Source of the DNA: Clostridia bacterium | Lineage (GTDB): Bacteria > Bacillota > Clostridia > TANB77 > CAG-465 | Direction: 5' to 3' | Length of the DNA: 64,000 bases | Assembly (NCBI GenBank): GCA_026415435.1 | Contig: JAOAHC010000014.1 | Span: forward strand, 1-64,000 | Part shown: piece after piece, positions 1 through 64,000 of the stretch | Layout of the letters: each line of letters begins with the position of its first letter | Numbering within the stretch: the stretch's first letter is position 1 | Made by a program: the position numbers and the translations under genes | The notes under the pieces: model-generated | Told to the model about the DNA's origin: nothing | What the model saw: the letters and a program-made list of their open reading frames with translations, nothing else | Databases searched by the model: none

Positions 1-37
1 ATTTTTTTTGCAAAAGGGGGTATATATATGTAAAAAT

Positions 38-139
38 AAGTGTCCAAGTGTCCAAATTGAATTTTTTCCACTCGTAGAGCGGATTTGAAGTGGACACTTG
101 TAAGTGTCCAAATATTTAAAGTGTCCAAAAAAAGTGTCC
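38..139. repeat. AAGTGTCC short-repeat array
   Basis: The octamer AAGTGTCC occurs as direct copies at 38-45, 46-53, 102-109, 119-126 and 132-139, with one inverted copy (GGACACTT) at 92-99. The inverted copy and its neighbour form a 9-bp stem with a 2-nt loop (91-110). Spacing is irregular. The array sits in the 5' leader of the first head gene. It could bind a regulator or act in RNA; neither is shown by the sequence. Confidence 0.7.
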
Positions 140-216
140 AAATAACAAACATCTTTAACTAAATGCTCTTTAGTGATATACTTTTAGTAGACTATAAGAA
201 AGGAGAGTGCAATTTT

Positions 217-2622
217 ATGTTTAATAAAGTAACAACATTTACGTTGGACAAGAAAAATGTTGAAGTGCTTGACGGAGAACTACTTAAAACAGCAGCACTT
301 AAATTGCCTGACGGAATAAAGTATGACCCAGATTATTTTTATATGAAAGTCAGAGCAGTAAGTGCTGGAGAATATTGGGGATGTAATAAAAACTTCGACT
401 ATTTCCCAGAAGAAGAATTAAAAAAGAGTTATAAAACATTTTTAACTGCTCATGCTTTTAAGAATCACGAAAACAAAGCTGTCGAAAATGCAATAGGAGA
501 TGTCTTAACTGCTGAATGGAACGATACAATGAAGGGTGTTGATTTATTAATTAGAATTGATAGAAGAATCGCACCAACAATAGTTAGAGGATTTGAAAAA
601 GGTTTCATGACAGATGTTAGTATGGGTTGCAGAATTGATTATTCAATATGTTCAATATGTGGAAATAAAGCAAGAACAAAATTTGAATACTGTGATCATA
701 TAAGGGCAATGAGAGGTAAAGTATATGATGATGGTAGAAAGGTTTATGAAATCAATATAAACCCAAAATTCCACGATATATCAGCAGTTCTTAATGGTGC
801 AGAAAGAGTAGCAAAAGTAACAGGATTGTTAATAGTTGGAGACAAAGTTGCTTTTGAAGTTCCAGAAAAATTAGAAAAAGCAGCTAGTTTTCAAGAGGAA
901 TTAACTAACCTATATGAATTAAATAAAATTGAAAAAGCCGCACACTACAATATTAAAGATGATATTGAAATATTTGAAAGGAAACAACCAAAAATGAATA
1001 AAGTTGCTTATGTGGATAAGGTTGCTGAAATAAAGAAAGAAATTCAAGGTAGAGTTCTTGATTTAGCAAAGGGAGAGTGGCTAAATGAAAGAAGCGAAAA
1101 CATTGATAGCCTAATAAGAACAGTGAAATTGCTTTATACAAAATATTGGGACAGAAGCAAGTGCAAGCAAATAGCAAGCAATATAAGATTAATAGCAGAT
1201 AGAAAAAACGTACCACTAGAAGTTGCCTTTCATCAATTTCTTCAAGTTCTAAACTTTGCTGGAATAGAACTATCCCCTTTAGAATTCCACGACATATACC
1301 ATGAATTAATAGATGTCGATACTCCAGATATAAGAAGCATTCCACTTTCGGAAATCGAAGACGCCAACAAATTCATGACAAATATTGAAGAAATTATTGA
1401 TAATCATACAGTCAACAATTTAAGTATACCAACATTATTTAAAAGCATAGACTATATTGAGCCAAATATTAGATCAGTATTACCTAAAATAGAAGGAGAT
1501 AACCATATCGATAAACTAAAGGCTATAATTATAAAAACAAGTAGACCAATACCTATTATAAAAGATGATATAATGCATAGTGAAATTATGGACAAAATAG
1601 TATCACCACTTATGCCAGAAAGAAGCGCTCACAGAAGATTTTTAATAAACAGACTAATCAATATAGCAAATGGAGAAATTGAGCCAAATCCAGCTAATCA
1701 AATACATTTTGCCCCAACCAAAATGATTATTAGCACGAGATTGATTAAAGATCAAAACCTATTACCTTTTATATTATCTGGATTAATGCACTCAGTTTAT
1801 GAAAACGAAAGAGTTTCAATGTTTAATGATGGAACCTTGTTATATGGAATGCATAAATTCGCAAGCCACATAGAAGGAGACACAATGGACAACATATTAA
1901 ATGAATATATTACAGAAAAAACAGCAGGTGTAAGAACTAAATCTATATTTATAGGTATTCCTTTAACATATTCATACTCTGCGTTACAAAGATCTAGAAT
2001 GAATAATGGAGAAAATATATCATCTTTTAATAGATATGTTGCTGAAAATCCAGGAAATGCTGCAATGCTTCAAACAATCCTCATACCTTTGGTTACAAAA
2101 AATGTATCAAAAGTTTCTAAACCAGTTTTAGAAAAAACCACAAAAACAATAAATAAATTATTTAAAAAAGCCAAAGAACAAGAAAATAATTTTGAAAAAC
2201 TAGCTGAATATGATAAAATTTTATATAATAAAGATATGTTCGAAGATGTATCGATAGAGAATGAATTATTAAAGAATGGGTATTCTAAAAATCAAATTAC
2301 TGCACTTAAATACGCATCTGTGCTAAATTGCATGGGAAGACAAGATTTATCAGATGATATTTTAATAAAACACTCTCTAGATGAAAATGATTTGTTAGAA
2401 TACTTGAAAACAGCTAAAGATTGCATTAGAATAGAAATTGAAAAAAATGCAAGTGTTATTGATGTTGGTAAAATAGCATTTGGAAATATGCTTACTTATA
2501 AACCAGAAGGTTTAGTGTCAGCATCAATACCAGGGGCTGTCATTGATGGAATCATATTAACAAAACTATCAAAGTTTTTGAAAACCAAAAATGACAATCA
2601 AACAAAAAACAATTTAAGGTGA
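217..2622 (+). CDS. Prohead protease-like protein with long C-terminal extension
   Basis: Probable serine protease that matures the procapsid. An AGGAGAG at 201-207 favours the ATG at 217 over an upstream ATG at 163, giving 801 residues. The first 250 residues look like a prohead protease: His79 and His84 in a TAHAFKNHE stretch, Ser135 in DVSMGC, and an 'ISAVLNGAERVAKVTG' strand like the 'EVS..' strand of that family. A four-Cys/His insert (CSICGN...CDH) follows Ser135 and may bind zinc. The remaining 550 residues are mostly helical and unassigned; they could be a fused internal head or scaffold part. The position just before scaffold-like and capsid genes supports the call. The catalytic assignment is inference. 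Confidence 0.6.
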   Translation: MFNKVTTFTLDKKNVEVLDGELLKTAALKLPDGIKYDPDYFYMKVRAVSAGEYWGCNKNFDYFPEEELKKSYKTFLTAHAFKNHENKAVENAIGDVLTAEWNDTMKGVDLLIRIDRRIAPTIVRGFEKGFMTDVSMGCRIDYSICSICGNKARTKFEYCDHIRAMRGKVYDDGRKVYEININPKFHDISAVLNGAERVAKVTGLLIVGDKVAFEVPEKLEKAASFQEELTNLYELNKIEKAAHYNIKDDIEIFERKQPKMNKVAYVDKVAEIKKEIQGRVLDLAKGEWLNERSENIDSLIRTVKLLYTKYWDRSKCKQIASNIRLIADRKNVPLEVAFHQFLQVLNFAGIELSPLEFHDIYHELIDVDTPDIRSIPLSEIEDANKFMTNIEEIIDNHTVNNLSIPTLFKSIDYIEPNIRSVLPKIEGDNHIDKLKAIIIKTSRPIPIIKDDIMHSEIMDKIVSPLMPERSAHRRFLINRLINIANGEIEPNPANQIHFAPTKMIISTRLIKDQNLLPFILSGLMHSVYENERVSMFNDGTLLYGMHKFASHIEGDTMDNILNEYITEKTAGVRTKSIFIGIPLTYSYSALQRSRMNNGENISSFNRYVAENPGNAAMLQTILIPLVTKNVSKVSKPVLEKTTKTINKLFKKAKEQENNFEKLAEYDKILYNKDMFEDVSIENELLKNGYSKNQITALKYASVLNCMGRQDLSDDILIKHSLDENDLLEYLKTAKDCIRIEIEKNASVIDVGKIAFGNMLTYKPEGLVSASIPGAVIDGIILTKLSKFLKTKNDNQTKNNLR

Positions 2623-2638
2623 AAGGAGTGCTATAAAA

Positions 2639-3229
2639 ATGGCAAGTAATTTTTATAAGGATCTTCTAGAACATGATTTCTATGAAGAAAAGACAGCTTC
2701 AGAACATTCAAACACAATAGATCTATTAAATAGTTTTTCTGCTGATCAAATCGAAGCTATAGCAGAAGAACTAGGGCTTTTGTTTGAAAAAGAAGCTGAA
2801 GAAGAAACTGTTGAGTCAAAAATTGTTGAACAATCAGTAAAAAAGAAAGAAGAACCAAAGAAAGAAGAAAAAAAGTCAGAAGAAGAAAATCTAAATGCTG
2901 ACTCAAAAGAAAAAATTCCTGAACTTTTACAAAAACAAAAGCAACAACCTCAACAACAAGAAGAATCAAAGAATGAAGAGGGAAAAGAAGCATTAGAAAT
3001 TGAAGAAGAAATAATAAAGCTTGCTTATGCTATTGCTGAAGAAAAGCTTGCTTCACTAGGAATATCAGTGTTTGATTATACACTTAATAAAGTCGCAAAC
3101 GAAGATGTTGCTATTTTTGTTACTGACAAAGCTGAAAAACTTGCTTATGTAACTGAAAAGAGTCCATTTCAAGTAGTAGATGATATTTTAGGTGAAGTTG
3201 GCAGTATCATAAACTCAGTAGAGGAATAA
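2639..3229 (+). CDS. Acidic scaffold-like or inner head protein
   Basis: A 196-residue protein with a Glu/Lys/Gln-rich low-complexity middle (about residues 55-120) between helical ends. The site AAAGGAG lies 10 nt before the ATG. It sits between the protease and the capsid gene, where tailed phages usually keep scaffold or core genes, and its charge and helical content fit that role. EK(L/T)A or NKVA motifs recur at the N terminus and in the C-terminal third and could be maturation cleavage sites, which is speculative. No specific family was recognised. Confidence 0.45.
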   Translation: MASNFYKDLLEHDFYEEKTASEHSNTIDLLNSFSADQIEAIAEELGLLFEKEAEEETVESKIVEQSVKKKEEPKKEEKKSEEENLNADSKEKIPELLQKQKQQPQQQEESKNEEGKEALEIEEEIIKLAYAIAEEKLASLGISVFDYTLNKVANEDVAIFVTDKAEKLAYVTEKSPFQVVDDILGEVGSIINSVEE

Positions 3230-3246
3230 TTCAGGAGGTGTTTTAA

Positions 3247-4278
3247 ATGCCTCATGAATTAAATAAAACAGCAGGTGTTAATGTAGCTGGGAGTTATGAT
3301 GACATTGTCAAGATTTTAAAAAATGTTTCTAACACCGGAGGAAAATTAGGCGATACCCCAGAAAACATTGCAAAAAAGATCATGATTGGTGGCGGTGATC
3401 AAACACATTCTTTTATACTTGATGTTTTAAAATTCCCTATAAATAAAACAAGACTTGGGAAAAATATAAATTCTGACATAAACAAAATTCAGAAAAATAT
3501 AGTTGAATTTGATATGAAGGCTGGAAAAAAAATTTATGATGCTTTAAATAAAACAAATACAAAATTGGGAAAAAAGATAGGAAATGGTTTTGTTCACAAC
3601 AAACAAGTCAGATTAGAAAATGATATTGATGGTGTTCCAAAGGAAATCATTGAAATTCCAGTGGCCGCTTTGTCAAGACCTTTGGAAAAAGCAAGAGATG
3701 CCGTATTACCTGTAGCCGGAGCTTTTGCTGTAACAAATGCATTAAGTGGCAATAAAGAAAGTGGTGATACAGTGAGAACAGCTCATACAAGAGAAGAATT
3801 GATTGAAAAAATTGCCGCTATAATCGATAACGAAAAGAAGAACACAACCAAAAAAGTTAACAGTTCGAGTTGTTCTTTGAACAATGAAATTGTAAAAAAA
3901 GCAACAGAAGCTTTAAAGGTTGCTGCTCAAAAAATAAGAGAATTAGAAACATGTAATGAAAAACTTGCCTTAGAAAATCAAAGATTATATCTTGAGAATA
4001 TAGAAAGAAAAAAACTTGATGAGGCTACAAAGCTGGCTCACGAAATGAATGAAAAAGGTTTGATTAAAAAAGCTGATATTGAAAGCAAGATATCAGAGCT
4101 TTTTTCTATGGATGAACAAGCATTTACAATGCTAAAAACAGCCATAGAAAATATTTCTTATAATAATCTTCGAAAAGATGGTGTAGACAGTTTGACTTTT
4201 GTAGTCGATAATAATAATATTAGTTATAGAAAAACATTAGCAGATAGTATAAATGAAGCTGCTAATGAAATTAGATAA
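3247..4278 (+). CDS. Head-module protein with coiled coil, function unknown
   Basis: A 343-residue protein starting MPHELNKTAG after an AGGAGGTG site. Residues about 130-180 contain a hydrophobic Pro/Ala stretch (LPVAGAFAVTNAL). Residues about 210-280 are a strongly predicted coiled coil (ALKVAAQKIRELE, LALENQRLYLENIERKK). It could be a scaffold or core protein acting with the acidic protein upstream. The frame ends inside the leader of the next gene. Not recognised as a named family. Confidence 0.4.
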   Translation: MPHELNKTAGVNVAGSYDDIVKILKNVSNTGGKLGDTPENIAKKIMIGGGDQTHSFILDVLKFPINKTRLGKNINSDINKIQKNIVEFDMKAGKKIYDALNKTNTKLGKKIGNGFVHNKQVRLENDIDGVPKEIIEIPVAALSRPLEKARDAVLPVAGAFAVTNALSGNKESGDTVRTAHTREELIEKIAAIIDNEKKNTTKKVNSSSCSLNNEIVKKATEALKVAAQKIRELETCNEKLALENQRLYLENIERKKLDEATKLAHEMNEKGLIKKADIESKISELFSMDEQAFTMLKTAIENISYNNLRKDGVDSLTFVVDNNNISYRKTLADSINEAANEIR

Positions 4279-4303
4279 ATTTTATAAAAGGAGGCAAACA
4301 GCA

Positions 4304-4702
4304 ATGATAAAATTTGAAAATAGGTTTGACGAATATGCCTACAGACTTGCTATGTTTGAGGTAGATCCAAGTGTTGATTCAATTGAAGAAGGACAATTCG
4401 TAACACTTAAAAATGGAAAGATAGTTCTTTCAGACGGAACAAAGAAATCATTTATTGCAATGGGATCAATGAGAAATGGTAGAGATCAAGTTGGTGGTGT
4501 TCCAGTCAAGAAGATCGCTATTCTTCACGGAAACTATGTTCTTTCAACAGATCAATTCGATCCAATAGGAACTTACGGAGACCTAACACCATTAACAGTT
4601 GGACCAGATGCTAAGCTTAAACCTGCTGGAGCTTCAGATAAGGTTGTTGCTTATTCAGTTACAGCACCTGTTGATGGATTTTTAAGAATAATTTCTGCAT
4701 AA
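4304..4702 (+). CDS. Probable capsid decoration or stabilisation protein
   Basis: A 132-residue, beta-rich protein directly before the major capsid gene. AAAAGGAGG at 4286-4294 supports the ATG at 4304; an upstream in-frame ATG at 4253 overlaps the previous gene and lacks a site. The pattern EGQFVTLKNGKIVLSDGTKK, later glycine-rich turns and a terminal VDGFLRIISA strand suggest a small beta barrel like head-decoration proteins. The call rests on fold impression and gene order only. Confidence 0.45.
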   Translation: MIKFENRFDEYAYRLAMFEVDPSVDSIEEGQFVTLKNGKIVLSDGTKKSFIAMGSMRNGRDQVGGVPVKKIAILHGNYVLSTDQFDPIGTYGDLTPLTVGPDAKLKPAGASDKVVAYSVTAPVDGFLRIISA

Positions 4703-4730
4703 TAAAATAAGAGAAAAGGAGATGAATAAA

Positions 4731-5768
4731 ATGGCTGGTATTATGGCAATAAAGACAGCAAGCGAAACTGCTAATGCTGATTATAATTTAGCTAGACTAC
4801 TTGAAATGCCAGGTGGTCTTGAAAAAATAGCTCTTGAAAAGTTACCTGCGTTTATAAGAGAAACTAGAGATTATGAAGCTTTTGGAAGACAAGTTCTTCT
4901 TGCTCATAATGTAACAAGCGAAGAATTACATCTTATAGATGGTCAACCATATTTTTATTATCCAAAAGATTTTAACTCACATGCAGCTTTTTATGGTGAT
5001 GATGGTCAAGCACCAAGATTGCAAATCGAAGGCGATGGAGTTAATGTTGGTATCATGACTATCATGAGTGATGATACAACAATTCATCTAAAGAGATTAA
5101 TGGTTCAAAAGTATAACTATCTTGAAAGAGTAAGAGAATTATCAGGTCAAGCTGTTGCAAAGGCAGAAGATACAAAGATAATTGATCTTGTTGAAACTCT
5201 ATTAAAAGGAAATGGAACAGTTACTGCTCCACAACACGCAACACAAATAGTTACAACTGCTGACACAACTCTTTCAAAAGCTCACCTTGTTCAATTAAAG
5301 AAGACACTTTCTCAATGGAATGTTCCTCTTGCTGCTTTTGTAATGAATCAAGCAAGAATAGACGATATATTAACTTGGGCTACAGCTGAAATAGACCAAT
5401 TAACTCAAAGAGAAATGCTAGAATCAGGTGTTAAATATAGTATTTGGGGAGATGTTAAGCTTATTACTTCTCCAATAATCCCTATGGATACAGTATATGC
5501 ATTCTCAGAACCAGAATATGTTGGAAGAATGCCAATATTAAAGGACCTAACAGTTAGATTAACTGAAACTCAAAATAAGCTTGAAAAGGGATTATTTATG
5601 TTTGAATTCCTAGGAATTTATCTTGCTTCACAAAAAGCTATTGGTAAGCTAATTCTTGGATTCAAGGATGGAGATAATAAGATTAAATTAATCAACCCAC
5701 AAGCTGATGTTCTAGCAAGAGATACAAAAGTTCCTGTTACTGGATATGGTTCACTTGAAGGTAGATAA
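4731..5768 (+). CDS. Major capsid protein (HK97-like)
   Basis: Forms the icosahedral shell. A site AAAGGAG (4715-4721) directs the ATG at 4731; the ATG at 4722 is too close to it. The 345-residue product has the usual major capsid layout: a helical N-terminal arm, a hydrophilic E-loop-like segment, a long spine helix (HLVQLKKTLSQWNVP), and a terminal beta region (VKLITSPIIPMDTVYAFSEP). Gene order (protease, scaffold-like, decoration-like, then this gene, then neck and sheath) and the terminator behind it support the call. The arm carries IKTASETA and LEKIALEKL, possible maturation sites. Confidence 0.8.
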   Translation: MAGIMAIKTASETANADYNLARLLEMPGGLEKIALEKLPAFIRETRDYEAFGRQVLLAHNVTSEELHLIDGQPYFYYPKDFNSHAAFYGDDGQAPRLQIEGDGVNVGIMTIMSDDTTIHLKRLMVQKYNYLERVRELSGQAVAKAEDTKIIDLVETLLKGNGTVTAPQHATQIVTTADTTLSKAHLVQLKKTLSQWNVPLAAFVMNQARIDDILTWATAEIDQLTQREMLESGVKYSIWGDVKLITSPIIPMDTVYAFSEPEYVGRMPILKDLTVRLTETQNKLEKGLFMFEFLGIYLASQKAIGKLILGFKDGDNKIKLINPQADVLARDTKVPVTGYGSLEGR

Positions 5769-5783
5769 TTAATTCTATATAAT

Positions 5784-5810
5784 AAGGGTAGGGGGTCTCT
5801 CCCTACCTTT
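5784..5810 (+). terminator. Hairpin after capsid gene
   Basis: A 10-bp stem with one G-U pair (5784-5793 with 5801-5810, 7-nt loop) follows the capsid stop. The T tract is short, so it is likely a partial terminator or an mRNA-stabilising hairpin that raises capsid expression over downstream genes. Confidence 0.65.
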
Positions 5811-5836
5811 AAAAATTTATTAGGAGGTAATGAACT

Positions 5837-6217
5837 ATGTTAGAAAAAATAACAATAACAGGTATATACACAGGCTCTGAAGAAAGAGGTATTATGGTTG
5901 GAGGCAAAATTTTCTTACCACATCATGTTTTAGCTGCCGATGTAGATGAAAACACATTCTTTGTATTAAGAGAAGGTGAAAAGAATGGTTGGTTTAAGAT
6001 TAATCAAGATAATTACAATGAATTCTTAAAATCAAGAGGAAGAGAAGTGAATGTTGATAAGTATGAAGAAAATAATATCAAAACAGAGGTGAAAGAACTA
6101 GATAATAACACAGATGAAATGAGCAATAACGATGACGAAAAAGATGAGCAAAAAGAAGTGAAATCATCAAAAAAATCAAGAAGTAAAAAGACAGAAAAAG
6201 AAAATGATATTGACTAA
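5837..6217 (+). CDS. Small head-module protein with charged tail
   Basis: A 126-residue product starting after TAGGAGGTAATG-type spacing. The first 70 residues look like a compact beta domain (ITGIYTGSEERGIMVGGKIFLP). The last 55 residues are Asp/Glu/Lys/Ser-rich and probably disordered. It lies between capsid and neck genes, so a head-completion or accessory role is plausible. No family recognised. Confidence 0.4.
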   Translation: MLEKITITGIYTGSEERGIMVGGKIFLPHHVLAADVDENTFFVLREGEKNGWFKINQDNYNEFLKSRGREVNVDKYEENNIKTEVKELDNNTDEMSNNDDEKDEQKEVKSSKKSRSKKTEKENDID

Positions 6218-6238
6218 TATTGAGAGGTGGCAATATCA

Positions 6239-7075
6239 ATGTTTGTAAAAGTAAACACAGAATACCTCATCTCACTACTTGTAGTTGACAGCAATGGCAA
6301 CAGGATTATTAATGATCTTCCTGTTGTCATTATAAAAAATTTACAAAATAATAGTTATTGGAATGGAATGTTTTGGCAACCAACAATATCTGAAATAATT
6401 TTAAACCATATATCTGATGGTGTATATAAAACTGAATTTACGCCAGACGCAGTAGGTTTATATGAAATAACAACAAAATCTGATTTATATGGAATAAACA
6501 AAGTTGAAATACTAGAAGTTTATGATACAAATATAGTTCAATATAATTGGAAAATTGGAATTCCTTTTACTGCGAAATATACCAATATTGGCGGTTCTGA
6601 TACACCGTTAATTACTATATGTGATACAAAAAATAATTTGTATTGGAATGAATCAAAGTGGGTTTCAAATCCTACAAACATTGAAATGGTTTCAAATGGC
6701 GGAGATGTATATTCTTATGATTTTACACCAACACACGAAGCCGAGTATTCTATATTTATGAGGTCGACAGATAATGCAGAAATATTCTATATATTATCTG
6801 TATCTGAAGAAGCAGAAGCAATTCAGCCAATAATTATTAATAATTCAGTGTTTAAAAACCAAGACGGTACAGACTCAACTATTTTAGATGAAAGAAATAA
6901 CCCAATCAACGGTGCCAAAATAACATGTTATAATGTGCTTACAAAAGAAGTTGAAGCAAGATGTGTATCCAATATAAAAGGTGAATGGAGTATGGCTATT
7001 AAGCCTGGTAAATATATGTTTGTTTTTGAAAAAGAAGGATATATGTCTGTTACATTTGAAAGGTCGGTGATGTAA
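6239..7075 (+). CDS. Ig-like or beta-sandwich virion protein
   Basis: A 278-residue protein. GAGAGGTGG (6222-6230) fits the ATG at 6239 better than the GTG at 6227. Two similar domains (about 1-100 and 100-200) each contain WN(G/E) and FTP(D/T)..G/AEY elements typical of phage Ig-like sandwiches. The C-terminal 65 residues (LDERNNPINGAKIT...GKYMFVFEKEGY) look like a carboxypeptidase-regulatory-like fold. It probably decorates the head or neck surface and may stick to carbohydrates; this is inferred. Confidence 0.5.
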   Translation: MFVKVNTEYLISLLVVDSNGNRIINDLPVVIIKNLQNNSYWNGMFWQPTISEIILNHISDGVYKTEFTPDAVGLYEITTKSDLYGINKVEILEVYDTNIVQYNWKIGIPFTAKYTNIGGSDTPLITICDTKNNLYWNESKWVSNPTNIEMVSNGGDVYSYDFTPTHEAEYSIFMRSTDNAEIFYILSVSEEAEAIQPIIINNSVFKNQDGTDSTILDERNNPINGAKITCYNVLTKEVEARCVSNIKGEWSMAIKPGKYMFVFEKEGYMSVTFERSVM

Positions 7076-7076
7076 T

Positions 7077-7595
7077 GTGCCAATAATAATGAAAAAAATT
7101 TATAAAATATCAGGCAACTACACACCTGAAGAAAAAGAAGTTTTAACAAAATATATAGATATGTTTAGAATGAGAGTTGCTGATGATGATCCTGAAAAAA
7201 ATATTTTAAATAAAAAAGCATATCAGTATAGTGATGACACAATAGTTAAATTAATAATGCAATCACTTAGCGATATAAATAGTGGCTTTCCGAGAACAAC
7301 ATACAGTCTCATATATTTTGATAGAAATATAGACGACAACTTAATTGTCGATGGTGCAATAGTTTTTGCATTAATTAGAGAAGGTATATTACAAATGAGA
7401 AATCAAATTGATTATAGCGACTCCGGATTATCAATAGCTATGTTTAATAAGACATCATTGTATCAAGGCTGGGCATCCTTTTTGATGCAAAAGTATTTAC
7501 AAGACAAAAAAGATGTAAAGAGAGCTGCTATGGCAAAAATGCCAAATGCTGGTTTTTTAGGAATAGGTTCAGAGTTTGGTTACGATGGTTGGTGA
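7077..7595 (+). CDS. Putative neck / head-tail connector protein
   Basis: A 172-residue, mostly helical protein that begins at a GTG one base after the previous stop, with a GGTGAT site five bases upstream. Position after the capsid genes and before sheath and tube genes fits a neck or head-completion protein. It contains a long FALIREGILQMRNQ helix and a QGWASFLMQKYL helix. I do not recognise a named family, so the role comes from gene order. Confidence 0.45.
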   Translation: MPIIMKKIYKISGNYTPEEKEVLTKYIDMFRMRVADDDPEKNILNKKAYQYSDDTIVKLIMQSLSDINSGFPRTTYSLIYFDRNIDDNLIVDGAIVFALIREGILQMRNQIDYSDSGLSIAMFNKTSLYQGWASFLMQKYLQDKKDVKRAAMAKMPNAGFLGIGSEFGYDGW

Positions 7596-7601
7596 TGAAA
7601 T

Positions 7602-8378
7602 ATGTTGTGTGTTGATAAAATTAAAATAGATGACCAATATGGAGTAGATTTTCTAGAAATATCTTTTACACTAAAAGATAGCACAGAAGACATCACAGAA
7701 TATCAATTCAACATATTAAGATCAAACAACTCTGATGACGAATATTTTGTTATAGCAACAGACATAAAAGATTTTGTATATAAGGACAATAGTGTTAACT
7801 TATATAACACAATGATAAAATATTATTATAAAATAGAGATTATCAACAAGGTAACTGGAGAAAAAATATTGTCAGATCCGAAAATATATACTGGGAGAGA
7901 GCCAGATCAATATGCCGAAGCTTTAATAGAAATCAATAACATATATTTAGATAATGTAATCGATAATGAAGAAGTATATCTTTTAAAAAGAAAAAGAACC
8001 GGAAAACTTTGTGATTGCTATGACGATGTAAGAGGAAGATCAAGAATTATTAATTGTCCAAATTGTTACGGTACTAAATATGTTGGTGGATATTATAAAC
8101 CACAAAAACTAAAGGTTGCTTATTATAATTCGGTTGGTAAATTACCACGTTTTGAAATAAACGACACCGGAGAAAGTGATTCATCTATACAATTATGGAC
8201 TTCAAATTATCCTGTCATACAGAATGATGATATTATCATTGATAGAAATAATAACAGATATATTATTAACAATTGGCAACCAACTTATAAAAATTTTTAC
8301 CTCGTAAAGCAAGTTTTCCAGATGCAGAAGCTACCAAAATCAAACATTATTTATAAATTTCCTGTAGAAATAAAATAA
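7602..8378 (+). CDS. Neck-region protein with zinc-binding Cys cluster
   Basis: A 258-residue protein. The N-terminal 110 residues look like a fibronectin-III-like domain (ITEYQFNILRSNN...YYYKIEIINKVTGE). A four-cysteine cluster follows: Cys137 and Cys139 (CDC), then Cys152 and Cys155 (CPNC) with GTKYVGGYY, resembling a DnaJ-type zinc knuckle. The C-terminal part is beta-rich. Placement before the terminator-like and sheath genes suggests a head-closure or tail-completion role. A similar CxxCxGxxY module recurs in the gp25-like protein at 25785-26531. Confidence 0.45.
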   Translation: MLCVDKIKIDDQYGVDFLEISFTLKDSTEDITEYQFNILRSNNSDDEYFVIATDIKDFVYKDNSVNLYNTMIKYYYKIEIINKVTGEKILSDPKIYTGREPDQYAEALIEINNIYLDNVIDNEEVYLLKRKRTGKLCDCYDDVRGRSRIINCPNCYGTKYVGGYYKPQKLKVAYYNSVGKLPRFEINDTGESDSSIQLWTSNYPVIQNDDIIIDRNNNRYIINNWQPTYKNFYLVKQVFQMQKLPKSNIIYKFPVEIK

Positions 8379-8391
8379 GGTGGTGATTGCC

Positions 8392-8976
8392 TTGGTACCT
8401 ATAGTTGATATAGAATATGAATTAGAAAAGAAATTTGTAAAAGGGCTTAGAGCTATATTTGAAAATGATACTGATTTTAGTTATAATGATAATGATATAG
8501 ATACAAGAATAATTATAACAACCGAGTATCCAGAAAAAGATATTCCATCTAAAACGCCGCATATTATTGTTACAAATATAGCTTATCAAATTAATACACA
8601 ATCTTTTATTGGAAATAATTTTTATAGAGATATTAATTATATGGGTATGAAAAATGGTGCACAAGAATATGCAAATGTAATACCATATTCGCTATCACTA
8701 ATTTGTTTGGCTGAATGGGCATTAAGTAAAGATTTAGCAAATAGACTTGTTCAATATATAGGTTTTGTAGCTCATGATTATCTTAGTGAAGATTTGGGGT
8801 TACATGTTGATTCAGTATCAAAAAATCCAACTTCGCCATATAATCAATATCCTGAAAAATTATTTCAAACTACATTGTCAGTTCAGGGACATTATTACTG
8901 GACTGGTGCAAAAACCCTAAATGGTATTTTAACTGGAATTGATAAACCAGTTAAAAATATATATATAAAATATTAA
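8392..8976 (+). CDS. Putative tail terminator / completion protein
   Basis: A 194-residue protein immediately upstream of the sheath gene, the usual place for a tail terminator. The AAGGTGGTGAT site at 8377-8387 points to the TTG at 8392, with the spacing used by other genes here, rather than the GTG at 8380. Internal features include a TPHIIVTNIAYQI strand and a C-terminal LFQTTLSVQGHYYW strand. Assignment is by position and size. Confidence 0.45.
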   Translation: MVPIVDIEYELEKKFVKGLRAIFENDTDFSYNDNDIDTRIIITTEYPEKDIPSKTPHIIVTNIAYQINTQSFIGNNFYRDINYMGMKNGAQEYANVIPYSLSLICLAEWALSKDLANRLVQYIGFVAHDYLSEDLGLHVDSVSKNPTSPYNQYPEKLFQTTLSVQGHYYWTGAKTLNGILTGIDKPVKNIYIKY

Positions 8977-8994
8977 AAAGAGAGGTGTTAAGAA

Positions 8995-10356
8995 ATGCCA
9001 TATATTGAACCGGGCGTATATCTAAAAGCGGTCTCAAATCTTGTTACTGCTGGTGGTTTCACACCTGCATTAACCCCACTTGTTATTGGTTCTGGTGCTA
9101 CAATATTAAAAAGAACAGAAGTTATAACAAGGAGTACCGAAAGTTACGATGTATTACCAACCAATGCTGTTGATATAAAATTGGTTGGTTATACTGAAAA
9201 AAAGAATAACTTTGTTAAAGGTACTGATTACACTTTTGATCCTGCTAATCCTAACAAGATAACATGGCTTAGCGGAGGAAACAATCCAGCCAATGGCGAA
9301 AAATACACAGTTATATACACTTATGAAGTTAATGATGAACAATTTGTACCAAGATTAATAACAAGCTTAGAAGATATTGAAAAATATTATGGTACAGATA
9401 TTAAGACCGAAGAAGGCGGAGACATCAATAGAATAGCTCTTGCTTTAAGAATAGTTCTTGGAATGGGAGCAAAATCAGTATATGCTTTACAAGTAAAACC
9501 TAATAAAATAACAAAAAAAGTTACGGCTGTAGAGTATCAAGAAGCTCTTGATAAATATGCTAAGTTTATAAATGATGTATGGAGAATAGTTCCTGTTGAT
9601 CTTGATGACAATATAAATGGTGTCATTGATGCTCATGCAAGAACAATGTCAGGATGGGAAGAAAGAATGGAAAGATGTGTTGTGTATGGTAAGAAGCATG
9701 ACGAACTAACTTCTTTTGATGATGTTCTTGCAACAATAGGTGGGTATGCTACATCCAAATCAAATAAAAGAGCGACAGTTATATATCCCGATAAAGCTAC
9801 AATGCTTCTTGATGATGGAGCTTATCACGAAGTAGATGCACCATTTATAGCGGCAGCATATGCTGGACTTGAAGCATCTTTACCAGTTCAACAATCAAAA
9901 ACTAGATCAAAGATAACAATATTTAACGAATTAAAAGGTATTAAGATGACAAGAACCCAAAAGAATGCATTAGCTGAAAAAGGTGTAATGATACTTGAAC
10001 AGCCTTATGGTCCAGGAACAGATATTATTATAAGACATCAATTAACTACAGACATGACTAACGCACAAACAAGAGAAAATTCACTTCTTGGTATAACTGA
10101 TTATTGTTCAAAATATTTAAGAACTTCTGTTGAACAATATATCGGAAAATACAATATTACACCTGACACAATATCTAGAGTAAAAGGAAGTTTAAGCTCT
10201 GCATTATCACAATTAACAAATGATGGGGTTATTATATCTGGCGTTATAAAGTCTTTAGCTCAAGATGTTAATAATCCAGACACATTGTTAGTTGAAGTAG
10301 AAATACTTCCACCATATCCATGCAACTACATCAAGATAACATTGTATGTTGACTAA
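8995..10356 (+). CDS. Tail sheath protein
   Basis: Polymerises around the tail tube and contracts at infection. The 453-residue product begins MPYIEPGVYL, the typical N terminus of phage sheath proteins, and has the conserved C-terminal region (LRTSVEQYIGKYN, then VEVEILPPYPCNYIKITLYV). A central variable domain spans about residues 85-330. It is followed by the tube gene, as in most myoviruses. GAGAGGTG sets the start. Confidence 0.9.
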   Translation: MPYIEPGVYLKAVSNLVTAGGFTPALTPLVIGSGATILKRTEVITRSTESYDVLPTNAVDIKLVGYTEKKNNFVKGTDYTFDPANPNKITWLSGGNNPANGEKYTVIYTYEVNDEQFVPRLITSLEDIEKYYGTDIKTEEGGDINRIALALRIVLGMGAKSVYALQVKPNKITKKVTAVEYQEALDKYAKFINDVWRIVPVDLDDNINGVIDAHARTMSGWEERMERCVVYGKKHDELTSFDDVLATIGGYATSKSNKRATVIYPDKATMLLDDGAYHEVDAPFIAAAYAGLEASLPVQQSKTRSKITIFNELKGIKMTRTQKNALAEKGVMILEQPYGPGTDIIIRHQLTTDMTNAQTRENSLLGITDYCSKYLRTSVEQYIGKYNITPDTISRVKGSLSSALSQLTNDGVIISGVIKSLAQDVNNPDTLLVEVEILPPYPCNYIKITLYVD

Positions 10357-10447
10357 TATATATGACTAGTTGCAAAAATACTTGATGTTATAAAAGGAAA
10401 TTGTTCATTATAATATAATTTTTAATTTAAAAGGAAGGTGAACATAA

Positions 10448-11038
10448 ATGGCTAATAGAGGTGTAGCAGATCAATGGACCTTTAAAGATGCCCATCTGGA
10501 TCCTAATATAGCCGCTGGTGATGCTAATAAATTCGTGTCTGCTGCAAGATGTATTTTATATGCAGCTCCAGCAGATAAAATATCTGCTGGCCAAAGTGCA
10601 TTTCAAAGAATAGGTGTTGTTCAAGGTTACAGCTGGGGAGAACAAAAACAATTAGAAATGATATTTGAATTAGGTTCAGATATACCATATTTCATACCAG
10701 GAAGAACTACAGGTCAAATATCAATTTCAAGAATATTATTATCGGGACAAGATTTATTAAATCTTGTATATAAAAGTGAAATGGATGGTAAGGACCCTGA
10801 TCCCAAAAACTGGATTAGATCATTAAGAGATGTTAATATACCTCTTGATTTAATGTTCTGTTTTTATGGTGAAGGAGCAACAAAAGGTGTATATGATAAT
10901 GTATACACAAGACTATTTAAGAATTGTTGGATGCAATCAAGAAATGAAAGTATATCAGCAGGACAAATACTTGTTGCAGAAAATGTAAGTATTATGTATG
11001 AATATGTATCAGATTACGTTTTCCAAAATAAGGGTTGA
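10448..11038 (+). CDS. Tail tube protein
   Basis: A 196-residue protein directly after the sheath gene and ahead of the chaperone and tape-measure genes, which is the standard place for the inner tube subunit. The sequence has alternating beta strands (FQRIGVVQGYSW, LEMIFELGSDIPYF) ending in ILVAENVSIMYEYV, in line with tube proteins. AAGGAAGGTG sets the ATG. A very strong terminator follows. Confidence 0.75.
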   Translation: MANRGVADQWTFKDAHLDPNIAAGDANKFVSAARCILYAAPADKISAGQSAFQRIGVVQGYSWGEQKQLEMIFELGSDIPYFIPGRTTGQISISRILLSGQDLLNLVYKSEMDGKDPDPKNWIRSLRDVNIPLDLMFCFYGEGATKGVYDNVYTRLFKNCWMQSRNESISAGQILVAENVSIMYEYVSDYVFQNKG

Positions 11039-11092
11039 TTTCGAAATAATAAAAGAGGGTGAAATAAACAACCCTCTTTTATTATTTCGAAA
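11039..11092 (+). terminator. Very strong hairpin after tail tube gene
   Basis: A perfect 22-bp inverted repeat (11039-11060 with 11071-11092) with a 10-nt loop; the distal arm contains a T run. It separates the highly expressed tube gene from the weakly expressed chaperone and tape-measure genes. Confidence 0.85.
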
Positions 11093-11145
11093 ATAAATAT
11101 ATACTTATATTTAGAAACATATAAATAATGGAGGGTGATTTAACA

Positions 11146-11598
11146 ATGGAACAAAACAAAAAAATAGAAGATTTTAGCGTAATGGATGACTTAAATATCT
11201 TTTTTGACAACTTTATAAAAACAGGAGAGGTTGTTAAAGAAAAGGAAATTGCACCAAATTTTAAGGTAAAATTAAGAGTTTTAAACACGGGGGAGCTATT
11301 AGCTGCAGAAACTATATTGAAAGCAACCAACGATATACCTACTGATATAGTTGCAAAAGTAAGAGCTGCAAGCATATTGTCGCAAGCAATAATATCAATC
11401 AATGATTTAGATATTGAAAAAAATAATGCAACGCAAGAAGAAAACAATCTAAGAAGAATCAATCTTTACAAACAATTACTAAGAATGCCTGCTATAATTG
11501 TGCAAAAAACGTACGCATTATATATTGATGCCGTTCAAGAGCAAAACAGTCTATATGAAAATTTAGATGAAACGGTTGAAAAAGTAAAAAATTTTTAG
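11146..11598 (+). CDS. Tail assembly chaperone, short form (gpG-like)
   Basis: A 150-residue, largely helical protein between tube and tape measure. GGAGGGTGAT makes the ATG at 11146 the likely start rather than the in-frame ATG at 11128. By analogy with lambda gpG and similar myovirus proteins, it should coat the tape measure while the tube assembles. It ends at a TAG that directly follows a slippery heptamer, and the -1 frame continues as a second chaperone domain. Confidence 0.75.
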   Translation: MEQNKKIEDFSVMDDLNIFFDNFIKTGEVVKEKEIAPNFKVKLRVLNTGELLAAETILKATNDIPTDIVAKVRAASILSQAIISINDLDIEKNNATQEENNLRRINLYKQLLRMPAIIVQKTYALYIDAVQEQNSLYENLDETVEKVKNF

Positions 11599-11650
11599 AT
11601 ACACCATTCGGAAGTATAGTTTCTACCGTGCTATATGAAAAGAATGGTGT
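11589..11650 (+). promoter_or_regulatory. -1 ribosomal frameshift signal
   Basis: The in-frame slippery heptamer A AAT TTT is at 11589-11595, with the zero-frame TAG at 11596-11598. After a 5-nt spacer comes a stem: ACACCATTC (11601-11609) pairs with GAATGGTGT (11642-11650), and an inner GTATAG/CTATAT pairing (11614-11619, 11631-11636) shortens the loop. An overlapping A AAA AAT (11586-11592) is an alternative slip site. Confidence 0.85.
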
Positions 11651-12248
11651 TATAACAGAAGAAAGATTTAAAAAAATGACGGTAGCTCAATGGATTTTTC
11701 ATTATATAGAAATTATGAAACACAAAAAAGAGGATATCAGTGTTTTAAATGACTTATTAAAATATAATATAAGAACCATCTCAGAAGACATAGATTTACT
11801 TGGTGTTGTTATAAATAGCGAAGGTGGAAAATCCATGATAGAAATAAAAAGGAAATTTAGAGAAGATCAAGATCAAAATCAAGATAAAGCAAAAGATAAT
11901 AAAAACAGTAAAAATACAAATGATGTTGTGTCAAATACAAACGAAATATTAAATGATACAGATAAAGAGCTTCTCGACTTTTTTAATTCAGTTCCTGAAA
12001 CAATGGCACCAACAAAGGAGCAAATAAATATTGATAAATATTGTCTCCCAACAGTTGATGTAAAAGAAAAGATGAAGCTTGGTTTTGAAATAGAAGATAC
12101 ATTGATTGAAAAGATAACTGTTTTAAATAACGATATTGCAGAATTAGAGAGTTTACAACAAAAACACAATAGTGAAATTATCGCAAGCAACGACTTTGAA
12201 GTCGTGGATAGCTTGTCTGATGATGAAAAACCACATCTTGGTTTTTAG
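11592..12248 (+). CDS. Tail assembly chaperone, frameshift extension (gpT-like)
   Basis: This frame is open from the slip site to 12248 and has no convincing ribosome site of its own; a GTG at 11628 lacks an upstream purine core. It is therefore best read as the -1 extension of the upstream chaperone, giving a fusion of about 367 residues. The extension has a helical first part (MTVAQWIFHYIEIMKHKK), an Asn/Asp/Lys-rich linker and a terminal coiled coil. Fusion chaperones of this kind bind the tape measure and recruit tube subunits. Confidence 0.75.
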   Translation, partial: FLDTPFGSIVSTVLYEKNGVITEERFKKMTVAQWIFHYIEIMKHKKEDISVLNDLLKYNIRTISEDIDLLGVVINSEGGKSMIEIKRKFREDQDQNQDKAKDNKNSKNTNDVVSNTNEILNDTDKELLDFFNSVPETMAPTKEQINIDKYCLPTVDVKEKMKLGFEIEDTLIEKITVLNNDIAELESLQQKHNSEIIASNDFEVVDSLSDDEKPHLGF

Positions 12249-12266
12249 AAGGAAGGTGAATGAATA

Positions 12267-15200
12267 ATGGAACAAGACAATTCATTAAAAACATATCTTG
12301 AACAGATGACCATAATGCAACAGCAACAACTTCAAATACTTGCTGATATGAATGCTAAACAATCACATGAATCAAGCTTACAACAACAACAACTTAATGC
12401 TATGCAAAAATTAAGCTTTCAAACACAAATGCAACAAAATTTTAATCCGAGTGCGTATTCAAACTATGCACAATCCTATATGCCCCCAATGGTACCATTG
12501 TCTCCAGCTGCACAACAACAATCTCAACAATTTAAAGAGTATGCTCGACAAGTTATAAACCCTAAAAACACATATGGTTTTTTAGATAGTATAATACCGT
12601 CGCCATCAAGAGTATCAAACAGTACAGCAACATTATTGGCTATAGATTATGGGTCAAGAGTTGCTCAAGCGGGTATAGCAGGGATTGGTGCAGCGGCAGG
12701 TATGGCATCAAGTTGGCTTATCGGCTCATTACTTCCTGGAGTTCTTGGTTTTGGAACAAGCATGTTGGGCGGAGCAGTTGTTGGTAGTATTGTTGATATT
12801 GCTATAAAAGAAATGAAGAAACAGTCAGCTTACGAACAATTTCTTATGAGAGAATCTTATAAATTTATTAATCCCAATGAGTCAAAAAACGATAGAGATA
12901 CAGCCGGGTTCTCAATAGCAGAAGCAAGAAAAGCAGCTACAGATTTGAGAACTATGAACAAAGATTTTTATATAAAAGATGAAGAGATGATGAGTCTTGT
13001 AAGAAAATACACGGAAGGCGGACTACTTAAGGATGTTCATGATTACAAAACATTTAAGGAAAAGGTTGCTTCACTAACCAAGAATGTAAAGGCTGGTGCA
13101 TTATTACTTAATGAAACATATGACAGCATAGCAGAACTTTTAAGTGCTTTTAAAAAGGCTGGAATTGATCAGAAAGATTTTAATAAAATAATATCTGACT
13201 TTAAAGTGCTTGGATCATATATGGGTGTAAATGCAGGAGATTTACAGAGAGATTTTCTAAATATTGTATCTTCTAATAATACAGGCACAGGTAATTCCAA
13301 CAAAATAGGATTGTCAAGAATTACAGATACTGCTTTGTATACTGATGCATGGTACGAATACCTTAAAGAAAAAACAAACAGAACACCTCAAGAGGATATC
13401 CAGAGTAATCTAATTGTCAATTTGGGTGGATCAGAAAAAACATCAGAATATTTATATAACATACAAGAAAATCTAATAGATAGCAACGACAAATTTACAA
13501 GGGTGGCATTAACTTTTTTTGATTACGATACTGCAAATAAACAATTTTTATTTAATAGAGTTAAATTCAATGAATTCTTAAAATCAGGATCAGATTATAA
13601 TACATTGATTGAAGAATATGCTGCAAAGATGAATGATTTGGCACAAAGCGGAAACCAAAACGCTATTCTTGATTGGCAAAACAATGCTCCGAATTATATT
13701 AAAAACACCTTAAAAGAGGGCGAATTAACAAAAATGATTACTGAAGTCATTCATTCTTTCGCAAGATCATCAGGGTTAAATGAAGCAAATCTTGATTTCA
13801 CACAAGTGCTTGGATTAATGGGTGTTAGCGACAACAATATAAAAAATTTACTCGGTGGATTTTTACAGTTCAGAGAACAAAAAGGTGATGATTATGGTCG
13901 TATAATGAAGCTTCAGTCTATATGGGAGCAACAAAATGTCGAAGTGAGATCTCAAATTCCAAGTATAAAAGATTTAGTATCTCAAAAGTGGGATGCTGTT
14001 AAAGAATCAATATATAAACCATTTAGATTTATCAAAGAAGATATAGAGGATGCATTATTGGGGATTTCTGACAGATGGTATAATACGAGCGAAAGAATAA
14101 TGACTAAGCCGGATAAATACTATACAATTAAATCGAACATAAAGTCGCTCAACGTTGAAGATGTTCATAAGAATTTTGAAGATGCAAATAAGACTATATC
14201 GCTTATAGGAATTAAATTCAAAGATTTAGCAAACAAGGGATATAGTGTTGATCAAAATCTTAGTACATTTTTAAATAAAACTTTAGAAAGTTCAATTAAG
14301 AGTATTTCATATACAAGAGATGTTATAGATAGAGACAGTTGGCAATTTGTTGATAAAACAATTTCTAAGTTCAAAGATATCATAATAAAATCGGCAGCAG
14401 ACGCAGACATATCAGAATCAATACTGGCGGCACTAGTTAAATGGGATCAAAAAGATAACAAGAAAAAAGAAACCAACGAGAACATTAAGAGTATGGCTGA
14501 CAAACTAGGTAAATTAATGTTTAAATATGGCGGAAATCAAAATATGGCTTTGGCGGCACTGATTGGTGGAGACGAAACTAAATCACAAATAGACAACGCA
14601 CTAAAAGAATTAGGATATAACATAACAGAGTTAGTTAAAAACGGACAACAAGGAGTTCTTAATGCTATTGATTTAAAAGATCTCGGCATTACGCTTTCAA
14701 AAGAATTAAAAAACGCTATTGAAACAATCATGAAAAAAGATATCGGTAATGAAGAAACAAAAAAACAAACTTCGGTTAGTAATAAGTCAGAAATAGAAGA
14801 TTTTCTTAATAAAAAAATAACTCAATTTAGTGATGTAACAGCTGATGACCTAAATAAGATCATTGACTTATATACGGCTGATAAACCTGATTCTGTAATG
14901 CGAGGTCAAGGGCAAGCATTTTATAATGCTGCTAAGTCAGCAGGTCTAGATCCACTATTCCTAGTATCTTTAGCTGGTCATGAAACTGGATGGGGAACAA
15001 GCAAATTTGCTAAAGACAGGTATAATTTTTTTGGCATAGGAGCTGTTGATAGTAATCCAGATAAAGCTTACTCATACAATGACAAGACTTTAGAGCAAGC
15101 TCTTATAGAACAATCAAAATGGATAAAAAAGAATTATGTAGATAAAGGACAAGACACTGTTTATACATTATTCTGGAACAATGGAAAACATGAATATTCT

Positions 15201-17510
15201 TCAGACAAACATGAACCAAATGATCCTTTATCAGAAGATGAAAAAATAGCTAGAATAATGAAAGACTCCCAAAAGCTTATCGGTAAAAAAATAGGTGTTT
15301 TGGACGACAACAATACTGTTGTAATTAATCCATTTATAAAGTTTGATACAATTCAAGTTAATAAAGATAAAAATGGAAAAAATATGAGTTTTATTAATTC
15401 AAATTATGTTAGTGCTCCAACATCCAAATATAATAACAATTCTTTAAATGAAATATTTGATATAATGAATTTTCAAAATGGATTATCTATAACAGAAGAA
15501 CAATATAAGCAAGCACACGATCAAATGGAAAAAGAAATATTAGAATCTGGTGGTTTTTGGGATAAATTTAGGGGCTATCAACTTTGGAAACAATATAAAT
15601 ATGCAGAAAAAGGAAAAGTTTCTGGATATGTGATTTTAAAAAAAGGCACTGACTTATATGAAGCTAATCTTGAGAGGGCAAAAAAGAGATTCGAAGACTT
15701 TCAAAATGAAAGAAGTGGCGGAAAATATAATCAAATAAAGGAGCTTGAAAATGAATATAATAAAATTGTTAAAGACGGTGGAGGAAATGGAAAGTTAAGC
15801 TCATATCAAGAAAGTCTTGTTCTTAAAATGGTTGGTCAAAAAATGGGTATAACAGAAAATCAATTTAAAAATATTGGGGATTATCAGTTAGCCATAATAG
15901 AAGCTGCACAGAATTTTTATAAAACAAATTATGATGCTATGTCTAATTTTATGCTTAACCAAACAGATCCGAATCGTTACAAACTTAGTGAGTCTGGTCA
16001 AAGATTTAAAAATTTAGATATGACAGATAAGGCAGCTACATTGGAATTGATGAAGGTGCTTGAAAAATTAGATGTTGTAATGCAAGGTGTTGAAAATAAA
16101 AAAATATCTGAATTAAATAAAAAAGTAGTTGTTGCAGATGTAGTTGAAGGAAGAACAATTTACAGTAAAACAGTAACAACAGATGTATCAAGAGATATAT
16201 TCACTAAAGATGAAAAAACAAAATTACAACATTTGTTTAGGGATGAAAATGGAAATATTTATTATGATCCTTATAATGAAAATAAAAACCAAAAAATGAC
16301 ACATTCTGATTTACTTGAGTGGCAAAAAAATGGAGCAGTTATAGATTATTTTTCTTCTGTCAGAGAAGCTGTTAATAATTATGTAAAAACAGATTCTGGC
16401 AAAAAAAGTGGTATCAAAGAATTAGGGGAAGGTGCAACTTATGAAGAGTTAATAAATTCAACTAAAGAAAGTTATAAGAATATGATAAAAGAAAGTTTTG
16501 ACTTTGCTTCTCAACTTAATAAGGTTAAAAACACACTTACACATTCAGATATTTTAACAGATACCCAAATAAACAATATTATGTCTGCCATAAAAAACAA
16601 AGATATTGATACACTCAAAAAAATAAGAGATGATTTAAATAAACAAGGAAGAACAGATCCAGACATTAAAACTTCAAATGTAACTGATCAAATTAATGAT
16701 TTGATAAAATTGATAGATAAATTAAGTGGATTAAAAACAGATGATTTTGAAAAGATTTTAAACCAAATAGAAGAGTTACAAAAAACATCTGCAGATGTTG
16801 GAAAAGGCGGCAAAATGTTATTTGGTTTACTCGAAGAATCAGGAAAAATAAAATTAGATGAAAAAATACAAGAAATAATAGGACCGGAGTTAAAGAATTT
16901 AAAAGTAACAACAAATCAAATATTTGAAGCACTTCAATATGGTGGAAAAGTAACAGACAAAAATGGTTATGTAATCGCCACGATAGATGCTAAAAATATG
17001 CAAACACTAACTGAAAAAATTGCAATAGCTATGTCAGACACTATAAAAGATAAATTAAAAACTAGTGATGATATAAATAAATTAAAAGAAAGTGCAAATT
17101 TAATGAAAAATGGCGACTATATAATTAAAAAGCTGGATGAATTAATTCAAGTTAAGGAAATAGAATCCGGAGGAAAATTAAATAAGGAAGATTTAAAGAA
17201 AGTAAAACAAGAAGAAGAAAGATTACAAAACGAAATAATACAGCAATATGTGATTGGACTTACAGAAATGGGTAAAAAAACCGAAGAAATGTCAGATAAG
17301 GCAGGTCAATTAGGTGATACGGCACAAAAATTTGTATCAACTTTTGCGGAGTATGACAAAGCAATAGGCGAAGCAATAGATATAATGAACAAAAGAATAA
17401 ACAATCTAAAACCAGCATATAATCCAAACACATCAACATCTTTTAAACCTACAGACACAACACTAGGTAATTTTTCACACAATCCATATGGAGGTTTTGT
17501 AGGATTTTAA
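12267..17510 (+). CDS. Tape measure protein with glucosaminidase domain
   Basis: A 1747-residue protein that sets tail length and is ejected during infection. It opens with Gln-rich sequence, has a hydrophobic Gly/Ala-rich segment at about 118-180 that may cross the host membrane, and is mostly helical elsewhere. Residues about 874-1008 match a peptidoglycan glucosaminidase (GH73-like) domain: 'LVSLAGHETGWGTSKFA' with Glu906 as likely catalytic acid, then 'YNFFGIGA'. This would open the cell wall during genome entry. Its length is the longest in the tail module, and its place after the G/GT frames is diagnostic. GGAAGGTGA sets the start. Confidence 0.9.
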   Translation: MEQDNSLKTYLEQMTIMQQQQLQILADMNAKQSHESSLQQQQLNAMQKLSFQTQMQQNFNPSAYSNYAQSYMPPMVPLSPAAQQQSQQFKEYARQVINPKNTYGFLDSIIPSPSRVSNSTATLLAIDYGSRVAQAGIAGIGAAAGMASSWLIGSLLPGVLGFGTSMLGGAVVGSIVDIAIKEMKKQSAYEQFLMRESYKFINPNESKNDRDTAGFSIAEARKAATDLRTMNKDFYIKDEEMMSLVRKYTEGGLLKDVHDYKTFKEKVASLTKNVKAGALLLNETYDSIAELLSAFKKAGIDQKDFNKIISDFKVLGSYMGVNAGDLQRDFLNIVSSNNTGTGNSNKIGLSRITDTALYTDAWYEYLKEKTNRTPQEDIQSNLIVNLGGSEKTSEYLYNIQENLIDSNDKFTRVALTFFDYDTANKQFLFNRVKFNEFLKSGSDYNTLIEEYAAKMNDLAQSGNQNAILDWQNNAPNYIKNTLKEGELTKMITEVIHSFARSSGLNEANLDFTQVLGLMGVSDNNIKNLLGGFLQFREQKGDDYGRIMKLQSIWEQQNVEVRSQIPSIKDLVSQKWDAVKESIYKPFRFIKEDIEDALLGISDRWYNTSERIMTKPDKYYTIKSNIKSLNVEDVHKNFEDANKTISLIGIKFKDLANKGYSVDQNLSTFLNKTLESSIKSISYTRDVIDRDSWQFVDKTISKFKDIIIKSAADADISESILAALVKWDQKDNKKKETNENIKSMADKLGKLMFKYGGNQNMALAALIGGDETKSQIDNALKELGYNITELVKNGQQGVLNAIDLKDLGITLSKELKNAIETIMKKDIGNEETKKQTSVSNKSEIEDFLNKKITQFSDVTADDLNKIIDLYTADKPDSVMRGQGQAFYNAAKSAGLDPLFLVSLAGHETGWGTSKFAKDRYNFFGIGAVDSNPDKAYSYNDKTLEQALIEQSKWIKKNYVDKGQDTVYTLFWNNGKHEYSSDKHEPNDPLSEDEKIARIMKDSQKLIGKKIGVLDDNNTVVINPFIKFDTIQVNKDKNGKNMSFINSNYVSAPTSKYNNNSLNEIFDIMNFQNGLSITEEQYKQAHDQMEKEILESGGFWDKFRGYQLWKQYKYAEKGKVSGYVILKKGTDLYEANLERAKKRFEDFQNERSGGKYNQIKELENEYNKIVKDGGGNGKLSSYQESLVLKMVGQKMGITENQFKNIGDYQLAIIEAAQNFYKTNYDAMSNFMLNQTDPNRYKLSESGQRFKNLDMTDKAATLELMKVLEKLDVVMQGVENKKISELNKKVVVADVVEGRTIYSKTVTTDVSRDIFTKDEKTKLQHLFRDENGNIYYDPYNENKNQKMTHSDLLEWQKNGAVIDYFSSVREAVNNYVKTDSGKKSGIKELGEGATYEELINSTKESYKNMIKESFDFASQLNKVKNTLTHSDILTDTQINNIMSAIKNKDIDTLKKIRDDLNKQGRTDPDIKTSNVTDQINDLIKLIDKLSGLKTDDFEKILNQIEELQKTSADVGKGGKMLFGLLEESGKIKLDEKIQEIIGPELKNLKVTTNQIFEALQYGGKVTDKNGYVIATIDAKNMQTLTEKIAIAMSDTIKDKLKTSDDINKLKESANLMKNGDYIIKKLDELIQVKEIESGGKLNKEDLKKVKQEEERLQNEIIQQYVIGLTEMGKKTEEMSDKAGQLGDTAQKFVSTFAEYDKAIGEAIDIMNKRINNLKPAYNPNTSTSFKPTDTTLGNFSHNPYGGFVGF

Positions 17511-17547
17511 CAATCATCATATTGTTGTTTACAATTGTGTTTTGTTT

Positions 17548-17584
17548 TAAAATAAGACTAGGAACATTACCTAGTCTTATTTTA
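17548..17584 (+). terminator. Intrinsic terminator after tape measure gene
   Basis: A perfect 15-bp stem (17548-17562 with 17570-17584) with a 7-nt loop; the distal arm ends in TTTTA. It separates the tape measure from the baseplate genes. Confidence 0.8.
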
Positions 17585-17609
17585 TAAGGTTACAGGAGGT
17601 GTATAAATT

Positions 17610-18254
17610 GTGAATATATCATCAAAAACACAAAACGATTTAATTGAGACAACGCTGGATTATTGTCAAAGAATAATTAACAAAATGAAAGAGATATCTG
17701 TTTTTATCGAAAGCGAAGATAGAAAAAATAATGCTGGATTATATGTTAATATGATTAAAGTAAATAAGATGAGAGAGGAAATAAGAATACTTAGAAAAAA
17801 AATACATGAAAATATCGCTACAATCAATTTTATGTATAACAACATATCGTTAGACGATAAAGATTATGATGAATATTTAAACAAAATAAACAGGAATGCA
17901 ACATTTGTTCAGAGCGACTTGTTTGACATGATTAATAAAAATATTGTTTTTACCAAAAATTCAAAGATAGCAAATATTGTTTTTAAATTCAGAAATAATG
18001 GATTTGAAGAATGGGATGATAATATTGTTTTAAAGATAATAATATATAATAAAAACACAGGTGTGCGCACAGAACAATATGCATATTTAAAACAGCAACA
18101 TGTAAATACTGGAGATGTAGGCGAATTTGTAATAAATGAACTTGTTATGCCACCATTGAAAAACATATATAATGTTACTTTAGAACTTGTTAATCAGTCA
18201 GACAATTATATATATTGCTCTGAAAAAATTTCTGATTTAAATGTCTCGGATTAA
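17610..18254 (+). CDS. Tail-associated protein, function unknown
   Basis: A 214-residue protein starting at a GTG after AGGAGGTG; the overlapping TTG would stop at once. The N-terminal 90 residues form a helical hairpin or coiled coil. The C-terminal part (VFKFRNNGFEEWDDNIVLKI...LELVNQS) reads as a beta sandwich like Ig-type virion domains. It lies first after the tape measure, so a tail tip or baseplate role is likely. Confidence 0.4.
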   Translation: MNISSKTQNDLIETTLDYCQRIINKMKEISVFIESEDRKNNAGLYVNMIKVNKMREEIRILRKKIHENIATINFMYNNISLDDKDYDEYLNKINRNATFVQSDLFDMINKNIVFTKNSKIANIVFKFRNNGFEEWDDNIVLKIIIYNKNTGVRTEQYAYLKQQHVNTGDVGEFVINELVMPPLKNIYNVTLELVNQSDNYIYCSEKISDLNVSD

Positions 18255-18276
18255 AATATACTAAGGTGGTGATTGC

Positions 18277-19068
18277 ATGATAAATCCAATAACAATTCAG
18301 GATAGAAACTGGACATTTGACTATAGCAAATATGAACTATCTAGAAGAAACAACATCATAATAGTATCATCTATTTATGAAAATATATCAGCAGAAAATA
18401 CCGAATTATTTATCCGTATAATAAATTCAAGATATTGTTATAAAACAGGAGATGTTGCTCCATATCATTATTATGTAGATGTTGATGGAACAATATATAA
18501 AACAAAAGAAGATACTTTGAAATTGAATCCAGTTTATGAACTAAAGAGTTTTGAAAACGATTTAATAATAATGATTATGAATACAGATATAACAAAAATA
18601 ACAGATAAACAAAGACAATCTTTAATAGAGTTATTAGGAGAGCTTAGCAATAAATACAGAATTGCTGCAAATAGAATAAGTTTTTATCCAGAATTATACG
18701 CAGACAGCTGCGGATCTTCTGATATAATAAACAGCATAATAAAGGATGTAATAAAATACAAAAACACCCTAAACAAACTTAATAGTATTTGTGAAAATTC
18801 AGATGGTGAAAATCCTAATATATCTGATTATATTGGGTTAATTAGAACAAATGAGAATTGTTATACAATAAATGATTTAAGTGTTAAATTTAATGTAAGC
18901 GAGGATATTTTGATAAAATTAAATCCGCATATAACAGGAGATTTTACACCTGGTCAATTAATATTTTACCCAAAAACTATTTCATCAAAAGTAATAGAAT
19001 TATCAGATTACTTTAAAAAACACTCTGATAAATATTATATGTTATCTAAAACAAAATTGGAAGGATGA
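18277..19068 (+). CDS. Degenerate amidase-like plus LysM tail protein
   Basis: A 263-residue protein. Residues 20-165 resemble an Amidase_2/PGRP domain: a YHYYVDVDGTIYKT stretch and a later 'RISFYPELYADSCGS' where active enzymes have gHrd...CPG. The zinc-binding histidines expected after the first strand and in the later motif are absent (VSSIYE; SFYPE), so it is probably inactive. Residues about 187-238 (TINDLSVKFNVSEDILIKLN) look like a LysM wall-binding domain. It likely helps the tail tip bind peptidoglycan. Start ATG after AAGGTGGTGAT. Confidence 0.6.
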   Translation: MINPITIQDRNWTFDYSKYELSRRNNIIIVSSIYENISAENTELFIRIINSRYCYKTGDVAPYHYYVDVDGTIYKTKEDTLKLNPVYELKSFENDLIIMIMNTDITKITDKQRQSLIELLGELSNKYRIAANRISFYPELYADSCGSSDIINSIIKDVIKYKNTLNKLNSICENSDGENPNISDYIGLIRTNENCYTINDLSVKFNVSEDILIKLNPHITGDFTPGQLIFYPKTISSKVIELSDYFKKHSDKYYMLSKTKLEG

Positions 19069-19074
19069 TGTTAA

Positions 19075-19665
19075 ATGGCTGTTTTATGGAGCGGCGAAGA
19101 ACTTACTTTACCTGGATATAAAAATGCTTTTATTACTTTTAAAAATTTTAAGACAGGGCAAACTGTAACGCAATCATTTTTAGTCTCACCATCAGGATTT
19201 AGCGAACAAAGATCGAATATATCTCAAATAAACAGAACTATAGCTGGTTGGTTTATTCAAAGGGGCGGAAGAAATTTAATAAATATAAATATTTCCGGAT
19301 ATGTTTTAGATGCAAAGGGCGTTGGTGAGAGATTAGATTTTATATCGAATTATATACGATATGCTGAAGATGTAAGAAATGATAATTTTGAATTAATAAA
19401 CGAATGGGAGCAAATTTTGTACATTGAAGGTATAGAATACAAAGGATATATTCAATCCATAAATTTTTCCAAAAATTCAATGCAACCATTGCTATATCAG
19501 TACAACATTAATTTTATAGCTTATAGCGATAAACAAGTTTTTTATGAAGAAACAGACGAATTTAAACTGACACATTTTTTATCTGATGATTCGGAATCAA
19601 AAGATACTATGTCATTAACACAATCAATGTATGATTTGTTGTCTGGTGGAAAGGTGGTGGTTTAA
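19075..19665 (+). CDS. Baseplate/distal tail-like protein
   Basis: A 196-residue beta-rich protein just before the hub gene. The pattern QSFLVSPSGFSEQRSN, GGRNLININISGYV, and a C-terminal YQYNINFIAYSDKQVF resembles small baseplate adaptors that link tube and hub. The last codons overlap the leader of the hub gene and include its AAGGTGGTGG site. Specific family not fixed. Confidence 0.5.
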   Translation: MAVLWSGEELTLPGYKNAFITFKNFKTGQTVTQSFLVSPSGFSEQRSNISQINRTIAGWFIQRGGRNLININISGYVLDAKGVGERLDFISNYIRYAEDVRNDNFELINEWEQILYIEGIEYKGYIQSINFSKNSMQPLLYQYNINFIAYSDKQVFYEETDEFKLTHFLSDDSESKDTMSLTQSMYDLLSGGKVVV

Positions 19666-19666
19666 A

Positions 19667-22600
19667 ATGAGCGATAAAAACACTACAAAAGACACTATTA
19701 TAGAAGGCAACTATAACTACTTGATATATTTCGATCACGTTAGAGTTGATCAATATGTAAAAGATTTTTCTGTTAATTTAAATACTGATGGATCAATGGG
19801 AACAGCAACAATAAATATGATTTATGTTCCTGACTTAGATAAAATTATTCATAGAGAAAATTTATCATTAATAAACACAGTTTCAGAATCATCAACCGTT
19901 ACAACAACAACCAAAACTCAGGGCAAAGATTATGGTATTAATTCATGGCCATCTGTTTTAAAAAGAGGAAGCACAGGTAATAGCGTAAAACAATTACAGC
20001 AATGGTTGCTTGATTTAGGATATTCTGAAGTTACTTGGGTTGACGGATTATTTAGCTCAAGAACAGAGAGTGCTGTTAGAAGATTCCAAAAAGATAATGG
20101 ATGCAAAGTTGATGGCGTAGTTGGACCACAAACAAAAGCTGTATTTAAAAAGAAAATAAAAACCACAGAAACAAAAACAACAAAAACAACGCAAGGCGTA
20201 TCTACAGTAATAGAAGATGGCGTTGAAAATATGACAAACGTAAGAATATTTATTAAAAATATGTTTAGTGGGAAATATATCCAAGTATTTGAGGGAAATT
20301 TAAGATCTAAGGCAATAATGATATCTGGCGGAGAATATTCATTAACTTTTCAAGCGATAGATTATATGAATTGGTTAAATAGAACAATATGCCCATTAGC
20401 TGTTCCATTAGATAACACATTAACTCCTGGAGACAGATTAAGATGGAAAGCTCAAGGAATAGATATTAATAAAGTAAAAACAGTAACAACAATAAAAGAT
20501 ATAAATTTCAAAGGTAAAAATATATCTCAAATGTGGAAACAGATAACCGATCAAACAATAGCATCAAACTCTCTATATACGGAAAAAGATAGTGTAGCTT
20601 CTTGGGATGATGTTCTTAATAGGGTTGCTATAATGGGAGATATTGATGAAAAGTTAAGAAATGCTCAAGTAATAGATTTTATAGTTTCAAGCTCAGTAAC
20701 ATCTGTTAATAGTATCTACGTATTAATGAACGATGTTTTAAAATCATTGATGTTTGAGTTTTACCAAGACAGAGATGGTGTTATTAGAATAAAACCTCCG
20801 TTTTGGAACGAACATGTTTTAACTAACCATGTAATAGATGCAAGCATGATAATTAATTTTACAGAGTCTGTTAACTGGAATAATTTATATACAAGAATTT
20901 TAGCAACAGGCGGATTGGATGACTGGGAAGAACCAAAAAATGATCAGACAGGTATTGAAGTATCAATAATAACACCTGTTGTTGCTTATACATCTAGTGG
21001 TGTTGATGGAAATTCAGGACCTGTTGTTATTACTTCAGCTGTTGGTGGTTCGACATATTCGCCATCTGGGAATGCTACAGGTAATGATATAGTGAATTAT
21101 GCGAGGTCATTTATAGGAATACCTTATAAGTGGGGTGGAAAATACCCATCAACAGGTTTTGATTGCTCTGGATTAACATGGTATGTTTATCAAAAGTTTG
21201 GAATAGCTTTGCCTCACGGTTCATACAATCAAGTCAATGTTGGAAAAAGTGTTACTATAAATGAGTTACAACCAGGGGATTTATTGTTTTATGGTCCAAG
21301 ATCTAATATTCATCATGTAGCTATATACTCAGGTAACGGAAAAATGATTGAGGCTTATGCAACTGGATATCCTGTAAGAGAAACAACTATGAGAACACCG
21401 AGTTATTGTAGAAGAATTATTGGCGATTCTAAATATAGCGAAAACTCAAATTATTTATCTCATTCAGCTGGAGCTACAGGAAGACCATCTAGCGTTGGAC
21501 CAGATCAGTTATTAAAATTAACATCAATTGAGAAAAAATATGGTCCAATGTTATATGATGTTACTCAACCACTTATTAAGTTTTCAACTTCAAAAGCTGT
21601 TAATAATTCAGATAGTGCTTATGATGCATTAACAAAATATGCTAAATTCATGTTAAATTATTTGAACTCAGCTGTTTCAATAGCTAGTGTAACAACAATA
21701 TGTATGCCATGGATAAGACCAGGTTTTAATGTTTGGATTGATCCAGTAAGAATAGATAAAATATATTATGTAACATCTATAACACATCAAGGTAGCCCAA
21801 ATGGATGTTTTACAACACTTTCTTTGATTATGGGGAGAGACAGCGAAAATTTTTTATATAATCCTAATACACCAGGAGCATTAAAACCAGGTACTTCTGA
21901 TGATATATTTGTAAATAAGCTATTAGTGAAGCCAGAAAATTTTGGCACAATATGTGATTATGCTTCTATAAAAAAATCATGTAATGAGTTTCATAGATCA
22001 ACAGATTCAACAAATATAGATTATAGTAAAACTATGAGTAACGAGTTTTTAAAAAGGTTGTATGCTAGGGATTCAGGAGTAGCGAAGCCATTTTCTCCAC
22101 CCACATCAGAAGTAAAAATTCCACCAACAAAAGTGCCACAAAAAGCAAAAATAAATTTTTCTTCATGGCCTAGTCTTATACAAAGTGGTAGTAATGGAAA
22201 TTATGTAAAAGAGTTGCAAAAAGTACTTATGGATTTAGGATACACTGAAGTTACTTGGGTTGACGGTTATTTTGGTCCAAAAACAAAAGCGGCGGTTATT
22301 AGATTTCAAAATAAAAATGGTTTAAGTGCGGATGGTGTAGTTGGTCCAAAAACAAAAGTAGCATTAGACAAAGCATATAATGGAGGTTCTTCTAAAAATA
22401 ATTCGGAAAGCTCCAGTAATTTACAATCATCGGTTACTTCTTCATGGAGACAAACAATGAAACAAGGTCATTCAGGATCTGATGTTTCCAGTTTGCAATC
22501 AGTGCTTAAGAAACTTGAATATACAGAAGTTGGTGCAATAGATGGTATTTTTGGATCAAAAACAAATGCAGCTGTTAGAAAGTTTCAAAAGGACAATAAC

Positions 22601-22903
22601 TGCAATGTTGATGGTGTAGTTGGTCCACAAACAAGGGCTGCTATAGAAAGAGCTCTTTCTAAAAAAACAAATACTGTAGGTTTAAACACAAATACAAGTA
22701 CATCATCTGAAACTCAATACAACGCAGGAAATTCAACAACTGTTAGTGGCGAATTAAGCAAAAAAGAAATTAATAAATACTTGTACAAAAAATATTTATC
22801 TGCACCACCAGTAATTAAAACCAGAAGTGAAAGACTTCAAAAAATTATTGAGAATGCGAATAATATAATGATACAATTATATGCCATAGAAGAATTATTA
22901 TAA
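19667..22903 (+). CDS. Baseplate hub with NlpC/P60 endopeptidase and three PG-binding domains
   Basis: A 1078-residue multi-domain tail lysin. AAGGTGGTGG before 19667 argues against the earlier in-frame start at 19631. Domains: hub-like N terminus interrupted by a peptidoglycan-binding domain (about 93-161), hub-like middle, NlpC/P60 peptidase (about 468-588; Cys500 in GFDCSGL, His550 in HHVAIYSG, the third polar position apparently Glu), hub tail, then two more peptidoglycan-binding domains (about 831-901 and 924-998). It should cut wall cross-links at the tail tip. The three binding domains share VTWVDG/DGVVGP(Q/K)T elements and look like internal duplications. Confidence 0.85.
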   Translation: MSDKNTTKDTIIEGNYNYLIYFDHVRVDQYVKDFSVNLNTDGSMGTATINMIYVPDLDKIIHRENLSLINTVSESSTVTTTTKTQGKDYGINSWPSVLKRGSTGNSVKQLQQWLLDLGYSEVTWVDGLFSSRTESAVRRFQKDNGCKVDGVVGPQTKAVFKKKIKTTETKTTKTTQGVSTVIEDGVENMTNVRIFIKNMFSGKYIQVFEGNLRSKAIMISGGEYSLTFQAIDYMNWLNRTICPLAVPLDNTLTPGDRLRWKAQGIDINKVKTVTTIKDINFKGKNISQMWKQITDQTIASNSLYTEKDSVASWDDVLNRVAIMGDIDEKLRNAQVIDFIVSSSVTSVNSIYVLMNDVLKSLMFEFYQDRDGVIRIKPPFWNEHVLTNHVIDASMIINFTESVNWNNLYTRILATGGLDDWEEPKNDQTGIEVSIITPVVAYTSSGVDGNSGPVVITSAVGGSTYSPSGNATGNDIVNYARSFIGIPYKWGGKYPSTGFDCSGLTWYVYQKFGIALPHGSYNQVNVGKSVTINELQPGDLLFYGPRSNIHHVAIYSGNGKMIEAYATGYPVRETTMRTPSYCRRIIGDSKYSENSNYLSHSAGATGRPSSVGPDQLLKLTSIEKKYGPMLYDVTQPLIKFSTSKAVNNSDSAYDALTKYAKFMLNYLNSAVSIASVTTICMPWIRPGFNVWIDPVRIDKIYYVTSITHQGSPNGCFTTLSLIMGRDSENFLYNPNTPGALKPGTSDDIFVNKLLVKPENFGTICDYASIKKSCNEFHRSTDSTNIDYSKTMSNEFLKRLYARDSGVAKPFSPPTSEVKIPPTKVPQKAKINFSSWPSLIQSGSNGNYVKELQKVLMDLGYTEVTWVDGYFGPKTKAAVIRFQNKNGLSADGVVGPKTKVALDKAYNGGSSKNNSESSSNLQSSVTSSWRQTMKQGHSGSDVSSLQSVLKKLEYTEVGAIDGIFGSKTNAAVRKFQKDNNCNVDGVVGPQTRAAIERALSKKTNTVGLNTNTSTSSETQYNAGNSTTVSGELSKKEINKYLYKKYLSAPPVIKTRSERLQKIIENANNIMIQLYAIEELL

Positions 22904-23005
22904 TGTTAAAAAATATAAATAATCAAGATTTAATAAAACGTAGAAAACAAGTATAATCCAAAATATAAAACAAATAAAACTCAAATAGAGGGAGGATCCA
23001 TAATT

Positions 23006-24064
23006 ATGTCTATACAAAATGCATACAGAACAATTCAAAAAGGTATTGAATTTTACTCCGGGTTTGATAATGTACAGGTTCTAATTAATTTATGTATATT
23101 AAAAAAAGTATATCCGCACAATCTCACAGCAGATGTGTTTATACCAAAAACATCTATGAGATTATTTAATGTCCCTATATTGTTTCCTTATTTAGGTTTG
23201 GATTCTGGCATTATTATAATGCCAAAAGAAAATTCTCCAGCTATAATAATAAAAACTTCTGATTCAAAACATTTTATAATTTCATCTGTAAACAATTTTT
23301 TTTCTGAAGATAATCCATTTAAAATTTTAGATGGTGAAAATATAATATTTTCACCATCTAAAATATTATTTAAACAAGATAGTGTTGGAAATCAAATTTT
23401 TATGTCTGGTGGAGGAAGCACAAATATATTAACAAAAAATAATGAAATTATAGATTACTCATTTTCAAAGATCTCAAAAACAACAGCTTCAAAAACTATT
23501 GTTGGGACAACAAATATATCTAATAATACCAGCAAAGAAGTAGTGGCTTTGGAATATAGTCAAGTTTACAACAAAATAAAAAAAATAAAAACATACTCCA
23601 AAGATGATATTCTTGTTGTAGATGATAAAGAAAATATATCTGTTAATGATAACATAAAACAAGAGATTATATCATCATCAAATAAAATTATAGAAAACAT
23701 AAGGGAATTTTTTGACGATATAAATAGTTTTAAAAATAAAATAATGAAAAATCCTTATATGTCAAAAGAAGATATTGAAAAAAATGTTTTAGATATAAAA
23801 ACAAAGTTGTATAATAAATATAGTACAGAAAAAAAAGCATGTATTACAATAGAAAAGGGTGCAGCTATAAAAAAGAATATAGACAACTTATATGAGCTTA
23901 GTAAATTAACATTGAATGATATCGAAACTTCACAAGAAGGGAATATGATAGTATTCAGACTAAAAGTTTCAGATAATGATGGAAATGTTGTTGCTGCACT
24001 TACTTTTGATGAGTGTGGTAATGTAAAATTAAAATGCAAAGATTTTAAAATAGAGCAAATTTAA
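23006..24064 (+). CDS. Putative baseplate spike / OB-fold protein
   Basis: A 352-residue protein after GAGGGAGG. Residues about 30-95 (NLTADVFIP...NVPILFPYLG...SPAIIIKTSD) follow the OB-fold pattern of gp5/gpV-type spike proteins. The middle is helical, and the C terminus has short beta repeats (VVAALTFDECGNVKLKCKDFK) like a spike tail. It sits between the hub and wedge genes. The assignment is by pattern and context. Confidence 0.5.
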   Translation: MSIQNAYRTIQKGIEFYSGFDNVQVLINLCILKKVYPHNLTADVFIPKTSMRLFNVPILFPYLGLDSGIIIMPKENSPAIIIKTSDSKHFIISSVNNFFSEDNPFKILDGENIIFSPSKILFKQDSVGNQIFMSGGGSTNILTKNNEIIDYSFSKISKTTASKTIVGTTNISNNTSKEVVALEYSQVYNKIKKIKTYSKDDILVVDDKENISVNDNIKQEIISSSNKIIENIREFFDDINSFKNKIMKNPYMSKEDIEKNVLDIKTKLYNKYSTEKKACITIEKGAAIKKNIDNLYELSKLTLNDIETSQEGNMIVFRLKVSDNDGNVVAALTFDECGNVKLKCKDFKIEQI

Positions 24065-24078
24065 TGGAGGGGTAGTTT

Positions 24079-24975
24079 ATGTATTATAGTATTTTTGCTC
24101 AAGAATATCTTGAAAAACTTGCATCTGCTAAAAAAGACGATTTTGTACATCTTGATCCAAAAGCACAACAAGAAAGAGAATTAATAAGGCGAATCCAAGA
24201 AAACAATGATTTTATGGCTATGAACCAGCTGATTATGGAATACAGGGGCGTAATAAATAATTGTGTAAGAGGATCAGGGCTAACATCTGTAATGGACTAT
24301 GATACGGCATTTGCAGAAGGTGTCAAAGCATTTAAAGAAATTGTAAAAAATAATTTTGATTTAAATAACAAAGAGGCAAGACCGGCAACATATATAACAA
24401 GTGCATTAACAAGACAGCTACAAAAAGTTAGTAACAATGTTAGTGATTTTGGTGCTAGAAAATCAGAAGACCTTCAAATGAAATCAAAATCAAAAGCTAT
24501 TGCAGAATCATTTTTACAAAGACAACTTGGAAGAAAGCCAACAATTGATGAAACTTTTAATTTTATTCAAAAAAAAATGAAGACAGGCAAGGGAATAACA
24601 AGAGAAAATCTAGAAAGACTAAATTTATATGATATTAAAGAATTGAGCGGAAGTCAAATTGTTGGTGCTGGCAACGCACCAGATGGTGCAGAAACACTAA
24701 CATTTGATGATATCACAAACGTTAAGAAAAAGACACCAGCCGAAATTATGGAAGAACAAATGCAACAACAAATGATAGAAAATCATTTGAAAAAGTTTAC
24801 ATTAGATAAAAGAGAAAAAAGACTTATTATGAATATGTATGGAATTGGTCAGTTTAAAAATAACAAAGCAAAGTCAATTAATGAAGCAGCTATCAATGCT
24901 GGCATGACAAACTATGAAGCAAGAAAAGTTTTGGATAGATTTGTAAAAAGTTTAGAACAACATGGGATAATATAG
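24079..24975 (+). CDS. Sigma-70-family-like transcription factor
   Basis: A 298-residue protein. Residues 40-120 resemble sigma region 2 (MNQLIMEYRGVINN; MDYDTAFAEGVKAF; ARPATYITSALTRQL). Residues about 140-200 resemble region 3 (QRQLGRKPTIDETFNFI). Residues about 230-298 resemble region 4 with a helix-turn-helix (SINEAAINAGMTNYEARKVL). It would direct RNA polymerase to phage promoters, probably late ones. Oddly it lies inside the baseplate cluster and starts with AQEYLEKLASAKK, an EKLA motif shared with head proteins. It may be a virion-packaged factor; untested. GGAGGGG sets the start. Confidence 0.65.
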   Translation: MYYSIFAQEYLEKLASAKKDDFVHLDPKAQQERELIRRIQENNDFMAMNQLIMEYRGVINNCVRGSGLTSVMDYDTAFAEGVKAFKEIVKNNFDLNNKEARPATYITSALTRQLQKVSNNVSDFGARKSEDLQMKSKSKAIAESFLQRQLGRKPTIDETFNFIQKKMKTGKGITRENLERLNLYDIKELSGSQIVGAGNAPDGAETLTFDDITNVKKKTPAEIMEEQMQQQMIENHLKKFTLDKREKRLIMNMYGIGQFKNNKAKSINEAAINAGMTNYEARKVLDRFVKSLEQHGII

Positions 24976-24993
24976 GAGGTGATGAACGCTTTT

Positions 24994-25767
24994 ATGGAAA
25001 AGTTAAAAATATCAGTATCTGATTTTTACGCAAAAGATGCCAGAATAAAAACAGCAATATCTCTGTTAAGTTGCCTGTCTTACAACAATATAAAGTCGTT
25101 GCTAAACAGTAGTTATGAGTTTCAATCTGTTTTATTATCAAAAATATCCGAAATAAATTCAGAAATATATCAATTAACAAACATGTTTTTAGAAAGTATA
25201 TGTGATAATTATATATGTATACTTGCAAACGAAATAGAAAAAAACAGTAGAGTTACATTACCTGTTGAAAAAATAAACAATATAAAAGATATAATAAACA
25301 ATGTAAATTCAGCAGCGGAACAATATATGAAAAATTTAGAGTTGACATATGAGTTAAAAGAAGGTGAATTAACTTTATCTGAAACACAGAGCAAGCTAGA
25401 ACTTGAATTATTACAATCAGAAAATTATTCAAAAGAAATATTTAATTTTATTCAAAGCAAAAATTTACTAAATTCTATTCTGTCAACTCTTAAGTATGAT
25501 TCTGATGAGATGCAACAACTTGTTAAAATAGAATCAACAACATCAGCTACGTTTGTTTCAAAATCAAGAGATATTATTTATAAATATGAAAATATATTAA
25601 ACTCTACACTATCAATATTTAATCAAGCTGAATACTTAACAGATTCTTGTAAAATAGCGTTATATATATGGATAAATATTTGCAATTCTAGTAAAGAAAA
25701 TCTTAAGAAATTTTTAGATAAAAAATATAGTGAAATAAGGGATAGTGTGATGAGTTTTATTGAATAA
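24994..25767 (+). CDS. Helical protein in baseplate cluster, function unknown
   Basis: A 257-residue, almost wholly helical protein. AGGAGGTGATG supports ATG 24994 over the GTG/ATG at 24979/24982, which overlap the site itself. No signal peptide, no cysteines in metal-like spacing, no recognised motif. It lies between the sigma-like factor and the gp25-like gene, so it may be a baseplate component or partner of the sigma-like factor. Confidence 0.35.
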   Translation: MEKLKISVSDFYAKDARIKTAISLLSCLSYNNIKSLLNSSYEFQSVLLSKISEINSEIYQLTNMFLESICDNYICILANEIEKNSRVTLPVEKINNIKDIINNVNSAAEQYMKNLELTYELKEGELTLSETQSKLELELLQSENYSKEIFNFIQSKNLLNSILSTLKYDSDEMQQLVKIESTTSATFVSKSRDIIYKYENILNSTLSIFNQAEYLTDSCKIALYIWINICNSSKENLKKFLDKKYSEIRDSVMSFIE

Positions 25768-25784
25768 GCGAGGTGTATATTAGT

Positions 25785-26531
25785 ATGTCTTTAGCTCCAC
25801 AAATAATTTTTGGGTGCGATCATTATATACAGAATAATGAACAAATTTATGGTGATATAAAAATAATCAGAAACAATACTAGTTTAATAGATAAAGTTCC
25901 AGATAATATAAATTTAGTAAGGATAGATAAAATTTACAAAATAAATACTGATAATGAAGAAAAGGTTTATTATAATAATTATCATTATAGACACATTACG
26001 CCAAACAATGCAATAGAATGGGTTTTAACATCTGATATGCCATCTCCTGGCGAAGAATACTATATGCAATGCCTCTATGTAAAAATATCAGTTGAAAAAT
26101 ATGAGGATTATAAATGTCCAAAATGCGGTGGTAATGGTTGGTATGTTAATTTTTTAGATACCTCAAATAAATCAATAAAAAAACTTGACGGAGCAATAAA
26201 ACTTCTTCAAGAATTTATAAAAGTTTTGTATACAGACAAAAACCCAAAAACTGGTTATGGTAGCAATATAAACAATGTTATTACTCAGTCTGTTTACGAT
26301 CCATCTAAGGTATATAGTGATATAATATCATCTATACTTGATTGTGAAGAGCAAATTAAAAATATCCAAAAAAAAGCTATTATGGACGGAATTGAAATAG
26401 ACGATCAAGAAAAAATGTTAAAAGTTGTTGTAAATAAAATACAATATGTGCGAGACGAAAATTGTTTTTATGTTTCTGTATCTATTTATAATGTTTTGGG
26501 TAAAGCAGTAAAGTTCAATTTCAAAATATAA
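25785..26531 (+). CDS. gp25-like baseplate wedge protein with zinc knuckle
   Basis: A 248-residue protein. GCGAGGTG at 25768-25775 fits ATG 25785. Cys111 and Cys114 in CPKCGGNGWY form half of a zinc knuckle. The C-terminal half ('AIKLLQEFIKVLYTD', 'GYGSNI', later 'VYSDIISSIL' and 'FYVSVSIYNVLGKAV') follows the gp25/W-like sheath-initiator pattern. Followed by a J-like wedge gene, the order typical of myovirus baseplates (25, 6, 7). Confidence 0.6.
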   Translation: MSLAPQIIFGCDHYIQNNEQIYGDIKIIRNNTSLIDKVPDNINLVRIDKIYKINTDNEEKVYYNNYHYRHITPNNAIEWVLTSDMPSPGEEYYMQCLYVKISVEKYEDYKCPKCGGNGWYVNFLDTSNKSIKKLDGAIKLLQEFIKVLYTDKNPKTGYGSNINNVITQSVYDPSKVYSDIISSILDCEEQIKNIQKKAIMDGIEIDDQEKMLKVVVNKIQYVRDENCFYVSVSIYNVLGKAVKFNFKI

Positions 26532-26543
26532 GGAGTGATTTGA

Positions 26544-28352
26544 GTGTTAATAGATATTACAAATATAGATACGTTAATAAGAGGATATATAACATCAACT
26601 CTTCAAAAAAAATATCCAATGATAGACACATCAGAAAACTCACCGTATGATGATCTATTTATTAAACCAATGATAGAATTATTAAAACCATTAATAGAAA
26701 AACTCAACAGAATGGAAATCAAGTCAAATCTTAATAATGCTGAATATATGACAGTTGAAGAATTGGATGAGATAGGTACAGGAAATTATTTGTTGCCAAG
26801 ACATGAAGGTACACCAGCAACAACAACACTGACATTAACATTTACCAATATAAATTTAAATGATGAATTATTTTCCTTAAAAGTTCCTGCTGGAACACTG
26901 TTCACAACATCATCAGGATTACAATATCAGAATAAAATGGATATAAATATAACTGTTGATGATTTAAAGAAAAACTATAACAAATCAAAAATGATATATG
27001 AAATAGATATACCTGTTGAGTCTGTTGGGATTGGCTCAAAATACAATGTTGGTGCTAATGAAATAAATACATGTTTAACACCATTTACAACAGCATTAGT
27101 AGGCGTAACAAACAAAGCACCGTTGACAGATGGAAAAGACCAAGAAGACAACATAAGTTATGCTAACAGAATACGAGAATATTATATATCAAGACAACTT
27201 GGAACAAAGCCAGGATATATAAATTTTATAAAAGAATCATTCCCAGAAGTAAAAGATGTTTTTGTTGTTGGTTATGGAGATAAATATATGGAAAGGGATC
27301 TGTTAAAGATATGGGATGATGAAACTCAGACAGTTCAGTTGAAACATGTTGGCGGAAAAGTAGATATATATATAAGAGGAAGTAATTTTTCTCAAATGAC
27401 AGCAACCTTAAAATCAAATTCAAATCTAATTATATTGCCAATAAATTATGATGATTTATATGAACACAATAATATAAAATCAAATTTTACTGTATATAAC
27501 TTAACAGATGAGTCAAAAACACCTGAGATACTTATTGTTGAAAAAGTTGGTGATGATGAATATGATGGCAAATATAGTGGAAAAGTAAAGATTATACTAG
27601 ATAACGACAACAATAAATCTTTTAATAAAAATATTGTTAATGATATTAAGATAGTATATACCTACGTAAAAGATGGTGCAAAAATCACAGATGAACAAAG
27701 AATAAACATTGGTTTAACAAAAGTTCAGCTTGCTACACCGATAAAAGGAATAAATAGAATTGATATTGCTGATAACACCATTAAGAATATAGATGATAAA
27801 TATGATTTAATACAAACAGGTATAATAGGAACTACAGACGAACATTCTGAAATAGTCATGAAAAATATAGATGATGTTCCTAACGGATCAGAAATTGAAA
27901 TTCAATATACTGTAAATGAAACACTAAGATTACTTGGTAAAACTTTTAATCAAGACGAATTTAGAATAATAACAACTGATATATTATGCAGGGAAGCTAT
28001 GCCAGTACCTGTAAATATCCAATTTAGAGTTAAACTCACAAACAACAGATATTTTGATGATGAGATAAAGAGCAAGCTTCAAGCATCAATCAACAGTTTC
28101 TTTAATACTTACTCTTTAGGATCTGAAATTCGAGAATCAGATATTGTTAGCTGGATTTATAATGATGTAGTAATAAAAGATTATATACAATATATAGCAC
28201 TCCCATTTGATGTTTTTTATATACCTTCAGACATTAATGAAGAAATTCCAGACGACCCTAACATAATACATTCAAAAGATGGTGTTCTTCCTATTAAAAA
28301 CATAGAATATCCTACGCTAAACATAAAAAAATTTAAAGTCACAGCAATATAA
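26544..28352 (+). CDS. Baseplate J-like wedge protein (gp6-like)
   Basis: A 602-residue protein that probably forms the baseplate wedge ring. Start is GTG after AAGGAGTGAT. Features of the J family are visible: an early 'LDEIGTGNYLLPRHEGTPATTTL' region, an 'AGTLFTTSSGLQYQ' beta element, 'GIGSKYNVGANEIN', then 'DNISYANRIREYYI..LGTKPGYINFIKESFPEVKDVFVVG'. Larger than P2 gpJ, closer to T4-gp6-type proteins. Confidence 0.8.
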   Translation: MLIDITNIDTLIRGYITSTLQKKYPMIDTSENSPYDDLFIKPMIELLKPLIEKLNRMEIKSNLNNAEYMTVEELDEIGTGNYLLPRHEGTPATTTLTLTFTNINLNDELFSLKVPAGTLFTTSSGLQYQNKMDINITVDDLKKNYNKSKMIYEIDIPVESVGIGSKYNVGANEINTCLTPFTTALVGVTNKAPLTDGKDQEDNISYANRIREYYISRQLGTKPGYINFIKESFPEVKDVFVVGYGDKYMERDLLKIWDDETQTVQLKHVGGKVDIYIRGSNFSQMTATLKSNSNLIILPINYDDLYEHNNIKSNFTVYNLTDESKTPEILIVEKVGDDEYDGKYSGKVKIILDNDNNKSFNKNIVNDIKIVYTYVKDGAKITDEQRINIGLTKVQLATPIKGINRIDIADNTIKNIDDKYDLIQTGIIGTTDEHSEIVMKNIDDVPNGSEIEIQYTVNETLRLLGKTFNQDEFRIITTDILCREAMPVPVNIQFRVKLTNNRYFDDEIKSKLQASINSFFNTYSLGSEIRESDIVSWIYNDVVIKDYIQYIALPFDVFYIPSDINEEIPDDPNIIHSKDGVLPIKNIEYPTLNIKKFKVTAI

Positions 28353-28372
28353 AGCACAAGGTGGTGATTTAA

Positions 28373-30379
28373 TTGAAGTACAATCTACCTAGTTTTTATA
28401 AAGATTACGCAAATGATTTGGAAGCCTTTAAAATACTTCTTCAGGCTTATGAAGAAGTATTTTCAATTATAAGTGACTATATAGATCAAACTAGTGATGA
28501 TTTAATAATAAATAAAATGGGGACATACAAAAGTATACCTTTTCAAAGAATTGACGTTACTGATGCAACATACGACATTAGTGAATTGCTTTATAAGGAT
28601 TCTACAAATTTATATTTACAAACAATTGAATATGAAACAAGCAATCTTTCAATATCTGACAAAATAAATATTTGGAATAATAAATTAACCATAAAACAAA
28701 AAATGGATATACTTGATTTGCATGAAAAATATGTTTCTTTTATATCTCTAAAAGATATTGCTGACACAAATAAAAACAAAACGCCTGAAATCATAGACTT
28801 TGAATTATATGATGATAAAGGCAATAGAATGATAAAAAATTTAGATTATAGTTTTAAAAATAATGTTCTTTATTTATTTAGAAAACTTTCAACAAAGGAC
28901 GAATACGGAAAAAGAATAATAATATTAAAAAATATATTTCTTGATTACAATACACCAGAAAACACATTAGGCTTGAGTTTGAAAATTCCATATGACAAAA
29001 ACTTTACTAAAAATGAGTATAGAGATTTAATGGAAGCTTTTTTGTATGGGGCACTTGGCGGTCCAACAGTAAGAAATTTTAATAATTCATTTAAAACACT
29101 GTTATACAAATCTGGATTTACCGTTCATGACCAAAAAACAAATGATGCTATAAAAAAGACATTTTGGTATCCGGAGCATGGCAGATCTAGACTTGGGCCT
29201 TTTGATTTTATAGTATCTATGCCTGTTGAGTCATATTACGATACAGATAGATATAAAATTATAAAAAAATATATCAGCATGATTGCCCCAGCATATACTA
29301 ATTATGTTGTTTCTCCAGAAATAGAATACAAAGATATTCTTGATATAAGATCTTCAAAAAGAGAAAAAATATCTCATTATACATCATCAACATTTAAAGA
29401 TAAGCTGTTAAAATTATACAAAAATCCGGATTATCAAAAAAAAATAATCAAGCTATTAATTAATTCGGAACCTATATATGATTTAAAGCATTATATTACT
29501 GACAAATCGCCTGCATTTTATGAAATTATAAGTGGTTTAGATAAGAATAGTAAATTTTTTGGATCAAGAATGCTTTTTGATATCTATAAAATATCAAAGG
29601 AATATATTAGAAACAAACCAACAAAATATATTGTAGATAACAATATAAAGAAAATAAGTGTATTAAAAAGATTTGCTATTCTTAGCCTGTTTGAAATAAA
29701 AGGCCACTTTATAAGATTTGATTCCGGAAATATAAACGATGATGGAGCATTTTGTGATATCATAAGAACAATGAACTCAGACTCCAATAAAGAAATGGTG
29801 TTTGCAGCAATAAAAGAAATTGCTTATAAATATGAAAGCATTAGAAGAATACTGCAAAATAAAAAAATTGACAAATTAACAACTGGCGATGCACAAAAAA
29901 GAATATTGAATTTGTTAATAACTGCAGAATCAATATACGATTTAGAACATTATACTTACGACATGAATGCAATGCAGTTACATGGCGATAGTATGTTCAA
30001 AACTGACAAACCGCCTGCATTTTATGAAGTTTTAAAAACGCTTGATGTGCAGGCAAAATTTAAAATTTCTAAATCAATAATTGATAGTTACAAAGAAGTT
30101 ATTAATAAGCAAGAAAAAACAAAACAGGAACTGAAGCTTGTGTTGAACAACCAAGGAAGATTTGATAAAATGAATTTGAAAGACAATCAAAAACTTATTC
30201 AAAATACAACAACAAAAGAAATTACACAAAATGGAGGAAGCATATTAAGGTATGACACGCAAGACTTAATATACGACGATGTATTATATGTTCAATCCGA
30301 TTTAAGTATTCCTAAACAAGATAATGTATCAATGTATTATATTGATAGCATGACTATTAAATTGATTCCAAAATTATGA
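28373..30379 (+). CDS. Large baseplate wedge-like protein with internal repeat
   Basis: A 668-residue protein starting at TTG after AAGGTGGTGATTTAA. It follows the J-like gene, where a gp7-type or tail-protein-I-like wedge component is expected. Two stretches are clearly duplicated: about 356-412 (LLINSEPIYDLKHY...SPAFYEI) and about 508-575 (LLITAESIYDLEHY...PPAFYEV), implying a repeated helical module. The N terminus (YNLPSFYKDYANDLEAF) is typical of wedge proteins that dock on J. Confidence 0.55.
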   Translation: MKYNLPSFYKDYANDLEAFKILLQAYEEVFSIISDYIDQTSDDLIINKMGTYKSIPFQRIDVTDATYDISELLYKDSTNLYLQTIEYETSNLSISDKINIWNNKLTIKQKMDILDLHEKYVSFISLKDIADTNKNKTPEIIDFELYDDKGNRMIKNLDYSFKNNVLYLFRKLSTKDEYGKRIIILKNIFLDYNTPENTLGLSLKIPYDKNFTKNEYRDLMEAFLYGALGGPTVRNFNNSFKTLLYKSGFTVHDQKTNDAIKKTFWYPEHGRSRLGPFDFIVSMPVESYYDTDRYKIIKKYISMIAPAYTNYVVSPEIEYKDILDIRSSKREKISHYTSSTFKDKLLKLYKNPDYQKKIIKLLINSEPIYDLKHYITDKSPAFYEIISGLDKNSKFFGSRMLFDIYKISKEYIRNKPTKYIVDNNIKKISVLKRFAILSLFEIKGHFIRFDSGNINDDGAFCDIIRTMNSDSNKEMVFAAIKEIAYKYESIRRILQNKKIDKLTTGDAQKRILNLLITAESIYDLEHYTYDMNAMQLHGDSMFKTDKPPAFYEVLKTLDVQAKFKISKSIIDSYKEVINKQEKTKQELKLVLNNQGRFDKMNLKDNQKLIQNTTTKEITQNGGSILRYDTQDLIYDDVLYVQSDLSIPKQDNVSMYYIDSMTIKLIPKL

Positions 30380-30401
30380 TTTTAAAAAGGAGGTTTTTAT
30401 T

Positions 30402-30920
30402 ATGGAAAACATAAAAGACAGCTTTAATGCTAAGGGAAATGTAGTAATTAATGTAATTGACAAATCAACAGGTGAAGTAGTGGAAAAAATAGAAAACCAT
30501 AATTTAATAGTTAAGGTTGGAAGACAAGAATTAATAAAACTTCTTATTGGACAAAGTAATTTAGTTCCTGGACAAACTACAAAGATAACTAAAATGGGTA
30601 TTGGAAAAGGCGGAGTTGCAAATCTTTCAACATCTCCTTTTACTCCTGTTGCTCCAGTCGATGGCGATACAGGTTTATATACACCTATAACTAATGGAGT
30701 TAACGACCTAACATCAACTGTAACAGATTTAAATGCAACTAATCCAAAAGTAACCTTTACCGCTTTATTTGATTGTTCTGTTGTTAAATCATTAGTAAAC
30801 GAATGTGTATTATTATTTAATGATGCAACAACAATATTTGCAAGATATACATTTAAAACAGTGTCATTGGAACAAGATTCAAACTTCTCTCTACAAATTT
30901 CTTGGACCATTGAGTTCTAA
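30402..30920 (+). CDS. Fibre-attachment or baseplate-periphery protein
   Basis: A 172-residue protein after AAAGGAGG. It is beta-rich with a glycine-rich centre (ITKMGIGKGGVANL) and ends FSLQISWTIEF, as many short phage proteins placed just before the tail fibre gene do. Likely a connector between baseplate and fibre. A terminator follows. Confidence 0.45.
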   Translation: MENIKDSFNAKGNVVINVIDKSTGEVVEKIENHNLIVKVGRQELIKLLIGQSNLVPGQTTKITKMGIGKGGVANLSTSPFTPVAPVDGDTGLYTPITNGVNDLTSTVTDLNATNPKVTFTALFDCSVVKSLVNECVLLFNDATTIFARYTFKTVSLEQDSNFSLQISWTIEF

Positions 30921-30974
30921 TAAAGAAGTGTACGTCTCATGTCTTAATTAATTAATGTTCAGTATAATGAAAAT

Positions 30975-31010
30975 AACAAAAATAAGAGAGTCAGCTCTCT
31001 TATTTTTGTT
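30975..31010 (+). terminator. Intrinsic terminator before fibre gene
   Basis: A perfect 16-bp stem (30975-30990 with 30995-31010), TCAG loop, distal arm with a T5 run and TTGTT. Confidence 0.85.
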
Positions 31011-31016
31011 GCGAAT

Positions 31017-31063
31017 ATTCCAATTTTCTTTTATTTTGTGCTATAATAAAAGAAAATTGGAAT
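31017..31063 (+). promoter_or_regulatory. Extended -10 promoter inside a 19-bp inverted repeat
   Basis: A perfect 19-bp inverted repeat (31017-31035 with 31045-31063) encloses and overlaps TGCTATAAT (31039-31047), a consensus extended -10 box. No good -35 box is visible (TTCCAA or TCCAAT at the right distance). A promoter here would read into the fibre gene, and the palindrome could be its operator or form a 5' hairpin. Confidence 0.55.
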
Positions 31064-31112
31064 GATAATTTTTAAAAACATAACTATTGTTATAAAAGGA
31101 GGTTAAACAATA

Positions 31113-34100
31113 ATGGCTCAAACAATTAATACTGGTTACAAATCACAAATTACCAGCTCCGCACTCAACGACAAAGTCAATGTGTTACTGGGCCAAGCTA
31201 ATGGTGTATTAAAAGGTTTCAATATTGTTGCTGGAAGCAACAAGAACTTGTCATTAGTTAAGAGCCAAGATACAGTAAATTCATTGATAATAAAAGGTGC
31301 AATAATAACAGAAGATCAAGACTTAAACAATATAATAACAATTCCTGATAACACAAGCGGATCGACAAAAACATATACAGTGTATGCTAAATATGAACAT
31401 GGTGTGGATAGTGCTTGCACGTATGGAGTTATAGAGGGTGATGTGCCTTCTAATATATATTGCAAGCTAGGAGAAGTTATTGTGCCTTATGGATTTAGCT
31501 CAAGTTCACAATGCCAAATCAAAAATGTAGAAAAAGCATTGTCAATGATAAAAAACCAAGTTGAAACACCTGCAAAAATAATAAGAAATATGGTACCTTC
31601 AGGGTTTACTTCGTTGTCGAGCATAGATTACACTTATATGTCTTCAAAGCCAAACGTAATCAAGTTAAGCGGTGAGTCCGTTGCTTACGTTAATGGATAT
31701 AGAATAACAATACCGGCAGATGAAATACAACTGAGTGCTCCTCCATCAAGCGGATCAAGAATTGATCTAGTATTCTTAGAAGTATGGCTTGACAAATTTA
31801 CAGGTTTACCAAACTACAAAGTAAGGGTAGTAGAAAATGCTAGTGTTTTAACTTCTGTAAACGCAAGAGGACAATTAACAAATGAAAGTACAACAAAATT
31901 CGCAAAAAGTAGCACAGATAATGGATTATATACAGCCACTGTAACTGAAGCAAGCGTTGACAACATTGTTTATGCTATACCAATGTTTACTGTAACAAGG
32001 AGAAATAGTGGGGGATATAAAGTAAACAATATAAATGGAGCATTATTATATAATGATAGAGCAGTAGGATATACATTCCAAAGAGAAAGTATAGCTTATT
32101 TAAGTGATGGTACAAAAGTAGGAAATTATGTACCAAGAATAGAAAATGGAGCATTATTGATAGAGGAAGGGACAACGAATCTGATTGGGAAATATTCAAA
32201 CACATTTGATGCTAATCAAACAGTATTCTATCCTCAGGGATTAGCACTCGGTAAAACATGGGCTGACTGTTGGGATAGTTTAGAAAATGCTTATCGTGGT
32301 GGTTATATTGTATGGACATACCAAATAATGTCTAAAAGTCTTGACTTAGGGAATACATTGTCTCAAGATACAGAGTTTACTCTTACTTGGGAGCAAAAGG
32401 GTTATTTATGGTCTGTTATTTTTGAGTATTCTTCAGATGGAAACACATGGACTGCTTGGAATAAAGACACTGATTATACAATTACAAAATTTCATAACTG
32501 TTCATTGGATTATTGGGAAAAGACAGCTTTACCTCACTTTAAAGTAGATGGGTTTAATTTAAGTAGTTCTAATCCAATTACTTATTGGAAAAGAATTGGA
32601 TTCACACTTAAAGTTCCATCAGGAACTCGATATATAAGATTCTACTTTGATTGGTGGGCGGCGAGTAGTAATTATTCTGCAGGAGGTCGCGTAAGAAACA
32701 TTCAATTAGAACAAAAACCTTATCCTACTTCATTTGTGGACGGGACAAGAGCATCAGATGGATTTATAGCACTTAGTGATTTGCAGACACGAAACTATTT
32801 AGGGGAAACATCTGATTGGACTATCGAGGTATCAGTTAAGAAGAATACGGCAGACGCAAATTCTCGTTCTTATAAAATTTTTTCATGCGCAGAAAGTAGT
32901 GGATTTTGTATTGAAAGTTCTTGTTCACCATTAAGAGTGGCTTTTAATGATAATGGAGCATGTAAGTATATACCCTTCGCAACTAATTACCCTCTTGATG
33001 ATTTGCAATGGCATAAAATTGCGGTTGTTCACTCATACAAAACAAAAACAGTTTCGTTATATTTAGATGGGGTATTTCAAAATTCGTTAAATATAACAAA
33101 ATTATATTACAACCCTCAATACAAATATCCATTATTTATAGGTAGTGAAAATAATAATGGTAGTATAAACTATATTTCAAATGTATTAAATGGTCTTATT
33201 TCTGACTTTCACATTTCCAGCATAGCACGTTCAAACTCTGAAATTCAGCAACGTGCAATAAACGGATTTACAGTAGACCAATATACGACTTACTCATTGA
33301 AACCTCAAGGCAGTTTACTTTTACCTACTTCTGGCAATCTTTCTTACCCTAAATCAGTAGATACTAACAATAAGAAAATAACTTTCTATGTGCCTAATAA
33401 TCATTTATCAAAGATAGATAATAAATTTACTGTATTTAAGAATAGTAAGGGAAGTGTGGCAAAGATAGAAAGTATAACTAATAATGATGTACTAACATCA
33501 GTACCTGAATTAACTACTAATAATATGGATTATGATTTTTATCAATTTAATAATAAGAGAGCCGACATAATAGAGGAAACCGATATTAAGGACTTGAGAA
33601 ATACAGTATCTTTAACTGGATTTGATTATAAGTCAATGGCAGAAAATCAGTTTAAAGAAGTAATAATCGGCGGACAAAGAATAACAATAAAAGAGTATAT
33701 AGGAAGATGGAAACAATTCGGAGTTACTGGAACTCCTAAATCTGATAATACTGGATTGAATAATCCTTTTGGAGTAGCAATAGATTCTAACGGATATATT
33801 TATGTGGCAGAATTTTATAACCATAGATTAGTAAAATTAAATCCTGACTTAACTTATAACTCTCAATTCGGAGTTACTGGAACTCCTAAATCTGATAATA
33901 CTGGATTTAATTATCCAGCAGGAATAACAATAGATTCTAACGGATATATTTATGTGGCAGACCGTGCTAACCATCGTTTAGTAAAATTAAATCCTAATTT
34001 AACTTATAATTCTCAATTTGGAATAACAGGAGTAGCTAAATCTGATAATACTGGATTAAATAACCCTAATGCAGCAGCAGTAGATTCTAATGGATATATC

Positions 34101-37100
34101 TATGTAGTAGACATTGGTAACCATCGTTTAGTAAAATTAAATCCTAATTTAACTTATAATTCTCAATTTGGAATAACAGGAGTAGTTAAATCTGATAATA
34201 CTGGATTCAAAATTCCTACATCAGTAGCAGTAGATTCTAATGGATATATTTATGTAGCAGACCATGGTAACCATCGCTTAGTAAAACTAAATCCTAATTT
34301 AACTTATAACTCTCAATTTGGAATAACAGGAACTCCTAAATCTGATAATACTGGGTTGAGTTATCCAGTTGGTGTAGCGGTAGATTCAAATGGATATATC
34401 TATGTTCTCCAAAGGCATAAATTAATGAAACTAAATCCGGACTTAACTTATAATTCAGAATTGTTTAATACAAAAGTTAAGTTTGGATTGACTTTAGGTT
34501 CAACTGACTTGTATGTAGCAATTCAAATTGCTGTAAAAGGAAACGACTTTTATATACCTGATAGATATAACCACAGACTTATAAAAATTACTAACATGCC
34601 TGATGATGTATGGTATGACTATAATACTACTTTTCCAACTGCTTTCTTAGGCGACCAAGATTGTGATGGATTGAAAACTTCTTTCTCTGACGCTCCTTAC
34701 TTTAATTACAATACAGTTTCTGTCCCTACTTCCGACACAATTCCTTCATATGTAACAAGAACAATAGCAGGAAATAACTGGGCAAGTGGGAATACAATAA
34801 AAATAAAAGCTTCAAGAAGTAAGGATAAAATAATGGGAATATTAGACCCTAATAGTGCTAAAGCTAAAATATTAAGTATAAATGGAACAGCAGTATATCT
34901 AAATAATGTCAATGGAATAGCTGTTAATGATACAGTTTCATATTTTGCACCTGATTTAACTTTAGGGGGAACAGCTACTATTTCAGCAGTGGACACAACA
35001 AATAAAACAGTAACACTAAATGTTTCATTGTCAAGCACTTACTTGAATGGATATATATTTGAAACAACTGTCGGAAGTTCCTTACCTTTAGTTCAGTTCT
35101 TTAATAGTTCTACTAAAACTTGGACTACTGTAAATGGTACTTGGACAAATTTAGGAACCAATGAAGCAACATTCACTTTAGGAACAAATGCTTCACTAAC
35201 TAATCAAGATATAAAGATAAGCTATAATATAGTAAGTGCTGGAGGAGAAGGATTAGTATTTACTCCGAGAGAATTTATAGGATGTGAGTCTGATGGGGAG
35301 AGTTTGTGGAAACAATTTGGAATAACAGGAACTCCTAAATCTGATAATACTGGATTTAATTATCCTTTTAGAACAGCAGTAGACTCTAATGGATATATTT
35401 ATGTAGCAGACAATGGTAACCATCGCTTAGTAAAACTAAATCCTGACTTAACTTATAACTCTCAATTCGGAGTTACTGGAACTCCTAAATCTGATAATAC
35501 TGGATTAAATTGTCCAACAGGAATAACAATAGATTCTAACGGATATATTTATGTGGCAGACCGTGCTAACCATCGTTTAGTAAAATTAAACCCTGATTTA
35601 ACTTATAATTCTCAATTTGGAATAACAGGAGTAGCTAAAACTGATAATACTGGATTAAATAACCCTACTGCAGCAGCAGTAGATTCTAATGGATATATCT
35701 ATGTAACAGACCACCTCAATCATCGTTTAGTAAAGCTAAATCCTGATTTAACTTATAACTCTCAATTCGGAGTTACTGGAACTCCTAAATCTGATAATAC
35801 TGGGTTGAGTTATCCAGTTGGTGTAGCGGTAGATTCAAATGGATATATCTATGTTACTGAATACTACAATCATCGCTTAGTAAAAATACACTCTAACTAT
35901 GTAGCTATTACTGATTTATCAAGGAAGACAGTTTCTTCTTTAGCCCCAGTCAATCCTTATTTACTATGGGAAGAAGCTAAATTTTCTAATATTCCTTGTA
36001 GAATATGTGTAGACAAGAATGGATATATTTATGTACCTGAGGGTGATGGTCACAGATTAGTAAAACTAAATCCTAATATGTCTTACAATTCTCAATTTGG
36101 AACAACAGGAGTAGCTAAAACTGATAATACTGGATTGAATAATCCTTTTGGAGCAGCAATAGATTCTAACGGATATATTTATGTGGCAGACCGTGCTAAC
36201 CATCGTTTAGTAAAATTAAATCCTAATTTAACTTATAATTCTCAATTTGGAATAACAGGAGTAGCTAAAACTGATAGTACTGGATTAAATAACCCTACTG
36301 CAGCAGCAGTAGATTCTAATGGATATATCTATGTAACAGACCACCTCAATCATCGTTTAGTAAAGCTAAATCCTGACTTAACTTATAACTCTCAATTCGG
36401 AGTTACTGGAACTCCTAAATCTGATAATACTGGATTTAATGCTCCAAGAGGGGTAGCAATAGATTCTAATGGATATATTTATGTAGTAGACCAAGATAAT
36501 TCTCGTTTAGTAAAACTAAATCCTGAATTAACTTATAATTCTCAATTTGGAATAACAGGAGTAGCTAAATCTGATAATACTGGATTCAAAAATCCTACAT
36601 CAGTAGCAGTAGATTCTAATGGATATATCTATGTAACAGACCACCTCAATCATCGTTTAGTAAAGCTAAATCCTGATTTAACTTATAACTCTCAATTCGG
36701 AGTTACTGGAACTCCTAAATCTGATAATACTGGATTAAATTGTCCAGAAGGAGTAACAGTAGATTCTAATGGATATATTTATATATCTGACCAAAATAAT
36801 CGTGTGGTTAAGATACATCCTAACTACTTGCGTAATCCTGATTTTTCAAAAATCGCTGGACTAAATAAACTAAAACCTAATGTAGCTATTATTTATAAAG
36901 CTGACATTCTTTATCCAGCTGACTTCTCTACTGGAACTTATGATATAGTATGGAAGTCGGATAGAGTTTACTACACAGCAAATGGAAGTTATGATAGTTA
37001 TACTTCAACATTTAGAAATATAGCTAATAAAGTATTGGAAGTTGCAGGATTAGAAAATGTGAATGAAGTTTACCCATTTGAATTATCACAGGCTCAATTA

Positions 37101-37376
37101 AATCTAAAACTACCAACTAACCTATATAGGGCATTTATAGAGGATTACAACCTTGAAAATATGTCTACTATAACAGTAGAAAATGCTTTATCTGTTTTAG
37201 TAAATAAATCACTTGGAGAAACTATACCTTTTATGGGACTACTTCCAATGATAATTAAGAAGGATGGACAATTATATCTATTAGTCAAAGGAATGCTAAC
37301 AAAGAGTAGTTCAATGAACTTTACTTCAAACTTCCAATTAATAGTACCTATAAAAAGAAACCCATTAGTTAAATAA
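31113..37376 (+). CDS. Giant tail fibre with LamG and NHL-repeat propellers
   Basis: A 2087-residue receptor-binding fibre. Residues 1-170 look like a baseplate-anchoring domain. Residues about 559-715 form a LamG/concanavalin-like jelly roll (DWTIEVSVKK...WHKIAVVHSY...VSLYLDGVFQ), probably a glycan binder. From residue 869 to about 1160 and from 1402 to about 1905 come 14 clear NHL units of 50 residues (FGVTGTPKSDN...DSNGYIYVAD..NHRLVKLNP.LTYNSQ) plus at least two degenerate ones, likely six-bladed propellers. The C terminus (about 1920-2087) is unassigned. AAAGGAGG sets the start. Confidence 0.85.
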   Translation: MAQTINTGYKSQITSSALNDKVNVLLGQANGVLKGFNIVAGSNKNLSLVKSQDTVNSLIIKGAIITEDQDLNNIITIPDNTSGSTKTYTVYAKYEHGVDSACTYGVIEGDVPSNIYCKLGEVIVPYGFSSSSQCQIKNVEKALSMIKNQVETPAKIIRNMVPSGFTSLSSIDYTYMSSKPNVIKLSGESVAYVNGYRITIPADEIQLSAPPSSGSRIDLVFLEVWLDKFTGLPNYKVRVVENASVLTSVNARGQLTNESTTKFAKSSTDNGLYTATVTEASVDNIVYAIPMFTVTRRNSGGYKVNNINGALLYNDRAVGYTFQRESIAYLSDGTKVGNYVPRIENGALLIEEGTTNLIGKYSNTFDANQTVFYPQGLALGKTWADCWDSLENAYRGGYIVWTYQIMSKSLDLGNTLSQDTEFTLTWEQKGYLWSVIFEYSSDGNTWTAWNKDTDYTITKFHNCSLDYWEKTALPHFKVDGFNLSSSNPITYWKRIGFTLKVPSGTRYIRFYFDWWAASSNYSAGGRVRNIQLEQKPYPTSFVDGTRASDGFIALSDLQTRNYLGETSDWTIEVSVKKNTADANSRSYKIFSCAESSGFCIESSCSPLRVAFNDNGACKYIPFATNYPLDDLQWHKIAVVHSYKTKTVSLYLDGVFQNSLNITKLYYNPQYKYPLFIGSENNNGSINYISNVLNGLISDFHISSIARSNSEIQQRAINGFTVDQYTTYSLKPQGSLLLPTSGNLSYPKSVDTNNKKITFYVPNNHLSKIDNKFTVFKNSKGSVAKIESITNNDVLTSVPELTTNNMDYDFYQFNNKRADIIEETDIKDLRNTVSLTGFDYKSMAENQFKEVIIGGQRITIKEYIGRWKQFGVTGTPKSDNTGLNNPFGVAIDSNGYIYVAEFYNHRLVKLNPDLTYNSQFGVTGTPKSDNTGFNYPAGITIDSNGYIYVADRANHRLVKLNPNLTYNSQFGITGVAKSDNTGLNNPNAAAVDSNGYIYVVDIGNHRLVKLNPNLTYNSQFGITGVVKSDNTGFKIPTSVAVDSNGYIYVADHGNHRLVKLNPNLTYNSQFGITGTPKSDNTGLSYPVGVAVDSNGYIYVLQRHKLMKLNPDLTYNSELFNTKVKFGLTLGSTDLYVAIQIAVKGNDFYIPDRYNHRLIKITNMPDDVWYDYNTTFPTAFLGDQDCDGLKTSFSDAPYFNYNTVSVPTSDTIPSYVTRTIAGNNWASGNTIKIKASRSKDKIMGILDPNSAKAKILSINGTAVYLNNVNGIAVNDTVSYFAPDLTLGGTATISAVDTTNKTVTLNVSLSSTYLNGYIFETTVGSSLPLVQFFNSSTKTWTTVNGTWTNLGTNEATFTLGTNASLTNQDIKISYNIVSAGGEGLVFTPREFIGCESDGESLWKQFGITGTPKSDNTGFNYPFRTAVDSNGYIYVADNGNHRLVKLNPDLTYNSQFGVTGTPKSDNTGLNCPTGITIDSNGYIYVADRANHRLVKLNPDLTYNSQFGITGVAKTDNTGLNNPTAAAVDSNGYIYVTDHLNHRLVKLNPDLTYNSQFGVTGTPKSDNTGLSYPVGVAVDSNGYIYVTEYYNHRLVKIHSNYVAITDLSRKTVSSLAPVNPYLLWEEAKFSNIPCRICVDKNGYIYVPEGDGHRLVKLNPNMSYNSQFGTTGVAKTDNTGLNNPFGAAIDSNGYIYVADRANHRLVKLNPNLTYNSQFGITGVAKTDSTGLNNPTAAAVDSNGYIYVTDHLNHRLVKLNPDLTYNSQFGVTGTPKSDNTGFNAPRGVAIDSNGYIYVVDQDNSRLVKLNPELTYNSQFGITGVAKSDNTGFKNPTSVAVDSNGYIYVTDHLNHRLVKLNPDLTYNSQFGVTGTPKSDNTGLNCPEGVTVDSNGYIYISDQNNRVVKIHPNYLRNPDFSKIAGLNKLKPNVAIIYKADILYPADFSTGTYDIVWKSDRVYYTANGSYDSYTSTFRNIANKVLEVAGLENVNEVYPFELSQAQLNLKLPTNLYRAFIEDYNLENMSTITVENALSVLVNKSLGETIPFMGLLPMIIKKDGQLYLLVKGMLTKSSSMNFTSNFQLIVPIKRNPLVK
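33717..34466 (+). repeat. NHL coding repeats, block 1
   Basis: Five 150-bp in-frame units starting at 33717, 33867, 34017, 34167 and 34317. The last unit diverges, and a degenerate sixth blade follows to about 34600. Confidence 0.9.
35316..35915 (+). repeat. NHL coding repeats, block 2
   Basis: Four 150-bp units starting at 35316, 35466, 35616 and 35766, continuing the same consensus after a spacer domain. Confidence 0.9.
36096..36830 (+). repeat. NHL coding repeats, block 3
   Basis: Five 150-bp units starting at 36096, 36246, 36396, 36546 and 36696, the last truncated. The unit at 36246 differs from that at 35616 at only two positions that I can see. Confidence 0.9.
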
Positions 37377-37393
37377 AGAGAGGTGTATGTTGT

Positions 37394-38353
37394 ATGTTAA
37401 TTCATATAGATAGGGAAACAGGGAAGTGTATTCTTCCCTCCCCTCTTTCTTCTTATTTTATAGAAGTACCTGAAGATTTTAATATCTTCAAGAAGATAGA
37501 GAAGAAAGTTGGAGAAAAACAAAAGACTAATGATATAGGAGAAAAGCTATTTAGATTTGCTTATCCTGAAAACATTGAGGATTTAGTAGAGGAAATAGCT
37601 AAACAATATATAGTTGTTCCTGAAGATGATGGAACTTATGAAGAAAAATTGACTTTAGAAAAATCAAAACTAATAGTAAGGTCTGAAGAAGATTTTGCAG
37701 GAGTAGAAGTAGTTGTGGAAGAAAATACTCCTATAATCTTTAAAGAAATATCAATCACAAGAAATGCTATGGAAGTTAAACAAATAGAAGATGGCTTTGA
37801 AACAATAGTAAATGAAGAAGGAGAAGAAGAACAAATACCTAAATACAAAACAGTATATAAAGATAACTTCATACAAGATGTAATGACTATTCCAGTAGGA
37901 TTTGTTAACAATGAACCTATAATGGAAGATGAAATCGAGTACGAAATGGTTTCATTAACAGAAAATCCTGAATACTTTACTTTAGAGGAAGTTTTAGCTG
38001 ATAAATACAAGATGTTATTACTTCAGGATTTAACTATTGATTATTTAGTTATTGATACTTTCTTCGGTGAAAACTCTATCTTCCTATTAGAAAATGCCCA
38101 TAAAGGACAAGGATATATAGAAATAGAACCACAAGGAGTAGTAAAACTTAATTCAGTACAACTTCAAAGACCTGCAAAGTTATTTAAGTTATTAGAAGTT
38201 AATTCAACAGGAAATTTAGACTTCTATATATCAAACAAAAAAGTTGTTGAAGAAAAATTAGAATTACAGGACACTATAAATTCATTCTCGTTGAGGATAG
38301 AAAACAATACAGATAAGCCTATTGTATTAAGGGCGATATGTATTGGATATTAA
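37394..38353 (+). CDS. Fibre-associated protein
   Basis: A 319-residue acidic protein directly after the fibre, start ATG after GAGAGGTG. The N terminus (MLIHIDRETGKCILP) and the C-terminal beta region (LLEVNSTGNLDFYISNKK...LRIENNTDKPIVLRAICIGY) suggest a fibre-tip, chaperone or second adhesion subunit. No named family recognised. Confidence 0.4.
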   Translation: MLIHIDRETGKCILPSPLSSYFIEVPEDFNIFKKIEKKVGEKQKTNDIGEKLFRFAYPENIEDLVEEIAKQYIVVPEDDGTYEEKLTLEKSKLIVRSEEDFAGVEVVVEENTPIIFKEISITRNAMEVKQIEDGFETIVNEEGEEEQIPKYKTVYKDNFIQDVMTIPVGFVNNEPIMEDEIEYEMVSLTENPEYFTLEEVLADKYKMLLLQDLTIDYLVIDTFFGENSIFLLENAHKGQGYIEIEPQGVVKLNSVQLQRPAKLFKLLEVNSTGNLDFYISNKKVVEEKLELQDTINSFSLRIENNTDKPIVLRAICIGY

Positions 38354-38366
38354 GGAGGGGATAGAA

Positions 38367-38717
38367 TTGATAAAAGTTGAAAGAGATATGACTCCAAAAG
38401 TAACAAGAGAGGAATTGTTAAATAAAACTTTGGAGAAAGTCAATTTACCTGATATGCTTTCATCAACAGAATTTATGTTGGATTTAATATTGGATTTACT
38501 AATTAAACTAGTAGATAAGCATACCGAAATATTAACAGAACAAGAATTGACTACATTCAATAAATTAAAAACACTTCAAGGGCAAATTAAAACATTTGAT
38601 TTAGTAAATAAAAAATTCCCTAATGGAGTAGAAGTTTTAGACTATATTTATGGAAATAAAGCCGAAGTAATGAAAGGGAGAATGGAATATTATATAGCTA
38701 AGTCAAAGATAGAGTAA
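38367..38717 (+). CDS. Small helical protein after fibre genes
   Basis: A 116-residue protein. AAGGAGGGGA at 38352-38361 fits the TTG at 38367; the TTG at 38343 lies in the end of the previous gene. It is helical (LLNKTLEKVNLPDML...LILDLLIKLVDKH). It could be a fibre assembly factor. Not recognised. Confidence 0.4.
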   Translation: MIKVERDMTPKVTREELLNKTLEKVNLPDMLSSTEFMLDLILDLLIKLVDKHTEILTEQELTTFNKLKTLQGQIKTFDLVNKKFPNGVEVLDYIYGNKAEVMKGRMEYYIAKSKIE

Positions 38718-38731
38718 GGAAGTGATTTGAT

Positions 38732-39232
38732 ATGAATTTAGAGGTTGGGGATATAGTTCTTGTTAAACCTAAAAGTTTACTTTCAAGGATTATATGTAAG
38801 TTCACCAATTCTAAGTATAGCCATGCTTGTATTGTTTATTCCTCTTCCCCAACTCCTCTCATTTTGGATATTGATTATAATATGTCAAAAATAAGACGAC
38901 TGGATTATTATAATGAAAGAGGATACGACATATTTAGATTGAGGGAAGGGTTGAGTGAGGACGAGAAGATAGCTTTACAAGTATTAATTTTAAATTATTT
39001 AGATAAGGAATATGATTATAAGCAGTTACTAAGCTATTTAAGGAAATTATTCTTTCACAAAGATATAATTAATAATCCAAAGAAGTTTATTTGTAGCGAA
39101 TTAGTTTTCCAACTATATTATGAGCTTGGATATAATTTAAATCCTTCAGCAAAAATTTTAGGAGATATTACTCCACATGATATTAGTAATTCAACTATGC
39201 TTACAAAAATCAAAATGGAGGTTGATTTTTAA
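38732..39232 (+). CDS. Permuted papain-fold (YiiX/NlpC-P60-like) hydrolase
   Basis: A 166-residue protein. It shows the circularly permuted NlpC/P60 pattern: 'GDIVLV' at the start, then His31 in KYSHACIVY, and Cys121 in 'FICSELVFQLYYELG'. Members are amidases or thioesterases; a phage copy could cut wall peptides or lipid-linked substrates. It lies between fibre and lysis genes and may be virion-associated or part of lysis. TAATG overlap joins it to the next gene, so the two are probably co-translated. Confidence 0.65.
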   Translation: MNLEVGDIVLVKPKSLLSRIICKFTNSKYSHACIVYSSSPTPLILDIDYNMSKIRRLDYYNERGYDIFRLREGLSEDEKIALQVLILNYLDKEYDYKQLLSYLRKLFFHKDIINNPKKFICSELVFQLYYELGYNLNPSAKILGDITPHDISNSTMLTKIKMEVDF

Positions 39233-40008
39233 TGAAACGCAAAATTATAAATAATACGTTAAATATAATAATATTTATCATATGTCTTATTGCTATAAAC
39301 GCAATATTTTATTTTAACATATACATCTACAATACAAAGACTCAATATATAAGTACTATAAAAAAAGAATGGAGAATTCAAGCCAAAAGAACTTTAATTG
39401 ATTTAAAGGATCAATTTCTTTTAGAGGCAAAATTAGGTAAATTAAATCCGCATGATGAGCGTGAGGTTCAAGAGTGGGCAATGATAAATATAAACGGTGT
39501 TAGAAATGGTGGAGAAACAGGCGACCCTTTCTTAATTCGTATGCCTGATGAAAAGTTTATATGGGATGGAAGCCCAGATTGTGCAAAACCTGAATTTCTT
39601 ATTAACGGAAGGTATATGAAAGACGAACCTTATCTTCACAAAAATCCCAGTCAAGCTGAAAAAATGTTAAACAATATGAGAAAACTTTATTCTACAACAA
39701 ATGGAGATTATGATAATTATTGGGAATTTGATGATAGTCCAGAACTTTTAGAGTGGATTATAATACCAAATGATAATCTTGGCTTTGATAATGAGCCTAT
39801 CACAAAAGGTGGTATAAAAAATAAAAATTATATTTCATATATATTAGTTCTTGGAACTCAAACTGATGAAATAATGGAATTACATCAACCTATACTAAAA
39901 AGGTTAGATTTGATTCAATTTATATTAAAAATAATACTAGTACTATTCATTATTATGGTTTTTATAAGTTTAATGTTTGTAATCAATTACGTAAACAATA
40001 AGTATTAG
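39232..40008 (+). CDS. Two-pass membrane protein with Cache-like sensor domain
   Basis: A 258-residue protein with membrane segments at about 8-31 and 230-253 and a large extracytoplasmic domain between. That domain (GDPFLIRMPDEKFIWDGSPDC, then 'EPYLHKNPSQAEKM', 'LEWIIIPNDNLGFDNE', 'KGGIKNKNYISYILVLGTQ') resembles the Cache-type sensor of clostridial chemoreceptors and signalling enzymes. There is no cytoplasmic output domain. It may titrate a host receptor, sense cell state near lysis, or exclude superinfection; all inference. Confidence 0.55.
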   Translation: MKRKIINNTLNIIIFIICLIAINAIFYFNIYIYNTKTQYISTIKKEWRIQAKRTLIDLKDQFLLEAKLGKLNPHDEREVQEWAMININGVRNGGETGDPFLIRMPDEKFIWDGSPDCAKPEFLINGRYMKDEPYLHKNPSQAEKMLNNMRKLYSTTNGDYDNYWEFDDSPELLEWIIIPNDNLGFDNEPITKGGIKNKNYISYILVLGTQTDEIMELHQPILKRLDLIQFILKIILVLFIIMVFISLMFVINYVNNKY

Positions 40009-40029
40009 ACGGTGTTTGGTGGTGATTCT

Positions 40030-40374
40030 ATGCATAATTTTGACAAAGAAGGTTTTTTTAAAGTTATATACATTTGTCTTATATCTTTGTTTGGTGCAAC
40101 AGCAAGACAAATAAACTCATCTATTGATGAAGAAAAAAAGGATATAAAAATATTAATACAGAAGGTGTTTTTTCATGGATTTAGTGGTTGGTTATTTGGT
40201 TTAGCCGCTACTAAATATTTAGGATTAAGCGACTTAACTTCTATTACGGTATGTGCTGGAATTGGGGGACTATTCGGATATGACGCTATAAAAGTTATGG
40301 TCAATATAGCCTTAAATACTATATCTAAATCGACAGACGTTAATAAAAACATTAGCGATAAAAAAGGAGAGTGA
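40030..40374 (+). CDS. Holin
   Basis: A 114-residue membrane protein. GGTGGTGAT at 40018-40026 supports ATG 40030 rather than GTG 40012. Hydrophobic segments at about 12-27, 48-64 and 69-88 (VIYICLISLFGATA; GFSGWLFGLAATKYLG; ITVCAGIGGLFGYDAI) and a charged C-terminal tail fit a small holin. It ends inside the leader of the amidase gene, the typical holin-endolysin pair. It should make membrane lesions that release the lysin. Confidence 0.65.
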   Translation: MHNFDKEGFFKVIYICLISLFGATARQINSSIDEEKKDIKILIQKVFFHGFSGWLFGLAATKYLGLSDLTSITVCAGIGGLFGYDAIKVMVNIALNTISKSTDVNKNISDKKGE

Positions 40375-40379
40375 TTTTT

Positions 40380-41180
40380 ATGCCAAGAGTATGTGTTGAT
40401 GCTGGACATGGAGGACACGATTCTGGAGCAATATATGGAAGTCTAGTAGAAAAGAACATCAATCTTACAGTAGCTAAAGAAGTAGCAAGACTACTAAAAT
40501 TGAATGGGATTGATGTTATACTAACAAGAGAACAGGATCTGTATCTTGACTTAAACCAAAGAAGTGTTATATCTAATGTATCTGCTTGTGATTTATTTGT
40601 TTCTATTCACCACAATGCAGGTGGGGGAGATAGAGGAGAAGTAATCCACTCTGTAAAATCAGGGAAGTCAAAAGAATTAGCATATGCAATAGCAGAGGAA
40701 TTTAAAGCAATAGGACAAAGCCCTGTAAATATTTATTCAAAAGCTAATTCAGTTGGCGGAGATTATTTTGCAGTAATAAGAAATACTAAAGCACCTTCAG
40801 TTATTACTGAATTTTGCTTCCTAGACTCAAAAGACAATCAAATTATAGATTCATTAGAGGAACAATTAAAAGAAGCAAAAGCAATAGCAAAAGGAATTTG
40901 CAGAGTTTTAAGCATAAAATATAATGATAGTATTAGCAAAACAGATTCTCAAACACAAGTAGCAAACACTGATACGAATTTAGGTATATTAAAAAAAGGA
41001 AGTACTGGGCAACAAGTTAAAGATCTTCAAACGCAATTAAATAAACTTGGATACAATATTGTTGTTGATGGAATTTTTGGACTAATAACAGAAAATGCTG
41101 TAAAAGATTTTCAAAGAAAAAAAGGACTTGTTGTTGACGGAATAGTTGGGGAAATAACAACAAAATATTTATTTTCGTAG
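40380..41180 (+). CDS. Endolysin: Amidase_3 plus PG-binding domain
   Basis: A 266-residue N-acetylmuramoyl-L-alanine amidase. Start ATG 40380 after AAGGAGAGTGAT. The Amidase_3 core (about 1-175) keeps the zinc ligands His10 (DAGHGG), Glu24 and His77 (SIHHNA), and catalytic Glu144 (VITEFCF). Residues about 200-266 are a peptidoglycan-binding domain (KGSTGQQVKDLQTQLNKLGY...VDGIVGEITT), like those in the hub protein. No signal peptide, so export depends on the holin. Confidence 0.9.
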   Translation: MPRVCVDAGHGGHDSGAIYGSLVEKNINLTVAKEVARLLKLNGIDVILTREQDLYLDLNQRSVISNVSACDLFVSIHHNAGGGDRGEVIHSVKSGKSKELAYAIAEEFKAIGQSPVNIYSKANSVGGDYFAVIRNTKAPSVITEFCFLDSKDNQIIDSLEEQLKEAKAIAKGICRVLSIKYNDSISKTDSQTQVANTDTNLGILKKGSTGQQVKDLQTQLNKLGYNIVVDGIFGLITENAVKDFQRKKGLVVDGIVGEITTKYLFS

Positions 41181-41259
41181 TTATTTTTATCATAGACCAA
41201 GGAAAATCTCAAAAATTTTTAATGTTGTTACAATATTGATATGAGAGGTTGTGATATAA

Positions 41260-41607
41260 ATGTCATTAAACCAATGGTTAATTTTAATAGTTCTTTCTAT
41301 TATATTTACTGCTGCCATAAAAATAATTCCTATTGTTGTGAGTGCAATTTTTAAAGATAAAAAAATATCATACAAACAAAGAAAAATTTTAGAAGATATT
41401 ATAACAAAAACAATAAAAGATCTTCTTGAGTTATCGACAATAAAAGACAAAGATGAGCTTAAAAGTCATTGTATAAATTTGGTTATTTGCGAACTTAAAA
41501 ATCAAAATATAACTGCATTTTCTGAAAAAGAAGTTGAAATTATGGTTGCTTTAATAATTAATACAATAGATAATAGCAAAATTGTAAATTTGCAAAATAA
41601 AAAATAA
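41260..41607 (+). CDS. Second holin-like membrane protein (LLH-type)
   Basis: A 115-residue protein with one N-terminal membrane segment (about 6-30, LILIVLSIIFTAAIKIIPIVV) and a long, charged helical tail, the layout of LLH-family holins. It lies just after the endolysin. It may be the antiholin or a second holin. GAGAGGTTGTGAT precedes the ATG. Its stop lies inside the terminator stem. Confidence 0.55.
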   Translation: MSLNQWLILIVLSIIFTAAIKIIPIVVSAIFKDKKISYKQRKILEDIITKTIKDLLELSTIKDKDELKSHCINLVICELKNQNITAFSEKEVEIMVALIINTIDNSKIVNLQNKK

Positions 41608-41639
41608 TTAAGTCGGCACAAAGCCGACTTAATTATTTT
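41601..41639. terminator. Bidirectional terminator between late and early modules
   Basis: A perfect 17-bp stem (41601-41617 with 41623-41639), 5-nt loop, with T runs on both sides. It lies where plus-strand and minus-strand genes converge. Confidence 0.9.
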
Positions 41640-41827
41640 TTATTCATTGTGCCCCCAGATGTTATATCAAACATCTCGATACAATTACCTTTTATATTGA
41701 ATTCTATACAGCACTCGCAACAAAAATATCTTTTTGTTGTATTACCACCTAAAAAACCTACTGCTTCATATCTATTGCATTGAGGACATTTAATTTTTTC
41801 TAGAGACTGTTTCTTTTTAGAACTCAC
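41633..41827 (-). CDS. Small zinc-ribbon protein
   Basis: A 64-residue protein starting at GTG after AAAGGTGGTG. CPQC near residue 14 and CCECC near residue 36 form a four-Cys zinc ribbon. Such small phage proteins often bind DNA or RNA polymerase. It is last in the early module and co-directional with the helicase gene. Confidence 0.6.
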   Translation of the reverse strand: MSSKKKQSLEKIKCPQCNRYEAVGFLGGNTTKRYFCCECCIEFNIKGNCIEMFDITSGGTMNKK

Positions 41828-41844
41828 ACAACAGCACCACCTTT

Positions 41845-43737
41845 TTATTTAGTGAATTGTTTTAACATTTCAAATTGTGCAGCATACTGATCAATGTTTA
41901 CATTATTCGCTGTTGTGCGTTTCTTTCTACTGCTTAAAACTGAACTATCACCGCCAACAATGTGGACTCTGTCTTTTCCAAACTCTTGTATTGAGTTATA
42001 ATATCTGTTTTTAGCTTGTTTATGAAAGAATTTAACATTAATATCCATAACATCAATGACTTTAGTTATTTTTTTACCATCACTCTGTTTCATAAATTCT
42101 GGCATGTATCCAAGAACATCTTCGTAATTGCAATTTCTTGCACCCCTACCTATTCTTTGAACAAGAGTAATGTCTGAATTGCCAGCACCTGTTAATATAA
42201 CTCCACTTATGATTGGTATGTTCACTCCTGCATCAAATATAGTTGATCCTATCATAACCTTAAAATTACCTTTCCTAAACTCATTTATCGCAGATTGCCT
42301 AATCTTATCAGGGGTTTCTCCCCATATAAATCTTATATCATCTGGATCTAAACCATTTTGCAAAAACATTTCTTTTAATATAAGTCCATGCTCTATTAAT
42401 TGGATTAGGACAAGAATATGTCTACCTTCATTTATCATTTCGATAGCTGGTCTCACAATACATTCAAGGTTTCTTTCTTCATTTTCAACTATCCTGTATT
42501 TATATTCGTCAGAGTATTGTATATCAGCATCATTTTCGTTGTAAGCTTTGTGATCAAAAACCCTATACTCAATGTCTAGTTCGCACAACCTTCCTTTTTT
42601 GATTTGTTCTTCTGCTGTTGTTGTAAATAGTAGTGGTCCACTACCAGCAAACAATTTAAGTGTTGCTCCGTCAGTTCTTCTAGGTGTAGCTGATAAAAAT
42701 ATTCTGTATGGCGCATATACTTCATTTAATACTTCATCCCAAATTTTTGTTCCAACAGCTTGTGTCTCATCAACCATAACAAACTTGCATTTATCATGTA
42801 ACCACTCAATTAAGTATGGTTGTGTTCTTTCGTCTTTGAGTCTTGCACTTAGAGACTGAATTGTAGCGACAATTATTGGTGCGTCAAGCGGCTTTATATC
42901 TTCTATTCTGGTTGAACCTGTTATTTTTGTTTTGCCAAACCAACCGTCTTTTATTTGTATAACATCGTCAGCATTGAGACCTTCAATTCCATTTTTAAAG
43001 TCTTCTGCTGCATCATCAAGCAAAGTTTTTTTATTTGCAATAAATAAAGTTGGGACACCATGATAAGCTGTTAGATATCTTGCTAGTGCTGCTGTTTTTC
43101 CAAAGCCTGTCGGAGCTTTCACAACACCCCTTAAACCTTTCATTGCAGCTTCTATTGCTTCTATTTGATCTGGTTCTAATTGAAATAAATCTTTTGGTTT
43201 CCAATCGAATTGTCTTTTTGGTTTTTGTTCATAAGTGTATTCAACCACATATGGTATATTGTGTTTTTCTAAAACACCACATACATCATTTAAAAGACCA
43301 GTTGGAAATTCATGTAGCCATTTTTTATAAAGATGTATGTAACCATCCCATTTCTTATCTATATATCTTTGTTGTTTTACAGCTGGCTTAAAAAAATACT
43401 TGCAGACATCTTCTATGTCTTTATGTGGTATGTCATAACTACCTTTATATATTTTGCTTGTTATAACGCCACACCTTATAAGGACAGGTGTTTTTACATT
43501 TATGTTTTTATTTTTCCACTCAACGAAACTCTGATCTATCTCTAATTCGTTTTTGAATGGAGTAAGGTCAGAGTTTAAATTATAAACACACTCTATTGGT
43601 AATATCAGTGTTGGCGTGGTGGAATCACCATAAGAGTATTTATAATTTTTATTATCAAGCATCTCTTTTAAACTATCTATATTATGATAATCGACTTCAA
43701 GAATAATATTGTTATCTTTATATTTTACTACTATCAA
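41845..43737 (-). CDS. UvsW-like SF2 DNA helicase
   Basis: A 630-residue helicase. After a 190-residue N-terminal region come the SF2 motifs: Walker A (KAPTGFGKTA, about 207-216), DETQ box (about 318-323), LSATPRR, and motif VI QRIGRGAR (about 527-534). The layout matches phage UvsW-type branch-migration or annealing helicases that resolve recombination intermediates. Start TTG at 43737 overlaps the end of the upstream gene by 20 nt. Confidence 0.85.
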   Translation of the reverse strand: MIVVKYKDNNIILEVDYHNIDSLKEMLDNKNYKYSYGDSTTPTLILPIECVYNLNSDLTPFKNELEIDQSFVEWKNKNINVKTPVLIRCGVITSKIYKGSYDIPHKDIEDVCKYFFKPAVKQQRYIDKKWDGYIHLYKKWLHEFPTGLLNDVCGVLEKHNIPYVVEYTYEQKPKRQFDWKPKDLFQLEPDQIEAIEAAMKGLRGVVKAPTGFGKTAALARYLTAYHGVPTLFIANKKTLLDDAAEDFKNGIEGLNADDVIQIKDGWFGKTKITGSTRIEDIKPLDAPIIVATIQSLSARLKDERTQPYLIEWLHDKCKFVMVDETQAVGTKIWDEVLNEVYAPYRIFLSATPRRTDGATLKLFAGSGPLLFTTTAEEQIKKGRLCELDIEYRVFDHKAYNENDADIQYSDEYKYRIVENEERNLECIVRPAIEMINEGRHILVLIQLIEHGLILKEMFLQNGLDPDDIRFIWGETPDKIRQSAINEFRKGNFKVMIGSTIFDAGVNIPIISGVILTGAGNSDITLVQRIGRGARNCNYEDVLGYMPEFMKQSDGKKITKVIDVMDINVKFFHKQAKNRYYNSIQEFGKDRVHIVGGDSSVLSSRKKRTTANNVNIDQYAAQFEMLKQFTK

Positions 43738-43909
43738 ACTTACCCATCCCCCTTGATTTTTTTATTTCTTCAATCGCAATTTCACATATTTTGTTTCCAA
43801 TGTCTCTTAAAAAATTGCCTATTGCTATACTCGCAGAAAGCATAATTTCTTTCTTTATATTTTCAATAACAACGTTTTCCTTATTAATTATATGAGTATT
43901 TTTTTCCAT
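43718..43909 (-). CDS. Small helical early protein
   Basis: A 63-residue protein with a hydrophobic central helix (IMLSASIAIGNFLRDIGNKI) and a basic tail. A GGGGGT site precedes the ATG. It is the first gene after a strong sigma-A-like promoter and overlaps the helicase start. Function unknown. Confidence 0.5.
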   Translation of the reverse strand: MEKNTHIINKENVVIENIKKEIMLSASIAIGNFLRDIGNKICEIAIEEIKKSRGMGKFDSSKI

Positions 43910-43944
43910 TTTAAAACCCCCAACTTTATATATTTTATAATTTA

Positions 43945-43973
43945 ATTATAAAATATATAGAAAATAAAGTCAA
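43945..43973 (-). promoter_or_regulatory. Sigma-A-type early promoter
   Basis: On the minus strand, TTGACT (43968-43973) and TATAAT (43945-43950) are 17 nt apart, an almost consensus promoter driving the 43909 gene and the helicase. The -10 box lies in a 33-bp palindrome (43927-43942 with 43944-43959), which may be an operator. Confidence 0.75.
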
Positions 43974-44014
43974 TATCTATATATGAGGGCTATACCCTCA
44001 TATATAGATATTGA
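43970..44014. repeat. 20-bp inverted repeat linking two -35 boxes
   Basis: A perfect 20-bp stem (43970-43989 with 43995-44014) with a 5-nt loop. Its outer ends are the TTGA parts of two outward-facing -35 boxes. Confidence 0.8.
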
Positions 44015-44039
44015 CCAAACTATATAGAGATTTTAAAAT
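44011..44039 (+). promoter_or_regulatory. Divergent promoter reading against the early genes
   Basis: TTGACC (44011-44016) and TAAAAT (44034-44039) are 17 nt apart on the plus strand. A transcript would run antisense into the gene at 44058-44258, starting with the inverted repeat at 44042-44132. Confidence 0.5.
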
Positions 44040-44041
44040 GA

Positions 44042-44132
44042 AAAGTCTCAAAACAGATTAGTTAAATCTTAAGTATTCTTCTGCATTCCAGCCATTTCTC
44101 TCACATATTTCTATAATCTGTTTTGAGACTTT
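44042..44132. repeat. Long-loop inverted repeat at gene end
   Basis: A perfect 19-bp inverted repeat (44042-44060 with 44114-44132) with a 53-nt loop. It overlaps the C-terminal codons of the 44058-44258 gene. On the minus strand it is followed by TTTTCATTTT, so it may terminate; on the plus strand it would begin an antisense RNA. Confidence 0.65.
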
Positions 44133-44258
44133 CTTTGCTTTTTCTTCAACTGTTCTTATGATATATAAAAATATAGCATCTTTTACTAAATCAACCACCA
44201 ATTGCTTTGCTGCCTTTTTTACTTCATTAGCCCAAAATTTCATTGCTTTAGACATCAT
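44058..44258 (-). CDS. Small amphipathic early protein
   Basis: A 66-residue helical protein (VKKAAKQLVVDLVKDAIFLYIIRTVEEKAKKV) after AAGGAGTGAG; the second ATG at 44255 is an equal start choice. A hydrophobic central segment suggests membrane contact. Its last codons form part of the 44042-44132 inverted repeat. Function unknown. Confidence 0.5.
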   Translation of the reverse strand: MMSKAMKFWANEVKKAAKQLVVDLVKDAIFLYIIRTVEEKAKKVSKQIIEICERNGWNAEEYLRFN

Positions 44259-44918
44259 TTATAACTCACTCCTTATCATCTTTTTTTCTTTATATGTGTT
44301 TTCAATCACAAGTTTACACAAATACAATATACTTCTTAATGCAGTTACTTTTGCTTTGTCTTTCTTTTTTTCAATCTCACTCCTTTCTTTCATCATTTTT
44401 TCTTCAACTCTTCTTTGTTTTGATTTTTGATGTAATTCAAATATGTCCCAATCTTTACTTCCATATTTTTCTTCTTTAATTTCTTTTTGTGCTTTTTCGC
44501 TTAACTTCTTGAGTATGTTGTCGCTATATTCTTTAGCTTCCTTCTTTAGTTTTTCCTCTTTATCTTTTTCACTTTGTGTTGTTTGTGTTTTCCCATAATA
44601 TCCAGAGTATCCAGAGTATCCAGAGTATCCAGACTGGTATGATGAGCCATTCGACTGTGAACTAGATGCTCTATTTGTTATTACTTCTGGATTTGTATAC
44701 TCTATCTTTATCTCATTTTCCTTTTTCAAATAAGGATTATTTATTGTCTTTGTTTCAGATGTTACATATGCTCTCTCCCTCTCTATTTTGTTAATAGTAT
44801 CAGTATTACTAGACAATATATCTTTATTTTTTAATTCCTCAACAACACCAGAAGAGTTGAGAGATATGTCTTTTTCGATCTCGTTGTTTATTTGTTCTAA
44901 AATACTAAAGTCTCCCAT
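44259..44918 (-). CDS. Charged protein with SGY tandem repeat
   Basis: A 219-residue protein after AGGAGGGG. A low-complexity linker contains YSGYSGYSGYYG, encoded by about four copies of a 9-bp unit (44599-44634). A Lys/Glu-rich helical region follows and then a C-terminal helix (LRSILYLCKLVIENTYKEKK). It abuts the next gene and follows the J-domain gene in one operon. Function unknown. Confidence 0.45.
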   Translation of the reverse strand: MGDFSILEQINNEIEKDISLNSSGVVEELKNKDILSSNTDTINKIERERAYVTSETKTINNPYLKKENEIKIEYTNPEVITNRASSSQSNGSSYQSGYSGYSGYSGYYGKTQTTQSEKDKEEKLKKEAKEYSDNILKKLSEKAQKEIKEEKYGSKDWDIFELHQKSKQRRVEEKMMKERSEIEKKKDKAKVTALRSILYLCKLVIENTYKEKKMIRSEL

Positions 44919-44929
44919 ATTTTCCCCTC

Positions 44930-45694
44930 CTACTCTTCTGGTAATCTTTTAAACCATTTTGAAGATTTTATTATATTAAAATCTTCATTAATTATTACAA
45001 AAATTTCCGAATTTCCTCCTCTATCAGGATGATATTTTTTTGCAAGATTTTTATAATATGCATTAACTTCTGACTTAGTTTTTAAACTGCTTAATTTTGA
45101 ATATCTTTTAAAATATTTTTCCATTGCTTTCTGCTCATGTTTCTTTGCCATCTCATCAAATTTTTTCTTTGTTTCCTCTGTTTTCTTGCTTGATATTTGT
45201 TTTAGTTTATAATATTCATCTGGCTTTGTAACAACTCTAACTTTATATTTATTTAAAATATTTAACACTCTTTTTGACTCTTTAAAGCCTAATTCTTCTA
45301 ACTGAGCTTCTTTAAATTCACCATCTTTCTCCATATATATAACTACTGAACAATTTAAGTTAGATGCTTTAAATATCTTTTCAATCATTTTTTGTTCTTC
45401 TAAATCAAAGAATAAGTAATCAACTTTATATGTGTCAAAATATCTTTCAAGTCTAGCTAAAAATATTTCTGCAAATTCTTGACATCTTGCATCAAAATTT
45501 TTACAATTAAAAATTTTTTCGTTTTCCATTATATGCGATATAGAAAAAACATTTTCGTTTTCATCAATGATATTTGTAAGTCTAAGAGCAATATCTTTTT
45601 CAGCAATAAATAATAAATCATCTTTATTAAACGGAATTACTTTTTCAAAAGGTATCATTCTTAATCCTTTTGAAAACATCATTAATACTGCCAT
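44930..45694 (-). CDS. J-domain (DnaJ-like) protein
   Basis: A 254-residue protein. Its C-terminal 50 residues are a J domain with the diagnostic HPD at 222-224 (AKKYHPDRGGNSE), which should stimulate a host DnaK. The first 160 residues are unassigned, possibly a nuclease- or toprim-like fold; a coiled, Lys-rich linker follows. It may recruit host chaperone to replication or virion proteins. AAGGAGGTAGG sets the start. Confidence 0.7.
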   Translation of the reverse strand: MAVLMMFSKGLRMIPFEKVIPFNKDDLLFIAEKDIALRLTNIIDENENVFSISHIMENEKIFNCKNFDARCQEFAEIFLARLERYFDTYKVDYLFFDLEEQKMIEKIFKASNLNCSVVIYMEKDGEFKEAQLEELGFKESKRVLNILNKYKVRVVTKPDEYYKLKQISSKKTEETKKKFDEMAKKHEQKAMEKYFKRYSKLSSLKTKSEVNAYYKNLAKKYHPDRGGNSEIFVIINEDFNIIKSSKWFKRLPEE

Positions 45695-45725
45695 TTAAAT
45701 TCCTACCTCCTTCCTAAAATAAATA

Positions 45726-45751
45726 AAACAGGGTTTTTAAATACCCTGTTT
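45726..45751 (-). terminator. Intrinsic terminator
   Basis: A 9-bp stem (45726-45734 with 45743-45751) followed on the minus strand by a T-rich stretch. It ends the 45759-45980 unit. Confidence 0.7.
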
Positions 45752-45758
45752 AATTTTG

Positions 45759-45980
45759 TTACTCTTCTAGCTCTTCTTTTTTGTTTAATTCATTTTTTAT
45801 AAGATTTGTTATTTGTTTTGTTTCTTGTTGTATCTCTCTTATGGTCTCTTTGCTTTTATACGTAAGCACTCCGACTGCAACTCCTGTTAATCCAACTATT
45901 CCTATTTTCTTTACAATTCCTCCCGCCAGTTTCATAATCTTTACACTTGTTTTTGTTGTTTCTTTTGCACCTATTATCAT
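45759..45980 (-). CDS. Small single-pass membrane protein
   Basis: A 73-residue protein with one hydrophobic segment (about 19-39, AGGIVKKIGIVGLTGVAVGVL) and a charged C-terminal helix. It forms a self-contained unit: promoter-like motif at 46023-46041, AAGGAGGAAAGG site, gene, terminator. Function unknown; its layout matches the 46109-46345 gene. Confidence 0.55.
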   Translation of the reverse strand: MIIGAKETTKTSVKIMKLAGGIVKKIGIVGLTGVAVGVLTYKSKETIREIQQETKQITNLIKNELNKKEELEE

Positions 45981-46022
45981 TTTATCCTTTCCTCCTTCTT
46001 ACTTTATATCTTTTGATAATTT

Positions 46023-46041
46023 TATTTTATTACTTATACCA
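46023..46041 (-). promoter_or_regulatory. Promoter-like motif, copy a
   Basis: Minus-strand TGGTATAAGTAATAAAATA, identical to the copies at 46378-46396 and 54783-54801, upstream of the 45980 gene. TATAAG may be an extended -10 box. Confidence 0.65.
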
Positions 46042-46087
46042 AAATAATCTACTTATTATTAAATCAAAATTTTAAAAAAACAAAAGA

Positions 46088-46107
46088 GGCAATTCATGCG
46101 AATTGCC
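46088..46107 (-). terminator. Intrinsic terminator
   Basis: Stem GGCAATTC/GAATTGCC with a 4-nt loop, followed on the minus strand by TCTTTTGTTTTTTT. It ends the 46109-46345 unit. Confidence 0.85.
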
Positions 46108-46108
46108 A

Positions 46109-46345
46109 TTATTGTTCTTCGAAATTATCATCGATAATTATATCATCTTCTTCGATAAATTCTTCATTATTGATGTCATTGTTTTTGTTGCTTGTAATTT
46201 CTGTTGTTTGTTGTTCTTTCTTCTTTTCGTCCATAAAACCAACTACTGCTCCTGCTACTGCTGATAATACTGTTCCTATTCCAGCTACCTTTAAAGCTTT
46301 CTTGTTTAAAACCACCTTTGTAACTTTTGACATAATGTTTTTCAT
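46109..46345 (-). CDS. Small single-pass membrane protein with acidic tail
   Basis: A 78-residue protein: a basic N terminus (MKNIMSKVTKVVLNKKALK), one membrane segment (about 20-38, VAGIGTVLSAVAGAVVGF), and an acidic tail. The N terminus resembles that of the small gene at 54794-54949. It has its own promoter-like motif and terminator. Function unknown. Confidence 0.55.
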   Translation of the reverse strand: MKNIMSKVTKVVLNKKALKVAGIGTVLSAVAGAVVGFMDEKKKEQQTTEITSNKNNDINNEEFIEEDDIIIDDNFEEQ

Positions 46346-46377
46346 TTTAAATTTCCCCTTTCGTTTTGTATTATTTT

Positions 46378-46396
46378 TATTTTATTACTTATACCA
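46378..46396 (-). promoter_or_regulatory. Promoter-like motif, copy b
   Basis: Identical 19-mer to copies a and e, placed just after the terminator of the primase gene and before the 46345 gene. Confidence 0.65.
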
Positions 46397-46421
46397 TAAA
46401 AATACACTTTTTAAAAAACAA

Positions 46422-46449
46422 AAGGATAAGTTTAGAATAACTTATCCTT
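46422..46449 (-). terminator. Intrinsic terminator of primase-helicase gene
   Basis: An 11-bp stem (46422-46432 with 46439-46449), 6-nt loop, then TTTTGTTTTTT on the minus strand. The stop codon lies at its edge. Confidence 0.85.
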
Positions 46450-49400
46450 AACATCACTAGAATTACTCTGTGTTTCTTGATTTTCAAGAGTTAAAAATTC
46501 GTTAGATATGTCTATAAAATCTCTGAAGTAAAATTTATAATGGTATACTTTTGGTTTTGTATTTCCTTTAAATTCCTTTATTAGATCTTCATTCTCGATT
46601 GTAACAACTTTTCTTTTGTAATCACCTTCTTTGAATTTAAATACAGTTTTTATCCATCTAGGAATAAGTCTTGCAAATGCTGTATCTCCAGTCATTATTT
46701 CTTCAATAAAACATTTAAAGTGAATTACATTTACTTCAAACCAACCCTCATCAATATTGTGTTTTATTGGCTCTTGATATTTATGGTTGGAAGTTATTGT
46801 ATATTCCTTATCTTTGTCAGGGACTAGCCCATACAATTCTTTTGCTATTGCTGGCACAGCCCTCTTTATTATTCCTTCAGGCGTATCATTATCTATATCG
46901 TCCTTAGTAACAACCAGTGTTTCATTATAAAAATTAATAAGGGCTCTCTCGTATTCGCCGATTAACTCATCTTCATTGATTTCTGGGTTTCTTTGCTTCA
47001 GCATAATTCTTTCGTCGGTATCAACTAATCTAGCTGTTGCTTGTATAGGTGTAAGTATTTGCGATAATCTTGCGTTACCTGTTTCGAATAAGCTATTATT
47101 GTATATTTTATGAAGTTCTTGGAAGTTTTCTAATGCCGATATAGCACATCTACTTGTTAATGCTCTTATTTCGTCAAGTTTTTCGGCAAGATAATATTTT
47201 GGATCCTCCATCTTTGTATGTTTTGTAACATTCAATCTATATGTGTTTATTTGAATACACCTATCAGCTATAACATCTTCAAGACCAAATATATTGCTAA
47301 TTATTTTTGGACCATATACATTAAATCCTTCAACTGCATTTTTTTCTTTATTAAACCTGTATATGGAACCGCTTCTACTATACCCACCTTTTAATGCAGC
47401 AGCCATTGTTGAGTCTTGTGTTTTACTTCTTGAAGTAAGGTTTTCCATTTCATCAAGTATTATTGTTCCGCCCTCTATTGACACCATCCTAAATAATGAT
47501 GACTCTGAAATATCTACAGCCATTTTAGCATCAAATGCATACATATATATGACTGTATCTAATATTGATTTGCCGGAACCTTTTTGCCCATTTAAAAATA
47601 GATAAGGTATCTGTCCAAACAACTCATAATAGTATGTTGCGTAAATATATAATGCCAAAACTTTATAAGTGTTATCATCGCTCGTGTAATAAAATTTTCT
47701 TATTCCTTCTTCTATTTGTCTTATAAGCACACTTGGTTTAAGCTCTTCATTAGGTATTTCACCATTAATATACTTTTCAACTGTTTCTTGAGTTAAAGAA
47801 CATTCTCTTAAATCTAATATTGCTTCATTTACTTCAAAAGGTAGCTCATATTTGTTATCTACAAGTAACAAACACTGACTATCTTTTCTTTTAAGTAAAT
47901 CAAGCCTTATTAAAGATTTGTCGTTTCTTAAAAGATAAGGTAATTTTCTTTTTACGTCTCCGTCAATTTTTACATAGGTGAAATACATATATGCATCATT
48001 GTTTTTTACATTGAAATACTGACATATTTTCATTTTAGGTATATCTGTAAATGAAATTGATGCTGATTTGTTTTGAATATCATTTACTTCCTTCAATATC
48101 GCATCAATAACATTTTCAGAGCCATCTGAAGACTTTAGTTTAATTTTCAATTTATTAATCAAACTCTCTTCATTACCTGATTTATATAGTGCTTCAGCAA
48201 GCATTTTTATAATAGTGTCCTTTTTAGATGAATACCAATATATATCTATTAGTTCGTCTATTGTTTTGTTTTCTAGCCCTGAATTAAAATATTCCTCTAT
48301 TTTGTCGTGCAAATAAAAATTAAATGGTTTCATTTTTGCTTTGCACTTCATAAGAGAAATATCTTCTTCTCTGTCGTTCAATTTTCCATCAACATAGTAA
48401 CTAACAGTACCAATTAATTGTCCTTTTTCGTTCTTGCCTTTTATTGTAAATTCTAATTTCTTAAATCTATTTGCTATTACCCAATTATTACCTTCGTGTT
48501 TTATTCTGTAATTTTCAGTAACAACAGGTACTGCTTCGCTAGCAAGAACATCCCATGATTTTTTGTTTGACACTGAAGATGTATAATATTCGTCAATATC
48601 TTTAAAATGATCAGGGAAGACCACCTTTCTTATATCTTTGTCCGGGAACTTTTCATTTAGTATTTGATGATATCTTTCTCCTGCGCTATCATTATCAAAG
48701 CATTGATAAATGATAGCTTCAGCCTTGTCTAATATCTTTAACTGGTCATTATCATCACTTACTGATATATTTCCTCCTGTTGCACAGACATTGGCACACC
48801 CATTTTCCCAAAGAGCAGCAACATCGTGTTCTCCTTCAACGATAACAAAAGGCTTCTTAAAACTGAAGCCAGGACAAAAATACATTGCTTTGTTACCTAT
48901 TGAATAACCCTCTATTATATCTCCTTGAATTTCGTTTTGAAATTCATCCTTTTTTATATATCTTATTTTAAAAGGATTTTTGGTATTAATTCTTACGATG
49001 TCTTTTGTTATTGGATGTTTATAAAAGAAAACAAATAGACCTTCTGGAACCCATATTCTTGCCGATTTTATTTCTTCTTTTGTATATCCTTCAGCCAAAA
49101 GTTCATGATATAGGTCAAGATAACCGAACGAAAAACCAAACTTAAAGTGTTTTAAAGTATCCTCTCTTCTTTTTCTAACATTTAGCATATAGTTTAATGG
49201 AGTTATAAGACTACCTTTGTATTCATACTCTTTTTGACAAGTCATGAGTTGTTTATGGTAATGTTGTTCTGCTTTAAACATTATACTTTGTTGTCTTTGA
49301 TGTTTTTCATAATTGTTCATGTCGTCTTTTGAGCCAGCAGGAAACTTAAGACCTGTATAGTCATCAAGTTGTTTAATAGCTTCCGATATACTAACACCTT

Positions 49401-49659
49401 TTATGTTTGTCGCATAATAATACCATGCGTTTATATGTGTTCCTGACCAATCACAAGATCCGCTAAAACAATGTACTGTATTTCCTTTTACAGTGCAACA
49501 ATCATTATGTCCGCATACAGGACATCTATTCACTCTGTAACTATCAGAGCCTATTTTCTTTATTTGTTCTGGATTATAAAACTTTTGATAAAAATCTTCA
49601 ATGTTATCACAAATGATATTTGCTGTTTTTTCATACCATTCTAACTTATTGTATGTCAT
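46432..49659 (-). CDS. Primase-helicase (CHC2 zinc, TOPRIM, AAA+ ATPase)
   Basis: A 1075-residue replication protein. The N terminus has a CHC2-type zinc finger (Cys46 and Cys49 in CPVCGHNDCC, then CFSGSC). A TOPRIM domain follows (FVIVEGEHDVAAL near 267; CFDNDSAGERY near 320). The C-terminal half carries an SF3/D5-like ATPase with Walker A NGQKGSGKS (about 686-695) and Walker B GTIILDEMEN (about 733). It should unwind and prime phage DNA for the DnaE polymerase. AAGGGGGAAGGAG sets the start. Confidence 0.85.
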   Translation of the reverse strand: MTYNKLEWYEKTANIICDNIEDFYQKFYNPEQIKKIGSDSYRVNRCPVCGHNDCCTVKGNTVHCFSGSCDWSGTHINAWYYYATNIKGVSISEAIKQLDDYTGLKFPAGSKDDMNNYEKHQRQQSIMFKAEQHYHKQLMTCQKEYEYKGSLITPLNYMLNVRKRREDTLKHFKFGFSFGYLDLYHELLAEGYTKEEIKSARIWVPEGLFVFFYKHPITKDIVRINTKNPFKIRYIKKDEFQNEIQGDIIEGYSIGNKAMYFCPGFSFKKPFVIVEGEHDVAALWENGCANVCATGGNISVSDDNDQLKILDKAEAIIYQCFDNDSAGERYHQILNEKFPDKDIRKVVFPDHFKDIDEYYTSSVSNKKSWDVLASEAVPVVTENYRIKHEGNNWVIANRFKKLEFTIKGKNEKGQLIGTVSYYVDGKLNDREEDISLMKCKAKMKPFNFYLHDKIEEYFNSGLENKTIDELIDIYWYSSKKDTIIKMLAEALYKSGNEESLINKLKIKLKSSDGSENVIDAILKEVNDIQNKSASISFTDIPKMKICQYFNVKNNDAYMYFTYVKIDGDVKRKLPYLLRNDKSLIRLDLLKRKDSQCLLLVDNKYELPFEVNEAILDLRECSLTQETVEKYINGEIPNEELKPSVLIRQIEEGIRKFYYTSDDNTYKVLALYIYATYYYELFGQIPYLFLNGQKGSGKSILDTVIYMYAFDAKMAVDISESSLFRMVSIEGGTIILDEMENLTSRSKTQDSTMAAALKGGYSRSGSIYRFNKEKNAVEGFNVYGPKIISNIFGLEDVIADRCIQINTYRLNVTKHTKMEDPKYYLAEKLDEIRALTSRCAISALENFQELHKIYNNSLFETGNARLSQILTPIQATARLVDTDERIMLKQRNPEINEDELIGEYERALINFYNETLVVTKDDIDNDTPEGIIKRAVPAIAKELYGLVPDKDKEYTITSNHKYQEPIKHNIDEGWFEVNVIHFKCFIEEIMTGDTAFARLIPRWIKTVFKFKEGDYKRKVVTIENEDLIKEFKGNTKPKVYHYKFYFRDFIDISNEFLTLENQETQSNSSDVKDKLF

Positions 49660-49737
49660 TGTCTCCTTCCCCCTTAAAAAGTTTCAATTATAATTATAAC
49701 ACTATTTTTTGATGTTGTTTAGAATTATTTGTTCCCA

Positions 49738-49755
49738 ATTTTATTACTTATACTA
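49738..49755 (-). promoter_or_regulatory. Promoter-like motif, copy c
   Basis: TAGTATAAGTAATAAAAT on the minus strand, one substitution from copies a, b and e over the shared length. It lies just after the 49760 stop and before the primase gene. Confidence 0.6.
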
Positions 49756-49759
49756 TACC

Positions 49760-50527
49760 CTAATTTTGGCAAGACGTTTGTGCTATCGCCCAAAATATCT
49801 CTGGCTTATTATTGTTTTTGTCTTGACCAAATAATATAACCGGACAATTTGCATCTGTGCGAAACTTAATGCCGACTATATCATAACAATTAAGGCTATT
49901 TGTTAATATTTCGTAAACATAAAAAGCATTAATTGAACACATTGAATTTTTCTCTGTTCTAATTTTTGTTTGATATATCGGAGAACAAAACATTTTTAGG
50001 GAAATCAGAGACTCCTTAACACTGATAGATTTTTTTATTGGTTTGCAGTGAATTAATATATTGTCATAGTCCGTACTTATATTCATAACTATCTTTGCTC
50101 GCTTTGCTTGGCTATCATATTGATTAACAATAAAGTCAATCAGCTCTATCCTATTGAAGAAAAAACAGTTTTCTGTATATCTGTTAAAAAAATAGTTTAT
50201 CTTCATAGGAAAATTATTTTTCATTAATTCAGCTAGAACTGATTGACTTTTTGTATATTTCCCTATATTTAACAAAAATTTTTCTGCATTAAATTCGTTT
50301 ATATTCTGATTTTCTTCTTCAGTGTATAACCAAAACACCGGAGTTGTTAATGGCAAGTTATCGTTTATAGTTATTCTTCCGATGATGTGGTTGTTTGTTG
50401 TGTATGCATATTTTTCATGGAACATGACTCCACATAAATCAATATCTTCAAACCCAGACCCCTTCACCTTGCTATATATTTTTTTCATAAAACTGAAATG
50501 TTCAACTGCTTGAAATTTTGTATTCAT
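49760..50527 (-). CDS. Possible second sliding-clamp-like protein
   Basis: A 255-residue beta-rich protein. The C-terminal half (MCSINAFYVYEILTNSLNCYDIVGIKFRTDANCPVILF in pieces, ending 'EIFWAIAQ') follows the closing strand pattern of DnaN-like clamps. It lies at the far end of the operon that begins with another clamp-like gene. It could be a divergent or inactive clamp. Confidence is limited by weak sequence signals. Confidence 0.4.
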   Translation of the reverse strand: MNTKFQAVEHFSFMKKIYSKVKGSGFEDIDLCGVMFHEKYAYTTNNHIIGRITINDNLPLTTPVFWLYTEEENQNINEFNAEKFLLNIGKYTKSQSVLAELMKNNFPMKINYFFNRYTENCFFFNRIELIDFIVNQYDSQAKRAKIVMNISTDYDNILIHCKPIKKSISVKESLISLKMFCSPIYQTKIRTEKNSMCSINAFYVYEILTNSLNCYDIVGIKFRTDANCPVILFGQDKNNNKPEIFWAIAQTSCQN

Positions 50528-50531
50528 AATA

Positions 50532-50834
50532 TTATTCCTTTAGCAATATCTGAAAATCATACCAGTTATCAAATAGCAAGATTTGGGCTTCATAACAAAC
50601 AGTTCCAAAATAACCATGGGCGCATTTATGTGCTGATAGTACCTGATGAACCGTTTGAGGTTCTATTTTTGAAATAATATCTGGGCCATATATAAAATCA
50701 TAAGCTTCTTTTTCAGCAATTAATTTAGCTGTCTTTACAATATTGTTTACAGAAGGAACAATATTATCTTTTCTTAACATTTCTATATAAACTCTCATAA
50801 TTAGCTTCTCTATTATGCTTTCATTTTCATTCAT
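50532..50834 (-). CDS. Clamp-motif family protein 6
   Basis: A 100-residue helical protein of the local six-member family. The N-terminal half (LIMRVYIEMLRKDNIVPSVN) matches the family pattern Y...L...N.(I/F)P. The motif AQILLF (Gln84) lies 16 residues from the end and resembles bacterial clamp-binding peptides (QLxLF). The start overlaps the previous stop as ATGA, indicating translational coupling. Confidence 0.55.
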   Translation of the reverse strand: MNENESIIEKLIMRVYIEMLRKDNIVPSVNNIVKTAKLIAEKEAYDFIYGPDIISKIEPQTVHQVLSAHKCAHGYFGTVCYEAQILLFDNWYDFQILLKE

Positions 50835-51148
50835 ACAATCATCTCCTCAAACATAATTATTTGAGAGTTATTTTTATGCTCTCCAAATGAGTTTGTAAAT
50901 TCTATGCGAAATTCATTGAGTATTATATCCTCTAACATCTCATTTATCTCGTATTTATTAATCATAAATCCTTTAAAAGTAAAAAATATTATTTTACTAT
51001 CAATTATGACATCAATTAAATTATCTTCGAACTCGTAAAAATCTATTGGCTCTCCAACAAACGCACCTTCACATCTTCTGTATGCTTCTCTTATAAATAT
51101 ATATATGTCGTTAGTTCCATCATATCCACTCATTATTAAGTTGCTCAT
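50831..51148 (-). CDS. Clamp-motif family protein 5
   Basis: A 105-residue acidic protein. The C terminus carries SQIIMFEEMIV (Gln96), nine residues from the end, matching the motif in its neighbours. The rest (FYEFEDNLIDVIIDSKIIFF) differs from the larger members, so it may share only the motif. AAAGGTGAT precedes the ATG. Confidence 0.5.
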   Translation of the reverse strand: MSNLIMSGYDGTNDIYIFIREAYRRCEGAFVGEPIDFYEFEDNLIDVIIDSKIIFFTFKGFMINKYEINEMLEDIILNEFRIEFTNSFGEHKNNSQIIMFEEMIV

Positions 51149-51154
51149 ATTAAA

Positions 51155-51796
51155 TCACCTTTTAAACAAGACTCTTGTTTTTATAGCTTCCCCTTGATGG
51201 TCTTTATCAGAAAAGAAATCTGTGCAGCTTGTTATTTGATGTATGTGAATTTCTGGAAACATAAATATTTGACAATCATTTTTCACTACTGAATATTCTA
51301 TACTGCTAAAATCATAATATATCTCATGTTCTGAAAATAATTCATAATATAATTTATTTACATCAAGAATTGAAGATATATAATCTGGAACATCTAAAAA
51401 ATAATCATAGTACAGATCGCTATAGTATGAGTTAGCTAATTCCATTATATTTTCGTCTATATAAAAATCAATATTTTCTGGATCATCTTCTGCATACAGT
51501 TCTAATAATTGTTCATGGAAATATACATAAAAATCTTCAGTAGCTATTTCAGTAATTATCTCCAAATTATAATAAAATACTTCATCTAGAATGTGGTTCA
51601 TCAAGGCATCCTTATATTTAAATGTTGCTATTTCTTTTTTATAATGCTCTAATACAAAGTTTTTATGGTGTTCAAAATTATGTTTGTTTGCTGGGCTTAT
51701 TAACTGCAAAATTAATTCTTCAATTCTTTGTTGATAGTCATTTTTGTAATCATAATGTGTTAAATGAGCGTTGTTGCTAGCTACTGTTAAATCCAT
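51155..51796 (-). CDS. Clamp-motif family protein 4
   Basis: A 213-residue acidic, Tyr-rich helical protein. It shares with proteins 2 and 3 the order ISP.N, a Y...L/I helix, YNLEI..EIA..DFY, a YYYD/YYDYF segment, VNKLYYE, and the conserved NDCQIFMF (Gln176). These repeats show common ancestry. AAGGAGGTG sets the start. Confidence 0.6.
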   Translation of the reverse strand: MDLTVASNNAHLTHYDYKNDYQQRIEELILQLISPANKHNFEHHKNFVLEHYKKEIATFKYKDALMNHILDEVFYYNLEIITEIATEDFYVYFHEQLLELYAEDDPENIDFYIDENIMELANSYYSDLYYDYFLDVPDYISSILDVNKLYYELFSEHEIYYDFSSIEYSVVKNDCQIFMFPEIHIHQITSCTDFFSDKDHQGEAIKTRVLFKR

Positions 51797-51813
51797 TTTA
51801 CTAAAACACCTCC

Positions 51814-52437
51814 TTAATTATTAACAATAGATATATTCAAAACTTCACTTTCTCTAATTTCATTTAATGCAAAGCTCATTTGTTCTAAATGAACATCTGA
51901 AAACATTAATATTTGACAATCATTTTTATAAATTTCAACATTGTTATCTGGTCTAGAAAAATATTGATACAAAATATGATCAGAAGAACATTCATAACAT
52001 AATTTTTTTTCATCTAACACATCTGTTATAAACTCATCATTTTCTGCAAAGAAATCATAATAATAACTAGACAATAAGTTGTCTGCTATTTGAGCTATGC
52101 AGTATTCTATATCACTACTGCTTAAATTATATTCTGTATTTTTATAATGATTTGTATAAAAGTCTATCTCTGCAATTTTGTGCATTATGTTCCAATTATA
52201 ATTCATAACTTGTATTGATATTTCATCAATAGAAGGAATTTTATTGTTTTTTATAAGTGTATTGTGATAAAACATAATTATTAGTTTTTCAGCCTCATAC
52301 ATAAATGGATGATTATATGGAGATATTATATCTTTTAATAGCATGTCTTTCTTTTCTTCAAAAGGAATATCAAATAAATCCACTGATCTTTCTTCGTTTA
52401 TTATTCCTCTTATTACTAATTCTTTCGAGTTAACCAT
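51814..52437 (-). CDS. Clamp-motif family protein 3
   Basis: A 207-residue paralogue of its neighbours: 'ISPYNHPF', 'NKIPSIDEIS', YNWNIMHKIAEIDFY, 'SSYYYDFFAEND', 'EKKLCYE', and NDCQILMF with Gln175. A GGCGGTGA site precedes the ATG. Acidic and helical; no catalytic motif visible. Confidence 0.6.
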   Translation of the reverse strand: MVNSKELVIRGIINEERSVDLFDIPFEEKKDMLLKDIISPYNHPFMYEAEKLIIMFYHNTLIKNNKIPSIDEISIQVMNYNWNIMHKIAEIDFYTNHYKNTEYNLSSSDIEYCIAQIADNLLSSYYYDFFAENDEFITDVLDEKKLCYECSSDHILYQYFSRPDNNVEIYKNDCQILMFSDVHLEQMSFALNEIRESEVLNISIVNN

Positions 52438-52454
52438 CTTTTCACCGCCATTTC

Positions 52455-53075
52455 CTATGTTGTTACTAGTGAATTTCTATTGTTGTTGAAAAAATAGAGT
52501 TCTCCAGAATTTGTTGTAAAACCATATTCTAACATTTCATTAAACATTATTGTTTGACAATCATTAATAATAATATCTGTGTTTTTCTCCAATGCTGACA
52601 TCTTATCAATCATTAACTCTGCTTCAATATAATCAAATAATGTATCATCTCCATCTGAATAATATGTTAATTTATTTTCGTTTAAAATTGCTGCAACCGC
52701 ACATTCCATGTTGGCACAATCATATTGATAAAACATCTCTGCAATACTATCTGCTTCTTCTCCAATCATTTCTTCATATTTTTCTGGTGTTAAATACATT
52801 ACATCATTATTTTCGGAAATGTTTATAAATGCTATTTGAGTAAATATTTCATAATTATATGTTTCAACTTCACTCAAAACTTCACAAAAATACGGAAATC
52901 TATTGTGAAGTTTTATCAATTTAAAATAAAATTTCACAATATTTTCTTCGAGTCTTATTTGATCTTCTACACTATATGGTTTAGATAAAAGAATTTCATT
53001 ATACAAATCACTCACGCTATTTGTTGGTTTTTTCCAATATTCTAAAATCATTAAATCATATTGATATTGATTCAT
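52455..53075 (-). CDS. Clamp-motif family protein 2
   Basis: A 206-residue paralogue. AGGAGGTG supports ATG 53075 rather than the GTG at 53084. It keeps 'LHNRFPYFCEV', YNYEIFTQIAFINIS, 'NENKLTYY', and NDCQTIMFNEM (Gln174). Acidic, helical, cytoplasmic. Confidence 0.6.
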   Translation of the reverse strand: MNQYQYDLMILEYWKKPTNSVSDLYNEILLSKPYSVEDQIRLEENIVKFYFKLIKLHNRFPYFCEVLSEVETYNYEIFTQIAFINISENNDVMYLTPEKYEEMIGEEADSIAEMFYQYDCANMECAVAAILNENKLTYYSDGDDTLFDYIEAELMIDKMSALEKNTDIIINDCQTIMFNEMLEYGFTTNSGELYFFNNNRNSLVTT

Positions 53076-53087
53076 TATAAACACCTC

Positions 53088-53588
53088 CTAGTAACACATT
53101 TCATAAAACATTATTATTTGTGGTTTATACATACTATCTAAATCTTTTTTTGATGGCTTTAAAGATAATTCGGATAATCCTTTTATAAATGGCAATCCTT
53201 GCTCTAACAAAATTTGTGTTACAATATCTGATAATCCATACGATATACCATGAATATAATTGCCAAGAATTATATCTATTTCGTCAGACGTATACTGATA
53301 ACTACTATAAAAATCTCTTATTATCTCCATATTTTCTTCATCTATAAAATCAGCTATTTCATAGACATCTGGAATATATCCATACTCATTCTTATATGCA
53401 AGCATTCTATCTTGATAAATTTCAAGAACTCTTTCTTTTAATCTTGCCATATTATATGGAGTGCACATATATCTATCTAATAGCATTAAAAAACTATCCT
53501 GTACCATTGTAGGAACAGGATAGTTGACAGGACTAATAGCTTTTCCTATTATTTGTATTAATGCAAGTCTATCCTCAAATTCGTTCAT
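53088..53588 (-). CDS. Clamp-motif family protein 1
   Basis: A 166-residue family member. AAAGGAGATGATAC supports ATG 53588; the in-frame ATG at 53636 lies inside the clamp gene. It has 'ISPVNYPV', 'KNEYGYIPDVYEIADFI', 'ENMEIIRDFYSSY', and ends KPQIIMFYEMCY with Gln157, nine residues from the terminus. Confidence 0.6.
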   Translation of the reverse strand: MNEFEDRLALIQIIGKAISPVNYPVPTMVQDSFLMLLDRYMCTPYNMARLKERVLEIYQDRMLAYKNEYGYIPDVYEIADFIDEENMEIIRDFYSSYQYTSDEIDIILGNYIHGISYGLSDIVTQILLEQGLPFIKGLSELSLKPSKKDLDSMYKPQIIMFYEMCY

Positions 53589-53592
53589 TGTA

Positions 53593-54513
53593 TCATCTCC
53601 TTTGTATTCCATAAGATATATCAAGTGGTGCAACAAATATTGTTATTTGTAAATCTTCATCCATTTCTTTTATATTTCTGAACATTACAAAATCTTTAAA
53701 TTCTTTTCCAAAGTGCATTTCAACGAATTTGCTTTTTGATGCCAACAACACTTTTGATAGGTCATAAAGCATTGTTGCATCTATGTGTATTGGTGGCATG
53801 TAGAAATTTTCAACAGGTGCAATTGCGTTTGAACATAAAATCATGTCTTGTGGTATCCCTATCATTTTATGAACGCTTTCAAGATTTTTTGGATCAAAAC
53901 CAGCTTCAGAATAAACAATACCCATTCTAACCTTGCCATATGGTTCAATAACATTTGCATAGATTGCTTCGTCTGCCTCTCTTAACTTACATCTGTATGG
54001 TGTGTCTAGTTTTACAAATTGTTCAGGAATAAATGACATATTGTCAATCCATACTGGCTTTGTCATTCCTGGTGCTTTAAATTCAAGTCTTTGTCCATTG
54101 TGTCTAAATCTTAAGAAGAAATCACCATCTTCTTTGAATGTTTGTGCAAATACAACTCTTGATTTCTTTCTTTTGTCTTGTGGTAATTCACCAAGTCTGT
54201 TTATAAAATTTGTTATAGGAAATGCTACACTTCCAGTAAATTCAAAGCTAGATATTCTTGCTATTACATCATCAAGAGATATTCTCCATGGTATTTTTGT
54301 ATATTTGTTTTCAAAAAAGCTAAAGAACTCTCCTTCTGGCTTTATATCTTTTAGTCCTTCAACAACTATACAGAATGTTCCTGATACTACATATGCTTTG
54401 TTATCCCTGAAAGCAACTCCCCAATAGCTGTTTGCTGGTGGATTATATTCTACAGCTGGTCTTAATAAAAAGTCTAAAATTTGTGGTTCTTGAATAACAA
54501 TTTTGTTTTCCAT
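53593..54513 (-). CDS. Putative DNA sliding clamp
   Basis: A 306-residue beta-rich protein. Three repeated beta-alpha-beta segments, a central 'PITNFINRLGELPQD' helix, 'IDATMLYDLSKVLLAS' near the end, and a C-terminal 'DLQITIFVAPLDISYG' strand pattern resemble DnaN-like clamps. As a ring around DNA it would hold the phage DnaE. It heads an operon with six proteins carrying clamp-binding-like motifs, which supports the call. AAGGAGGAG precedes the ATG. Confidence 0.5.
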   Translation of the reverse strand: MENKIVIQEPQILDFLLRPAVEYNPPANSYWGVAFRDNKAYVVSGTFCIVVEGLKDIKPEGEFFSFFENKYTKIPWRISLDDVIARISSFEFTGSVAFPITNFINRLGELPQDKRKKSRVVFAQTFKEDGDFFLRFRHNGQRLEFKAPGMTKPVWIDNMSFIPEQFVKLDTPYRCKLREADEAIYANVIEPYGKVRMGIVYSEAGFDPKNLESVHKMIGIPQDMILCSNAIAPVENFYMPPIHIDATMLYDLSKVLLASKSKFVEMHFGKEFKDFVMFRNIKEMDEDLQITIFVAPLDISYGIQRR

Positions 54514-54547
54514 AATAAATCTCCTCCTTATTATTAAAAAAAATAAT

Positions 54548-54579
54548 AAAGAGAAAGTTTAGCTATAAACTTTCTCTTT
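54548..54579 (-). terminator. Leader hairpin/attenuator before clamp gene
   Basis: A perfect 14-bp stem (54548-54561 with 54566-54579), 4-nt loop, followed on the minus strand by ATTATTTTTTTT. It lies between motif copy d and the clamp gene, so it may act as an attenuator. Confidence 0.75.
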
Positions 54580-54587
54580 TCCCTTTT

Positions 54588-54606
54588 CTTTTATATCTTA
54601 TACTAA
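54588..54606 (-). promoter_or_regulatory. Promoter-like motif, copy d (variant)
   Basis: TTAGTATAAGATATAAAAG on the minus strand, a variant of the motif, after the ncRNA hairpin and before the attenuator and clamp gene. Confidence 0.5.
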
Positions 54607-54619
54607 AAAAAATGTATTT

Positions 54620-54788
54620 TTTAAACCAAGAAATCACTGATATCAGTGATTTCTTGGTTTGTGCACCTTAATACAAAACATTGTAATCAAGGTTTGCAGT
54701 GCGACTGATTTATCCGTCAGCCTAGCGGACATACATTAACCAACCCAGGCACATGCGGTTCTGGGTGGGGTTGCCCCACTTCTATTTT
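54620..54788 (-). ncRNA. Candidate structured non-coding RNA
   Basis: A stretch of about 165 nt with no good ORF and a much higher GC content (about half G+C over 54700-54780) than the surrounding sequence. On the minus strand it starts just after motif copy e and ends in a 38-bp palindrome. Predicted helices: GTGGGG/CCCCAC (54765-54779), CCCAG/CTGGG (54744-54765), GGCTGA/TCAGTC (54703-54722), and an 11-bp hairpin with one bulge (54665-54691). Bases TGTCCG (54731-54726) can pair with the loop of the third helix, forming a pseudoknot. Two helices hold G-U pairs on this strand that would be A-C mismatches on the other. I do not recognise the family. Confidence 0.65.
54623..54660 (-). terminator. 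38-bp palindrome ending the ncRNA
   Basis: A perfect dyad (54623-54641 with 54642-54660) centred on GATATC. On the minus strand it is followed by A6, then T8 after a short gap, so it is probably the 3' hairpin of the ncRNA. Confidence 0.7.
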
Positions 54789-54801
54789 ATTACTTATACC
54801 A
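54783..54801 (-). promoter_or_regulatory. Promoter-like motif, copy e
   Basis: Identical to copies a and b. It overlaps the stop codon of the 54794-54949 gene and lies immediately upstream of the ncRNA. TTTACA 17 nt before TATAAG is a fair -35 box. Confidence 0.65.
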
Positions 54802-54949
54802 AACAAATGTGAGTTTGTAAAAAAGTATAACCTGCTACTCTTGTAACAGGTATAATGCATTCAAGCATTATTTTACATCCTGCGATAAATAATTTTTCCT
54901 TATCAAATACTTTCTTAGTTATGCTTTTTACCTTTGATAAAATATTCAT
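54794..54949 (-). CDS. 51-residue protein, paralogue of a small membrane protein
   Basis: A short frame with an AAGGGGG site 9 nt before its ATG. The N terminus MNILSKVKSITKKV resembles MKNIMSKVTKVVLNKK of the 46109-46345 product, and a hydrophobic middle (LFIAGCKIMLECIIPVT) follows. Its TAA is inside motif copy e. Likely a small membrane-active early protein. Confidence 0.55.
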   Translation of the reverse strand: MNILSKVKSITKKVFDKEKLFIAGCKIMLECIIPVTRVAGYTFLQTHICLV

Positions 54950-54963
54950 TGTTAACATCCCCC

Positions 54964-55449
54964 TTAATCACTAAAATCTTCTATAGAAGGTTTTTGCATT
55001 ATCTCTATATTATTTACTGACAAAGCCTGTTTTATTAACTTTAAAAACCATATATCTTCAGGAGTAACCTCTCTTATCTCTGGATTGCCTGTCTTAAACG
55101 GTACAAGAAATATCTCTGTTTTAGGTATAACATCTCCTGCTGAATTAAGCTTTTCTGCAACTATAGCTTTAGCTATAAAATCACCAAGATACATTTCTAG
55201 TTTTGAAACTATGATAATGTCTATGTCAATTAATTGTCTATCTATGCTTTCTTGTTCTGCCATTAACTCTGTTACTATCTTGGCTCCTTTTGACATTTTG
55301 TCTTTGTCTGGGGGATTCATCGCTTCTTCTCTTAAAAAGAATTGCTCACCTTTTTTCATCCTTTCAAGTATTTCTTGCTTTCTTGCGATAAGCTTGTTTT
55401 TCTTTTCAATTTCTTCTTTGATGTCGTCTACAAATCTAGAAACCCACAT
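54964..55449 (-). CDS. Helical early protein, function unknown
   Basis: A 161-residue protein. AAGGAGGTGGG supports ATG 55449 rather than GTG 55461. Residues 5-80 are a coiled coil (DIKEEIEKKNKLIARKQEIL). The C-terminal half is mixed alpha/beta with TEIFLVPFKTG. It precedes the 51-residue gene, whose ribosome site overlaps its stop. Not recognised. Confidence 0.45.
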   Translation of the reverse strand: MWVSRFVDDIKEEIEKKNKLIARKQEILERMKKGEQFFLREEAMNPPDKDKMSKGAKIVTELMAEQESIDRQLIDIDIIIVSKLEMYLGDFIAKAIVAEKLNSAGDVIPKTEIFLVPFKTGNPEIREVTPEDIWFLKLIKQALSVNNIEIMQKPSIEDFSD

Positions 55450-55532
55450 TGGGGAACCCACCTCCTTAATTTGTTTTATAAGAATAATTGTATCTACTAT
55501 TTTTGATGTATCACATCCTTTCCATAAAACAA

Positions 55533-55560
55533 TAATGGAGAAGTTTTTACTTCTCCATTA
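55533..55560 (-). terminator. Intrinsic terminator
   Basis: A 12-bp stem (55533-55544 with 55549-55560), 4-nt loop, then TTGTTTTATG on the minus strand. The stop of the 3D-domain gene lies in the stem. Confidence 0.75.
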
Positions 55561-56224
55561 TCATATATGCATACCTGGTTTGCCTGCCAAACTTTATTGC
55601 TTCTTCTGTTGTTTCTACAAATATATCAATTCGATAGACATCACCAACTTTTTTAATATATCCACCTCTATCTTCTACTGTAAAAACAACATTGTTAAAA
55701 CCAGGTATAATAAAATCAGTGCCAAATGGTATCTCTTTTGGTGCAGCAACCATGCCAAACCTAGGTCTTTTACCGCTAGCAGTATTATTATTAAATTCTT
55801 GTCTTGAATACATAGAAATTTCAACTTTTACTTTTTTAACTTTTAAATTTGTTATTTCTATGCTTCCCATACCTCTGCTAGCTGTAGATCCTTTAATTTT
55901 ACGATATTGTCTTAATATTGTATTTTCTTCTTTTAGTTTGTCATTCTTAGCCTTGAGTTGTTCTGCCTCTTTATACAACTTCTCTCTTGATTTGATATAC
56001 GAACTCAAATCACTTATTTGTTTACTCATTTCATCAACTTTGTTCTCTAAATTATTTACTTCTGTCTGATATTTGTTAATGTTTGTTTTTAATTGATTAT
56101 TTTGCAGGGAAAGTTGATGATTAGCGGATCTTTCACTATAAATAGGATACGACATCAATAACGAAGCTATCGTTGCACCAATGACACCTCCTTTTACAGT
56201 GTTTTTAATGTTTTCGTTAATCAT
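55547..56224 (-). CDS. Membrane-anchored 3D-domain protein
   Basis: A 225-residue protein. AAAGG at 10-nt spacing fits ATG 56224. Residues about 8-28 form a membrane anchor, about 35-105 a coiled coil, and about 145-222 a 3D (Asp-Asp-Asp) double-psi-barrel domain: TASGKRPRFG, PFGTDFIIPG, FTVEDRGGYIKK, YRIDIFVETTEEAIKFG. 3D domains occur in murein transglycosylases of Gram-positives. An early-expressed copy in the replication module is unusual. It may alter the wall or anchor a phage complex at the membrane. Confidence 0.7.
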   Translation of the reverse strand: MINENIKNTVKGGVIGATIASLLMSYPIYSERSANHQLSLQNNQLKTNINKYQTEVNNLENKVDEMSKQISDLSSYIKSREKLYKEAEQLKAKNDKLKEENTILRQYRKIKGSTASRGMGSIEITNLKVKKVKVEISMYSRQEFNNNTASGKRPRFGMVAAPKEIPFGTDFIIPGFNNVVFTVEDRGGYIKKVGDVYRIDIFVETTEEAIKFGRQTRYAYMIMEK

Positions 56225-56255
56225 TAGCAACATTCCTTTCTGATATTTTGTATTA

Positions 56256-56912
56256 TTATTTTATAACTTCTACTGTGCTGATTTTATTATCATCCATTGT
56301 AACATATATTTTCGAATCTGTCATTGAAGCCAGATATTCATTGTGGGTAACTATAATTATTTGTCTTCCAAAATCTTGCGATATATTCTTAATAAATTCA
56401 GAAATCATAGGTATATATTCTTTACTAACCATTTTAAAAGGTTCATCCATTATTATTGGACCATCTATAAATGGTTCATATGCTTGCATTACCACAATTC
56501 TTAAAGCTATACTAACTATGTCAATAACACCTCCGCCATTTGCCTCCATAGGATCTGTTTCTACTCCACTTACAGTATTTCTTATTTTTACTTCAGCATA
56601 TGGCTTTCTTATTCCTTTACCTTCATACAAGTATATTTTCATTTCATAGTCAGCCCCTAAAGAGTATTGAAGTGCAGCAGTTCCTAATTCTTCAAGTCTT
56701 GTTCTTGCTATTTCTCTTTGTTTTGATGACATTTTTTGAAGAACAGCACTACACTTTTCAAGTTCTGTTATTTTTAAATCCTCTAGTTGTCTTTCTAGAT
56801 CTTCTCTTTTTTTAGTAAGCTCTGATTCTTTGGATCTTTTTATGATATATTCATCATTTACTTTCTTAAGTTGTAGTCCTATCTCGTTCACTTTTTGATC
56901 TATCATTAACAT
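56256..56912 (-). CDS. Rad50/SbcC-like ATPase, C-terminal half
   Basis: A 218-residue protein with a short N-terminal coiled coil and the C-lobe of an SMC/Rad50 ATPase: a degenerate signature (EANGGGVIDIVSIALRI), Walker B with Asp156-Glu157 (GPIIMDEPF), and H-loop His190 (IIIVTHNEYLA). It lacks Walker A. The matching N-lobe is the separate gene at 61989-63299. The start overlaps the Myb-repeat gene by 47 nt, after a GGTGGAGGG site. Probably a recombination or end-processing ATPase. Confidence 0.75.
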   Translation of the reverse strand: MLMIDQKVNEIGLQLKKVNDEYIIKRSKESELTKKREDLERQLEDLKITELEKCSAVLQKMSSKQREIARTRLEELGTAALQYSLGADYEMKIYLYEGKGIRKPYAEVKIRNTVSGVETDPMEANGGGVIDIVSIALRIVVMQAYEPFIDGPIIMDEPFKMVSKEYIPMISEFIKNISQDFGRQIIIVTHNEYLASMTDSKIYVTMDDNKISTVEVIK

Positions 56913-58116
56913 AAACAGCGTCCCTCCACCATAACATATAATTTATTTTTTCTCTTTTTTCTTCTTCTGTCCTGTAATAAAATGTAAATCTTGTTCCAAC
57001 ATATTTTTTTATTGCAAATTTCCATATGCTTAACTTTTTCATTTTAGCAACAATAGATGCCTTGCTTCGCTTTAATATTTTTTTTATTTTGGTCCAATGC
57101 AATGTATTGTAATTTTCTAGTAAAAATGACACTTCCCAATCCTGCCATTTTTTAGATGTATTTTTTTGTTTTAAATGCTTGAATGATATCTTGTATGATT
57201 TTATATTGTGCATTGATGCATATGTTGATACAGAACCAATTGTTCTGCCAAGTTCAGCAGCTATTACTGCATTTGTTTTTCTACCAAAGTTATCTTTTAA
57301 ATATTTTACTTGATTTGATGTCCAAGGCATTAATTTTCCACGTCTATATAATCTCATTGTATGTATTTTTCCGCTTACAGATCTTTTTGTCCTTCCAAGT
57401 ATTTTAGATATCTCGTCGATAGTTTTATCTGTTTCAAGATAAAGATATTTTAAAGTATTTTCTTCTTCTTCTGACCATATCTTATTTCTTTTTACACCAA
57501 GATAATTTGCCTTCTTTATTATAGCCATTTCTGATCTACCAAGTTTTTCAGATATTAACGAAATATTTTCTGACGGATAGTATTTTTTAATATATTCTTC
57601 CTCTTCTTTTGTCCATCGCTTTAAAAAGATGTTTTTTTCTTTTTCTTTTTTCTTTTTTCTTTTTTCTTTTTTCAAGTTAAGTTTAGAAGCTTTTGTTCTT
57701 ATGGATTGCATACTTCTGTTTAAATAATCAGACAATTCAATATTTGATTTTATAGTATAATTTTTTATAAGATAATTTTCTTCATCTATTGTCCAAGGTC
57801 TATTATTACTTTCTGATAATTCAATTTTATGTGCTTTTTCAAATATTGATTTTTTGCTTCTTTTAAGGTGTTTTGCTATATCTTCCACAGGGATTTTGTT
57901 ATAGTTGTTTTTTAAATAATCTAATTCATATTCTGTCCAAGGTTTGCCTTTCTTCCACAATTGTTGATTTCTTTTCAGTCCTAATTCGCTAGCCTTATTT
58001 TTTATTGATTTCCATGTTCTATTTAATCTTTTTATAATCTTTTCTCTGTCTTCATTTTCAAAATTGCAAATCAAATAGTCTAAATCTTCGTTTGTCCATA
58101 AAACAACCTTTCCCAT
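56866..58116 (-). CDS. Protein of seven tandem Myb-like HTH repeats
   Basis: A 416-residue basic protein of seven similar units of about 50 residues. Each starts at a conserved Trp (7, 60, 108, 168, 214, 265, 324) in a (P/K)WT..E..(Y/F)L pattern and ends in a recognition-like helix (LGRS..SI..KA..L.L). This is a Myb/SANT-like or GcrA-like helix-turn-helix fold. The C terminus is basic. Seven linked DNA-binding units suggest wrapping of an extended site, as for a nucleoid-like or origin-binding protein. Target unknown. GGGGGTG sets the start. Confidence 0.75.
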   Translation of the reverse strand: MGKVVLWTNEDLDYLICNFENEDREKIIKRLNRTWKSIKNKASELGLKRNQQLWKKGKPWTEYELDYLKNNYNKIPVEDIAKHLKRSKKSIFEKAHKIELSESNNRPWTIDEENYLIKNYTIKSNIELSDYLNRSMQSIRTKASKLNLKKEKRKKKKEKEKNIFLKRWTKEEEEYIKKYYPSENISLISEKLGRSEMAIIKKANYLGVKRNKIWSEEEENTLKYLYLETDKTIDEISKILGRTKRSVSGKIHTMRLYRRGKLMPWTSNQVKYLKDNFGRKTNAVIAAELGRTIGSVSTYASMHNIKSYKISFKHLKQKNTSKKWQDWEVSFLLENYNTLHWTKIKKILKRSKASIVAKMKKLSIWKFAIKKYVGTRFTFYYRTEEEKREKINYMLWWRDAVYVNDRSKSERDRTTT

Positions 58117-58147
58117 TTAAAACACCCCCTATATCAAAATAAATTTT

Positions 58148-58169
58148 GGGGTAATTTTTTAATTACCCC
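58148..58169 (-). terminator. Intrinsic terminator
   Basis: A 9-bp stem GGGGTAATT/AATTACCCC with a 4-nt loop, then AAAATTTATTTT on the minus strand; weak T tract. It overlaps the stop of the 58163-58411 gene. Confidence 0.6.
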
Positions 58170-58411
58170 TGATTATTTGTCCATTCATCAAGTTTAGATT
58201 TCGCATTTTGATAAAGTTCTTCTATCTTATTTTCCATCTCTTGAATAGCATCATCTGTTTTTTCAGGATCTATGCCAAGTTCTCGCAACTCATTTTCATA
58301 GTTCTCAATATTTTTAATAACTTCATTATAAGTCGCTTTTGCTTGTATTATTTTGTCTCTAAGGTCAGTAACTTCTTTCTTAAGTGCTAAAATTTCTCTT
58401 TCTGTTCTCAT
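58163..58411 (-). CDS. Small coiled-coil protein
   Basis: An 82-residue coiled-coil protein (EILALKKEVTDLRDKI...ENYENELRELG) after AAGGAGGAG, just downstream of the polymerase gene. It may be a replication accessory or dimerisation factor. Not recognised. Confidence 0.5.
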   Translation of the reverse strand: MRTEREILALKKEVTDLRDKIIQAKATYNEVIKNIENYENELRELGIDPEKTDDAIQEMENKIEELYQNAKSKLDEWTNNQG

Positions 58412-58430
58412 ATTATCTCCTCCTTAATAA

Positions 58431-61400
58431 TTACCAAGATAGTATTTTTGAATTAAATAAATTCATATCGAATTTATTTAGATTTACCCAATAGTTTTTA
58501 TTTAACAGAACTCTTATATTATCATGCTCTATATATATAGGTGTGTTTCCTTGCACTAAATCATTGTTTTCTATATATTTCATAACATCTACACTTTGTT
58601 CAGGGTTAGCAAGCTTAATTATAAGTCTATCAACTATTTCATCTTCGACAGGTAAAACATTTTCACATATTATTGTTGGTGGTTCTTCTGATTCTATTTT
58701 TAAATATCCTTCAATTTTATAAATATTATCTGGCTTTAATTTATCTTTTATATCTTCGTATGTTTGAGGCCATATAATCATTCTTGCTATTCCATTCAAA
58801 TCTTCTACAACTACGTTTGCCATTAGAGTCTTTTTCTTGGTTACTCTCGGCACTATTTCGTTAATAATTCCAATAAACTTAACTCTTTGCCTATCTCTTA
58901 CATTTGATGCAATCATTATTGCACCAGTACCTTCGTCAACTTCGTAATCGATGTCAGATGTTTTAAAGTTAGAATATGTTTTAATTGAATAAGCATATTT
59001 ATAAAGCGGATTTCCTGTTAAATAAAGCCCTAGATATTTTTTCTCTAACCTCAACATAACTTCTTCTGGCAATTCTTTGAGCTTTGGTATTAAATCATCT
59101 ATTTTAAGTCTTTCTTCAAAATCAAAACTATCGATTTTTCCGCTTTTAATTGCTCTTGTTCTTGCTTGTTTTACCTTTGCCAACCTATCTGTTATATCAT
59201 CTAATGCAGCTAAGATTTGAGATTTGACAACGCCAAGGCTGTTAAAAGCACCAATTGATACGAGGGCTTCTAGAGTTTGTTTGTTTATTACATCAGCAGT
59301 TCTGATTAAAAAATCTGAAAATGACTCAAATTTTCTCTCATCTCTTATTGGCTTAATAGCTTTCAATACGTTTTCGGAAGCATGCTTAACATTTAATGAA
59401 TACGCTATTTTGCCATTTGGTAATGGAATAAACTTATCTACACTTAAGTTTATGTCTGGTTCTATAATTTCTATTCCAAGTTCCCTTCTGCAATAATTTA
59501 TATAGTTTGCTATTCTGCTTTGATTACCCTGAACAGAATTCATTAATGCAGCCATGAACTCAACAGGATAGTAATAAGCAAGCCAAGCTGTAACGTAAGC
59601 TACATATGCGTAGGCAGCAGCATGGGATTTGTTAAAACAATATGAAGCAAAATCCTCCATCAAATCAAAAAATTGCTCCAGTTCCTCTTTTGAGTGTCCA
59701 AGTGCCAATCCGCCAGGTATCGCATGAGGATACTTTACTATTCTCCCTTCTTCATCAACATCCTCTTCTTTTCTTCCATATATGAACCATTGCTTATGAA
59801 GTGGAATAAGTTTCTTTTTCTTTTTACTTATAACTTTTCTAAATCCATCAGAGTCTGATTTATCGTATCCAGCAATTTCAACGACAGTACGCATACATTG
59901 TTCTTGATAACACAAAACACCATATGTTTCTTTTAAAATAGGCTCTAGTTTAGGAAAAGGATATATTATTTTGTTTGGGTTGCGTTTATTGTATAAAAAT
60001 CGAGGTATTTCTTTCATTGGTCCAGGTCTATATAAAGAAATTCCAGCTATTATGTCTTCTATGCTGTCTGGTTTAAGTTCCTCCATAAACTTTGTCATTC
60101 CTGCACCTTCAAGTTGGAATATACCAACTGTTTTCCCATCTTTAATCAATTTAAGTGGTGCAAGATCCTCAACCTTATACAATTGATCAAGGTCAATATG
60201 TTTGTTGTGATTTTTTTCAATAAACTCAATACATTCTCCAATAACGCCCAATGTCTTTAAACCAAGAAAGTCCATTTTTAAAAGACCTAATTCCTCAAGT
60301 ATATTTTTATCGTATTGAGCAACTATAGCACCGTCATTATTCCATAAAGGAACATACTTTGTTAAACCCTGCTTATCTGTTATCAGTACACCCGCTGCGT
60401 GCGTTGATGTGTTTAATGGCAATCCTTCAAGAGCCATTGATACGTCAAGCAAATACCTTATTTTTTCATCTGTATCATATTTTCTTTTTAATTCAGGGTT
60501 TAATTCAAGTGCCTTAAATATTGTTATGTCTGGTTCAGCTGGTATCATCTTCGCTATTTGGTCGTATAATGAATATTCATAATTTATTGCTTTTCCAACC
60601 TGTCTTATTACCGATCTTGCAGCCATTGTTCCGAATGTTATTATTTGACAAACTGAATTTCTGCCATACTTTTCTATAACATAATCTATTACTTCTTGTC
60701 TCCTGGTATCTTGGAAGTCGCTATCTACATCAGGCATTGATACTCTGCTTGGATCAAGGAACCTTTCAAATATAAGATTGTATTTTATTGGATCAATTTT
60801 TGTTACACCTAAAGCATAGAGTAATATCGAACCTGCTCCACTTCCTCTTCCTGGACCAACAAGTATTGGTTTCCACCCTGCAGGAGAAGGATCACCATAG
60901 TTTTTCGAACCTTCTTTGCAAAATCTAAAAAAGTCCCAAACTATAAGGAAATAGTTTACGTATCCCATTTTGTTAACAACAGAAAGTTCGTATTCGGCTC
61001 TTTCTATTATTTCTTGCGGCAATGGTGTTCCATATAATTTTTCTAATCCTTGATACGATAACATCCTAAGAAAATCAAAGTTATCCCCATTAAAATCTTT
61101 TGGGATTTCAAATGGCGGTAATTTGTTAACACCAAACTCAAAACTAACATGGCATCTCTCGGCAATTTTAACTGTATTTTCAAGAGCTTCTGGCACATAT
61201 TCAAATAAATTCCACATTTCTTCAGCTGATTTAACATAAAATTCATCTGTCGGATATCTCTTTCTTTTTTCATCATCAACAGTTGTTTTTGCTTGAATTA
61301 CCATAAGTATATCGTGTTCTTTATAATTATCTCTAGTTATATAATGACAATCATTTGTAACCACAAGTGGTATTCCAGTCTCTTCACTTAGTCTTATAAG

Positions 61401-61970
61401 TTGTGTGTTAACCATAACTTGTTCAGGCATTCTATGATCTTGAAGCTCTAAAAAGAAATTTCCTCTACCAAATATCTCATCGTATTCTAATGCTTCTCTT
61501 TTTGCACCCTCATAATCATTATTTAATAGCATTTGTTGAACAGATCCACCAAGGCAAGCTGATAGTGCTATCAATCCTTTTGAATGCTCTCTTAATTTTC
61601 TTTTATCTGTTCTTGGTCTGTAATAAAAACCATTTATTGCAGCATCACTAGCTATTTCTAATAAATTTTGGTATCCTTCGTTATTTTCACAAAGAAGTAC
61701 TAAGTGATAATTTGCATTGTCTATATGTGCTTCTTTAACAGTATTAAATCTTGGTGCTACATATGTTTCCATTCCTGGTATCACTTCAATTCCATCAGCT
61801 TTTAATTCTTTGTAAAAATTTACAACACCAAACATTACTCCATGATCTGTAATAGCTACTTTTTTCATGCCAAGTTCCTTTAATCTCTTGCTTAATTCCT
61901 TAGGTTTTATCATAGCATCAGATAAAGAGTATTGTGTGTGTAAATGCAGATGCACAAAGTCTCTATTCAT
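58431..61970 (-). CDS. dnaE: DNA polymerase III alpha subunit, DnaE type
   Basis: A 1179-residue bacterial-type replicative polymerase. An N-terminal PHP domain (FVHLHLHTQYS, ITDHG) is followed by the C-family palm with Asp414, Asp416 and Asp418 (MPDVDSDF), the 'GPGRGSGAGS' and 'STHAAGVLI' motifs, and a helix-hairpin-helix and OB-fold C terminus. No exonuclease insertion is visible, so it is DnaE, not PolC. The usual clamp-binding site (Q..LF after the HhH region) reads SGKIDSF here. It should replicate phage DNA with the primase-helicase and clamp. GGGGGAG precedes the ATG. Confidence 0.95.
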   Translation of the reverse strand: MNRDFVHLHLHTQYSLSDAMIKPKELSKRLKELGMKKVAITDHGVMFGVVNFYKELKADGIEVIPGMETYVAPRFNTVKEAHIDNANYHLVLLCENNEGYQNLLEIASDAAINGFYYRPRTDKRKLREHSKGLIALSACLGGSVQQMLLNNDYEGAKREALEYDEIFGRGNFFLELQDHRMPEQVMVNTQLIRLSEETGIPLVVTNDCHYITRDNYKEHDILMVIQAKTTVDDEKRKRYPTDEFYVKSAEEMWNLFEYVPEALENTVKIAERCHVSFEFGVNKLPPFEIPKDFNGDNFDFLRMLSYQGLEKLYGTPLPQEIIERAEYELSVVNKMGYVNYFLIVWDFFRFCKEGSKNYGDPSPAGWKPILVGPGRGSGAGSILLYALGVTKIDPIKYNLIFERFLDPSRVSMPDVDSDFQDTRRQEVIDYVIEKYGRNSVCQIITFGTMAARSVIRQVGKAINYEYSLYDQIAKMIPAEPDITIFKALELNPELKRKYDTDEKIRYLLDVSMALEGLPLNTSTHAAGVLITDKQGLTKYVPLWNNDGAIVAQYDKNILEELGLLKMDFLGLKTLGVIGECIEFIEKNHNKHIDLDQLYKVEDLAPLKLIKDGKTVGIFQLEGAGMTKFMEELKPDSIEDIIAGISLYRPGPMKEIPRFLYNKRNPNKIIYPFPKLEPILKETYGVLCYQEQCMRTVVEIAGYDKSDSDGFRKVISKKKKKLIPLHKQWFIYGRKEEDVDEEGRIVKYPHAIPGGLALGHSKEELEQFFDLMEDFASYCFNKSHAAAYAYVAYVTAWLAYYYPVEFMAALMNSVQGNQSRIANYINYCRRELGIEIIEPDINLSVDKFIPLPNGKIAYSLNVKHASENVLKAIKPIRDERKFESFSDFLIRTADVINKQTLEALVSIGAFNSLGVVKSQILAALDDITDRLAKVKQARTRAIKSGKIDSFDFEERLKIDDLIPKLKELPEEVMLRLEKKYLGLYLTGNPLYKYAYSIKTYSNFKTSDIDYEVDEGTGAIMIASNVRDRQRVKFIGIINEIVPRVTKKKTLMANVVVEDLNGIARMIIWPQTYEDIKDKLKPDNIYKIEGYLKIESEEPPTIICENVLPVEDEIVDRLIIKLANPEQSVDVMKYIENNDLVQGNTPIYIEHDNIRVLLNKNYWVNLNKFDMNLFNSKILSW

Positions 61971-61988
61971 GCAGACTCCCCCTTAGCA

Positions 61989-63299
61989 TTACAAAATGTC
62001 TTTTATATTTCTTAATTTTTCCTCCGTCATCTCTGACATGCAAACAGGGCATTTTTGATTGTCTAATAAAGCTTGTTTGTATTCATTCAGCTTATTATTG
62101 TATTGATTATCTAGGTCTTTTATAATTTTATCCCCATTTGCTTTTCTGTTGTTTTGTTCGTCATACTTTTTCTTAATCTGTTTTATTGTCTCAATATCAA
62201 TAAGTGTTTTTTGGCAATAAAACAAGTTTTCTATGACTTCTTCTATTTCTTTTGTATCAATCATATATTTTTGCAAATTATTGGCTTTAACTTTTTCAGC
62301 TATTAACTTTTTGTTTGTGGCTGAAACTTTAGATGTTTTTGACACAAGCTGCAACATTTCATCCACCTCACTCGCAACTTTATCAAGGTCTTCAATTTTA
62401 ACAGTTTTAATCAAATCTTCTATGCTGTTCTTTTTAGTTATCTCATCACTCAATTGTTTATTTAGTCTATTTATCGTATTTAGCTTTGATTGCAGTACGG
62501 ATATGAGTTCAACCACTGTAACAAGCTCATTGATTTCAGTTTCCTTTGATATTATTGACTCTAGCAAGCTCTTTTGCTTTATCAGTGTTAAGATTTTTGT
62601 TTTTGCAGAATCTATTTTTCTAAGTTTGGATTGTAATTCTGTCATTTTATCTAGATTTTTCTGAATTGAATTTATATCTTTCTCCATTTTACCTAGATTT
62701 CTAAGTTCTTTAAGTTGTTGTTTTGTGTCTGATAGTTCTGCTTTTATTGTTTTAGCTATTGCTTTGTTTTCTCTAATTTCAAGAGAAGTATTTTTAATTG
62801 CTAAATCAACAATATCTGTGTTTGCTAATTTTCCTATTATAACAGCTTTTGTTTGAGAGCTTTCTGCTAAAAAGAACGGTTGACTCATTTGCGTACATAG
62901 ATTAAGAGATTGCTTTTCTCCAAAAAAATCAACTTCTTTCATTTGGTGAAAATCTAACACTTCTTGCACTGGACCAACACCAAAAGCTTCAAGATGAATT
63001 ACTGTCCCATCACTATTTATTAAATCATAATAATTGTCTTTATTGCTTCTATATCTTTTTATAGATGTTCCATCATTAAAATATAATTCTACATAACATG
63101 TTGTTTGTCCATGTCGTATAAAGTCTGTCCCTGATGGAGTGTTATATAAGCACCACTTAATACCCCTTATTATAGCTGATTTACCTTTATCTGTTGGTCC
63201 AACAATCGCTGTAAAATCAGCAAAAGGTATTTCGGAGTGTTCGTGGCTTTGAAAATTATGCAAAATAATTTTTTCTATCTTTTTCAACACACTCACCAT
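61989..63299 (-). CDS. Rad50/SbcC-like ATPase, N-terminal half with zinc hook
   Basis: A 436-residue protein with the N-lobe of a Rad50/SbcC ATPase: Walker A GPTDKGKS (34-41) after IILHNFQSHEHSEIPF. A long coiled coil (about 170-410) ends in a zinc hook CPVC (Cys417, Cys420) close to the C terminus. There is no Walker B; that lobe is encoded at 56256-56912. Together they would make one ATPase split at the hook. Start ATG 63299 has its site immediately upstream; a TTG at 63287 is an alternative with better spacing. Confidence 0.75.
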   Translation of the reverse strand: MVSVLKKIEKIILHNFQSHEHSEIPFADFTAIVGPTDKGKSAIIRGIKWCLYNTPSGTDFIRHGQTTCYVELYFNDGTSIKRYRSNKDNYYDLINSDGTVIHLEAFGVGPVQEVLDFHQMKEVDFFGEKQSLNLCTQMSQPFFLAESSQTKAVIIGKLANTDIVDLAIKNTSLEIRENKAIAKTIKAELSDTKQQLKELRNLGKMEKDINSIQKNLDKMTELQSKLRKIDSAKTKILTLIKQKSLLESIISKETEINELVTVVELISVLQSKLNTINRLNKQLSDEITKKNSIEDLIKTVKIEDLDKVASEVDEMLQLVSKTSKVSATNKKLIAEKVKANNLQKYMIDTKEIEEVIENLFYCQKTLIDIETIKQIKKKYDEQNNRKANGDKIIKDLDNQYNNKLNEYKQALLDNQKCPVCMSEMTEEKLRNIKDIL

Positions 63300-63401
63300 C
63301 CCTACTATTAATTACTCCAGTCCATATAGTACCTAATACAAAGCCTATCAATAATATAACCCAATATATTGTTAGTCTTCTTATAAATCAAGATAATCCA
63401 A
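63256..63401 (-). pseudogene. Frameshifted small membrane protein
   Basis: GAGAGGTG is followed by a TTG-initiated frame (MDYLD..) that stops after six codons. With one more T in the following T run, it would continue as a protein of about 48 residues with one membrane segment (TIYWVILLIGFVLGTIWTGV) and end at 63256, overlapping the Rad50-like start. It is either a recent frameshift, a sequencing error, or programmed. Confidence 0.45.
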
Positions 63402-63416
63402 TTTGTACACCTCTCT

Positions 63417-63815
63417 TTATTGGATTAGCACATAATATCTTTTTCCATTTGGACTTGTTACAAAATTAAATACTTTTAAGTCATCTTCGTTATTTTTACT
63501 ATGACACAAGCATTGGCCATACATAAAACTATCAACAACATATTTTTCTTGTAATTCTTCTTTTGTATATACTTCACCATATCTTGATCTTAATTCATTT
63601 AAAAATTCTTCTTCTTTTGGTAATTCCCCTTCAATGAGATTATCCCAATCAAAATCCATAAATTGAACAGGACTCATAACCTCAACATGGTTCCCAAATA
63701 TACATTGAAAGGTTTTTTGATTAGATAATTTCTCTAACACCTCTTCTTTTTTCATGTCTCCTATATCAAAATATCCTGATTTTCCACATTTTCTACAAGT
63801 AGCCTTTAAAAGCAT
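63417..63815 (-). CDS. Small putative zinc-binding protein
   Basis: A 132-residue protein. AAAGGGGGT supports ATG 63815; an upstream in-frame ATG at 63848 lies in the operator hairpin. CRKCGKSGYFD at the N terminus and a later C..GNH, with CLCH near residue 105, could bind zinc. Function unknown. Confidence 0.5.
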   Translation of the reverse strand: MLLKATCRKCGKSGYFDIGDMKKEEVLEKLSNQKTFQCIFGNHVEVMSPVQFMDFDWDNLIEGELPKEEEFLNELRSRYGEVYTKEELQEKYVVDSFMYGQCLCHSKNNEDDLKVFNFVTSPNGKRYYVLIQ

Positions 63816-63841
63816 TCTACATACCCCCTTTGATAAAATTT

Positions 63842-63907
63842 TATACATACTCGTACATTTTATTGTACGAGTATGTATATTATATCATGTTAAACTGCTT
63901 TTGCTAA
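63842..63907 (-). promoter_or_regulatory. Promoter with operator-like palindrome
   Basis: Minus-strand TTAGCA (63902-63907), 17 nt, TATAAT (63879-63884), followed directly by a perfect 16-bp inverted repeat (63842-63857 with 63864-63879), loop 6 nt. The palindrome spans the expected transcription start, so it may be an operator or 5' hairpin controlling the genes from 63815 down. Confidence 0.6.
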
Positions 63908-64000
63908 AAGAATTTTACCTGCAAATTCTTCCATTTTTTCTCTTGTTTCAAGATTATATTCTTGAGCTAGTTCTGTAATTGATTGAGTCATACCCCATAA
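63890..64000 (-). CDS. Partial gene at window edge
   Basis: The 3' end of a minus-strand gene that remains open to the window edge. The visible part, possibly from an internal ATG at 63991, reads MTQSITELAQEYNLETREKM and ends FAGKILLAKAV. It is helical and acidic. Its end overlaps the promoter that serves the next unit. Function unknown. Confidence 0.5.
   Translation of the reverse strand, partial: LWGMTQSITELAQEYNLETREKMEEFAGKILLAKAV

Follow-up and report, generated by a model that had tools for sequence, protein, structure and literature searches.

A tandem array of small acidic phage proteins with clamp-binding-like motifs points to a possible, previously undescribed mode of replication-clamp control

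Sliding clamps are hubs, and their partners are normally unrelated single-copy proteins that carry one docking motif each. What, then, is the role of six small phage proteins that are encoded one after another, share one clamp-binding-like motif and lie between two genes that may themselves encode clamps? This locus was found in a window of 64,000 nucleotides (the whole stretch of DNA analysed here), which belongs to a contig of 77,679 bases in a 1.45-Mb assembly. On its minus strand, from position 54513 to 46432, nine closely packed genes follow one another, namely A, the six genes B to G, H and a toprim primase-helicase. The features of the region are, in window coordinates:

58431 to 61970, minus strand: phage DNA polymerase III alpha (DnaE-like), without the internal clamp-binding motif that its relatives have
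54548 to 54579, minus strand: terminator-like hairpin upstream of A, from a pattern scan, a consensus match only
53593 to 54513, minus strand: gene A, putative sliding-clamp-like protein, 306 aa, first of the run, with an orthologue of 33% identity at the equivalent position of the related locus L003
53088 to 53588, minus strand: gene B, 166 aa, motif QIIMF; its orthologue B' was found with the motif masked (E ~1e-10)
53106 to 53120, minus strand: clamp-binding-like motif of B, QIIMF, from the sequence
52455 to 53075, minus strand: gene C, 206 aa, NDC-QTIMF, paralogue of D and E with the motif masked
52542 to 52556, minus strand: clamp-binding-like motif of C, QTIMF, from the sequence
51814 to 52437, minus strand: gene D, 207 aa, NDC-QILMF, paralogue of C and E
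51901 to 51915, minus strand: clamp-binding-like motif of D, QILMF, from the sequence
51155 to 51796, minus strand: gene E, 213 aa, NDC-QIFMF, paralogue of D, with an L003 orthologue X' (E ~5e-7)
51257 to 51271, minus strand: clamp-binding-like motif of E, QIFMF, from the sequence
50831 to 51148, minus strand: gene F, 105 aa, QIIMF, top match F' (E ~1e-3)
50849 to 50863, minus strand: clamp-binding-like motif of F, QIIMF, from the sequence
50532 to 50834, minus strand: gene G, 100 aa, EAQILLF, orthologue G' (E ~7e-11)
50571 to 50585, minus strand: clamp-binding-like motif of G, QILLF, from the sequence
49760 to 50527, minus strand: gene H, second putative clamp-like protein, 255 aa, with a 31% identical L003 orthologue
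46432 to 49659, minus strand: toprim primase-helicase, directly downstream of H, 58% identical in L003

The primase-helicase probably belongs to the same transcription unit as A to H. The hairpin at 54548-54579 is a plausible boundary of this unit, and the pattern scan detected no further minus-strand terminator-like hairpin down to the primase start.

An earlier note on this DNA had pointed to six consecutive motif proteins, and we confirmed that the minus-strand reading frames B to G (50532-53588), which lie between A and H, all carry Q-(I/T)-x-(M/L)-F, in the order QIIMF, QTIMF, QILMF, QIFMF, QIIMF and QILLF. The NDC that it saw before the motif in three proteins is indeed present in C, D and E. 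The distance of 9-35 residues that it gave between the motif and the C terminus needs correction, as 5, 28, 28, 33, 5 and 12 residues follow the motif in B to G. In order to estimate how often such a cluster would arise by chance, the letters of each protein were shuffled 2000 times and scored for Q..[LM]F; a mean of 0.21 of the six window proteins, and at most 3, carried the motif, as compared with the 6 of 6 observed. The corresponding cluster of a relative phage gave 7 of 7 against 0.26 expected (maximum 3). Together, the shuffles and the second genome rule out a chance origin of the array. Outside the clusters the motif was present twice in the rest of the 77.7-kb contig and in one other protein of the 204 encoded by the 160-kb relative, so that elsewhere in either phage it is found at chance level only. 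Two such occurrences were treated as chance: QSIMF at residue 124 of the primase, which is not conserved since L003 has QAILR there, and QNDMF in G385 (8030-10210), contained in a protein recognised by eye as anaerobic ribonucleotide reductase-like.

The relative, IMGVR_UViG_3300031722_000008 (160,540 bases), was the only one that we obtained when IMG/VR was searched at the protein level, the primase serving as query. Its primase is 58% and its DNA polymerase 57% identical to those of the window, and its locus, L003, has the matching operon, in which seven motif proteins are enclosed by an A' that is 33% identical to A and an H' that is 31% identical to H, with the primase coming next. The order A-B-C..F-G-H-primase is kept in both phages. 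The seven motifs read QIRMF, QIPMF, QQMMF, QIPMF, QIVMF, QQIMF and QQVMF. Beyond this pair the array appears to be rare. A, H, E, G and the primase had no match among 50,697 phage records, the IMG/VR scans returned at most that single contig, and neither the scans of GTDB contigs nor the samples at the order, class and phylum level provided a further array; the GTDB primase matches G142 and G127 were fragments without the cluster. No such cluster was present in the gut phage records and the Moorella phage MTATph1, which are relatives by DnaE, or in the Bacillus phages vB_BboS-125 and vB_BpsS-140. In addition, B to G showed no convincing match to Pfam, PHROGs, NCBIfam or PADLOC families, and no description of such an array was found in the literature searched, mostly without subscription papers.

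The comparison of the 13 proteins (six from the window and seven from L003, ~15-37% identical) revealed that the motif Gln and Phe are the sole invariant columns of their alignment, a conservation that rests on two lineages because the array is present in only two genomes. Position 1 is Gln and position 5 Phe in 13 of 13 proteins, and position 4 is Met in 12 and Leu in one; position 2 is Ile in 9, Gln in 3 and Thr in 1, position 3 varies (R, P, I, L, F, M or V), and in 12 of the 13 an Asp or Glu stands two residues past the Phe. The extended consensus is N-x-(A/C)-Q-I-x-M-F-x-(E/D)-(I/L/M). The bodies have diverged, orthologues being 27-38% and paralogues 26-29% identical, and the motif aligned with itself in every pair tested. 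The lack of motif conservation in homologues had been named beforehand as a result that would refute the clamp-binding reading; what we found was the opposite, an invariant motif on diverged bodies. As the acidic +2 residue is written by all four codons (GAA, GAT, GAG and GAC) and positions 3 and 6 vary freely, selection acts on the protein; an element conserved at the DNA level is ruled out by the use of these four codons and by the variation of the flanking bases.

A further reading is that the motif belongs to the core of a fold common to these proteins and is conserved because it packs there, with no docking role. Relatedness was assessed with profiles built after removal of the motif and all residues behind it. 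With the motif masked, C, D and E remained linked (best pairs E 1e-7 to 1e-9), and G' matched the pooled C/D/E profile at E 3.7e-5, while G alone gave 0.01-0.1; from these profile matches G and G' are probably related to C, D and E. B and F had no significant link to the other window members in these masked profiles, their only relatives being the orthologues B' and F'. The proposal of at least four paralogues is thus firm for C, D and E and probable for G as the fourth, and it did not hold for B and F, which keep the motif without detectable paralogy. As C, D and E are true paralogues and G is probably related, shared structure could account for part of the conservation. However, position 3 tolerates both Arg and Pro, a Pro directly follows the Phe in several of the 13 proteins, and only 4-5 residues separate the motif from the C terminus in B, F and F', as against 12-50 in the others; the linker is variable. 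At the level of sequence, the tolerance of Pro and Arg, the Pro after the Phe and these near-terminal sites speak against a core strand and suggest an exposed or tail placement. We regard a purely structural role as highly improbable.

What would an exposed motif of this kind bind? According to a 2024 review, the clamp-binding motif (CBM) of bacteria begins with Gln; its tolerant position 2 is mostly aliphatic, any residue may stand at 3, position 4 is Leu or Met and position 5 Phe, Leu or Ile, and acidic flanking residues touch arginines close to the clamp pocket (PMC11139829). The resemblance to the bacterial beta-clamp binding peptide that the earlier note had proposed was upheld, since positions 1, 3, 4 and 5 and the acidic flank of the array motif agree with these rules as far as sequence can tell. 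In this the array proteins are like Pol III alpha, epsilon, Pol IV, Hda and MutL; in the same review Met at position 4 is found in the internal motif of alpha, QADMF, and in that of epsilon, QTSMAF, and a C-terminal placement in Pol II and Pol IV (PMC11139829). The known CBMs, however, are borne by single-copy enzymes, whereas here they occur in an array of small acidic proteins of unassigned fold, which are putative binders. In phage T4, gp55, gp33 and gp43 are not known to be a paralogue family or to form a tandem array beside the clamp gene, nor is the T4 clamp epitope known to be of the form Q-x-x-M-F. Even so, T4 offers a likeness, as these three proteins of one phage share similar, interchangeable C-terminal clamp epitopes, hydrophobic and acidic, the one of gp55 being joined by a divergent linker (PMC2988020). 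The T4 alpha-glucosyltransferase is another phage accessory protein that co-purifies with the phage sliding clamp gp45, although it is a single-gene enzyme located outside any such array (PMC13216743).

The likeness to clamp motifs could also have arisen by convergence, the motif being a docking peptide for a different target, such as a helicase or a hub protein of the phage. The extended consensus is broader than the textbook pentamer, and A and H are not proven clamps. On the other hand, every restricted position of the clamp motif agrees, including the acidic flank and the free position 3, the genes are set in a replication operon, and the same motif was lost from the polymerase. We regard such a target as improbable.

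The identity of A and H is relevant at this point. The earlier note had called both clamp-like, a term for which sequence gave no support: neither protein had a sequence-profile match to DnaN, PCNA or gp45, and no sequence method links either of them to any clamp. A match of G549 to A (E 4e-4) was a false positive, an FeoB-like GTPase by eye. The fold lent the term weak support, with clamps as the main class of matches to the low-confidence AF2 models. Among the top 50 PDB matches of the A model in Foldseek, DnaN, PCNA and 9-1-1 chains were recurrent with non-significant E-values, and its named BFVD matches included phage and herpesvirus processivity factors, with phage clamps from E 0.016, likewise not significant. 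For the H model, whose C-terminal half has a beta-alpha-beta-beta-beta pattern, roughly every second one of the top 50 PDB matches was a sliding clamp (best clamp E 0.3). For both models the PDB clamp matches ranged from E 0.1 to 3, every PDB E-value being 0.08 or worse; with pLDDT values of 35.5 (A) and 36.4 (H) the models are formally uninformative, and they are not fully independent, as A was included in the alignment of H. On these models we lean slightly towards A and H being clamps, possibly very diverged ones that are invisible to sequence search. The clamp-binding reading of the note therefore stands in part, strongly where it concerns motif conservation and weakly where it concerns the clamp fold of the flanking proteins. 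Neither phage yielded a gene of the delta'-type clamp-loader family, so that a clamp of phage origin would depend on the loader of the host or on one that escaped recognition.

The polymerases provided a further clue. At the internal clamp-motif site the DnaE of the binned host reads QINLF, and the polymerases of the gut phage records read GQMSLF, GQMTLF and GQIDFF. The same site reads KIDSF in the window phage and KNKDFNF in its relative; judged from these alignments, the DNA polymerase III alpha of both array phages has lost its internal clamp motif. The polymerase of the Moorella phage MTATph1 is also without the motif, yet this phage has no array, and thus motif loss alone does not imply an array.

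We favour the reading, with a probability of roughly 0.48, that B to G act as adaptors that dock on the clamp of the phage itself. Each of them would be a small acidic protein in which a linker connects a fast-evolving body to a single short linear motif on the C-terminal side, Q-(I/Q)-x-M-F-x-(E/D), and this motif may occupy the pocket where a sliding clamp receives peptides. The six would be made from one replication operon together with the clamp-like A and H and the primase, and their most likely partner would be the phage's own clamp, which is favoured because the genes sit in that operon between conserved clamp-like genes and because the polymerase motif was lost. As adaptors, by analogy with T4, they might bring factors of replication and expression to the phage clamp or regulate them there. 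Since the polymerase lost its own internal motif, at least one member of the array may tether it in trans.

The main rival to this proposal is that B to G block the clamp of the host, filling its beta pockets and perhaps placing their acidic bodies in the basic DNA channel; host replication would be shut off, or host factors freed, and the motif-less phage polymerase would remain unaffected. The motif would fit the host pocket too, the host DnaE carrying QINLF, several diverged copies would suit an arms race, and the lack of a recognised phage clamp loader points in the same direction. So does acidity. All 13 motif proteins are acidic: by net charge per residue they rank 2, 3, 4, 6, 10 and 16 of 69 proteins in the window contig and 1, 2, 4, 5, 8, 14 and 20 of 167 in the relative phage (rank tests against the other proteins, p 1.7e-4 and 1.0e-5, respectively). 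There is a precedent in Gp168 of phage Twort, which occupies the beta-clamp DNA channel (PMC11139829). Like the putative role considered here, Gp168 is a phage protein that acts on a sliding clamp, in a channel that is basic; it differs in using this channel and not the peptide pocket, and the account given of it there mentions no multi-copy array (PMC11139829). The acidity of the array proteins is compatible either with plugging a basic DNA channel in the manner of Gp168 or with electrostatic steering to the pocket. Against blocking of the host clamp, the genes lie within a conserved replication operon, between genes that have orthologues, and not in a variable early takeover region, and Met, the residue preferred at position 4, is reported to give weaker binding to E. 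coli beta than Leu does (PMC11139829). On balance we consider host-clamp blocking unlikely.

A bolder and rather doubtful extension is that this replisome runs on a highly diverged, possibly hetero-oligomeric clamp formed by A and H, and that a dedicated, duplicating set of six or seven acidic docking proteins gives contacts in trans after the polymerase dropped its motif, so that the clamp would have partners that can be programmed. Were either the adaptor or the blocking reading true, six to seven consecutive genes for proteins with this motif as their one conserved feature, beside two candidate clamps and a polymerase without the motif, would represent a hitherto undescribed manner of wiring a replisome or of seizing the host clamp, and the array yields small candidate clamp ligands that are directly testable.

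As for the expression of the array, Shine-Dalgarno-like sites are present at nearly every gene, the strongest being those of A, B, C, E, G and the primase. The longest reading frame of B begins at 53636, but the ribosome-binding site AAAGGAG favours the ATG at 53588; likewise, the frame of C extends from a GTG at 53084, but AGGAGG favours the ATG at 53075. Finally, F shares 4 bases with G, whose ribosome-binding site, GAGGAG, is formed by the 3'-end codons of F.

The number of motif genes differs between the two phages carrying the array, as the relative phage IMGVR_UViG_3300031722_000008 harbors seven (at its locus L003, 6538-7868) versus six in the window. Since D' and E' of L003 lack a clear one-to-one counterpart in the window, the copy number of the array changes.

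In neither of the two array phages does DNA polymerase III alpha still have the internal QxxLF clamp motif; it has been lost there, whereas host DnaE and gut relatives retain it. This polymerase and a second window protein, whose L003 version is shorter, are as follows:

58431-61970, phage DNA polymerase III alpha (L038 in the relative phage)
56866-58116, 416-aa protein (phrog_323, D5-like regulator) built from HTH/SANT-like repeats

Immediately upstream of gene A, the putative sliding-clamp-like gene, lies a near-perfect 14-bp inverted repeat with a T tail (54548-54579), a possible terminator or attenuator where the operon begins.

Fragments of a related primase-helicase domain were detected in two same-order genomes (L035 10266-10721 and L036 9912-10679), with site-specific recombinase genes nearby; these fragments are probably mobile-element remnants.

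A textbook QLELF motif occurs in a 78-aa protein of Bacillus phage vB_BboS-125 (L081 38170-38406), 35 residues before its end, and this protein is present in one copy only.

Follow-up and report, generated by a model that had tools for sequence, protein, structure and literature searches.

What does a phage protein do that is dominated by seven tandem Myb/SANT-like helix-turn-helix (HTH) repeats and is encoded beside a DnaE-type DNA polymerase? We address this question for a 416-aa protein (P0001) encoded in the window, i.e., the whole stretch of 64,000 nucleotides analyzed here.

The array gene lies between DnaE and one half of an SbcC-like ATPase

The contig to which the window belongs is 77.7 kb long and was binned in a 1.45-Mb genome, the putative host. 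The contig encodes a tail sheath, a baseplate wedge, a tail-associated lysin-type protein, a helicase, a DnaE polymerase, and a primase, and, past the window, a calcineurin-like phosphoesterase, an OB/HD-domain protein, and a thymidine kinase. Judged from these genes, the contig comes from a tailed phage whose gene set is that of a contractile tail, and the original prediction that the array belongs to a phage holds. No near DNA match to the contig was found among 50,697 phage records.

The genes around the array follow the order SbcC N-terminal half, DnaE, 82-aa coil, array, and SbcC C-terminal half. DnaE and the Rad50-like halves, which had been named as the context of the array, do lie next to it, and the first 47 bp of the SbcC C-terminal half are shared with the array ORF:

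56256..56912, minus strand: SbcC/Rad50-like C-terminal half (PHROG 15167, 2.4e-44; SbcC-like PHROG 77, 2.8e-07)
56866..58116, minus strand: 416-aa multi-HTH array protein (ORF, repeats, AlphaFold model)
58163..58411, minus strand: 82-aa coiled-coil-like protein, encoded between the DnaE and array genes (53% identity to its counterpart in the ortholog locus)
58431..61970, minus strand: DnaE-type DNA polymerase III alpha subunit (family profile matches)
61989..63299, minus strand: SbcC/Rad50-like N-terminal half, ending near a CPVC hook (Pfam AAA_23, 5.5e-17; weak Rad50_zn_hook; PHROG 16465)

The SbcC/Rad50-like ATPase is encoded in two parts (56256-56912 and 61989-63299) with DnaE and other genes between them, a split that L016, L007, and also Bacillus phage vB_BboS-125 share. 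Elsewhere in the window, on the structural side, 150-bp units are repeated at 33609-36887 within a 2087-aa ORF (31113-37376). By eye, the minus strand at 50532-53636 encodes a run of small acidic proteins, several of which carry an NDCQI.MF-like motif close to their C-terminal end, and similar genes are present in L007 and L014.

The protein contains seven HTH units and a C-terminal tail

The array ORF has its start codon at 58116 and its stop codon at 56868-56866, is preceded on its 5' side by an RBS-like GGGGGTG, and encodes a protein with a pI of 9.9. Each unit has one Trp anchor, at residues 7, 60, 108, 168, 214, 265, and 324, which are exactly the positions originally predicted. The repeats were tested with a profile that was derived solely from those in L019, a protein encoded by a Bacteroidota MAG, and then run on the array protein. 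This profile recovers all seven units, the weakest being unit 7 at 5.3 bits, and it scores the whole protein at 164 bits, compared with a peak of 9.4 in 1000 shuffles. The pairwise score between repeats averages 57, compared with a mean of 22 and a maximum of 25 for shuffled repeats. The seven-repeat array is real and far above chance, and the tandem Myb/SANT-like repeats proposed at the outset are recovered both by the L019-only profile and in the AlphaFold2 model described below. The units, with their unit profile scores and modeled helices, and the tail are as follows:

57967..58098, minus strand: HTH unit 1 (residues 7-50), 64.3 bits, helices 9-18, 24-31, 35-44
57811..57942, minus strand: HTH unit 2 (residues 59-102), 67.3 bits, helices 62-71, 77-84, 88-97
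57667..57798, minus strand: HTH unit 3 (residues 107-150), 66.1 bits, helices 110-119, 125-132, 136-145
57484..57618, minus strand: HTH unit 4 (residues 167-211), 61.5 bits, helices 170-179, 185-192, 196-205
57340..57477, minus strand: HTH unit 5 (residues 214-259), GcrA-like, 55.5 bits, Pfam GcrA 4.3e-07, modeled helices spanning 216-253
57196..57327, minus strand: HTH unit 6 (residues 264-307), 61.4 bits, helices 267-276, 282-289, 293-302
57019..57150, minus strand: HTH unit 7 (residues 323-366), 57.4 bits, helices 326-335, 341-348, 352-373 (unit to about 361)
56869..57018, minus strand: C-terminal tail of ~50 aa (residues 367-416) with FxYxTEEEKRxK, common to the array protein and its ortholog in a second phage contig (G095)

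The array dominates the protein, in line with the early description of a protein containing little else, which nevertheless overlooked the C-terminal tail shared with the ortholog. A family search with the tail returned no family. As for recent duplication of units, no near-identical DNA repeat lies within the array ORF among the repeat families listed.

Predicted fold and DNA-binding face of the units

The AlphaFold2 model, built on an alignment of eight sequences (the array protein and seven relatives), has a mean pLDDT of 75 and shows seven units of three helices each. A prediction made without an alignment was unusable (pLDDT of 47) and was replaced by this one. Because the pTM is low (0.27), the relative arrangement of the units is not predicted. 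The third helix is basic in six of the seven units and neutral in unit 6 (net charges of +2, +3, +3, +1, +3, 0, and +4 for units 1 through 7), and the majority of the inter-unit linkers are basic. The HTH units and the basic recognition face, without which the original prediction would have failed, are thus both present in the model.

Unit 5 is matched by Pfam GcrA above the family cut-off, and it overlays on the DNA-binding domain of GcrA, solved with methylated DNA, with a Z of 8.3 and an rmsd of 0.9 Å over 44 residues at 39% identity. The full-length GcrA equivalog model is not reached by the protein (17.5 bits, cut-off 280). A search of solved structures with the unit profile found c-Myb (4.3e-07) and GcrA. 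The reading of the repeats as tandem HTH units of the Myb/SANT/GcrA type is supported. No PDB relative of the whole protein is significant; the top Foldseek match is Reb1 on its Ter site, a multi-Myb DNA complex, with an insignificant E of 0.026 and a TM of 0.12. The looser structural matches are Reb1-Ter, c-Myb on DNA, and SNAPc, each of which puts several Myb units on DNA; most VIA-align rows for the protein span residues 166-259 only. Given the likeness to GcrA and to these multi-unit Myb proteins (c-Myb, Reb1-Ter, and SNAPc), our analysis indicates that the array protein very likely binds double-stranded DNA.

The locus is kept in a diverged phage

Direct search of viral contigs found no close relatives of the array protein, and an ortholog was reached via the primase. 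The primase (58% identical) located a 160-kb viral contig, G095, in which the genes follow the same order (SbcC N-terminal half, DnaE, ~80-aa coil, array, SbcC C-terminal half) and the array ORF overlaps that of the SbcC C-terminal half by 23 bp. The ortholog, of 302 aa, aligns collinearly with units 3-7 and the tail FxYxTEEEKRxK, and it contains four units by the unit profile, two of them weak, or about five by eye. Identity between G095 and the window is 27% for the array, compared with 57% for DnaE, 58% for the primase, and 48% for the SbcC C-terminal half, showing that the array diverges faster than its neighbors. At the syntenic place of the array, L007 carries a ThyX gene and L017 encodes a 174-aa protein without a Pfam match. 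No copy of the array was found in 94 other genomes related to the bin.

In L017 (639-4575), DnaE is encoded by two ORFs ~290 bp apart, split between SMP and DIDSD, with no Rfam intron match at gathering score.

Spread of the repeat unit

At E ≤ 1e-4, the repeat profile matches 15 of 299 sampled genomes of the phylum (the window's own included), and apart from the array protein, no listed reading frame in these genomes exceeds three matches. An array of this length had been called unusual, which is correct for host genomes, but the Bacteroidota protein L019 has six units, and a 415-aa gut-phage protein (L029) has six by profile and seven by eye. Proteins of Listeria phages carry three to four units, phage Goslar encodes small unit-bearing proteins, and a LAGLIDADG protein on a phage contig (L045) carries four such repeats. 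In Escherichia phage Goslar (L031, 1769-4506), six consecutive small ORFs, with one or two HTH units each, form an array gene by gene.

Comparison with the D5-like family

The best family match of the array protein is PHROG 323, “transcriptional regulator, D5-like” (1.8e-57, in four separate stretches), whose members include T5 D5 (1.2e-71) and gp65 of Listeria phage B054 (4.4e-61). Since the LAGLIDADG protein L045 matches PHROG 323 at 3.6e-53, the match is one at the repeat level and is not family-specific. Weak matches to PHROG 323 occur in 11 of 14 control genomes, and we rejected it as a specific genome marker on these grounds.

The array protein is 34% identical to gp65 over 159 aa (9e-19). 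Its comparison with T5 D5 by hhalign covers 36 columns with a probability of 2.4%, which is near noise, and the direct score is 11.0 bits, with the best shuffle at 9.8. The T5 record annotates D5 as DNA-binding and required for replication and late transcription, with its gene between the ligase and helicase genes, and in Enterococcus phage BC611, the gene of a short relative is flanked by those of the primase and of a replication protein. D5 of the T5-like phage φR2-01 is a major virion-associated protein (PMC8624392); our literature search on T5 D5 biochemistry returned nothing beyond virion-proteome mention.

A promoter-like motif on the replication side

Six exact copies of GTATAAGTAATAAAA are present in the contig, all on the minus strand (null about 0.07):

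Window 46025, 46380, 49739, and 54785, minus strand: exact copies of GTATAAGTAATAAAA
Contig 65022 and 77140, minus strand: exact copies of GTATAAGTAATAAAA

The copies fall within the gaps that separate replication-side genes or at the borders of these gaps, and the motif looks like a promoter element of the lineage. We considered the motif as a target of the array and rejected it, because two exact copies occur in the related phage G096 and five in the related phage G148, neither of which has an array that we could find at the syntenic place, and none occurs in the array-bearing G095.

A non-coding stretch on the minus strand (window 54575-54784) is bounded on one side by a copy of GTATAAGTAATAAAA and on the other by a strong hairpin, after which comes a T-rich run. 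With a folding z of -5.05 relative to shuffles, it looks like a small RNA gene; Rfam returned no family at gathering score on the window.

Possible roles of the array protein

The roles first suggested for the array, namely origin binding, genome packing, or transcription silencing, are each conjectural. We give about an even chance to the explanation that the array protein is a D5-like, multi-contact binder of double-stranded DNA that is made with the replication genes. This placement draws on the PHROG 323 match, the annotation of T5 D5, and the BC611 relative near the primase. Because the family match is at the repeat level and the comparison with T5 D5 is near noise, we infer that the protein works like D5 and stop short of calling it a D5. 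Seven Myb/GcrA-type HTH units, carried on short, mostly basic linkers together with a small conserved tail, would dock successively along DNA, so that affinity is high and the footprint long; once bound, the protein may aid phage DNA replication, the switch from early to late transcription, or both. We infer the DNA binding, the length of the footprint, and the role in replication or late transcription from the relatives and the fold. The position of the array between DnaE and the SbcC C-terminal half, in the window as in G095, counts in favor of a D5-like role, as do the overlay of unit 5 on GcrA, the c-Myb and GcrA matches of the unit profile, the pI, and the basic third helices and linkers. 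What counts against it, besides the repeat-level match and the near-noise comparison, is that two relatives have other genes at this position and that T5 D5 is shorter and does not have the tail.

The protein could instead be a site-specific transcription regulator that recognizes a single long operator, or a few of them, in phage or host and activates or represses transcription there, rather than coating DNA in general or serving replication. The nearest solved structures are those of GcrA and c-Myb, both of which function in transcription, and the annotation as transcriptional regulator is attached to PHROG 323 and to several phage relatives, although by similarity only. Jumbo phages such as Bacillus phage G encode Myb-type transcription factors (PMC7824862), which we count in favor of a regulator. 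However, the distribution of the contig's repeated promoter-like element does not follow that of the array, and we regard this explanation as unlikely. Less probable again is that the protein represents the DNA-recognition part of a mobile (homing) endonuclease from which the nuclease was lost or in which it was never present, or a domesticated version of such an enzyme, at a recurrent insertion place between the SbcC halves. The gene at this place does vary among relatives, and in Bacillus phage vB_BboS-125, a protein encoded between the SbcC halves weakly matches AP2 and HNH. In addition, repeats of the same type are fused to LAGLIDADG in L045 and are found in Mycobacterium phage Thibault in proteins annotated as HNH endonucleases, between two genes annotated as DNA methylases. 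The match of the array protein to the HNH family PHROG 1891 falls on the repeats, and Pfam detects no nuclease domain (HNH, GIY-YIG, or LAGLIDADG) in this protein or in the G095 ortholog (P0004). Moreover, a second, diverged phage preserves the gene order, the overlap with the SbcC C-terminal half, and the C-terminal tail, a conservation that speaks for a retained function.

It is improbable, in our estimate, that the protein binds a replication origin or forms a fork barrier, tagging a defined location on the phage genome for DnaE-dependent replication. The array does lie directly downstream of DnaE and the short coil gene in two phages, and Reb1-Ter is the top, if insignificant, Foldseek match, but the repeat list of the window shows no standout cluster of iterated intergenic sites, and relatives replicate with other genes at the array's place. 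A long shot is that the array acts as a modular sequence reader, a natural counterpart of TAL-effector-like readers, in which the divergent third helix of each unit would read a few bp and phages would add or drop units (G095 has about five, the window seven) to alter the length and identity of the target. Myb/GcrA-type arrays of five to seven units do occur in phages, but for none of them did we find a solved structure or an established DNA site.

Since it is an almost pure array with a syntenic ortholog that differs in unit number, the protein provides a clean case for asking whether the number of units sets the length of the binding site and what D5-like proteins do outside T5.

Relation to known systems

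The likeness to GcrA of Caulobacter lies in the sequence of unit 5 and in the fold overlay; the solved DNA-binding domain of GcrA is one unit, whereas the array protein has seven. With the eukaryotic multi-repeat Myb proteins (c-Myb, Reb1, and SNAPc), it has in common tandem three-helix units with Trp anchors, such that the unit is common but the whole protein is not. The phage homing endonucleases (LAGLIDADG in L045, HNH in Thibault) carry HTH repeats of the same type, but the array protein is without their nuclease domain. L019 and L029 are, like the array protein, near-pure tandem arrays of this type of unit, but they come from other organisms and neighborhoods, and in the alignment the C-terminal tail is absent from L019. 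PHROG 323 likewise comprises phage proteins built from small HTH units in a chain. Among them, T5 D5 shares the replication-region setting but, at 255 aa, has two or three very weak matches to the unit and does not have the tail, and Listeria phage B054 gp65 has 226 aa and four units (the last weak), compared with 416 aa and seven units here. We class the array protein as a long, new representative of the phage multi-HTH proteins, a known and little-studied kind.
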